Shown: in pieces, positions 1 through 39,028 of the stretch
Numbering within the stretch: position 1 is the first letter of the stretch
How the letters are laid out: every line of letters begins with the position of its first letter
Origin: Nitriliruptoraceae bacterium
GTDB taxonomy: Bacteria > Actinomycetota > Nitriliruptoria > Nitriliruptorales > Nitriliruptoraceae
DNA: 39,028 bases
Assembly: GCA_007122985.1 (NCBI GenBank)
Contig: SKSM01000048.1
Location: forward strand, 1-39,028
Direction: 5' to 3'
Program-made: the position numbers and the translations under genes
The notes under the pieces: model-generated
Seen by the model: only the letters and a program-made list of their open reading frames with translations
Told to the model about the DNA's origin: nothing
The model's database searches: none

Positions 1-786
1 AGCGGTCGCGCCCGCGGCCGGAACGCTCAGACCGACGGCCTGCGTGCCGTACAGCGGCAGGTAGGTGATGATCGCCGCCAAGCTGGCTCCCATCAGCGCT
101 GCGTACGCCGTCAACCAGCGCACCAGTCGGGGTAGCCGCCGGTCCGAGCCGTTCGCCGGCTTTCCCTGCGCTCGCCGTGGTGCGGCGGGCAGCGTCCAAC
201 GCGACAGGGCGACGCCGGTCAGGGCAACCGCGGCGACGACGAGCAGGACCGTGCGCCAGCCCACCAGCAGCGCTGCGGTCGGGAGCACACCTCCGGCCAC
301 GGCGGCACTCACCTGGACACCGGACTGCTTGGCCCCCAGCAGCACGCCCTGCCGGCCACGGGGGACCCCGGCCGCGACCAGCTGGTTGGTTGCCGGATTG
401 CTGATGGCCAGCGGCACGGCGGCACCGGCCGAAGCGGCCACCAGCCACCCGAAACCGGGGGAGGCGGCCATGCCGACCAGCGCCGCTGCGCTGCAACCGA
501 ACAGGACGACGAGCATCGTACGGCCGCCGAACCGATCGACCATCGCGCCCATGCGGGCCGAGAGGACCACGCCGACCGCGAAGTAGGCGGAACTCAGCGT
601 CCCGAGCTGGACGGGTGAGAGGCCGAGGTCGTCGATCAGGATCGGCCCGAGGGCTCCGAGCGTGAACTGCGTCAGATTGCCCATCGCCATGGCGAACGTG
701 AGCGTGATGCCGATCGTCAGCGGTGACACGCGGCGGCGTCGCGCCACGCCGGTTGGGCCGCGTTGGCCGTCCGACTGTGCGGTCAT
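1..786 (-). CDS. MFS transporter (partial, C-terminus beyond window start)
   Basis: Minus-strand reading from ATG at 786: MTAQSDGQRGPTGVARRRRVSPLTIGITLTFAMAMGNLTQFTLGALGPILIDDLGLSPVQLGTLSSAYFAVGVVLSARMGAMVDRFGGRTMLVV; MFS-like TM1-TM2 and DRFGGR loop; open to window edge, so absent from the ORF track. Confidence 0.85.
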   Translation of the reverse strand, partial: MTAQSDGQRGPTGVARRRRVSPLTIGITLTFAMAMGNLTQFTLGALGPILIDDLGLSPVQLGTLSSAYFAVGVVLSARMGAMVDRFGGRTMLVVLFGCSAAALVGMAASPGFGWLVAASAGAAVPLAISNPATNQLVAAGVPRGRQGVLLGAKQSGVQVSAAVAGGVLPTAALLVGWRTVLLVVAAVALTGVALSRWTLPAAPRRAQGKPANGSDRRLPRLVRWLTAYAALMGASLAAIITYLPLYGTQAVGLSVPAAGATA

Positions 787-884
787 GCTGCGACGGTCCG
801 TGCCCATCGTCCAACGCGCGGGCCGACCGTCGTCGACGCCACGTCGCCACCCCAGGCCATGGTCGATTCCCGGATCGCAAGGGA

Positions 885-899
885 GTATATGTTATAACA
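885..899 (+). promoter_or_regulatory. Candidate operator site A (GTATATGTTATAACA) in MFS / DUF2848 divergent region
   Basis: AT-rich island containing the perfect 12-bp palindrome ATGTTATAACAT (889-900); 10/15 match to site G (23627-23641). Confidence 0.5.
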
Positions 900-1005
900 T
901 CTGCGGGAATCGTTGCCGTCTGCAGCAGCGTCCGGCACGCGGTGTCTGGCGCTGCCGCGCTGGCTGCGCAACTCGACCCGATCGCGACGAGCATGGGGAG
1001 GCATC

Positions 1006-1692
1006 ATGGAGTTGGACGTCTGGTCACAGGGAACGTTCGCGCGGACGATCGTCCCCGTGCGGCGGCTGCTGATCGCCGGGTTCACGGGGCGCGATCAGGA
1101 CGCCGTCACGGCGCACGTCGAGGAGCTCAAGGAGCACGGCATCGCGGGACCCAAGCGGGTGCCGAGCCTGTTCGCCGGCGTTCCCGCCCGCGTGACCACC
1201 TCGGGGAGCATCGTCGTCCACGGAGACCGGACATCGGGCGAGGCCGAGTTCGTCGTAACCCGGATCGACGGGCAGGTCCTCGTCGGTGTCGGCTCCGACC
1301 ACACCGACCGCGAGCTCGAGGCGCACTCGATCATCAAGTCCAAGCAGGTCTGTGAGAAGCCGGTCGGCTCGGTCTGGTGGCGGGCCGACGACCTGCTCGA
1401 CCACTGGGACGAGCTCGAATTGCGTGCGACGGCCTGGACACCGGATGGCGAGGAGACCGAGTACCAGTCCGGCTCCGTGGCGGCCATGCTCTCGCTCGAC
1501 GACCTGCTCGAGGAGGTCGAGAACCGTGTCGGCGCGATCGACGGCGACGTGCTCTACTCCGGCACGCTCCCCCTGCTCACCGACGACTTCGTCTGTGGCC
1601 CCAGGTTCCGCTCCGAGCTGATCGATCCGGTGCTCAACCGCACCCTGACCTGCGACTACGTCGTCGAACAGCTGCCGGTGCTCGACGACTGA
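1006..1692 (+). CDS. DUF2848 family protein
   Basis: ATG at 1006 preceded by GGGGAG; protein has RRLLIAGFTGRDQDAVTAHVEELKEHGI, SGEAEFVVTRIDGQVLVGVGSDHTDRELEAHSIIKSKQVCEKPV, resembling the DUF2848 family as I recall it. Confidence 0.75.
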   Translation: MELDVWSQGTFARTIVPVRRLLIAGFTGRDQDAVTAHVEELKEHGIAGPKRVPSLFAGVPARVTTSGSIVVHGDRTSGEAEFVVTRIDGQVLVGVGSDHTDRELEAHSIIKSKQVCEKPVGSVWWRADDLLDHWDELELRATAWTPDGEETEYQSGSVAAMLSLDDLLEEVENRVGAIDGDVLYSGTLPLLTDDFVCGPRFRSELIDPVLNRTLTCDYVVEQLPVLDD

Positions 1693-1711
1693 CGTCGGGC
1701 CGCCACCGGCC

Positions 1712-1738
1712 GGGTCCGGGCCATCATGGCCCGGACCC
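1712..1738. terminator. Hairpin between convergent genes (GGGTCCGGGCCA-TCA-TGGCCCGGACCC)
   Basis: Perfect 12-bp inverted repeat with 3-nt loop directly after the DUF2848 stop and before the convergent acyl-CoA dehydrogenase stop. Confidence 0.7.
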
Positions 1739-1742
1739 CGTC

Positions 1743-1799
1743 GTCAGTCCCACCACCGGTTGTCAGTCCCACCACCGGTCGTCAGTCCCACCACAGGTC
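1743..1799. repeat. Three tandem copies of a 19-bp unit at the 3' end of the acyl-CoA dehydrogenase gene
   Basis: gtcagtcccaccaccggtt / gtcagtcccaccaccggtc / gtcagtcccaccacaggtc. Confidence 0.9.
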
Positions 1800-2945
1800 G
1801 TGGCCGATGACCGCCTTGGCGATGAGGTTCTGCTGCACCTGGCTGGTTCCCTCGACGATGGTCAGCTGCTTGGAGTCGCGGTAGTACAGCTCGAGGGGGT
1901 GGTCCTCGGTGTAGCCGGCGGCCCCGAGCATCTGCAGGCACTCACTGGCGGCACGGACGGCCAGTTCGGTCGCGCGGTACTTGGCCATCGACAGTTGGCC
2001 CATGTGCTGGATGTCGTGCTGGCCGTGGTCGACCATCATCGCGGCACGGTAGGTCAGCAGCCGGCAGGCCTCGATCTCCGCAGCGAGATTGGCGATCATC
2101 CACTGGATGCCCTGGAAGTCGGCGATCGTCTGGCCGAACGCCGGGCGGTCCTTGACGTACTCGGTCGCGTACATCAACGCGCCCTCCGCCAGGCCGATGC
2201 CCCGGGCGCCCACGATCGGCCGCATCGAGTTGAGGGCGAACATCGCGTTCTTGAAGCCGTCGCGGCCGAGGGCGACGATGTTCTCCTTGGGGACCCACGC
2301 GCCGTCGTAGACGATCTCGCAGGTGGGGACGCCACGGACGCCGAGCTTCTTGTCGATGCTCCCGACCGAGACCCCCGGCTCCTCGGCCTCGACGATGAAG
2401 GCGCCGAAACCGTCATGGCCGGCCTCGAGGTCGGTCCGGGCGAAGACGAGGTACCAGTCGGCGACGGTGCCGCCCGAGATCCAGGACTTGGTGCCGGTGA
2501 TGCGGTAGCCGTCACCGTCCGGCTCGGCGCGGGTGGTCTGGCCGGCGACGTCCGAGCCGGCATGCGGCTCGCTCAGGGTGAACGCGCCGCGGCGCTCGCC
2601 GGTGGCCGTTGTCTGCACGTAGCGCCGCTTCTGATCGTCCGTCCCGGCGATGATGATCGGTGAGGTGGGCAGGCGGCTCAGCAGCAGGATCAGGGCCGAG
2701 GCGTTGCAGTACTTGGCGACCTCCTCGATGGCGAGCACCAGTCCGAGCGCGCCGGCGCCGTTGCCGCCATACTCCTCGGGGATCGCACAGGCGAGCAGCC
2801 CCGCGTCGGCGAACAGTCGGAAGGTGTCCTCTGGATACTCGCCGCTGCTGTCGAGCTCACGTGCGCGTGGCTGGACGTGGTCCTGCGCCATGCGGCGCAC
2901 CACCTTCTGCAGTTCCTGGTGCTCGGGGGAGAGTTCGAAGTCCAT
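1782..2945 (-). CDS. Acyl-CoA dehydrogenase
   Basis: MDFELSPEHQELQKVVRRMAQDHVQPRARELD..., FTLSEPHAGSDVAGQTTRAEPDGDGYRITGTKSWISGG, AAGYTEDHPLELYYRDSKQLTIVEGTSQVQQNLIAK: classic ACAD motifs. Confidence 0.95.
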   Translation of the reverse strand: MDFELSPEHQELQKVVRRMAQDHVQPRARELDSSGEYPEDTFRLFADAGLLACAIPEEYGGNGAGALGLVLAIEEVAKYCNASALILLLSRLPTSPIIIAGTDDQKRRYVQTTATGERRGAFTLSEPHAGSDVAGQTTRAEPDGDGYRITGTKSWISGGTVADWYLVFARTDLEAGHDGFGAFIVEAEEPGVSVGSIDKKLGVRGVPTCEIVYDGAWVPKENIVALGRDGFKNAMFALNSMRPIVGARGIGLAEGALMYATEYVKDRPAFGQTIADFQGIQWMIANLAAEIEACRLLTYRAAMMVDHGQHDIQHMGQLSMAKYRATELAVRAASECLQMLGAAGYTEDHPLELYYRDSKQLTIVEGTSQVQQNLIAKAVIGHDLWWD

Positions 2946-2976
2946 CGTGTGCGTTCACCCGGTCGACGACATGGTT

Positions 2977-2991
2977 GTGAATAACATATAT
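2977..2991 (-). promoter_or_regulatory. Candidate operator site B (ATATATGTTATTCAC on minus strand)
   Basis: AT-rich island between divergent ACAD and CoxG-like genes; 11/15 match to site G. Confidence 0.5.
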
Positions 2992-3022
2992 CATCTTGCG
3001 TCCCCACTGGGAGGTCCGACAC

Positions 3023-3688
3023 GTGCGTCTTGAAAACGAGTTCGAGGTCAATGCTCCGGTCGAGCAGGTCTGGCAGGTGCTCGAGGATGTGCCGCGCGTC
3101 GCGCGGTGCATGCCGGGCGCCGAGCTGATCTCCTCCGACGGCAATCAGCACGAGGGCACCGTCAAGGCACGCCTCGGGCCGATGCGGGTGACCTACCAGG
3201 GCACGGCGACCGTGACCGAGCTCGACAGCTCGGCCCACCGTGCGGCGATGACCGCCGAGGGGCGCGAGACCCGCGGACAGGGCCGGGCGAAGGCCGAGGT
3301 CAGCCTCAGCGCTGAGGAGCAGGACGGCCGCACCAAGGTCGCGATCGTCACCGACCTCGACATCACCGGCCGGGTCGCCCAGTTCGGTCGGGGCCTGCTC
3401 GAGGACGTCTCGACCCAGCTCATCGACGACTTCGCGGCGCAGCTCGAGCGTGAGGTCGTCGGCGCCGGCGCGGAGCCGGCCGCCGCAGCGGCGCCTGGAG
3501 CAGACGCTGCCCCGGCCGACGACCGTGGTCCGACGACGCCGTCCGCGCCGTCGACCTCCCCGAACGGTGCGTCCGATGCGATCGACGTCGGCTCGCTGCT
3601 GTCCACGGTTGCTGCCCGACCCGCGGTGGCCTTCAGTGGCGGGGTGCTGCTCGGACTGCTCCTCGGCTGGCTGTTCGGGCGTCGCTGA
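3023..3688 (+). CDS. CoxG-like SRPBCC family protein with C-terminal transmembrane helix
   Basis: GTG at 3023; VRLENEFEVNAPVEQVWQVLEDVPRVARCMPGAEL ... GTVKARLGPMRVTYQGTATV; low-complexity Ala/Pro linker then PAVAFSGGVLLGLLLGWLFGRR. Confidence 0.85.
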   Translation: MRLENEFEVNAPVEQVWQVLEDVPRVARCMPGAELISSDGNQHEGTVKARLGPMRVTYQGTATVTELDSSAHRAAMTAEGRETRGQGRAKAEVSLSAEEQDGRTKVAIVTDLDITGRVAQFGRGLLEDVSTQLIDDFAAQLEREVVGAGAEPAAAAAPGADAAPADDRGPTTPSAPSTSPNGASDAIDVGSLLSTVAARPAVAFSGGVLLGLLLGWLFGRR

Positions 3689-3697
3689 GTACGGCGA

Positions 3698-5944
<2,247 letters not shown>

Positions 5945-5979
5945 GTCCTGCCTCCGTCCACGGCACCGGATGTCTTCAA

Positions 5980-5994
5980 CTGCATATCATATTC
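5980..5994 (-). promoter_or_regulatory. Candidate operator site C (GAATATGATATGCAG on minus strand)
   Basis: Directly upstream of the E1 gene; 12/15 match to site G. Confidence 0.5.
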
Positions 5995-6006
5995 GGCTGG
6001 CCCGCC

Positions 6007-6819
6007 CTAGCTCGCTGAGGTCCCGGCCTGACCTGCCGTCGAGGTGGCAGGTGGTGTGTGTGCAGCGAGATGGGCACGCACGAGGCGGGCGATCGGCTCC
6101 GGTTGCTCGACGACCGCCAGGTGCCCGGCGTCCTCGACGATCTCGAGTCGTGCTCCGGGGATCGCGTCGCGGATGCGGCGGGCGTCCGAGGGTGGCGTGG
6201 CCACGTCGTCGGCGCCGGCGATCACCAGGGTCGGTGCGGTGATCCGTGGGAGATCTGCCACGAGGTCGACGTCGGCGAGCACCTCGCAGCAGGCGGCGTA
6301 GCCCTCCACCGACGTGGTCGCGAGCTGCTCGCGGAGTCCATCGGTCTCGTCGGGACGGCTGGAGCGGAATCCTGCCGTCAGCCAGCGCTCGACTGCGGCA
6401 TCGGCGATCTGGTCCAGGCCGTGCGCACGCACCGTGGCGGCCCGTTCGTGCCATGCGTCGGGCGAGCCGGGACGGGCGGAGGTGCAGATCAGCGTCAGGC
6501 TGTCGACGCGGTGAGGTGCGTCGAGGGCGGCCCGCACGGCGATCATCGCACCGAGTGAGGTTGCGACCAGGTGTGCGGTCGGTGCCCCGACCGCGTCGAG
6601 CAGCCCGATCAGTTCCGTGCCCAGCCCGGAGAGGCGCAGCTCGTGCTCGGCGGCGGGTGAGCGTCCATGCCCGGGAAGGTCGTACCGGACGACGCGGTGG
6701 TCCGGAGTGAGCAGGGGCAGGAAGGTGTCCCAGATGGCGGTCGTCGTTCCGAGCGAGTTTCCGAGGACCACGGTCGGCGCCCCCGACGGGCCCTCGACGT
6801 CGTAGGTGAGCAGGTCCAT
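6007..6819 (-). CDS. Alpha/beta hydrolase (3-oxoadipate enol-lactonase-like)
   Basis: VVLGNSLGTTTAIWDTFLPLLTPDHRVVRYDLPGHGRS ... HLVATSLGAMIAVRAALDAPHRVDSLTLICTSA ... AGHLAVVEQPEPIARLV. Confidence 0.88.
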   Translation of the reverse strand: MDLLTYDVEGPSGAPTVVLGNSLGTTTAIWDTFLPLLTPDHRVVRYDLPGHGRSPAAEHELRLSGLGTELIGLLDAVGAPTAHLVATSLGAMIAVRAALDAPHRVDSLTLICTSARPGSPDAWHERAATVRAHGLDQIADAAVERWLTAGFRSSRPDETDGLREQLATTSVEGYAACCEVLADVDLVADLPRITAPTLVIAGADDVATPPSDARRIRDAIPGARLEIVEDAGHLAVVEQPEPIARLVRAHLAAHTPPATSTAGQAGTSAS

Positions 6820-6942
6820 GGGCGCTCCTGCCGTTGTGGCTCCAGACGGCCGGTCCAGATGGTCGCGGTCAGTCGGTGGTAGGTCCGGGGTCTGCGGTCA
6901 CGGTTGCCACCGCGAGCCTACGACCGGAGTCGCACTTCAACC

Positions 6943-6957
6943 GTATTCTGTATTACG
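6943..6957 (+). promoter_or_regulatory. Candidate operator site D (GTATTCTGTATTACG), weakest member
   Basis: Divergent region between alpha/beta hydrolase and TRAP operon; 9/15 match to site G. Confidence 0.35.
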
Positions 6958-7136
6958 CTGGCTGCGGGAGCGGTCCGGTTTCGACCTCGGCGCTGGCTCG
7001 ACGGTTGGGACACCTGACAGACCGCTCTGTGGCCGGGAGCAGCCGATTCCCTCAATTGCCCGATCTAGGTTGCCAACGACGGTCCATACCGCGAGAAGGA
7101 CCGACCACGAGACCTACCACTATGGGAGGAACCACG

Positions 7137-8288
7137 ATGCAGGTGCAACATCTTGCCGGACGACGGCCGCGCGGCCGGGCACGGGTGATCGGAGCGAGCC
7201 TGGCCGCAGCGCTGCTGGCTCTGACCGCGTGCACCAACGGCGCCCTCGACGAGGAAGAGGCGGAGATCACCCTCGATGACGAGGACGATGACGTCGCCGC
7301 CGCCGATGACGAGGGCGAGACGTGGGACTGGACGCTGCAGTCCTACTCGATCGCCGGAACCGAGGCACACGACTACGTCGAGGACTGGGCGGACCGGGTC
7401 AACCGCCTGAGCGAGGGACGCATCAACATCGACGTGCAGCCCGGTGGTGCGATCGTCGGCTATCCGGAGATGCGCGAGGCGCTCACCGACGGGGTGCTCG
7501 ACATCGCCGTGAACGCCAGCGGCTTCTTCATGGGCGACGACCCGGCGTTCGCCGCCTGGTACAACATGCCGGTGCTGCCGCAGGACGACCCGGAGCTCGC
7601 CCGGTACCTCGCCCGCCAGTGGGTCTACGAGTGGGACGGCCTCGAGCTCGCCCGTGAGCTCTACGAGCCGTTCGACATCCACACCATCGGTGCGGTGATG
7701 GTGATGAACGAGCCGGTGCACTCCCTGGAGCCGCTCGAGTCGATCGAGGACTTCGAGGGCAAGGTCTTCCGTGCAGCACCGGGCCTCACCGGCGCGATGT
7801 TCGAGGCGGTCGGCGCCGAGTGGCAGTCGATGCCAGGCGGCGAGATCTACACCGCGCTCGACACTGGGGTCATCGACGGAGCCGAGTTCGTCGGGTTCAC
7901 CGAGAACTTCGGGCTCGGGCTGCACGAGGTCGCCCCCTACGCGCAGTACCCGGCGTTCCACAGCCAGGTGCCGATCGTCGACGTCTCCATCCGGACCGGG
8001 ATCTGGGAGGAGCTGCCCGAGCACCTGCAGCTGATGCTCGAGGACTCCGTGCGGTGGCTGGACATGAAGCTCGACCACGCGATCCAGCTGCGTGACTACG
8101 AGATGATGGAGGTGCTCGAGGCGGAGCACGGTGTCACCATCACCGAGCTCAACGAAGAGGACAAGGCCCGAGTGCGCGAACTCGCTTTCGAGCAGGCAGA
8201 GGCCTGGGCGGACCAGAGCGAGCTCTCCGCACGCTTCGTCGAGTCGATGTTCGAGTTCCTCGAGTTCACCGGGCACCTCGACGAGTAG
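7137..8288 (+). CDS. dctP: TRAP transporter substrate-binding lipoprotein (DctP family)
   Basis: ATG 7137 with GGGAGGA RBS; lipobox LALTAC; DctP features (PEMREALTDGVLDIAV, FEGKVFRAAPGLTGAMFEAVGAEWQSMPGGEIYTALDTGVIDGAEF). Confidence 0.9.
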   Translation: MQVQHLAGRRPRGRARVIGASLAAALLALTACTNGALDEEEAEITLDDEDDDVAAADDEGETWDWTLQSYSIAGTEAHDYVEDWADRVNRLSEGRINIDVQPGGAIVGYPEMREALTDGVLDIAVNASGFFMGDDPAFAAWYNMPVLPQDDPELARYLARQWVYEWDGLELARELYEPFDIHTIGAVMVMNEPVHSLEPLESIEDFEGKVFRAAPGLTGAMFEAVGAEWQSMPGGEIYTALDTGVIDGAEFVGFTENFGLGLHEVAPYAQYPAFHSQVPIVDVSIRTGIWEELPEHLQLMLEDSVRWLDMKLDHAIQLRDYEMMEVLEAEHGVTITELNEEDKARVRELAFEQAEAWADQSELSARFVESMFEFLEFTGHLDE

Positions 8289-8307
8289 TTCCCAGCAGCT
8301 GATGATC

Positions 8308-8346
8308 ACGGCCGGGCGAGCGGCCAAGCTCCGCTCGCCCGGCCGT
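8308..8346 (+). terminator. Strong hairpin (16-bp perfect stem, 7-nt loop) between dctP and dctQ
   Basis: ACGGCCGGGCGAGCGG-CCAAGCT-CCGCTCGCCCGGCCGT. Confidence 0.75.
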
Positions 8347-8565
8347 CCAGCGGCCGCTTCCCGTGGCATCGACCAAGCAGCGTCACCCTCCGGCCGTGAG
8401 GACCGTTGCCGTCGCTGTGCGGACGGTCTGTAGGGTTCGAGCCGATGTTGCTCGTCGAGGTGTGATCCGTCGGGGAAGGCGCTGACGGGCCCCCGGGCTG
8501 CACTCGGACGACACGGTCGGAGTAGGTTTCACCTTCCGCCCCGCCTGCGAACGGAGCGATGCTCC

Positions 8566-9138
8566 ATGGAGCGCTTCCTGCGTGTGATCGACGGAATCTC
8601 CGAGTACTCCGGACGGATCTTCTCGGTGACGGTGCTCATCGCGACCGTCGTCGTCATCTTCGAAGTCGTCATGCGCTACGTGTTCGTCTCCCCGACGGCC
8701 TGGGGCTTTGAACTGCCGATCATCCTCGCGGGCGCGAGCTATCTGCTCAGTGGCGCCTACGCGGAGAAGCACGGTGCACACATCCAGGTCGACCTCCTCT
8801 ACGCGCGGTGGTCCCCCCGTACCCGGGCGCTCGTCGATGTGCTGACCTCGCCGATCGTTCTGGGCAGTCTGGCGGTCATCGCCTGGTACGGGTTCGACTG
8901 GTCCTTGGCTGCATACGAGGCGGGAACCCGGACGGGGACCGCCTGGAACCCGGTGGTCTGGCCGATGCGCATGCTCATCCCGCTCGGGGCCGTCCTGCTG
9001 CTCCTGCAGGGGATCGCGGGCTTGATGCGCAGTCTGCGCGTCCTGCTCGGGCGCGCCGAGCCGGAGCCGCAGCCGGACCAGGTGGAGCAGACGCAGACAA
9101 ACGACGACGGACACACGACCGCGGAGGGTCAGTCATGA
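8566..9138 (+). CDS. dctQ: TRAP transporter small permease (DctQ family)
   Basis: Multi-TM protein MERFLRVIDGISEYSGRIFSVTVLIATVVVIFEVVMRYVFVSPTAWGFELPIILAGASYLLSGAYAEKHGAHIQVDLLY; overlaps dctM by ATGA. Confidence 0.9.
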   Translation: MERFLRVIDGISEYSGRIFSVTVLIATVVVIFEVVMRYVFVSPTAWGFELPIILAGASYLLSGAYAEKHGAHIQVDLLYARWSPRTRALVDVLTSPIVLGSLAVIAWYGFDWSLAAYEAGTRTGTAWNPVVWPMRMLIPLGAVLLLLQGIAGLMRSLRVLLGRAEPEPQPDQVEQTQTNDDGHTTAEGQS

Positions 9139-10550
9139 GTCCCGAGCTGATCCTGTTGCTGATGGTCGCGTCGTTCTTCTTCCTGCTGGCGATCGGCGTC
9201 CCGCTCGCGTGGTCGATGTTCGGGATCGGCCTGTTGTTCGGCTTCATCGAGTTCGGCCCCGCCGTGTTCTCGCTGACGTTGGCGCGCTTCGGCGACATCA
9301 CGGGCAGTTTCAGCCTCATCGCGATCCCGCTGTTCGTCTTCATGGCGAACATGCTCAGTGTGTCGGGAATCGCCGGGGAGTTGTTCGAGGCCGTCCATCG
9401 GTGGATGGGTGGCATCCGTGGCGGGCTCGCCATGGCCTCGGTCGTGACCTGCACGGTGCTTGCGGCGATGGTCGGCACCGGCGGTGCCGGGATCGTGATC
9501 ATGGGCCTGATCGCGCTGCCCGCCATGATGGCGCTGGGCTACAACAAGCACATGGCAATGGGTTCGATCGTCGCCGGCGGCTCGCTCGGCCTGATGATCC
9601 CCCCGAGCGTCATGTTCATCCTCTACGGGATGTTCTCGGGCCAGTCCATCGGGGCGTTGTTCATCGGCGGGATCGGTCCCGGACTGCTGCTCGCGGCGCT
9701 GTACATCCTCTACATCGGGGTCCGCAGCTACCTCCAGCCGAGCCTCGCGCCGATCCCGGGTGAGCCGATCCCTGTCGCCGCCGGTGCCGGTGGCTCGTCG
9801 GGGACCGGCTCCGCCGGCGGAGGGTCTGCGTCCGCGGACGACGGGGCCGACACCCACGCGGTCGTCGAAGGCTACGACGACAGCTTCTGGGACAAGGTCA
9901 AGCTGCTCAAGTCGCTGGCACTGCCCATCGCGCTCGTGCTGGTGGTGCTCGGATCGATCTACTTCGGGATCGCCTCCGTCGGCGAGGCGTCGGGGATCGG
10001 TGCGGCCGGGGCGATCGTGGCTGCGGCGGTCCGGGGTCGTCTCAACCTCACCACCCTCAAGCAGGCCCTCTACGGGACCATGCGTACCGTCGGTGTGGTG
10101 ATGTGGATCACCCTTGGAGCAGTCACCTTCGTGGGCGTGATCACCCGGGTCGGTGGTGGTCGCGTCATCGAAGGCTGGTTGGCCGATCTGCCGTTCGGGC
10201 CCTGGGGTGTGCTGATCACGATCATGCTCATCCTGCTGCTGCTCGGCATGGTGATCGACGTGATCGGCCTGGTCGTGCTGACGGTCCCGATCTTCGCGCC
10301 GATCGTGGCCGGTCTCGGGTTCGACCCGTTGTGGTTCGGGATCCTGTTCAACATGAACCTGCAGCTGGCGTTCCTGTCACCACCGTTCGGCTACGGGATG
10401 TTCTACCTCAAGAGCGTCGCGCCGTCCGATGTGACCACAGCCGATCTGTACCGGTCGGTGTTCCCCTTCCTGCTGCTGCAGCTGCTCGCACTGGCCATCG
10501 TGATGGCCTTCCCGGACATCGTGCGGTGGCTGCCGGCCCAGATGGGGTGA
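9135..10550 (+). CDS. dctM: TRAP transporter large permease (DctM family)
   Basis: ATG 9135; GTGGAGIVIMGLIALPAMMALGYNKHMAMGSIVAGGSLGLMIPPSVMFILYG ... FDPLWFGILFNMNLQLAFLSPPFGYGMFYLKSVAP. Confidence 0.93.
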   Translation: MSPELILLLMVASFFFLLAIGVPLAWSMFGIGLLFGFIEFGPAVFSLTLARFGDITGSFSLIAIPLFVFMANMLSVSGIAGELFEAVHRWMGGIRGGLAMASVVTCTVLAAMVGTGGAGIVIMGLIALPAMMALGYNKHMAMGSIVAGGSLGLMIPPSVMFILYGMFSGQSIGALFIGGIGPGLLLAALYILYIGVRSYLQPSLAPIPGEPIPVAAGAGGSSGTGSAGGGSASADDGADTHAVVEGYDDSFWDKVKLLKSLALPIALVLVVLGSIYFGIASVGEASGIGAAGAIVAAAVRGRLNLTTLKQALYGTMRTVGVVMWITLGAVTFVGVITRVGGGRVIEGWLADLPFGPWGVLITIMLILLLLGMVIDVIGLVVLTVPIFAPIVAGLGFDPLWFGILFNMNLQLAFLSPPFGYGMFYLKSVAPSDVTTADLYRSVFPFLLLQLLALAIVMAFPDIVRWLPAQMG

Positions 10551-10658
10551 CCGGCGGCCGCTGTCCGGATGTGCTGATGCGGCGCGGCAGCGGTGGCTGT
10601 GGCAGGGTGCATCGAGCGAAGCGAGTCCGGCCGTGTGACGTGACGAGAAGGACGCAGC

Positions 10659-11768
10659 ATGGACCTACCACAGACAGCTGACGTGGTTGTCGTGGGCGGC
10701 GGCGTGATCGGCGCCAGCGCGCTCTACCACCTCGCCCGCGCTGGCTGTACCAGCGCCGTGCTCATCGAGAGCACCGGCATCGGTGCCGGAGCCACGGGGG
10801 CCGCGGCGGGTGGCGTCCGGACACAGTTCTCCGACGAGCTGAACATCCGGATCGGCCTGGAGTGCATCGAGCGCTTCGAGCGGTTCGAGGAGGAGATCGG
10901 CGCCCCGATCAGCCTGCATCAGAACGGCTACCTCTTCCTGCTTCGCGAGGAGGACCTGCCACCGTTCGACCGCTCGCTCGAGCTCCAGCGCAGCCTCGGT
11001 GTGCCCGTCGAGCGGCTGAGCCCCGAGCAGATCCTCGAGGTCGTGCCCAACGTGCGGGTGGACGACCTCGCCGGCGCCAACCTGTGTCGGCGTGACGGGG
11101 TGGCCGCGCCTGCCGATGTCGCGCAGGGCTATGCATCCGCGGCGCGGCGGCTGGGTGCCAAGGTCGTCGAGGGCCGGACCGTGGCCAGCGTCGACGTCGA
11201 AGACGAGCGGATCGTCGGGGTCACCACCGATCGGGGCGCCATCGCGGCTCCGACGGTGATCGTGGCGGCGGGCTACCCGAGTGTTGATCTGTTGACCCCG
11301 CTCGGGGCCGAGCTCCCGCTGAGGCCCGAGCGCCGCAACATCTACTTCACCGACGCGGTCGAGGGCCAGCCACCGCAGTTGCCGTTGACGGTGGACTTCG
11401 CAACCGGCTTCTACTTCCACTCCGAGGGCGACGGGCTGCTGATGGGTGGCCGCGAGCCCGACCTGGAATCGCTGATCCCGATCGCGACCAACCGGCTGCC
11501 CGGCCTCGAGCACGTCGGCGTACGGACATCCTGGGCCGGCGACTACGTCATGAGCCCGGATCACAACCCGGTGGTCGGTCCGGTGGTCGACGGACTGGAT
11601 GTGCTGGTGGCCACCGGGTTCTCCGGCCACGGCTTCCAGCAGGGTCCGGTCATCGGCGAGCACCTGGCCGAGCTCGCCCTCGACCGGGAGACGACCTTCG
11701 ATCTCTCTGAGTTCGGGTACGACCGTTTCCAACGAGGAGCGCAACGTGTCGAGCACAACGTCATCTGA
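10659..11768 (+). CDS. FAD-dependent amine/amino-acid oxidase (DadA / sarcosine oxidase beta-like)
   Basis: ADVVVVGGGVIGASALYHLARAGCTSAVLIESTGIGAGATGAAAGGVRTQFSDELN; C-terminal VATGFSGHGFQQGPVIGEHLAELAL. Confidence 0.9.
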   Translation: MDLPQTADVVVVGGGVIGASALYHLARAGCTSAVLIESTGIGAGATGAAAGGVRTQFSDELNIRIGLECIERFERFEEEIGAPISLHQNGYLFLLREEDLPPFDRSLELQRSLGVPVERLSPEQILEVVPNVRVDDLAGANLCRRDGVAAPADVAQGYASAARRLGAKVVEGRTVASVDVEDERIVGVTTDRGAIAAPTVIVAAGYPSVDLLTPLGAELPLRPERRNIYFTDAVEGQPPQLPLTVDFATGFYFHSEGDGLLMGGREPDLESLIPIATNRLPGLEHVGVRTSWAGDYVMSPDHNPVVGPVVDGLDVLVATGFSGHGFQQGPVIGEHLAELALDRETTFDLSEFGYDRFQRGAQRVEHNVI

Positions 11769-12657
11769 CCCCACGACCCGCTACCTCTCGGCGTCGCAGA
11801 CGCGTGCGGCGCTGCGCATGGACGCCGCGGTCGATGCGATGCGGGCGGCCTTCGGCCCGGATCGGGAGTCACCGCTGCGCACGGGGATCTCACCGGTGTT
11901 CTTCATGCCGGGCCGGGTCGCGGACGACGTCGCGGTCAAGATCGTCTCCAGCGTCCCCGGGGACCCCGCCGGTGCTGTCGTCGTCTTCGACCGCGAGGGC
12001 CACCTGCTCGGGCTGGTCGACGGTGCGACGCTGACGGCGATCCGCACCGCTGCGGCTCCGGGGCTGGCGACCGACCTGATGGCGGCCTCCGATGCGAGCG
12101 TGCTCGCCATGCTCGGTGCGGGCGCCATGGCCTTCGACCAGGTGGAGGCCGTCCGGGCGGTCCGACCGATCGAGCGCGTGCTGCTGTGGAGCCGGACGCG
12201 CCAGCGAGCCGAGGAACTGGCCGAGCGACTCGAGGGCGTCGCCGTCGAGATCGTCGACGACCCCGACACCGCAGTCGCGCAGGCCGAGGTGGTCAGTACC
12301 GCGACCCCCAGCGAGTCGCCGTTGTTCGCGCCCGAGAGTCTGCGGCCCGGCGTCCACATCAACGCGGTCGGTGCGTTCTCGCCGGCCATGGCCGAGGTGC
12401 CGCCGGAGACGGTCGAGGCGTCGTTCGTCGTGGTCGACGATCGCACCGCCGCTGCGGAGGAGGCCGGCGATCTGCTGCAAGCCGGACGCGAGCCGGACGC
12501 CGATCTCGCCGAGGTGCTGGCCGGAACGGCCGCCCCGAACGGTCAGCCGACGACGCTGTTCAAGTCGGTCGGCATCGCGAGCCAGGACGTGGCTGCAGGC
12601 GCACGGGCACTGCGCGAGGCGGCGGCACTCGGCATCGGAACCGCGTTGCCGTCGTGA
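11746..12657 (+). CDS. Ornithine cyclodeaminase / mu-crystallin family protein
   Basis: GTG 11746 with upstream CGAGGAG, overlapping the preceding gene; DGATLTAIRTAAAPGLATDLMA ... VSTATPSESPLFAPESLRPGVHINAVGAFSPAMAEVPPE. Confidence 0.88.
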   Translation: MSSTTSSDPTTRYLSASQTRAALRMDAAVDAMRAAFGPDRESPLRTGISPVFFMPGRVADDVAVKIVSSVPGDPAGAVVVFDREGHLLGLVDGATLTAIRTAAAPGLATDLMAASDASVLAMLGAGAMAFDQVEAVRAVRPIERVLLWSRTRQRAEELAERLEGVAVEIVDDPDTAVAQAEVVSTATPSESPLFAPESLRPGVHINAVGAFSPAMAEVPPETVEASFVVVDDRTAAAEEAGDLLQAGREPDADLAEVLAGTAAPNGQPTTLFKSVGIASQDVAAGARALREAAALGIGTALPS

Positions 12658-12781
12658 GCCGTGACCGCGCAGACGGTCGTGCCGGGGCGGCGCCCGTCTC
12701 GGGCCTGGCCGAACGCGCCGTCTGGCCGGATGACACCCCGTTTGCCGCCACCCGGGTCCGGACCTACGCTCCATCACGGCT

Positions 12782-12796
12782 TTGCATGAAGTATGT
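12782..12796 (-). promoter_or_regulatory. Candidate operator site E (ACATACTTCATGCAA on minus strand)
   Basis: Upstream of the molybdenum hydroxylase operon; 10/15 match to site G. Confidence 0.4.
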
Positions 12797-12901
12797 AGTC
12801 CGCAGGAGGTGTGGTTGCCGGTGGCGGTCGGGCCACCTGCCACGAAGGGGTCAGCACGCTCGGACGTCGCCGCCGCAACGGGAACCAGGGAGCACGCTGC
12901 T

Positions 12902-13783
12902 GTGAAACCACCGCCGTTCGAGTATCACGCGCCAGCGACCACCGACGAGGCGGCGCGCCTGCTGCGCGAACTGGAGGACGAGGAGGCCAAGTGTCTCGCC
13001 GGCGGCCAGAGCCTGGTCCCGTTGATGAACCTTCGGCTCGCGCGGCCCGGTCACCTGGTCGACCTCAACCGGGTCGACGGCCTCAATGGCATCAGCGCCA
13101 CCAAGGACGGGTGGCGCATCGGCGCGCTGACCCGCCACGCACAGATCGAGGACTCCGCGGAGCTCGCGGCCGGGTTGAAGCTCCTGCCACAGGTCGCGAG
13201 CCAGATCGGCTACCGGGCGATCCGAACCCGGGGAACGATCGGTGGGGCGCTCTGCCACGCCGACCCGGTCGCGGAGTGGCCGATGATCGCGCGGCTGCTC
13301 GACGTGGACGTCGAGGTCGTCGGACCGGACGGCTCGCGAGAGATCGCCGCGTCCGACTTCTTCTTCACCGTGTTCACCCCGGCGATCGAGCCGGACGAGA
13401 TCCTCACCTCGATCCAGATCCGGCTGCCGAAGGGCAGCTGGACCACCGGGTTCTCGGAGTTCGCCCGCAAGTCCGGTGACTACGCCGTGGTCGCCGCAGG
13501 GGTGTTCCTCGAGGTCGACCGCAAGCACGGAGTCTCGGCGGCACGGGTCGCGCTCTCCGGGGTCGAACTGACCCCTCACCGCTCCGAGGCGGCCGAGTCC
13601 GCGTTGATCGGTACCGACCCCGGCGACGGGGCGGCACACGAGCGTGCGGCCGCGGCCGCGGCGGACGCGGTGGAACCATCGGGCGATCTGCACGGCTCGA
13701 GCGACTTTCGACGCCAACTGGTTCGCGCAGAGCTCAAGCGCGCGCTGTCCGACGCCGCGAGCAACCTGGGAGTCCGCCGATGA
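12902..13783 (+). CDS. Molybdenum hydroxylase FAD-binding medium subunit (CoxM-like)
   Basis: GTG 12902; FEYHAPATTDEAARLLRELEDEEAKCLAGGQSLVPLMNLRLARPGHLVDLNRVDGL ... IRTRGTIGGALCHADPVAEWPM. Confidence 0.93.
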   Translation: MKPPPFEYHAPATTDEAARLLRELEDEEAKCLAGGQSLVPLMNLRLARPGHLVDLNRVDGLNGISATKDGWRIGALTRHAQIEDSAELAAGLKLLPQVASQIGYRAIRTRGTIGGALCHADPVAEWPMIARLLDVDVEVVGPDGSREIAASDFFFTVFTPAIEPDEILTSIQIRLPKGSWTTGFSEFARKSGDYAVVAAGVFLEVDRKHGVSAARVALSGVELTPHRSEAAESALIGTDPGDGAAHERAAAAAADAVEPSGDLHGSSDFRRQLVRAELKRALSDAASNLGVRR

Positions 13784-14265
13784 ATCGTCACACGGTCAGC
13801 TTCACGGTCAACGATCAGCCGCACGAGGTCGAGGTCGAGCCGCGTCGTCTGCTCGCCGACGTCCTGCGCGAGAACCTCGGTCTGACCGGTACCCACCTCG
13901 GTTGCGAGCACGGCGTCTGCGGCGCGTGCACCGTCCTGGTGGACGGCCAACCGCAGCGGTCCTGCCTGCTGTTCGCCGTGCAGCTCGACGGGGCCGAGAT
14001 CGAGACGGTCGAAGGGCTCGCTGCCGACGAGCAGGGCTTCCACCCGCTCCAGACGGCGTTCTGGGAGAAGCACGGACTGCAGTGCGGCTTCTGCACCCCC
14101 GGCTTCCTCATGAGCTCCAAGGAGCTGCTTGAGCGCAACCCCGACCCGAGCGATGACGAGATCCGTGAGGGCCTCGCCGGGAATCTCTGCCGGTGCACCG
14201 GCTACGTCCACATCGTCGACGCGGTGCGCAGTGCAGCCGAAGCCATTAGGGAGGAACAGCGGTGA
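13780..14265 (+). CDS. Molybdenum hydroxylase [2Fe-2S] small subunit (CoxS-like)
   Basis: Plant-type ferredoxin motif GCEHGVCGACTVLVDGQPQRSC and second cluster CGFCTPGFLMS ... GNLCRCTGY. Confidence 0.96.
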   Translation: MNRHTVSFTVNDQPHEVEVEPRRLLADVLRENLGLTGTHLGCEHGVCGACTVLVDGQPQRSCLLFAVQLDGAEIETVEGLAADEQGFHPLQTAFWEKHGLQCGFCTPGFLMSSKELLERNPDPSDDEIREGLAGNLCRCTGYVHIVDAVRSAAEAIREEQR

Positions 14266-16637
14266 CCGACCAGATCGAGACGCTCGCTCCGAGGTTCTTC
14301 GGCCAGCGGGTCAAGCGACGCGAAGACCCGCGATTCCTGCTCGGCCGCGCCAAGTACGTCGACGACATCGTCCGACCGGGAATGCTCTTCGCCTCGTTCG
14401 TGCGCTCGAGCGAAGCGCACGCACGCGTCCGTGGGGTCGACATCGCCGACGCGCTGGCACTGCCGGGCGTCGTCGACGTCCTGACCGGCGAGATGATCGC
14501 CGACACCAGCCACCCGATCCGCTCCGACTCGACGATGCCGACCTGGCAGGGGACGGGCTTTCCGGCACTGGCCATCGACAAGGTCCGATTCGTCGGGGAG
14601 GCGGTGGCCTGTGTCGTCGCCGAGGACCGCTACGCGGTCGAGGACGCGACCGAAGCCGTCATCCCGGATCTCGAACCGCTGACGCCGGTCGCCAACATGG
14701 ACCAGGCGACCGCGGCCGATGCACCGCTGATCCACGAGGACTGGGAGGACAACCACTTCATCAAGCGGCACGTGGAGACCGACGGCTTCGACGAGGCGCT
14801 GGATGCCGCACCGCACCGCTCGTCGCACCGCTTCGTCATGGCACGGCACACCGGGATGCCGCTCGAGAACCGCGGCTGCATCGCCGAGTGGGACTCGGCC
14901 AAGGGTGAGCTCACGCTGTGGACGGCGACCCAGATCCCGCACCTGGTCAGGACGGGGCTCGCCGACGCGTTGCAGATCCCCGAGAACCGCATCCGGGTGA
15001 TCGCCCCGGACGTCGGTGGTGGGTTCGGCATCAAGGGCCACCTCTTCCCGGAGGAGCTGAGCTGCTCGATCATGGCGATCCGCACCGGCCGACCGGTGAA
15101 GTGGATCGAGGACCGACGCGAGCACATCATCGCCTGCATCCACGCGCGCGAGCACACCCACGAGGTGGAGGTCGGCTACGACGACGACGGCACCATCCTG
15201 GCGCTCAAGGCGCACCTGCAGGTGGACTGCGGGGCCTACTCGGTCTATCCGTGGACCTCGACGATGGACACCGGCATGGCGCTGGGGATCCTCCCCGGGC
15301 CCTACCGCATCCGCAACTACTACGTCGACGCAGAGTCCGTCGCGACCAACAAGGCGCCGCTCGGTCCCTACCGGGGTGTCGCCCGTCCGGCGGCCTGCTT
15401 CACCATCGAACGCACCATGGACGCCGTCGCCGAGCAGCTCGGGCTCGATCCCACCGAGATCCGCCGACGCAATCTGGTGCGCTCGGACGAGTTCCCCTAC
15501 ACCTCGGTGACGGGTCTGCAGTACGACTCGGGCTCGTTCATCGAGGCGCTCGACCTCGCGATGGAGAAGGCCGGCTACCAGCAGTGGCGCGAGCGGCAGC
15601 AGGCCGCCCGTGAGGAGGGCCGCTACCTCGGCATCGGTGTGACCACCTACACCGAGCAGACCGCCCACACCACCCAGGAGTTCAAGAAGCGCGGGATCCC
15701 GATGGTGTTCGGCTACGAGACGAGCATGCTGCGCATGGACCCGTCGGGCCAGGTCACCGTCAACACCTCGATCCACAGCCACGGGCAGGGGCTGGAGACG
15801 ACCCTCGCGCAGATCGCGGCCGACCAGCTGGGCGTATCGCTCGAGGACGTGCGCATCTCCTTCGGTGACACCTCCGAGGTCGCCTACGGCAGCGGCACCT
15901 TCGCCAGCCGCTCGGCGGTGCTCGCCGGTGGGGCCACGGACCTGGCAGCCGGCGAGATCCGCGCCAAGCTCGCGCGCATCGCCGCACACCTGCTGGAGGC
16001 GGCACCGGAGGACATCGAGTTCTCGGGCGGCCGGGCCTACGTCGCCGGCAGCCCGGACCAGGGCTACTCGCTGGCCGAGATCGCCCGCATGACCCACCAC
16101 AACCCGCAGCACATCCCCGAGGACGAGGCGCCGATCCTGGAGTCCACCCGGACCTACGACGCCTCGCCCGGCAACGGGACGTTCACCAACGCGGCGCTGC
16201 TCCTGCTGGTCGAGGTCGACGCGGAGACCGGCTTCGTGCACCTGCTCGACCTGGTGTGCGTCGAGGACTGCGGCAGGATCATCAACCCGCTGATCGTCGA
16301 CGGTCAGATCCAGGGCGGCATCGCCCAGGGCATCGGCTCGGCCCTGCTCGAGGAGCTCGTCTACGACGAGGACGGCCAACCGCTGGTGACCACCCTGGTC
16401 GACTACCTCATGCCGGGAACGACCGACATGCCCGAGAACTTCGAGATCCACCACCTGGAGACCCCGTCGCCGTTCACCGTGCAGGGCATCAAGGGCATGG
16501 GTGAGGGTGGGGCGATCGGTCCGGGCGCGCTGGTGGCCTCCGCGGTGGACGACGCCATCCGGCCGCTGACCAGTGGCCGCGTCACCTCGCTGCCGATCAC
16601 CCCCGAGAAGGTCCGCACGCTCATCGAGCAGGGCTGA
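14262..16637 (+). CDS. Molybdenum hydroxylase large catalytic subunit (CoxL/xanthine dehydrogenase family, not canonical CO dehydrogenase)
   Basis: RVKRREDPRFLLGRAKYVDDI, DVGGGFGIKGHLFPEE, GPYRGVARPAACFTIER, GIKGMGEGGAIGPGALVASAVDDAI. Confidence 0.93.
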   Translation: MTDQIETLAPRFFGQRVKRREDPRFLLGRAKYVDDIVRPGMLFASFVRSSEAHARVRGVDIADALALPGVVDVLTGEMIADTSHPIRSDSTMPTWQGTGFPALAIDKVRFVGEAVACVVAEDRYAVEDATEAVIPDLEPLTPVANMDQATAADAPLIHEDWEDNHFIKRHVETDGFDEALDAAPHRSSHRFVMARHTGMPLENRGCIAEWDSAKGELTLWTATQIPHLVRTGLADALQIPENRIRVIAPDVGGGFGIKGHLFPEELSCSIMAIRTGRPVKWIEDRREHIIACIHAREHTHEVEVGYDDDGTILALKAHLQVDCGAYSVYPWTSTMDTGMALGILPGPYRIRNYYVDAESVATNKAPLGPYRGVARPAACFTIERTMDAVAEQLGLDPTEIRRRNLVRSDEFPYTSVTGLQYDSGSFIEALDLAMEKAGYQQWRERQQAAREEGRYLGIGVTTYTEQTAHTTQEFKKRGIPMVFGYETSMLRMDPSGQVTVNTSIHSHGQGLETTLAQIAADQLGVSLEDVRISFGDTSEVAYGSGTFASRSAVLAGGATDLAAGEIRAKLARIAAHLLEAAPEDIEFSGGRAYVAGSPDQGYSLAEIARMTHHNPQHIPEDEAPILESTRTYDASPGNGTFTNAALLLLVEVDAETGFVHLLDLVCVEDCGRIINPLIVDGQIQGGIAQGIGSALLEELVYDEDGQPLVTTLVDYLMPGTTDMPENFEIHHLETPSPFTVQGIKGMGEGGAIGPGALVASAVDDAIRPLTSGRVTSLPITPEKVRTLIEQG

Positions 16638-16710
16638 CGCCGGATCGAGGTGGCAGTGTCCGGCGCTCCGACACCGCGACGCCGGGCTGCCGTGGCGGGC
16701 CCCGGTGCCG

Positions 16711-18321
16711 TCAGGCGAAGCCGTCGAGCTCGTCGCGTCGTCGCAGGTCCGGGTCCCGGTCGGCCGGGTCGCCGATGCCGCCGCCTCCGGGCAGGTCCAG
16801 GGTCACGCTGCCGTCGGCAGCGACGGTGGTGGTGAGCTTGGGGTCGGCGACGCGCCCGTCGGAGAGGTGGAACCCGCCCGGTGCGCCCGCACCGCCGCCG
16901 TCGAGGCCGGGCGCCGGGTGGTGCAGGCGGTCGGCGAGGCAGGAGATGCGCCACGGCTCGTCGGTGCGCACCGAGACGCGGATGCGCTGACCGAGCCCGC
17001 CACGCCGCTCGCCGTCGCCCCCGGAGCCGGCGCGCAGTGACTTCTCCTCGACGACGACCGGCGAGGTCGCCTCGATCACCTCGACCGGGGTGGTGGCGAT
17101 GCCGGACGGGAAGCTGGTCGAGGACAGCCCGTCACGCGACGGCCGCGCACCGGTGCCTCCCGAGGCGAAGAACACGGTGACGAACTCCGCCTCGCCGTCG
17201 TCGGGGTCGGCCTCCTGTCGGGTTCCGCGGATGGTGGTGAGCCAGACGTTGCCCGACCCCTGCGCCATGCGGGCGTGCGGGGCCACCGGCGCCAGCGCCT
17301 CCATGACCGCGAACGGCAGGAACTGGCCGACGACGTGGCGTGCGGCCACCGCGGCCGGGAAGCGGGCGTTGACGATGGACCCTTCAGGCGCGGTCACGGT
17401 CAGCGGTCGGAAGGTGCCCTCGTTGTGGGGCACGTGCGGTGCCAGAGCGCACTTGAGCCCGTAGGTGGTGTAGGCCGCGGTGTAGTTGAGGACCACGTTG
17501 ATCCCACGGTCCGACTGCGCGGAGGAGCCGGCGTAGTCGACGGTGAGGTGGGAGCCCTCGACGCGGATCTCGCAGCGGACGTGGACCGGCTCCTCGCCGA
17601 TGCCGTCGGTGGTGACCTCGGAGTGGTAGCTGCCGTCGGGCAGTGCGTCGATGGCCGCGCGCATCGCCTCCTCGGAGCGCTCGACCACCTGGTCGGCGAG
17701 CTCGCGCAGATCGGGGAGCTCGAATTCCTCGACGAGCGCCTGGACCGCCCGGGCACCGACCTGGTTGCCGACGACCTGTGCGTGCAGGTCGCCGAGGACC
17801 AGGCGGGGCATGCGCACGTTGGCCTCGATGAGGTCCAGCAGTTGTTGGTTCGGGCCGTCGGCGGTGTAGAGCCGAGTCGGCAGGACCCGCAGCCCTTCCT
17901 CGTAGACCTCGGAGGCGTCGGCCGACAGCCCGCGTCCGCCGATGTCGATCGCGTGGCAGGTCGAGCCTACGTAGCCGAGCAGGCGGGTCCCGGCGAACAC
18001 CGGTGTGACGATGGTGAAGTCGTTGAGCTGTCCGGAGCTGAGCCACGGCTCGTTGGTGATCAGCACGTCGTCGGGGGCCGGCTGCGGGAACCGGTCGAGG
18101 AAGTGGCGCATCGAGGCCGCCAGGGAGTTGATGTGGCCCGGGGTGCCGGTCACGGCCTGTGCGACCATCCAGCCCCGGTCGTCGAAGATCGCGGCCGAGA
18201 GATCGCCCGAGTCACGCACGATCGGGGTGAACGAGGTGCGGATCAGCGCGGCGGCCTGCTCGTCGGCGGCGGCGACCAGCCGGCTCCACAGCACCTCGAG
18301 CTTGCCGGGTGGGAGGCTCAC
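16711..18321 (-). CDS. hyuB: Hydantoinase B / N-methylhydantoinase B family (HyuB)
   Basis: LEVLWSRLVAAADEQAAALIRTSFTPIVRDSGDLSAAIFDDRGWMVAQAVTGTPGHINSLA; overlaps hyuA by 4 bp. Confidence 0.92.
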   Translation of the reverse strand: MSLPPGKLEVLWSRLVAAADEQAAALIRTSFTPIVRDSGDLSAAIFDDRGWMVAQAVTGTPGHINSLAASMRHFLDRFPQPAPDDVLITNEPWLSSGQLNDFTIVTPVFAGTRLLGYVGSTCHAIDIGGRGLSADASEVYEEGLRVLPTRLYTADGPNQQLLDLIEANVRMPRLVLGDLHAQVVGNQVGARAVQALVEEFELPDLRELADQVVERSEEAMRAAIDALPDGSYHSEVTTDGIGEEPVHVRCEIRVEGSHLTVDYAGSSAQSDRGINVVLNYTAAYTTYGLKCALAPHVPHNEGTFRPLTVTAPEGSIVNARFPAAVAARHVVGQFLPFAVMEALAPVAPHARMAQGSGNVWLTTIRGTRQEADPDDGEAEFVTVFFASGGTGARPSRDGLSSTSFPSGIATTPVEVIEATSPVVVEEKSLRAGSGGDGERRGGLGQRIRVSVRTDEPWRISCLADRLHHPAPGLDGGGAGAPGGFHLSDGRVADPKLTTTVAADGSVTLDLPGGGGIGDPADRDPDLRRRDELDGFA

Positions 18322-20360
18322 AGCAGGACCTCCAGGACCTCGCCGGCATGCCGCTTGACGCGTGCTCCCGGCGGCACCACGAAGGTGGTCTCACGCTCCT
18401 CGATGATCATCGGGCCGTCGCCCTCCGCGTCCTGGCGTGGGACCACGGGCGTCGGCACGAATCCGTCCGCCTCCTCGAACCACGCCGGCCGCTCACTGCG
18501 GTGGGAACCCGAGAGGCCACGCATCGGCAGATTGGGTGGCGGTGTGTCCAGGTAGGACAGCCGCCAGGTGAGCACCTCCGGGGTGACCCCGACCGGCACC
18601 CGCCCGTACAGCCGTCGGTACTCCGCCTCCAACGCCTCGCTGAGCGCCGATGCCGGGTCGTGGTGGACCTCGTCGGGCACGGCGACGGTCACGGTGCCTC
18701 CCTGGCCGCGGAAGCGCAGCTCCGCCTCGACGACGCGTCGGCCGCCACTGGACGCTCCCACCCGGCTGCGTGCCTCCTCCTCGAGCTCGTCGAGCAGCGC
18801 AGTGACCGCATCGACCGTCAGCTCGGTGAGAGGGGTCGGCGCAGAGCGGGCGACGTCGAAGCCGGCCGGTGCGCCCAGGAAGCCGTGGGCGCTGGCGACC
18901 CCGGCACGGCCCGGTGACAGCACGCGCGGGATCCCGAGGATCCGGGCGATCGAGCAGGCGTGCACCGGGCCCGCTCCGCCGGTCGCAACCAGGGTGAACC
19001 GGGTCGGATCCAACCCCTGCTCGACCGCGTGCATCCGTGCGGCCGCGGCCATCTGCTCGTCGACGACCCGGCGCACGGCGGCAGCGGCGGTCTCCGGCGT
19101 GCCGTCGCCGGTCGGCAGCGCCGCAAGGGCCGCACGCGCCCGGTCGGTGTCGAGGACCAGCTCTCCACCGAGGAACCGGTCGGCCGCCAGGTGGCCGAGC
19201 ACCAGGTCGGCGTCGGTCACCGTTGGTTGGTCGCCCCCGCGGCCGTAGCAGGCCGGACCCGGGTCGCTGCCGGCCGAGCGCGGGCCGACCCGCAGCAGGC
19301 GCAGCTCGTCGACCGCGGCGATGCTGCCGCCGCCGGCACCGATCTCGATCAGCTCGACGGTCGGCACCTGGATCGGCAGGCCGCTCCCACGCGCGAAGCG
19401 GCGGACACGCGCGACCTCGAACCGGTCGGTCAGGCGTGGCTCGTGGTCGACGACGTAGCAGGCCTTGGCGGTGGTCCCACCCATGTCAAAGGTGAGTGCG
19501 TGGCGGCCACCGACCGCGGCCGCCGTGGCCTGACCGGCAAGCACGCCACCGGCGGGCCCGGACTCCACCAGCCGGATCGGCACCTCGCTGGCGACCGCAG
19601 CCGGCGCCACCCGTCCGGTCGACAGCACCAGCTGCAGGTCGGCGTTGGGCGTGAGGGTGGCCAGTGCGGTGGAGAGCTGGTCGAGGTAGCGGCGCAGGAT
19701 CGGACGGACATAGGCGTTGGCCACGGTCGTCGAGGCCCGGTCGAACTCACCGATCTGCGGCAGCACCTGCGCCGAGGTGGTGATGTCCAGCTCCGGTGCC
19801 CGCGCCTGCAACCGTGCGGCCAGGCTGTGCTCGTGGTCCTGCCAGCGGTAGCCGTGCAGCAGGCAGATGCCGACCGATTCGATGCCGTCGGCCGTCAACG
19901 CGTCGACGAGTCGGTCGATCTCCTCGTCCAGCAGGGGCTCGCGTACCGTGCCGTCGGCCAGCACGCGCGCTTCGACCTCGAAGCACCAGCGGCGCGGGAC
20001 CAACGGCTCCGGCATGACGATGTCGAGGTCGTAGAGGTCGTAGCGCAGCTCGCGCCCGATGTGCAGGACGTCGCGGAAGCCACGCGTGGTCACCAGCGCG
20101 GTCCGTGCGCCGCGACGCTCGATCAGCGCATTGGTGATCAACGTGGTGCCGTGCAGCACGTGCTCGACCGCATCGCGGTCGATCCCGCTCGACTCCAGCA
20201 GCTGCTCGATGCCGGTGATCAGGCCCTCGGAGGGCTGCTGCGGCGTGGTCAGCACCTTGGCCACCGCCTGGCACCGGCCGTCCGGGTCCGAGAGGACCAG
20301 GTCGGTGAAGGTGCCGCCGATGTCGCCGGCGATGCGCCACGAGGTCATGGGTGGTCCCAT
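18318..20360 (-). CDS. hyuA: Hydantoinase A / N-methylhydantoinase A family (HyuA)
   Basis: WRIAGDIGGTFTDLVLSDPDG, HGTTLITNALIERRGARTALVTTRGFRDVLHIGRE, ALTFDMGGTTAKACYV. Confidence 0.94.
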   Translation of the reverse strand: MGPPMTSWRIAGDIGGTFTDLVLSDPDGRCQAVAKVLTTPQQPSEGLITGIEQLLESSGIDRDAVEHVLHGTTLITNALIERRGARTALVTTRGFRDVLHIGRELRYDLYDLDIVMPEPLVPRRWCFEVEARVLADGTVREPLLDEEIDRLVDALTADGIESVGICLLHGYRWQDHEHSLAARLQARAPELDITTSAQVLPQIGEFDRASTTVANAYVRPILRRYLDQLSTALATLTPNADLQLVLSTGRVAPAAVASEVPIRLVESGPAGGVLAGQATAAAVGGRHALTFDMGGTTAKACYVVDHEPRLTDRFEVARVRRFARGSGLPIQVPTVELIEIGAGGGSIAAVDELRLLRVGPRSAGSDPGPACYGRGGDQPTVTDADLVLGHLAADRFLGGELVLDTDRARAALAALPTGDGTPETAAAAVRRVVDEQMAAAARMHAVEQGLDPTRFTLVATGGAGPVHACSIARILGIPRVLSPGRAGVASAHGFLGAPAGFDVARSAPTPLTELTVDAVTALLDELEEEARSRVGASSGGRRVVEAELRFRGQGGTVTVAVPDEVHHDPASALSEALEAEYRRLYGRVPVGVTPEVLTWRLSYLDTPPPNLPMRGLSGSHRSERPAWFEEADGFVPTPVVPRQDAEGDGPMIIEERETTFVVPPGARVKRHAGEVLEVLL

Positions 20361-21310
20361 CCGGCCGATGGAACCGCGAGTTGGCCCTGGGCGCGCAGGC
20401 GCCGGATGCGATCCAGCAACTCGCGGTCGCGGTCTGAGCTGAGCGCGCCGGCGTCGCGGTCGGTCCAGTCGTAGAAGCCACGACCGGTCTTGGCGCCGAG
20501 CTGGCCGTGGTCGACGCGTCGGGTCAGGGCAGGCTGCGGCGCGTCGCTGGTGTCGAGGTCCGCGAGCAGGTAGTCATGGATCGCGGCGACGACGTCCAGA
20601 CCGCCGAGGTCGCAGGTCTCGAGCGGGCCCATGACCGGGAAGCGGGCGCCGAAGCTCAGTCGGGTCGCGGCGTCGATGTCGGCCGCGTCGGCGACGCCCG
20701 CCTCGAACAGCGCGATCGCCTCGCGGACGACCGCCTGCTGGAGTCGTGTGCCGATGAAGCCGGGCACGAACCGGTGCAGCTCGACCGGGTGCTTGCCCAT
20801 GCGCCGGAGCAGCCGGCTGGCCTGCGTCACCAGCTGTGGATCGGTCCGCGTGCCACCCAGCACCTCGACCAGCGGGATCAGGTGGGCCGGGTTCCAGAAG
20901 TGCAGCACCAGGAAGCGTTCCGGGTGGTCGACGTCGGCCGCGAGCTCGTCGGGGCCGAGCCCGGACGTGGTCGAAGCCAGCACCATCGAGGGGTCTGCGA
21001 CGGCCTCCACCCGGGCGTAGAGCTCGCGCTTGACGCGCGTGTCCTCGCTGACGGCCTCGACCGCGAGGGTCGCACCGTCGACGGCGTCTTCGAGTCGGTC
21101 GCTGCCGTCGATCGCCCCGAGCCGGTCGGTGGTCAGCCCCTCGCTGTGGAGCCAGGTCGTTGCAGCGTGTGTCTGCTCCACCGCGTGGGTCACCGCGTCG
21201 GCGCGACGCCCCCAGATCGTGACGTCGATGCCGGCGGCGGCGAACGCAGTGGCGATCGACGGCGCCATCGTGCCCGTGCCGAGGATCGTGGCGTGGTCCG
21301 GTTCCTCCAT
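20345..21310 (-). CDS. 3-hydroxyacyl-CoA dehydrogenase family protein
   Basis: ATILGTGTMAPSIATAFAAAGIDVTIWGR ... HFWNPAHLIPLVEVLGG ... FVPGFIGTRLQQAVVREAIALFEAGVADAADIDAATR. Confidence 0.9.
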   Translation of the reverse strand: MEEPDHATILGTGTMAPSIATAFAAAGIDVTIWGRRADAVTHAVEQTHAATTWLHSEGLTTDRLGAIDGSDRLEDAVDGATLAVEAVSEDTRVKRELYARVEAVADPSMVLASTTSGLGPDELAADVDHPERFLVLHFWNPAHLIPLVEVLGGTRTDPQLVTQASRLLRRMGKHPVELHRFVPGFIGTRLQQAVVREAIALFEAGVADAADIDAATRLSFGARFPVMGPLETCDLGGLDVVAAIHDYLLADLDTSDAPQPALTRRVDHGQLGAKTGRGFYDWTDRDAGALSSDRDRELLDRIRRLRAQGQLAVPSAGWDHP

Positions 21311-21348
21311 GGCCTGACCCCTTGACGTCCAGCACGGCGACGATGCGC

Positions 21349-21363
21349 GGATACATTATTCCG
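21349..21363 (+). promoter_or_regulatory. Candidate operator site F (GGATACATTATTCCG)
   Basis: About 40 bp upstream of the 3-hydroxyacyl-CoA dehydrogenase start; 11/15 match to site G. Confidence 0.45.
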
Positions 21364-21440
21364 CCGCTGGTCGAGGACGGTAGCAGCGGCGCGGTGCAGC
21401 GCAGCAGCCCGGCTGGGCGGCCGGGGCGACGCATGCGTCG

Positions 21441-22598
21441 TCATGGCCGGCCGCGGTCGAGGTTGTCGGCGAGCAGCTCGGCGAGGTCCTCGAGGGCGGC
21501 GACGGAGTGGCCGGTCACGAATCGGTCCACCGCCGGTAGCGCGGCCGCCATGCCCCGTGCCAGCGGGCGATACCCGGGCTGGGCCTTGAGCGGGTTGACC
21601 CAGATGATGGCGTGGGCGACGCGTCGCAGCCGGTGCATCTGTGCCGACAGCTCGTCCGGGTCTCCGCGGTCCCAGCCGTCGGAGAGCACCACGACCACGG
21701 CGCCACGGGCGATGCCCGGCACGCCCCAGCGGTCGTTGAACTCGCGCAGGATCTCGCCGAGGCGGGTGCCTCCGGAGAGGTCGGGGATCGCGGCGGCGGC
21801 AGCATCGAGCGCAACGTCGGGATGTGGGGAGCGAAGCGCCCGGGTCAGCCGGGTCAGTCGGGTCGAGAACGCAAACGCCTCGGCCGGGTAGCGCGAGGCC
21901 ACGACGACGTGCAGGAATCGCAGCAGGGCCCGGGAGTACGGCTCCATGGACCCACTGACGTCGCAGAGCAGCACGAGCCGGCGAGGCCGCACACGCCGGA
22001 TGGTGGTCGGCCGGTCGACGAGCTCGCCCGAGGTCCGCAGCGCCCGCCGGACCGTGCGACGGGTGTCGAGCCGGCCGCTACCCCTGCCGCCGGAACGCCG
22101 ACGTCGACTGCGCCGGTGCGGAACGGCCAGCTCGATGCGGTCGATCAGCCGGAACGCCTCGGCCAGCTCCTCGGCGGAGCACGCGCCGAGGTCGCGCTCG
22201 CGCAGGATGTCGTCGGGGCTGTAGCGCACCTCGGTGACCGGTCGGTCCTCGGTCTCGTGGTCGGTGCCCTCGAGATCCGGGTCGTCGAACGACAGGACCT
22301 GCTCGTCGGGATCTGCGGCCGGGGCGTCCTGCGAGGGTGCCGGCCCGCGCAGCCAGAATCGTTGGAACGCGCGGTCGTAGGCGGGGATGTCGTCGGGATG
22401 GGTGACCAGCGTGGCGCGGCCGGCCCAGTAGACGCCCGCATCCGAGGTCAGGCCGACCCGGGTGAGCGCACGGCAGAAGGTGATCGTGGCGTCAACGCTG
22501 ACCGCGGCACCCTCCTCGCGGATGACGGCTGCGAAGCGGGCGGCGAGCAACTCCAGCGGGACCGTGGGATCGCCGTGCTGCTCGGGCGCGGGGTCCAT
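21441..22598 (-). CDS. VWA-domain protein (CoxE-like)
   Basis: ATG at 22598 (MDPAPEQHGDPTVPLELLAARFAAVIREEG...); VWA MIDAS-like VLLCDVSGSMEPYSRALLRFLH and VVVVLSDGWDRGDPDELSAQM; overlaps AAA gene stop. Confidence 0.9.
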   Translation of the reverse strand: MDPAPEQHGDPTVPLELLAARFAAVIREEGAAVSVDATITFCRALTRVGLTSDAGVYWAGRATLVTHPDDIPAYDRAFQRFWLRGPAPSQDAPAADPDEQVLSFDDPDLEGTDHETEDRPVTEVRYSPDDILRERDLGACSAEELAEAFRLIDRIELAVPHRRSRRRRSGGRGSGRLDTRRTVRRALRTSGELVDRPTTIRRVRPRRLVLLCDVSGSMEPYSRALLRFLHVVVASRYPAEAFAFSTRLTRLTRALRSPHPDVALDAAAAAIPDLSGGTRLGEILREFNDRWGVPGIARGAVVVVLSDGWDRGDPDELSAQMHRLRRVAHAIIWVNPLKAQPGYRPLARGMAAALPAVDRFVTGHSVAALEDLAELLADNLDRGRP

Positions 22599-23542
22599 CA
22601 GTCGGTGCCTGTGTCGTCCAGGATCGACTGCATGCCCAGCCGGTGCAGCTGCTCTTGATCCTCGCGGTGCTTGACGACCTGTCCGAGGGTCACCCCGGCG
22701 GTGTGCTCGTCGAGGGCCTCGCGACCGAGCCGGGCGACGGCCCGGGCCCAGTCGATCGACTCGGCGACGCCCGGCGGCTTGTACAGCCCGGCGGTGCGAA
22801 GCCGCTCGACGGCCCGGGCGATGTCGCGGGCGAGCTCGGGTCCGACCCCGGCACGCCGCTGCACGATCGCGATCTCCTGCTCGAGCCCGGGGTGGGGGAC
22901 CCAGTGGTAGATGCATCGCCGCTTCAGGGCATCGTGGAGATCGCGGGTCCGGTTGGAGGTGATGACCACCAGCGGCGGGCGGTCCGCACGGATGGTGCCG
23001 AGCTCCGGCACGCTGATGGTGTAGTCGGAGAGCACCTCGAGCAGGAACGCCTCGAACTCGTCGTCGGCCCGGTCGAGCTCGTCGATGAGCAGGACCGGTG
23101 GCTGGTCGCTGTGCTGGTCGATCGCCTGGAGCAGCGGCCGCCGGACCAGGAACCGCTCCGAGTACAGCTCGTCCTCCGCGTGCTGAGGAAGCTGGTCGCC
23201 GGAGCGGATCTCGGCCGCGCGCAGGTGGAGCAGCTGCCGGGCGTAGTCCCACTCGTAGACGGCCTGGCTGACGTCGATGCCCTCGTAGCACTGCAGCCGG
23301 ATCAGTGGTCGGTCGAGCATGCGCGTGAGGGTCTTGGCCACCTCGGTCTTGCCCACCCCGGCGTCGCCCTCGAGCAGCAAGGGCCGCTCGAGCTCGATGG
23401 CGAGGAAGATCGCGGTCGCGATGCCCTCGTCGGCGAGGTAGCCGTGCTCCTCGAGTCGGGCACGCAGTTCCTCGACCGCCGGGTTGTCGATACCGGCTGT
23501 TGCTGCCACGTTGCTGTCCTGATGAAGATCGGAAACGACCAC
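22598..23542 (-). CDS. MoxR-type AAA+ ATPase (CoxD-like)
   Basis: GTG at 23542; Walker A LLLEGDAGVGKTEVAK, Walker B PPVLLIDELDRADDEFEAFLLEVLSD, VVITSNRTRDLHDALKRRC. Confidence 0.9.
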   Translation of the reverse strand: MVVSDLHQDSNVAATAGIDNPAVEELRARLEEHGYLADEGIATAIFLAIELERPLLLEGDAGVGKTEVAKTLTRMLDRPLIRLQCYEGIDVSQAVYEWDYARQLLHLRAAEIRSGDQLPQHAEDELYSERFLVRRPLLQAIDQHSDQPPVLLIDELDRADDEFEAFLLEVLSDYTISVPELGTIRADRPPLVVITSNRTRDLHDALKRRCIYHWVPHPGLEQEIAIVQRRAGVGPELARDIARAVERLRTAGLYKPPGVAESIDWARAVARLGREALDEHTAGVTLGQVVKHREDQEQLHRLGMQSILDDTGTD

Positions 23543-23626
23543 CGTACTGTGCTGCCGGATCGGTCCGGTGCGCCGGCACGGGTGACGCCACGAGGTGAAC
23601 TCGGTGTTGGCGTCCGGGGTCCTAAT

Positions 23627-23641
23627 GTATACGTTATGCAG
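23627..23641 (+). promoter_or_regulatory. Candidate operator site G (GTATACGTTATGCAG), reference site
   Basis: AT-rich dyad TGTATAC-G-TTATGCA between divergent CoxD-like and nitrilase-family genes, about 25 bp upstream of the nitrilase start. Confidence 0.5.
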
Positions 23642-23664
23642 TACGCGACGTGGTGGGGAGAGCC

Positions 23665-24447
23665 GTGCGAACCGCAAGCATCCAGCTGTTGGTCGACGAC
23701 ACCGATCCGGGCGAACGGGTCGAGCGTGCCGTCGCCGCCATCGCCGAGGAAGCCGATCGCGGTGCGGATCTGGTGCTGCTGCCCGAGATCTGGTATCCGG
23801 GCTACTTCGGCTTCGACCGCTACGCGGAGCTGAGCGAGCCGCTCGACGGCCCGCTGGTGAGCCGGCTCGCCGCCGCTGCCGCCGACAACCACGTCAACCT
23901 GCTCGGTGGCAGCCTGGTCGAACGCCGCGACGACGGGCTGTACAACACCAGCGTGCTGTTCGATCGGCAGGGTGAGCTGGTCGCCAGCTACCGCAAGATC
24001 CACCTCTTTCCGTACGGATCCAAGGAGCACGAGCTGCTCACCCGGGGCGACGAGGTGGTGGTCGCCGACCTCGAGGGCGTGCAGTTGGGGCTGTCCACCT
24101 GCTACGACCTGCGCTTCCCGGAGCTGTACCGGGCGATGGTCGACCGCGGCGCGGAGGCGTTCCTGGTGGTCGCCGGCTGGCCGGTCCCTCGCCTCGACGC
24201 CTGGCGGACGCTCGGCCGGTCGCGTGCCATCGAGAACCAGGCGGCAGTGGTCGCGTGCAACACCTCCGGTCGCCAGGGCGGCAGCATGTACGCCGGCGCG
24301 TCGTACGCCTACGACGCCTGGGGGACCCCCAAGGGTGAGCTCGATGACCGGCCAGGCGTGCTGCGCGCGGAGCTGGACGTCGACGCCGTGCGCGCCGCGC
24401 GGGCCGACTTCCCCGCGCTCGACGGCCGTGTGCTCAACCAGACCTGA
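23665..24447 (+). CDS. Carbon-nitrogen hydrolase (nitrilase superfamily; N-carbamoyl amidohydrolase/omega-amidase-like)
   Basis: GTG 23665 with GGGGAG upstream; catalytic E-K-C context LLPEIWYPGYFGF, YRKIHLFPYGSKEHE, LSTCYDLRFPELYRAM. Confidence 0.9.
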   Translation: MRTASIQLLVDDTDPGERVERAVAAIAEEADRGADLVLLPEIWYPGYFGFDRYAELSEPLDGPLVSRLAAAAADNHVNLLGGSLVERRDDGLYNTSVLFDRQGELVASYRKIHLFPYGSKEHELLTRGDEVVVADLEGVQLGLSTCYDLRFPELYRAMVDRGAEAFLVVAGWPVPRLDAWRTLGRSRAIENQAAVVACNTSGRQGGSMYAGASYAYDAWGTPKGELDDRPGVLRAELDVDAVRAARADFPALDGRVLNQT

Positions 24448-24453
24448 CCTGGC

Positions 24454-24470
24454 ACCGGGCAGGTCCCGGT
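24454..24470. terminator. Possible weak hairpin after nitrilase gene
   Basis: ACCGGG-CAGGT-CCCGGT, 6-bp stem, seven bp after the stop. Confidence 0.35.
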
Positions 24471-24539
24471 ACCGGCTCAGCAACCGACGATCACCGACGA
24501 CCGTCGGTCAGACCGCAAGAATGATGGGGAGGAGACCCG

Positions 24540-24893
24540 ATGAAGCAGCCCGAGTGCGAGTTCTGGGACCCGTTCGCGCCGGAGTACGCCGACCGGTGGC
24601 AGCCGATCGAGGGAGTCGACGGCCTCAGTGAGCTCGTCCTCGCTCGCGACCCGGAGACGGGCAGCTACAGCCGTCTGCTGAAGTTCGAGCCGGGAACCGA
24701 CACCACACCGATGGGCGTTCAGCGCCACGACTTCATCGAGGAGATCCTGATCTACGAGGGATCGCTGCACGACCTGACCCTCGGCGAGACCTTCCACAAG
24801 GGCTGGTGGGCCTACCGCCACCCTGACATGCCGCACGGGCCGTGGACCTCCGAGGACGGCTGCGTCACCTTCGAGATCCGCACCTACGTGTGA
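24540..24893 (+). CDS. Cupin-domain protein
   Basis: Short single-domain protein with LLKFEPGTDTTPMGVQRHDFIEEILIYEGSLHDLTLGETFHKGWWAYRHPDMPHGPWTSEDGCVTFEIRTYV. Confidence 0.78.
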   Translation: MKQPECEFWDPFAPEYADRWQPIEGVDGLSELVLARDPETGSYSRLLKFEPGTDTTPMGVQRHDFIEEILIYEGSLHDLTLGETFHKGWWAYRHPDMPHGPWTSEDGCVTFEIRTYV

Positions 24894-25062
24894 TACGCAA
24901 CGTCCGGACGCCTCGGCACCGCAGCACTACGGTGCCGGGACGTCCGGCGACCGGTGGCTCCCACCGGGCGGGACCGACCGGCGTTCGAAGCGCCGGCGGC
25001 CCGCTGGCGCCGACGGCACCCCCGACCCACAGCCGCGGATCGACGACGGCACGGAGGCAGTG

Positions 25063-27678
25063 ATGGACGACTCGAGCGCGAACGGGCCGGCCCCTGAGGT
25101 GCTCGAGCGGCTGCGACCGCGGGCGTTGCACCGGGCGGAGGAGGGGCGCAGCCTGCGCCGGGACGAAGTCGCCGCGCTGCTCACCTGCCGGGAGCAGGAT
25201 CTCGACCGGTTGCTCGCGGTCGCGGCCCGGACCCGCGATGCCGCGCCGTGGTACGCCGACGGCGCCTGGGGCCGGACCCCTGACGGGCGCCGACGTGTGA
25301 CCTACTCGCGCAAGGTGTTCATCCCCCTGACCCACCTGTGTCGTGACACCTGCGGCTACTGCACGTTCGCCTGGCCGCCCAAGGCGGACATTCCCGCCTA
25401 CCAGTCGCCGGAGCAGGTGCTCGAGGTGGCACGGGCGGGGCAGCAGGCCGGGTGCACCGAGGCGCTGTTCACCCTGGGTGACCAGCCCGAGCAGCGCTAC
25501 CCGGCGGCGCGCGAGTGGCTGCAGGCGCGCGGCTACGAGACGACGCTCGAGTACCTGCGGGCGGTGTCGATCCAGGTGATCGAGGAGACCGGGCTGCTGC
25601 CCCACTTGAACCCCGGGCTCATGAGCTGGGCCGACCTCGCCACGCTCAAGCAGGTGTCGGCGTCGATGGGGCTGATGCTGGAGACCACCTCCGAACGACT
25701 GCTCCAGAAGGGAGAGGCGCACTTCCAGGCGCCCGACAAGGAGCCGTCACGACGTCTGGCGACGCTCGAGGACGCCGGACGGCTGTCGGTCCCGTTCACC
25801 TCGGGGCTGCTGATCGGCATCGGTGAGACGCTGCCCGAGCGGGCGGACACCCTGCTCGCGCTGCGCGACGTCCACCGGCGCTACGGCCACCTCCAGGAGG
25901 TGATCGTCCAGAACTTCCGCGCCAAGCCCGACACCGCCATGCGCAACCACCCCGAGCCGCCGTTCGAGGACCTGCTGGCGTCGGTCGCCACCGCACGGGT
26001 CGTGCTCGGCCCCACGGTGCACCTGCAGGCACCGCCGAACCTCTCCCCGGGTCAGTACCCCGCGATCCTGCAGGCCGGGATCGACGACTGGGGCGGGGTG
26101 TCGCCGGTCACGCCGGACCATGTCAATCCGGAGGCGCCGTGGCCGCAGCTGGCGGAGCTCGAGGCGCGATCGGCCGACGAGGGGTTCGTGCTCAGCCAGC
26201 GGCTGCCCGTCTACCCCGAGCACGCGACGATGCCGGACCCGTGGCTCGCCGGGCGGATGCGTGCGCCGGTCGCTGCGCTGATGGCCCCCGACGGGCTGGC
26301 GCAGCCGGACGTGCGCCCAGAGCCCCAGGCCTGGCAGGACCCCGAGGTGTCCTCGGGTGCCCTGACTGCGGAGATGTCGGCGGTGATCGACGGCGACGAG
26401 GCCGGCGGATCGGCCGCGGACGGGCGCAACGCCCGCTCGGCACAGGCTGACGACGACGTCCACCGTGCGGTGTTCGGCGACGTCCACGTGATCGCCGACG
26501 GTGTGCTCGCGGCGAACGCCCCGAGGGTGGAGGGCCCCGCCCGCACCGCGATCCGGCCCGAGGTCACCGCGGCGCTGTCCAAGGCCCAGGCCGGGCAGGT
26601 GCTCGACGACGACGAGGCGCTGCTGCTGTTCGACACCTCCGGTGTGGAGCTCGACGCGCTCGCGCAGGCGGCCGACGAGGTCAGGGCCGAGCGGGTCGGC
26701 GAGATGGTCACCTACGTGATCAACCGCAACATCAACTTCACCAACGTGTGCTACACCGGCTGCCGGTTCTGCGCCTTCGCGCAGCGGCGCGACGACCCGG
26801 ACGCCTACACGCTGTCGCTCGAGCAGTTGGCCGACCGCGCCCAGGAGGCGCGCGAGCTCGGCGCGACCGAGGTGTGCATGCAGGGCGGGATCCATCCCGA
26901 CCTGCCCGGTGACTACTACTTCGACGTGCTCGATGCCGTGCTGGCCCGGGTGCCGGACATGCACGTGCACGCCTTCAGCCCCATGGAGATCGTCAACGGT
27001 GCGACCCGGATGGGGATCTCCATCCGCGAGTGGCTCGAGGAGGCGAAGCACCGCGGACTGGGCTCGGTGCCGGGTACCGCTGCGGAGATCCTCGACGACG
27101 ACGTGCGGTGGGTGCTGACCAAGGGCAAGCTGCCGGCCTCGCAGTGGATCGAGGTCATCACCACCGCCCACGAGGTCGGGCTGCGGTCGTCGTCGACGAT
27201 GATGTACGGCCACGTGGACGAGCCGCGCCACTGGGTCGCGCACCTCAAGCTCCTGCGCTCGCTGCAGGAGCAGACCGGCGGGTTCACCGAGTTCGTGCCC
27301 CTGCCGTTCGTCCACCAGCTCGCGCCGATCTACCTCGCCGGGGTGGCACGGCCGGGGTCGACCTGGGAGGACGACCGTCGGGTGCACGCCGTGGCCCGGC
27401 TGCTGCTGCAGGGTGAGATCGACAACGTGCAGCTGTCGTGGGTCAAGGTCGGGCTCGAACGTGGTGTCGAGCTCCTCCAGGGGGGCTGCAACGACCTCGG
27501 CGGCACGCTGATGGAGGAGACGATCTCGCGGATGGCGGGCTCCGATCACGGCGTGCGCAAGAGTGTCGCGGAGCTCGAGGGCGCCGCCGCGGCGGCCGGC
27601 CGGCCCGTGCGCCAGCGCACGACCGTCTATGAAGAGGTGGGCGAGCCCCTGGTCGCCTCCGGCACGGGCGAGTCCTAG
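25063..27678 (+). CDS. fbiC: FO synthase, fused CofG/CofH (coenzyme F420 biosynthesis)
   Basis: Two radical-SAM Cx3Cx2C motifs: CRDTCGYCTF and CYTGCRFCAF in one ~870-aa protein; NRNINFTNVCYTGCRFCAFAQRRDD typical of CofH. Confidence 0.96.
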   Translation: MDDSSANGPAPEVLERLRPRALHRAEEGRSLRRDEVAALLTCREQDLDRLLAVAARTRDAAPWYADGAWGRTPDGRRRVTYSRKVFIPLTHLCRDTCGYCTFAWPPKADIPAYQSPEQVLEVARAGQQAGCTEALFTLGDQPEQRYPAAREWLQARGYETTLEYLRAVSIQVIEETGLLPHLNPGLMSWADLATLKQVSASMGLMLETTSERLLQKGEAHFQAPDKEPSRRLATLEDAGRLSVPFTSGLLIGIGETLPERADTLLALRDVHRRYGHLQEVIVQNFRAKPDTAMRNHPEPPFEDLLASVATARVVLGPTVHLQAPPNLSPGQYPAILQAGIDDWGGVSPVTPDHVNPEAPWPQLAELEARSADEGFVLSQRLPVYPEHATMPDPWLAGRMRAPVAALMAPDGLAQPDVRPEPQAWQDPEVSSGALTAEMSAVIDGDEAGGSAADGRNARSAQADDDVHRAVFGDVHVIADGVLAANAPRVEGPARTAIRPEVTAALSKAQAGQVLDDDEALLLFDTSGVELDALAQAADEVRAERVGEMVTYVINRNINFTNVCYTGCRFCAFAQRRDDPDAYTLSLEQLADRAQEARELGATEVCMQGGIHPDLPGDYYFDVLDAVLARVPDMHVHAFSPMEIVNGATRMGISIREWLEEAKHRGLGSVPGTAAEILDDDVRWVLTKGKLPASQWIEVITTAHEVGLRSSSTMMYGHVDEPRHWVAHLKLLRSLQEQTGGFTEFVPLPFVHQLAPIYLAGVARPGSTWEDDRRVHAVARLLLQGEIDNVQLSWVKVGLERGVELLQGGCNDLGGTLMEETISRMAGSDHGVRKSVAELEGAAAAAGRPVRQRTTVYEEVGEPLVASGTGES

Positions 27679-27740
27679 GACGCCGTGTGACGCCGGCGGC
27701 CCGCCACCGTCGATCGCCGCACCAGGAGCATCGCACTGAG

Positions 27741-27814
27741 CGCGCCCGGCAGGGATCGAACCTGCGACCTGAGGATTAGAAGTCCCCTGCTCTGTCCAAC
27801 TGAGCTACGGGCGC
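27741..27814 (-). tRNA. tRNA-Arg (anticodon TCT)
   Basis: Minus strand GCGCCCGTAGCTCAGTTGGACAGAGCAGGGGACTTCTAATCCTCAGGTCGCAGGTTCGATCCCTGCCGGGCGCG; full cloverleaf, acceptor GCGCCCG/CGGGCGC; anticodon loop CTTCTAA; CCA not encoded. Confidence 0.96.
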
Positions 27815-28052
27815 GAGCGGCACCAGCGTAGATGTCGCCGCCGGTTCGATCGTCGCCGGACGGGCGGGTGGCGCGGGACCACGTGCCATGCAGCGTCGTG
27901 GTCGGCAGGGACCGCCGGTGGTGCGGTGTGCACCCACCCACCAGGTCTCCGGCTGCGAACCGGAAGCGAACGCGGCCGGTGATGGTTGCCTGCCTGGAAC
28001 CGGCACCGTGGAATCGGACGAGCGCCGGACCGGACCTACCCGGGAGGAGCGT

Positions 28053-28796
28053 GTGGGCGAGGCGAGCACCGGCCAGCGCGGCGTCGACGCCGCGCAGACG
28101 TCGCCGTCATCGAGCCGTGCCGTCAGGGTGCTGCGCTCACCGTGGACACGGATCAGCCTGCTCGTGCTGCTGGTCGCGGTCGGCGTGACGTTGGCGACGA
28201 CGGCCGACGACCTGTCGGTCGAGGGCATCCGGGCGACGGTCGACGGCGTCGGTCCGCTCGCGCCGCTGGCCTATGTGCTGCTCTACACCGTCGCGGCCGT
28301 GCTGTTGCTGCCCGGGACGCCGTTCACGGTGACCGCCGGGGTGGTGTTCGGACCGGCCCTCGGGCTGGTCGTCGCGCTGGCCGGCGCGACGATGGGAGCG
28401 ACCGGCTCGTTCCTGGTCGGCCGCGCGGTGGGTCGCGACGCCGTCGCCGAGCTCGCCGGGGACCGCGTCCAGCGCATCGATCAGGCGCTGGCCCGCCGCG
28501 GATTCGTGGCCGTGCTGATCGTGCGGCTGATCCCGCTGTTCCCCTTCAACGTCCTCAACCTCGTGTGCGGCGTCACGGCGCTGCGGCTGCGCGACTACGT
28601 GCTCGGCACCGCGATCGGGATCGTGCCCGGATCCGCGCTGCTGGCCGTCGCCGGGGGCAGCATCGACGACCCGACCTCGCCGGTGTTCATCGGTAGCGTG
28701 ACAGGCTTCATCGTCCTTGCGGTGGTGACCGGTCTCATCGCCCGGCGGCTGCGACCCGAAGACGTCGCGGGGTCGGACGGTCCCGGCAGGGCCTGA
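28053..28796 (+). CDS. TVP38/TMEM64 (DedA-like) family membrane protein
   Basis: GTG 28053 after GGGAGG; LLLPGTPFTVTAGVVFGPALGLVVALAGATMGATGSFLVGRAVGRD ... LIPLFPFNVLNLVCGVTALRLRDYVLGTAIGIVPGS. Confidence 0.9.
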   Translation: MGEASTGQRGVDAAQTSPSSSRAVRVLRSPWTRISLLVLLVAVGVTLATTADDLSVEGIRATVDGVGPLAPLAYVLLYTVAAVLLLPGTPFTVTAGVVFGPALGLVVALAGATMGATGSFLVGRAVGRDAVAELAGDRVQRIDQALARRGFVAVLIVRLIPLFPFNVLNLVCGVTALRLRDYVLGTAIGIVPGSALLAVAGGSIDDPTSPVFIGSVTGFIVLAVVTGLIARRLRPEDVAGSDGPGRA

Positions 28797-28848
28797 GCAC
28801 CATCTCCGCCGGTCGAGCCGGCCCGTCCACCCATCGTTGGGGAACCAC

Positions 28849-29469
28849 ATGCTGGATGCGAGCCTGCGGCCGCGGTTGGACCCCGTGCTGGTCTGGATCG
28901 CCCGGGGTCTGCAGCAGCTGGGCGTCGCGCCGATGGCGCTGACCCTAACCGGACTGGTCCTCGGGCTCGCTGCTGCCGGCGCCGCCGCACTTGCCTGGTG
29001 GTGGACGGCGCTGGCGTTGTGGCTGATCTCCCGGCTGTTCGATGGCCTGGACGGTCCGCTGGCCAGACTGCGCGGTGGCGGGACCGCTTTCGGCGGGTAC
29101 GCGGATTTCGTCGCGGACCTGACCGTCTACGGCGCGTTCGTGGTCGGCTGTGCGCTCGGCCAGCCGGATGCGATCACGCCCCTGCTGGTCCTGCTGCTGA
29201 CCTACTACGTCAACGGTGCATCGCTGCTGGCGTACTCGGCAGCCGCCGAACATGCCCGGATCAAGAGCCCCGACGAGCGCAGCTTCCACTTCACCCGTGG
29301 GCTCGCCGAAGGGACCGAGACGATCCTCGCGCACAGCCTGTTCGTGCTGTTCCCGGGACGCATGGGCCTGCTGGCGTGGGTGTTCGCCGCCGTCGTGGCG
29401 GTCACGATCGTGCAACGGCTGATGCTCGCCCGGCGGGTGCTTCGCGGCGCCGACGAGCTCACCGCGTGA
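28849..29469 (+). CDS. CDP-alcohol phosphatidyltransferase family protein
   Basis: Exact DGx2ARx8Gx3Dx3D motif: DGPLARLRGGGTAFGGYADFVAD; several TM helices. Confidence 0.92.
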   Translation: MLDASLRPRLDPVLVWIARGLQQLGVAPMALTLTGLVLGLAAAGAAALAWWWTALALWLISRLFDGLDGPLARLRGGGTAFGGYADFVADLTVYGAFVVGCALGQPDAITPLLVLLLTYYVNGASLLAYSAAAEHARIKSPDERSFHFTRGLAEGTETILAHSLFVLFPGRMGLLAWVFAAVVAVTIVQRLMLARRVLRGADELTA

Positions 29470-30898
29470 GCAGCCGGCGCGCCACCAGCAGCAGCCGCGA
29501 CAGCGGGCGCAGCCGTGCGAGGTCGGCCTGCAACTGGGTGAGCGACGCCGCCGCGACGTCCTCGCTCCAGGTGGGGTAGGCGTGGGTCGAGGCTCGCGCG
29601 ATGGTTGCGAGCTTCGCGTCGTCGGCCATCCAGGCGACGATCTCGCCGATGGTCTCCCCGGCCCGCGGCCCCACCACCGTCGCTCCGACGATGCGGCCCT
29701 TGTGGTCGCTGACCAGCCGCGCGAAGCCGCCGGTCGCGTCGGCGGTCACCGCCCGGTCGAGCGTGGTGTGCTCGGCGTCGCGCACGACCGCACGCCGGCC
29801 GAACCGCTCCCGGGCCTGGTCGGCGGTCAGCCCCACCCGGGCGACCTCCGGGCTGGTGAACGTCACCCACGGGATGCGCTCGTGATCGACCGTGGCGCGC
29901 AGGCCGAACAGCGCGTTCTGGACGACCGTCGCCCCGTGGGTGGAGGCGACGTGGGTGAACGGCAGCGCGAGCGTGACGTCGCCCGCCGCGTAGATGCGGG
30001 GGTTGGAGGTGCGCAGCCGGTCGTCGACCACGACCGCGCCGCGGTCGTCGAGCTCCACCCCGGCGGCCTCCACACCGAGCCCGGCGGTGCGTGGCGCGCG
30101 GCCGACCGCGACCAGCAGCCGGTCGAACGGCAGCCGCTGCTCGCCGGCCCCGGCGTCGACGACCAGGTGCCTGGTGCCGTCGGCGTCGACCTCGGCGCGC
30201 ACCGCCCGTGTCCCGACGCGGACCTCGACTCCTTCGGTCTCCAGGTGGTCTGCGATCAGCTCGCTGGCCGTTGGCTCCTCCTTGATCAGCAGCCGGTCGG
30301 TCATCTCCACGATCGTGACCTGCGAGCCGAGGCGGGCGAACGCCTGCCCGAGCTCGCAGCCGATCGCGCCGCCGCCGAGCACCACCAGCCGTTCGGGCAG
30401 CTCGGTCAGGTCCCACACCGACTCGTTGGTCAGCGGGTCGACCGCGTCGAAGCCGGGCAGGCCGGGCACGACCGGTGCGGAGCCGGTGGCGATCAGCGCC
30501 CGGCGGAAGGGGATCCGGTGGCCGTCGACCTCGACGGCGTCCGGCGCGACCAGCGTCGCGTGGCCGTGCACGACCTCGATGCCCAGTGAGCGAAGCCGGT
30601 GCGGCGAGTCGTGTGGCTCGAGCACGCCGATCGCGTCCTTGACGTGCTGCATCACGGCGCCCAGATCGACCTCCACCCGTGCCGTCGAGACGCCGAGGTG
30701 CTGCGAGGTGCGCGCGACGTGCGCCGCCGACGCGGCCTCGATCAGCGCCTTCGACGGGACGCAGCCGGACCAGAGGCAGTCCCCACCGGTGCGTGCCTGC
30801 TCTATCAGGGCCACGCGCGCGCCCTGTCCGGCGGCACCGATCGCGGCCACCAGGCCGGCGGTGCCCCCGCCGATCACCGCCAGGTCGACCCGTGCCAC
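29459..30898 (-). CDS. Flavin-dependent pyridine nucleotide-disulfide oxidoreductase (mercuric reductase / dihydrolipoamide dehydrogenase-like)
   Basis: DLAVIGGGTAGLVAAIGAAGQGARVALIE, redox site GGDCLWSGCVPSKALI, YAAGDVTLALPFTHVASTHG, AYPTWSEDVAAAS. Confidence 0.93.
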   Translation of the reverse strand: MARVDLAVIGGGTAGLVAAIGAAGQGARVALIEQARTGGDCLWSGCVPSKALIEAASAAHVARTSQHLGVSTARVEVDLGAVMQHVKDAIGVLEPHDSPHRLRSLGIEVVHGHATLVAPDAVEVDGHRIPFRRALIATGSAPVVPGLPGFDAVDPLTNESVWDLTELPERLVVLGGGAIGCELGQAFARLGSQVTIVEMTDRLLIKEEPTASELIADHLETEGVEVRVGTRAVRAEVDADGTRHLVVDAGAGEQRLPFDRLLVAVGRAPRTAGLGVEAAGVELDDRGAVVVDDRLRTSNPRIYAAGDVTLALPFTHVASTHGATVVQNALFGLRATVDHERIPWVTFTSPEVARVGLTADQARERFGRRAVVRDAEHTTLDRAVTADATGGFARLVSDHKGRIVGATVVGPRAGETIGEIVAWMADDAKLATIARASTHAYPTWSEDVAAASLTQLQADLARLRPLSRLLLVARRLLTR

Positions 30899-30937
30899 CT
30901 CGTCGTCTCCTTGGTTGCGTTGCGTTCGATGGTCGTC

Positions 30938-31498
30938 TCAGTCACCGCCCGCGGCGTCGGTCGCGGCCCGTAGCAGCTCGGCGACCGGCGGGCGGTCGTC
31001 CCGTGTCTGGGGGCGTGCGTAGGCGATGTGCTGGTCGGGTCCGACGACGAAGTCACCGCCGAGCTGCAGCAGGTCCACCCCGCCGATGGTGAGCCGTTCC
31101 CCGGCCTGCAGCAGCCGGCCGTACACCCGGTAGACGTTCGGGTCCATCCAGATCTTCCACCACGGCGCGCGCTGCAGGCCCCAGCCCGTGTAGTGCCGGC
31201 GTTCGCGGTCGACCAGGACGGGGAACGGCAGGTCGTCGAGCTCGCGCAGCAGCGTGCGGCGCAACAGCGCCGGGTCGTCGAACACGACGAACAGCGCCGT
31301 CGCGCCGACCGCCTCGAAGCGGGGCCAGCGTTCGCGCACCTTCACGAGGTGCGCACGGCAGATCAGTCAACCGGCGTGGCGCAGGAACGACACCAGCACC
31401 GGGCTGCCGGCGGGGTCGTCGAGCGCCGTCACCTCGCCGTCGAGGTCGGGCAGGCGCAGCTGCGGTGCCGGTTCGCCGATACGGGGAGCAGCGGTCAC
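30938..31498 (-). CDS. Predicted selenoprotein: peroxiredoxin-like (AhpC/TSA superfamily) with in-frame UGA (Sec, codon 44) in a U-L-I-C motif
   Basis: GTG 31498 with GGAG upstream; VTAAPRIGEPAPQLRLPDLDGEVTALDDPAGSPVLVSFLRHAG[UGA]LICRAHLVKVRERWPRFEAVGATALFVVFDDPALLRRTLLRELDDLPFPVLVDRERRHYTGWGLQ... The track splits it into 31367..31606 and 30938..31345, both in the same frame separated by only one TGA (31367-31369). Confidence 0.8.
31334..31354 (-). promoter_or_regulatory. Candidate bacterial SECIS hairpin downstream of the in-frame UGA
   Basis: Minus strand GCGCACCT-CGTGA-AGGTGCGC: 8-bp perfect stem (plus a flanking U-G), 5-nt loop with G at loop position 2; loop starts after 20 nt downstream of UGA. 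Confidence 0.7.
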
Positions 31499-31677
31499 AT
31501 CGATCTCCGTTGAGGGGAAGTGGTGGGGGGGCAGCGGGCATCCGCTCGCCCCCGGACACAACGAGTTCGGTGCCGAGTTGCTTCCGTCCGGTCGTCTGGT
31601 CGGCACCTGCCCGTCCGACCGGGCGTGGTCCCGCGGTCGGCCCTACCGTCGTACGGGCAGACGACGAGGAGGCGTGG

Positions 31678-32328
31678 GTGCACGTGTTGGTGATCGGCGC
31701 GACCGGCGGGACCGGCAACGCCCTGGTCCGCGATCTGCTGCGACGGGGCCACGCCGTCCGAGCGATGATCCGCGACCGAGGGCAGGCTGACGCGCTGGTG
31801 GGGCTCGGGGCGACGCCCGTGGAGGGCGACCTCGAGGGGGAGCTCGCCGGCGTGGTCGACGGTGTGGACGCCGTGGCGTTCTGCGCCGGTTCGGGTTCGA
31901 CGACCGGACCGGACGCGACGCTGCGCGTCGACCTGCACGGAGCCGTGCGGGTGATCGACGAGTGTGTCGCGGCGGACGTGCCGCGGTTGGTGATGCTCTC
32001 GTCCATGCGCGCGGACGATCCGCTGCGGGGGCCCGAGCGGCTCCGGCACTACCTCGCGGCCATGCACGCCCGCGACCGTATCCTGATCGGCAGCGGCCTC
32101 GCCGCCACGATCGTCCGGCCCGGCCGCCTGCTCCACGACCCGGGCACGGGCCGGGTGCGCACCGGTGTCCCGCGGCTCGAGGAGCGGGGCGAGATTCCAC
32201 GCGAGGACGTCGCTGCGGTCATGGCCACCTGCCTGGAGGACGACCGCAGCATCGGTGCCACCTTCGAGCTGCTCTCGGGCGAGACCCCCGTCGCCGACGC
32301 GGTCGCGGCGCTCGGGCAGCACGGATGA
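31678..32328 (+). CDS. NAD(P)-binding (NmrA/SDR-like) protein
   Basis: GTG 31678; VHVLVIGATGGTGNALVRDLLRRGHAVRAMIRD ... LVMLSSMRADDP ... ATIVRPGRLLHDPGTGRVR. Confidence 0.88.
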   Translation: MHVLVIGATGGTGNALVRDLLRRGHAVRAMIRDRGQADALVGLGATPVEGDLEGELAGVVDGVDAVAFCAGSGSTTGPDATLRVDLHGAVRVIDECVAADVPRLVMLSSMRADDPLRGPERLRHYLAAMHARDRILIGSGLAATIVRPGRLLHDPGTGRVRTGVPRLEERGEIPREDVAAVMATCLEDDRSIGATFELLSGETPVADAVAALGQHG

Positions 32329-32338
32329 GCCGCGGCAC

Positions 32339-33109
32339 GTGAGTGCGTCGCAGCGACCCGCCGACCGGCGGCCGTCGGCGGTGGAGCGGGCCGTCGACCG
32401 GGTGCCGTTCCTCGAGAAGGAGCTGTTCCTGCTCGCCCGGCTCGTGCGTCGCGGTGACCGCTGCGTCGACGTCGGGGCTGCGGGCGGTGCGCACCTGCTG
32501 GTGATGGCGGCCCGTACCGGGCGGAGCGGACGCGTGCTCGGGATCGAGCCGCGCCCCGGCTCGTTCGCCGTGCTGCGCCGGGTGGTGCAGCTGAGCGGAC
32601 TGGGTGGTCGCGTCGCGTTGGCACCGGTGGCGCTCAGCGACACCACCGGCTCGGTGACGCTGCGGGTGCCGGTGGTGCCGACGCGGGCGCATCTGCGTGG
32701 CAGCGTGCGCGACACCGACGCGGTCGCGGCCTTCGCCAGGCTTCCGGCCCGGGAGGTGGAGGTCCCCGCGCATCGACTCGACGACGTCGTCGCAGCCGCC
32801 CGGCTCGACCGGGTCGACGTACTCAAGTGCGACGTCGAGGGCGCCGAGCTGCTGGTGCTCGCCGGTGCGTCCCGCGTCCTGCGTCATGACCGGCCCGTGG
32901 TGGTGCTCGAGGCGGACGACCTCCACCAACAGCGCTTCGACGCACGTGCGCAGGACGTCGGTGACGCCGTCGTCGCGCACGGCTACCGGATGCACCGCTA
33001 CCGGCGCGGCCGTCTCGAACCCGTCACCGGCGTCAACGACGACGAGGACGACTACGTCTTCGTGCCGAAGGAACGCACCCTGCCCACCGGGCTGCGCTGC
33101 CGGACGTGA
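32339..33109 (+). CDS. FkbM family methyltransferase
   Basis: GDRCVDVGAAGGAHLLVMAARTGRSGRVLGIEPRPGSFAVLRRVVQLSG ... RVDVLKCDVEGAELLVLAGASRVLRHDRPVVVLEADD. Confidence 0.88.
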   Translation: MSASQRPADRRPSAVERAVDRVPFLEKELFLLARLVRRGDRCVDVGAAGGAHLLVMAARTGRSGRVLGIEPRPGSFAVLRRVVQLSGLGGRVALAPVALSDTTGSVTLRVPVVPTRAHLRGSVRDTDAVAAFARLPAREVEVPAHRLDDVVAAARLDRVDVLKCDVEGAELLVLAGASRVLRHDRPVVVLEADDLHQQRFDARAQDVGDAVVAHGYRMHRYRRGRLEPVTGVNDDEDDYVFVPKERTLPTGLRCRT

Positions 33110-33314
33110 GCCGTCGTCGGTCGCGCGACTGGACCGGGGTGTCGCCCCGACCTGCTCGCCCGACCGTCCGGCCACCAGCCCGGAGCCGCAGCACGCACGG
33201 CCACGCACGTTCGGCCAGGGTGTCGATGCATCCGTCTGTGACCCGCTGGCATCGTCGACAGCGTCCGGCGACACGACCCGTGCGACAACCTGCGACGCAG
33301 ACCTGGGGGCGTCC

Positions 33315-34340
33315 ATGCTCGCCAGTCGAGCCGATCCGGCCCCACCGACGGCGCCGAATGGGCGCCGTGGACGCCGCTGGCCGATCAGCGTCGCGGCCGG
33401 GCTGCTGGCGGTGCTGGTGCTCCCGGTCCCCTGGATGCACGTCGTCTCCGACGACCCGCCGGCCGTCGCCTGGCGCTTGAACGGCCGACTCCACGTCAAC
33501 GACACCCCGATCGACCCGCCCGGCCGGTGGAGTTGGCTGACCGTCGGTCGTCCGCAGCTGCTCGTCGAATGGTTGCTGGAGCGCGTGACCGGCTCCGACG
33601 ACCCGCCTCGGGACATGCGGGGTCCCTCGGCCACACCCCGCCCACTGCTGAACGAGCCGGCGGCGGCTGCGACCGGGCTACGTCGGGCCGGGCACGACGT
33701 GCAGCTGCAGCTGCTGGTCGAGGCACGGCGACCGCACGTGCCCGGACTGCCGGCGTCGACGACCATCACGGCGATCGACGGCATCGAGCTCACCGATCGT
33801 CACGCCTGGGAACGTGCGACCCAGCGTCGGGAGCGGGTCCGCCTGCCACCGGGGCAGCTGCTGCCGACCCCGGAGCAACGCACGCTCGAGCTGACCGACG
33901 GACGCACGGTCGTCATCGACGGCGGCGAGCTTCCCTACGAGGTCATCAACCCGCTCGATGTGGCGCCAGCGGGCATCACTGCCCAGATCTCGTTCGCGTG
34001 GCTGTCTGTACTGCCGTCCGAGTGGTTCCGTGAGCTGTCGCTCGGGCGCTCCCACGGGATGATGGTGGCCTTGACCACCTACGCGTACGTGGTCGACGCA
34101 GATCTGGCGCAGGGTCGTCACATCGCGGGCACGGGCGGGATCCGGGGCGACGGGACGGTCACGCGGGTCGGTGGGGTCGACGCGAAGGCACGGGCGGCCC
34201 ATCGCGCCGGAGCGGACGTGCTGATCGTCCCGGCCTCGCAGCGTTCCCAGCTCGACGATCTCGACCTGGACGGGATGACGGTCGTCCCGGTCGAGACCCT
34301 CGGTGAGGCGGTGCGCTGGCTCGAACGGCCGATCACCTGA
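33315..34340 (+). CDS. Secreted/membrane-anchored PDZ plus Lon-like (S16) protein, YlbL-like
   Basis: N-terminal TM (ISVAAGLLAVLVLPVPW); C-terminal GRSHGMMVALTTYAYVVDADLAQGRHIAGTGGIRGDGTVTRVGGVDAKARAAHRAGADVLIVP resembles the Lon Ser/Lys catalytic layout. Confidence 0.75.
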   Translation: MLASRADPAPPTAPNGRRGRRWPISVAAGLLAVLVLPVPWMHVVSDDPPAVAWRLNGRLHVNDTPIDPPGRWSWLTVGRPQLLVEWLLERVTGSDDPPRDMRGPSATPRPLLNEPAAAATGLRRAGHDVQLQLLVEARRPHVPGLPASTTITAIDGIELTDRHAWERATQRRERVRLPPGQLLPTPEQRTLELTDGRTVVIDGGELPYEVINPLDVAPAGITAQISFAWLSVLPSEWFRELSLGRSHGMMVALTTYAYVVDADLAQGRHIAGTGGIRGDGTVTRVGGVDAKARAAHRAGADVLIVPASQRSQLDDLDLDGMTVVPVETLGEAVRWLERPIT

Positions 34341-34341
34341 C

Positions 34342-34358
34342 GCCAGCGACCTGCTGGC
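34342..34358. terminator. Short hairpin between convergent genes
   Basis: GCCAGC-GACCT-GCTGGC, 6-bp stem. Confidence 0.35.
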
Positions 34359-34382
34359 AGGACGGTCGTCGAGGCAGGGGGG

Positions 34383-36014
34383 TCAGCGCTGGTCGAGGCC
34401 TCGCATCTCCAGCACCAGCAGTGCCAGCTGCACGTCCAGGCGGGTGCGGGCGTCGGTCATGAACGGCCCGACCACGGCCTCGATCTTGTCGATGCGGTAC
34501 CGCAGGGTGTTGTAATGGAAGTGGAGCCGACGGGCCGCCTCCGCGACGTTGCCGCCGGTGTCGAGCAGGGCCTGCAGCGTGCGCCGCAGGTCGGCGTTGG
34601 TGGCGTCGTCGCGTGCGAGCTCACCCAACGTCTCGGTCACGAACGAGCGCAGCTCTTCGCGATCCTCGATCAGCGACAGCAGCCGGTAGGCACCCAGGTC
34701 GTCGAAGTGCACCACCGCCCCGGGGCCGTGGACCTGCCGTCCGATACTCAAGGCCCGCCCGGCCTGCTCGTAGGCAGCTGCGATGGCGGTCACGTCGGTG
34801 ACGGGCCGGGACAGCCCGGCCGACACCGAGCCACCGGCGGCCGCGGTGGCCTTCGCCGCCAGCCGTCGGACGAAGTCGTGCGCCTCGGCGCGCGCCGCTC
34901 GAGACTCGAACGCCGCCGTGAGGATCACGACCTCGTGGCTGAAGCGCACGACCGCGGCCCCGGGATCCCGGTCGAGCACCACGCGTCGGACGGTGGCAGC
35001 CAGCGGCGGTCGGCGTGTGATCTCGTCCGGCAGGACCAGCTCCGCCGGCTCGTCGAGCCGCAGCACCAGGACGATCAGTTGGCGGTCGAGGTCCCAACCG
35101 AAACCTGCGGCGCGACGCAGCGCGTCGTCGGGGTCGTCGACGTCGCGCAGCAGGTCGTGCATCAGGTCGGAGCGGTACTTGTCCTCGACCGCCTTGACCT
35201 CGGCCTGCTTGGTCATCGTCAGGGCCGCGACCGTCGCGGCGTTCTCGATCGCCTGGGTGTCGGCGGTCGGACCGTCGGCACCGGGGAAGGCGACGACCAG
35301 TCCGTGCTCGCGCAATCCGGCCACGATCGGTGCCGTCGACACCGGCAGCTCGACGCCGTCGAGCCGGGCGTGGTGGCTACCCACCTCGATCGTCGCGTCC
35401 CGGGCCAGACCGACCTCGTCCAGGCGGGCGCCCGCGAGCACCACGCCCTCCCGGTCGACGATCGCCGCCGGCGCGTCCACGAGCTCCGCGAGGTCTCGTG
35501 CGATCTCCGGCAACCCGTGGCCGCGCAGGACCAGCTGCAGGAACGCGTTGTGGATGCGTTCGGAGCGGGCGAGTGCCTGTGCCTGCTGGTTGAGGATGCC
35601 CGTGAGCACCTCGTTGAGGATCTCGTCGAAGCCGACGTCGTCAGGCAGTTGGACCACCGGGAAGCCGCGCTCGTCGGCGAGCTCGAGTGCCGCCGGTGGA
35701 AGCTCGTCGAGATAGCGACCGAGCTTGACACCGACACCGGCGAGCCCGGCGTCGTCGAGCTGCCCGAACAGCCCGGGCAGCGCCTGTGCCTGGTCGCGCA
35801 ACGGATAGGCCGTGGTGAGCAGGAACTCGTGGGGCTTGACCCACGGCAGGATGTCGGGCACCTCCATGACGTTGAGGCGCTCGACCTGCCGGTCGAGGCC
35901 GGCGTGGCCGGCCAGGACGCGGGCCGCGGCCAGCGACGGCGCGTAGAGGACCTCGTGGACGGGCTGGGCGTGCGATCTGGCCAACGGTGGCGGAGCGGGG
36001 CCGGTCGCGACCAC
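34383..36014 (-). CDS. PucR family transcriptional regulator
   Basis: N-terminal PucR domain LDRQVERLNVMEVPDILPWVKPHEFLLTTAYPLRDQ ... ; C-terminal HTH TLQALLDTGGNVAEAARRLHFHYNTLRYRIDKIEAV; start site uncertain (ORF extends to 36140). Confidence 0.93.
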   Translation of the reverse strand: MVATGPAPPPLARSHAQPVHEVLYAPSLAAARVLAGHAGLDRQVERLNVMEVPDILPWVKPHEFLLTTAYPLRDQAQALPGLFGQLDDAGLAGVGVKLGRYLDELPPAALELADERGFPVVQLPDDVGFDEILNEVLTGILNQQAQALARSERIHNAFLQLVLRGHGLPEIARDLAELVDAPAAIVDREGVVLAGARLDEVGLARDATIEVGSHHARLDGVELPVSTAPIVAGLREHGLVVAFPGADGPTADTQAIENAATVAALTMTKQAEVKAVEDKYRSDLMHDLLRDVDDPDDALRRAAGFGWDLDRQLIVLVLRLDEPAELVLPDEITRRPPLAATVRRVVLDRDPGAAVVRFSHEVVILTAAFESRAARAEAHDFVRRLAAKATAAAGGSVSAGLSRPVTDVTAIAAAYEQAGRALSIGRQVHGPGAVVHFDDLGAYRLLSLIEDREELRSFVTETLGELARDDATNADLRRTLQALLDTGGNVAEAARRLHFHYNTLRYRIDKIEAVVGPFMTDARTRLDVQLALLVLEMRGLDQR

Positions 36015-36176
36015 GTGGCGTCCCTCGCGTCGATTGGCAGGTGATGCTACCTCCGGGCCCGTGCCGTCGTCCGAACTGCACATGGAGGTCGGTGGCGCGG
36101 TCCGGATAGCGTCGCGGCGACCGACCAGCCGTGCGATCATCTACCGTTCCGTGTTCACCCCAGCCGAGGAAGCCCC

Positions 36177-37280
36177 ATGCCGTTCGAGGTACGCAAGGTC
36201 GAGATCAAGAGCGTCAGTGACGCCTCCGGACTTGCCGAGCTGATCGACGACGGGGTGTTCGCCGCCGACGAGGTCGTGGCCGTGATCGGCAAGACCGAGG
36301 GCAACGGCGGGGTCAACGACTTCACCCGGATCCTCTCCGACCAGGCATTCCGTGGGGTCCTGCTCGACAAGGGCACCCGCAGTGAGGAGCAGGTCAAGCA
36401 GATCCCGATGGCGTGGTCCGGCGGGTGCGACGGTGTCATCACACCGCATGCGACGGTGTTCGCACAGGTCGGCGACGACAAGGGGGTCGACACCGACGAC
36501 AAGCGGCTGGCGGTCGGCATCGCCATGTCCGAGGTGCTGCTCCCCGAGGACATCGGTCGCCCCGCGATGGTGGAGAAGGTCGCCGAGGGCGTGAAGCGTG
36601 CGATGGCAGAGGCGGGCATCGTCGACGTCGCCGACGTGCACTACGTGCAGACCAAGACCCCGCTGCTGGTCCAGGACACCATCGCGGATGCCCACGCCCG
36701 CGGGCAGACCGTCTACACCGAGGACACGCTGTTCTCGATGGACATCTCCAACGGGACCACCGGGCTCGGCATCGCCTACGCCCTCGGTGAGATCGACCGG
36801 GTGCCCGAGCCCGAGGAGATCGGCACGAACCACGACCTGTACTCCTCGGTGGCGTCGTGCTCCTCGGGGGTGGAGCTCGACCGGGCGCAGATCGTGGTGG
36901 TCGGCAACGCTCCCGGGGCGCGCAGCCGCTACCGGGTCGGGCACTCGGAGATGAAGGACGCCATCGACCAGGACGGCATCTGGGAGGCCATCCGCGTCTC
37001 CGGGCTCGAGTTGCCCGAGCGTCCCCACCACACCGACCTCGCAGATCGCCTCGTCAACGTCTTCCTCAAGTGCGAGGCGGATCCCCGCGGCACGCTGCGG
37101 GGGCGTCGTCAGCTCTCGCTCGACGACTCCGACGTCCACCACCACCGCCAGCTCAAGGGCGCGGTCGGCGGGGTGACCGCGGCCACGATCGGGGACCCTG
37201 CGGTGTTCGTGTCGGTCGCGGCGCTCCACCAGGGACCGCTCGGCGGCGGCCCCGTCGCGGCGATCACCCGGGCCGACTGA
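36177..37280 (+). CDS. Ring-opening amidohydrolase (cyanuric acid amidohydrolase / barbiturase family)
   Basis: [100 protein letters not shown]. Confidence 0.92.
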
Positions 37281-37530
37281 CCGGGTCGGGACGGCACGGT
37301 CCGCTGGGCACAGAAGCTGCCAGCGTCCGTCGTCAACCTCTGCCAGCGACGTGTCGTCCCGAGACTCCCTAGGCTTCGCCTCGCGTCCGGACGGCCACCG
37401 TCCGACGGCACGTGGAGCAGCGGGGGCGGGACACCGGCGGGAGCGCGGTGTCCTGACCAGACGACCGGCAGTCGCCGCACCGCGGCGCACGCAGACCTGG
37501 TCCGCACCGGGCCGGGGGAGGGGAGCAACG

Positions 37531-38994
37531 ATGAGCAGCACCGCTCCGATCACGGAGTTGAACTACGGACTCGAGGAAGTCCCGAAACCGGCGCCGAAGG
37601 CGTTGGGCCTTGCGATCCAGCACGTGCTCACGATGTTCGGGGCCACGGTCGCCGTCCCCTTCATCATCGGGGTTGGCCCCGGTGGGCTCGGCTTCGGCCC
37701 GGCGGAGCTCGCGATCCTGATCAGTTCGGTGTTCATCGCGTCGGGGGTCGCGACGGCGATCCAGGTCACCATCGGCACCCGGCTGCCGATCGTCCAAGGG
37801 GTGTCGTTCGCCTTCCTCGGACCGTTCTTCGCCATCGCGAGCGTCTACGAAGGCGCCGAGGGCATGCAGGTCATCGCCGGCATGGTCATCGTCGGTGCGC
37901 TGCTGCCGCTGATCATCGGCTTCGGCGGGCTCATGGGTGTGCTTCGGCGCTTCGTCACACCGATCACCATCGGTCCGGTCATCGCGCTGGTCGGGCTCTC
38001 GCTGTTCCAGGCCGCCGCGGACAACTCGGCGGGCAACTGGCCGCTGGCGCTGACCACCCTGGCGCTGATCTTCATCTTCTCGCTGGTGCTCGCCCCCAAG
38101 GTCCGGCTGTTCTCGCTGTTCCCGATCCTGCTTGCGATCATCACCGCCTACGTCATCGCGTTGATCGTGACCGCGACCGGGGTCGTCGAGGAGGGTGCCG
38201 CCGCGGCGGTCTCCTTCGCGACCGTGGGCGAGGCCGACTGGTTCCGCGGCTTCGAGGTCGGAGGCGGCGGCCTGATCTTCCCCTGGGGTCCACCGATCTT
38301 CGACTTCGGCTTCATCATCGCGATCCTCGCGGCGTACCTGGCCTCGTCGATCGAGTCGTTCGGGGACTACCACGCGATCTCGCGGATCGCCGGCGTCGGG
38401 GACCCGGAGTCCAAGACCATCAACCGCGGCCTGGGTGCCGAGGGCATCGGCTGCGCGCTGACCGGGGTGTTCGGCGGATTCTCCTCCACCTCCTACTCGG
38501 AGAACATCGGGCTGGTCGGGTTGACCCGGGTCGCCAGCCGGGTCGTGGTGCTCATCGGTGCGGTCGTGCTGGTCGTGCTCGGCCTGATCGGTCCGGTCGG
38601 CGCCGTGATCGCCACCATCCCGGTCCCGGTGGTGGGCGGCGTCTACCTCGCGCTGTTCGGTCTGATCACCGCCGTCGGGCTGTCCAACCTGCGTCGGGCC
38701 GACATGGACTCCCAGCGCAACCTGCTGATCATCGGGTTCCTGCTCTTCGGCGGCCTCGCCTTCCCCTACTTCTTCGGGACGGAGGCCGGACAGGAGTTCA
38801 CCTTCTTCGGCATCGAGTGGGCGACGACGCTGATCCAGTCGATCGGGTCCAACTCCATCGCGGTCGCCGCGGTGCTCGGCATCCTGCTCGACAACCTCAT
38901 CCCCGGCACGAACGAGGAGCGGGGTATCGGATCCGATGAGGAGGTCGTGGGTCCGGATGACCTCACGGGCCGCAAGAGCGTGGACGACGAGTGA
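37531..38994 (+). CDS. NCS2 family uracil/xanthine-type permease
   Basis: ATG 37531 with GGGGAG upstream; LGLAIQHVLTMFGATVAVPFIIG ... VQGVSFAFLGPF ... SIESFGDYHAISRIAG ... NRGLGAEGIGCALTGVFGGFSSTSYSENIGLVGLTRVASR. Confidence 0.95.
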   Translation: MSSTAPITELNYGLEEVPKPAPKALGLAIQHVLTMFGATVAVPFIIGVGPGGLGFGPAELAILISSVFIASGVATAIQVTIGTRLPIVQGVSFAFLGPFFAIASVYEGAEGMQVIAGMVIVGALLPLIIGFGGLMGVLRRFVTPITIGPVIALVGLSLFQAAADNSAGNWPLALTTLALIFIFSLVLAPKVRLFSLFPILLAIITAYVIALIVTATGVVEEGAAAAVSFATVGEADWFRGFEVGGGGLIFPWGPPIFDFGFIIAILAAYLASSIESFGDYHAISRIAGVGDPESKTINRGLGAEGIGCALTGVFGGFSSTSYSENIGLVGLTRVASRVVVLIGAVVLVVLGLIGPVGAVIATIPVPVVGGVYLALFGLITAVGLSNLRRADMDSQRNLLIIGFLLFGGLAFPYFFGTEAGQEFTFFGIEWATTLIQSIGSNSIAVAAVLGILLDNLIPGTNEERGIGSDEEVVGPDDLTGRKSVDDE

Positions 38995-39028
38995 GCTGAC
39001 CGCTCCACCACGCACGACCGTTCGGACC

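Follow-up and report, generated by a model that had tools for sequence, protein, structure and literature searches.

On the minus strand of the window (the whole 39,028-nt stretch of Nitriliruptoraceae DNA analyzed here), two open reading frames, 31367..31606 and 30938..31345, lie in one frame and are separated by a single TGA, raising the question of whether this triplet terminates one protein or is decoded within a longer one. The shared frame, pointed out in the first-pass annotation, was borne out by a frame check; the limits given for the two open reading frames were not. About 36 codons at the 5′ end of the upstream frame are leader sequence, with the likely start at 31498 (a coordinate that the annotation itself had also used), and 31345, the supposed start of the downstream frame, is a valine codon inside an invariant HLVKV motif and no gene start. 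Direct reading of the window and the read-through translation yield one 186-codon gene running from 31498 to 30938 and composed, in this order, of a GTG start, 43 codons, TGA (31369–31367), 142 codons, and a TGA stop (30940–30938). The TGA at codon 44 is the sole interruption of this frame.

30938..31498, minus strand: predicted selenoprotein gene, Prx-like/SelL-related UxxC oxidoreductase, 186 codons (read-through translation, profile matches, orthologues, AlphaFold2)
31367..31369, minus strand: in-frame TGA, codon 44, putative selenocysteine at the first position of U-L-I-C (TGA column conservation)
31505..31508, minus strand: Shine-Dalgarno-like GGAG, 6 nt 5′ of the GTG at 31498 (direct sequence reading)

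The gene very probably encodes a selenoprotein with selenocysteine (Sec) at UGA codon 44 (probability roughly 0.96, judged from sequence data). The first-pass annotation had proposed a 186-residue redox protein with Sec at this codon, a proposal now supported by conservation of the TGA, by a downstream hairpin, and by tRNA-Sec, selA, and selB in the same genome.

Conservation of the UGA was assessed in 101 genomes, namely the source genome and 100 relatives. Orthologues are carried by 20 of these: the window's own gene, 18 intact genes elsewhere, which share 54–74% identity with the window protein, and one (in G051) split over two frames. All 19 intact genes contain a single internal stop, always TGA and never TAA or TAG, at the same alignment column and in the near-constant context VSFLRHAG-U-LIC-xxHLVKV. 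The protein is conserved on both sides of the TGA across orthologues, and most codons drift synonymously. TGA, again never TAA or TAG, occupies the same column in 12 remoter relatives (roughly 28–46% identity), three of them from Acidimicrobiia/Acidimicrobiales assemblies, while two remote homologues (G004 and G019) carry Cys there; homologues with either UGA or Cys at the codon 44 column, which the first-pass annotation had suggested seeking, are thus at hand. A single-sequence scan of genome contigs returned four loci only, of which the one on SKJX01000234 is that of G003 and was counted once. The draft state of the source assembly (348 contigs) and the frame-split orthologue in G051 might speak for a stop that arose by chance, through faulty sequencing or assembly, or as a nonsense mutation in a pseudogene. 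Such origins are effectively excluded because one TGA column recurs across genera and families, in 18 further intact orthologues and 12 remoter relatives with the flanking protein conserved, so that the sequencing error named earlier as a possible refutation did not hold.

Two further arrangements were seen among the more distant loci. Three genes (L049, L050, and L051) form a separate Acidimicrobiia clade with the motif HIH-U-LPC, in which the TGA is kept in 3/3 and a putative membrane protein begins within each gene, with a 4-nt overlap. At another locus (L059; G088:C130:55500-57700), two SelL-related genes stand in tandem with one in-frame TGA each, their matches lying ∼60 nt apart.

The read-through product matches the Pfam family AhpC-TSA (PF00578) with 56 bits (cut-off 26) and AhpC-TSA_2 with 39 bits, and Redoxin was also matched. 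An AlphaFold2 model (33 sequences) reached a pLDDT of 92.9 and a pTM of 0.90, and its top PDB matches were Bcp/PrxQ-type peroxiredoxins, AhpC/TSA proteins, and ResA. The earlier claim that readthrough gives a continuous protein of peroxiredoxin/thioredoxin fold is therefore sustained by the Pfam matches and by a model with a pLDDT of 93. Residue 44 directly precedes helix 45–56, the first active-site helix of the model, which is the canonical thioredoxin-fold active-site position. Gene callers would split the locus into a short N-terminal peptide that stops at the UGA and a 135-aa protein initiated at GTG 31345. This two-protein reading has next to no probability, since in a high-confidence model the UGA together with the conserved GULIC and HLVKV makes up the active-site loop and the first helix of a single domain, GTG 31345 sits in a hairpin loop, the Cys homologues are single proteins, and the frame is continuous in all homologues, leaving no place for the downstream start once raised against a selenoprotein.

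Decoding of UGA as Sec in bacteria calls attention to the sequence immediately 3′ of the codon, where a hairpin was found.

31334..31354, minus strand: bacterial SECIS (bSECIS)-like hairpin, 8-bp stem GCGCACCT/AGGTGCGC, loop CGUGA (5 nt), UGA-to-loop distance 20 nt (fold, invariance, covariation)

The published bSECIS model describes an apical loop of 3–9 nt, a stem of 4–16 bp, G in the first two loop positions, a distance of 16–37 nt from the UGA, and a minimum free energy of at most −7.5 kcal/mol (PMC13188914). With a 5-nt loop, 8 bp, G at loop position 2, a 20-nt distance, and −16.1 kcal/mol, the hairpin fits this model, and the search for a bSECIS element urged by the first-pass annotation thus returned a candidate. 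The z-score of the fold is −2.4 in a 44-nt stretch; two longer stretches gave −1.0 and −1.4, which are weak alone. The 15 nt CACCTCGTGAAGGTG, corresponding to the inner hairpin, are invariant in 19/19 genes, synonymous sites included. Codons 6–10 after the UGA contain no synonymous change (Leu CTC in 19/19 and, twice, Val GTG in 19/19), whereas other conserved Leu and Val positions of the gene mostly show a mixture of CTG/CTC and GTG/GTC. The three outer stem pairs covary, with 9 cells changed on both sides versus 3.1 expected from shuffles and 0–3 in slid controls. The argument for a putative SECIS element is carried by this covariation and by synonymous conservation, and not by the z-scores of the longer stretches.

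The source genome, a draft of 348 contigs that is 75.6% complete, was searched for the Sec machinery. A tRNA-Sec with anticodon UCA scored 67 bits (cut-off 47), with which ARAGORN concurs; selA scored 498 bits (cut-off 268) and selB 262 bits (cut-off 242), and the latter two genes adjoin on one contig (C253). No selD was found in this 76% complete assembly, while all three congeners (G001, G002, and G003) possess it, as do most relatives. Of the machinery that the first-pass annotation proposed to look for, selA, selB, and tRNA-Sec (selC) are thus present above their cut-offs, and selD is present in congeners but was not found in the source assembly. Two selD candidates in the source genome were not counted as selD, the best (C332) being HypE/ThiL-like and the other a piece of PurM. 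The selD genes of G001–G003 (e.g., G003:C206:18017-18964) contain an in-frame TGA and apparently encode selenoproteins themselves; selD lacks this TGA in family members G010, G012, G018, and others, a possible Sec/Cys switch within one family.

Among the 101 genomes, tRNA-Sec or selA was detected in 20/20 carriers of the selenoprotein gene versus 32/46 noncarriers of the class sample (p = 0.003), and within the family tRNA-Sec was detected in 14/14 carriers versus 11/21 noncarriers (p = 0.002), p-values that treat genomes as independent and ignore kinship. Physical linkage to sel genes is stronger evidence than these co-occurrences. A single contig of G034 bears the selenoprotein gene (272–823), selC (965–1056, minus strand), selD (1272–2315), and selA (2456–3784), and the same gene order is found in G012. 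Both selC and selD adjoin the selenoprotein gene in G031 and G027, and selD adjoins it in G008, so that the selenoprotein gene adjoins selC and/or selD in five genomes, four of which belong to one related genus. Under a stricter filter, tRNA-Sec was not found in G040 and G050, though both carry the selenoprotein gene and both have selA and selD matches. In G050, which retains the selenoprotein gene, selA is broken into two neighboring fragments (G050:C20:345521-346817).

Stop codons have been reassigned in other bacteria, and the UGA might in principle be read without selenium, by a near-cognate Trp or Cys tRNA or under a reassigned code. Such a reading is highly improbable, given that most of these genes terminate in TGA themselves, that a tRNA-Sec with a UCA anticodon is present, that the SECIS-like hairpin is conserved, and that carriers have Sec machinery. 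For insertion of Sec, the well-supported scheme is that the hairpin located 20 nt 3′ of the UGA would bring in SelB with Sec-tRNA(UCA), and codon 44 would be read as selenocysteine.

The chemistry of the product depends on which residue of the active-site motif is replaced. True peroxiredoxins carry a TxxC motif whose last residue is the peroxidatic Cys (PMC1088965). When the window protein was aligned with the genome's own Bcp-like paralogue, Sec44 fell on the Thr of TxxC and Cys47 on the peroxidatic Cys. The first-pass annotation had correctly put the UGA at the first position of U-L-I-C, yet its equation of this position with the catalytic Cys needs qualifying for true peroxiredoxins, where the UGA replaces Thr; the canonical TxxC/TxxU peroxiredoxin motif is absent from the window protein. 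Because Sec takes the first motif position, the protein is, judged by its motif, a Prx-like UxxC oxidoreductase rather than a bona fide peroxiredoxin. Sec-containing peroxiredoxins (TxxU) share fold and superfamily with it, but carry Sec last in the motif, not first. With the known Prx-like UxxC/UxxU selenoproteins (PMC1088965, PMC9312934, and PMC13188914), it has in common an AhpC/TSA (PF00578) domain, Sec first in UxxC, and a bacterial SECIS directly downstream; the window clade is distinct from them in its GULIC motif, its invariant HLVKV, and its occurrence in Nitriliruptoria and relatives. The best NCBIfam model was SelL_rel_redox (NF040769), at 97.4 bits under a curated cut-off of 120, so that the window protein, although most similar to this SelL-related family, is not a member by the 120-bit rule. 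The alignment spans nearly the whole model, and 33/33 aligned members match it at E ≤ 0.001. SelL proper carries UxxU, unlike the UxxC of the window protein.

From motif and fold, the Sec44 selenolate would attack a disulfide or hydroperoxide, and Cys47 would resolve the intermediate, giving a Sec–Cys bond within U-L-I-C. That bond would then be reduced by a cellular donor, for which the adjacent NAD(P)H-flavin disulfide reductase (29459–30898) might, as a guess, be put forward. The protein could alternatively act mainly as a hydroperoxide reductase (peroxidase) instead of a thiol/selenol:disulfide oxidoreductase, in keeping with its Pfam AhpC-TSA family and with peroxiredoxins as its best fold matches; this is a serious possibility but the less likely one, since replacement of Thr by Sec turns the peroxiredoxin TxxC into a thioredoxin-like UxxC, and the literature assigns Prx-like UxxC proteins to the thiol:disulfide oxidoreductases (PMC9312934 and PMC13188914). 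Oxidoreductase activity with a disulfide, rather than a peroxide, as the main substrate is favored with modest confidence.

Genes next to the selenoprotein gene were considered as indications of its partners.

29459..30898, minus strand: flavin pyridine nucleotide-disulphide oxidoreductase (MerA/dihydrolipoyl dehydrogenase-like), 39 nt downstream of the selenoprotein gene (Pfam Pyr_redox_2, 228 bits)
28849..29469, plus strand: CDP-alcohol phosphatidyltransferase family protein, YnjF-like (40% identity over 172 aa to E. coli YnjF; synteny)
27888..28796, plus strand: VTT-domain (DedA/TVP38) membrane protein, YdjX/YdjZ-like (Pfam VTT_dom, 95 bits; 28% identity to YdjZ; synteny)

The best NCBIfam matches of the reductase, PRK06370.1-3 (454 bits) and MerA (386 bits), are both under cut-off. 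This neighbor is conserved in G002, G003, and G050 and lies within 14 kb in G004, G019, G035, G040, and G046, suggesting a candidate partner or electron source. Close to the gene, G012, G027, G051, and G004 have reductases of 36–39% identity, and G019 has a second reductase; these may be paralogues of the window's reductase and were left out of the neighbor count. A YnjB homologue (in G046, 38% identical to E. coli YnjB and over the cut-off of NF008633) begins inside the selenoprotein gene in G046 and G040, with a 4-nt overlap, and is followed by an ATPase and then the reductase; the selenoprotein/YnjB/ATPase/reductase set falls within ∼8 kb in G035 and G019 and ∼15 kb in G004.

This neighborhood resembles the E. 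coli ydjXYZ-ynjABCDEF cluster, with which it shares the VTT protein and the YnjF-like enzyme and, in relatives, also YnjB, the permease, and the ATPase. The E. coli K-12 cluster, in contrast, has the AhpD-like YnjA inside and no annotated flavin reductase, and it lies ∼6 kb from selD; the actinobacterial version also occurs without a selenoprotein (G026). YnjB co-occurs with the selenoprotein gene (11/20 carriers versus 6/81 other genomes; p = 7e-6), an association kept as a lead only, because the YnjB proteins fall into two or more divergent types and the cluster occurs in G026, where the gene is absent. In G026, the whole cluster including the reductase is present, and neither the selenoprotein gene nor tRNA-Sec was detected, so that in this genome at least the reductase serves some other function, and the selenoprotein can be no more than an optional partner. 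A role of the selenoprotein as the redox component of a little-studied ydj/ynj-like system (YnjBCD ABC importer, VTT protein, YnjF-like lipid enzyme, and dedicated flavin disulfide reductase) is an unlikely proposal, and a literature search on ynj/ydj genes and selenium returned nothing linking them.

The group to which the protein belongs (Prx-like UxxC, SelL-related) is already known; what appears to be new is the Nitriliruptoria lineage, the placement of the clade below the NCBI model cut-off, and the neighborhood lead. Our literature search returned no report of the GULIC/HLVKV clade or of such a selenoprotein in Nitriliruptoria. The clade scores under the NCBI curated cut-off for its nearest family, and automatic annotation therefore probably splits the gene. 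With these data, Nitriliruptoria and related Actinomycetota gain a selenoprotein clade with secure support, whose invariant hairpin offers a clean putative bacterial SECIS for probing actinobacterial SelB. The shared neighborhood is a first handle on ydj/ynj-type clusters; were the selenoprotein indeed their redox component, a selenocysteine relay would serve substrate import or modification in these bacteria.
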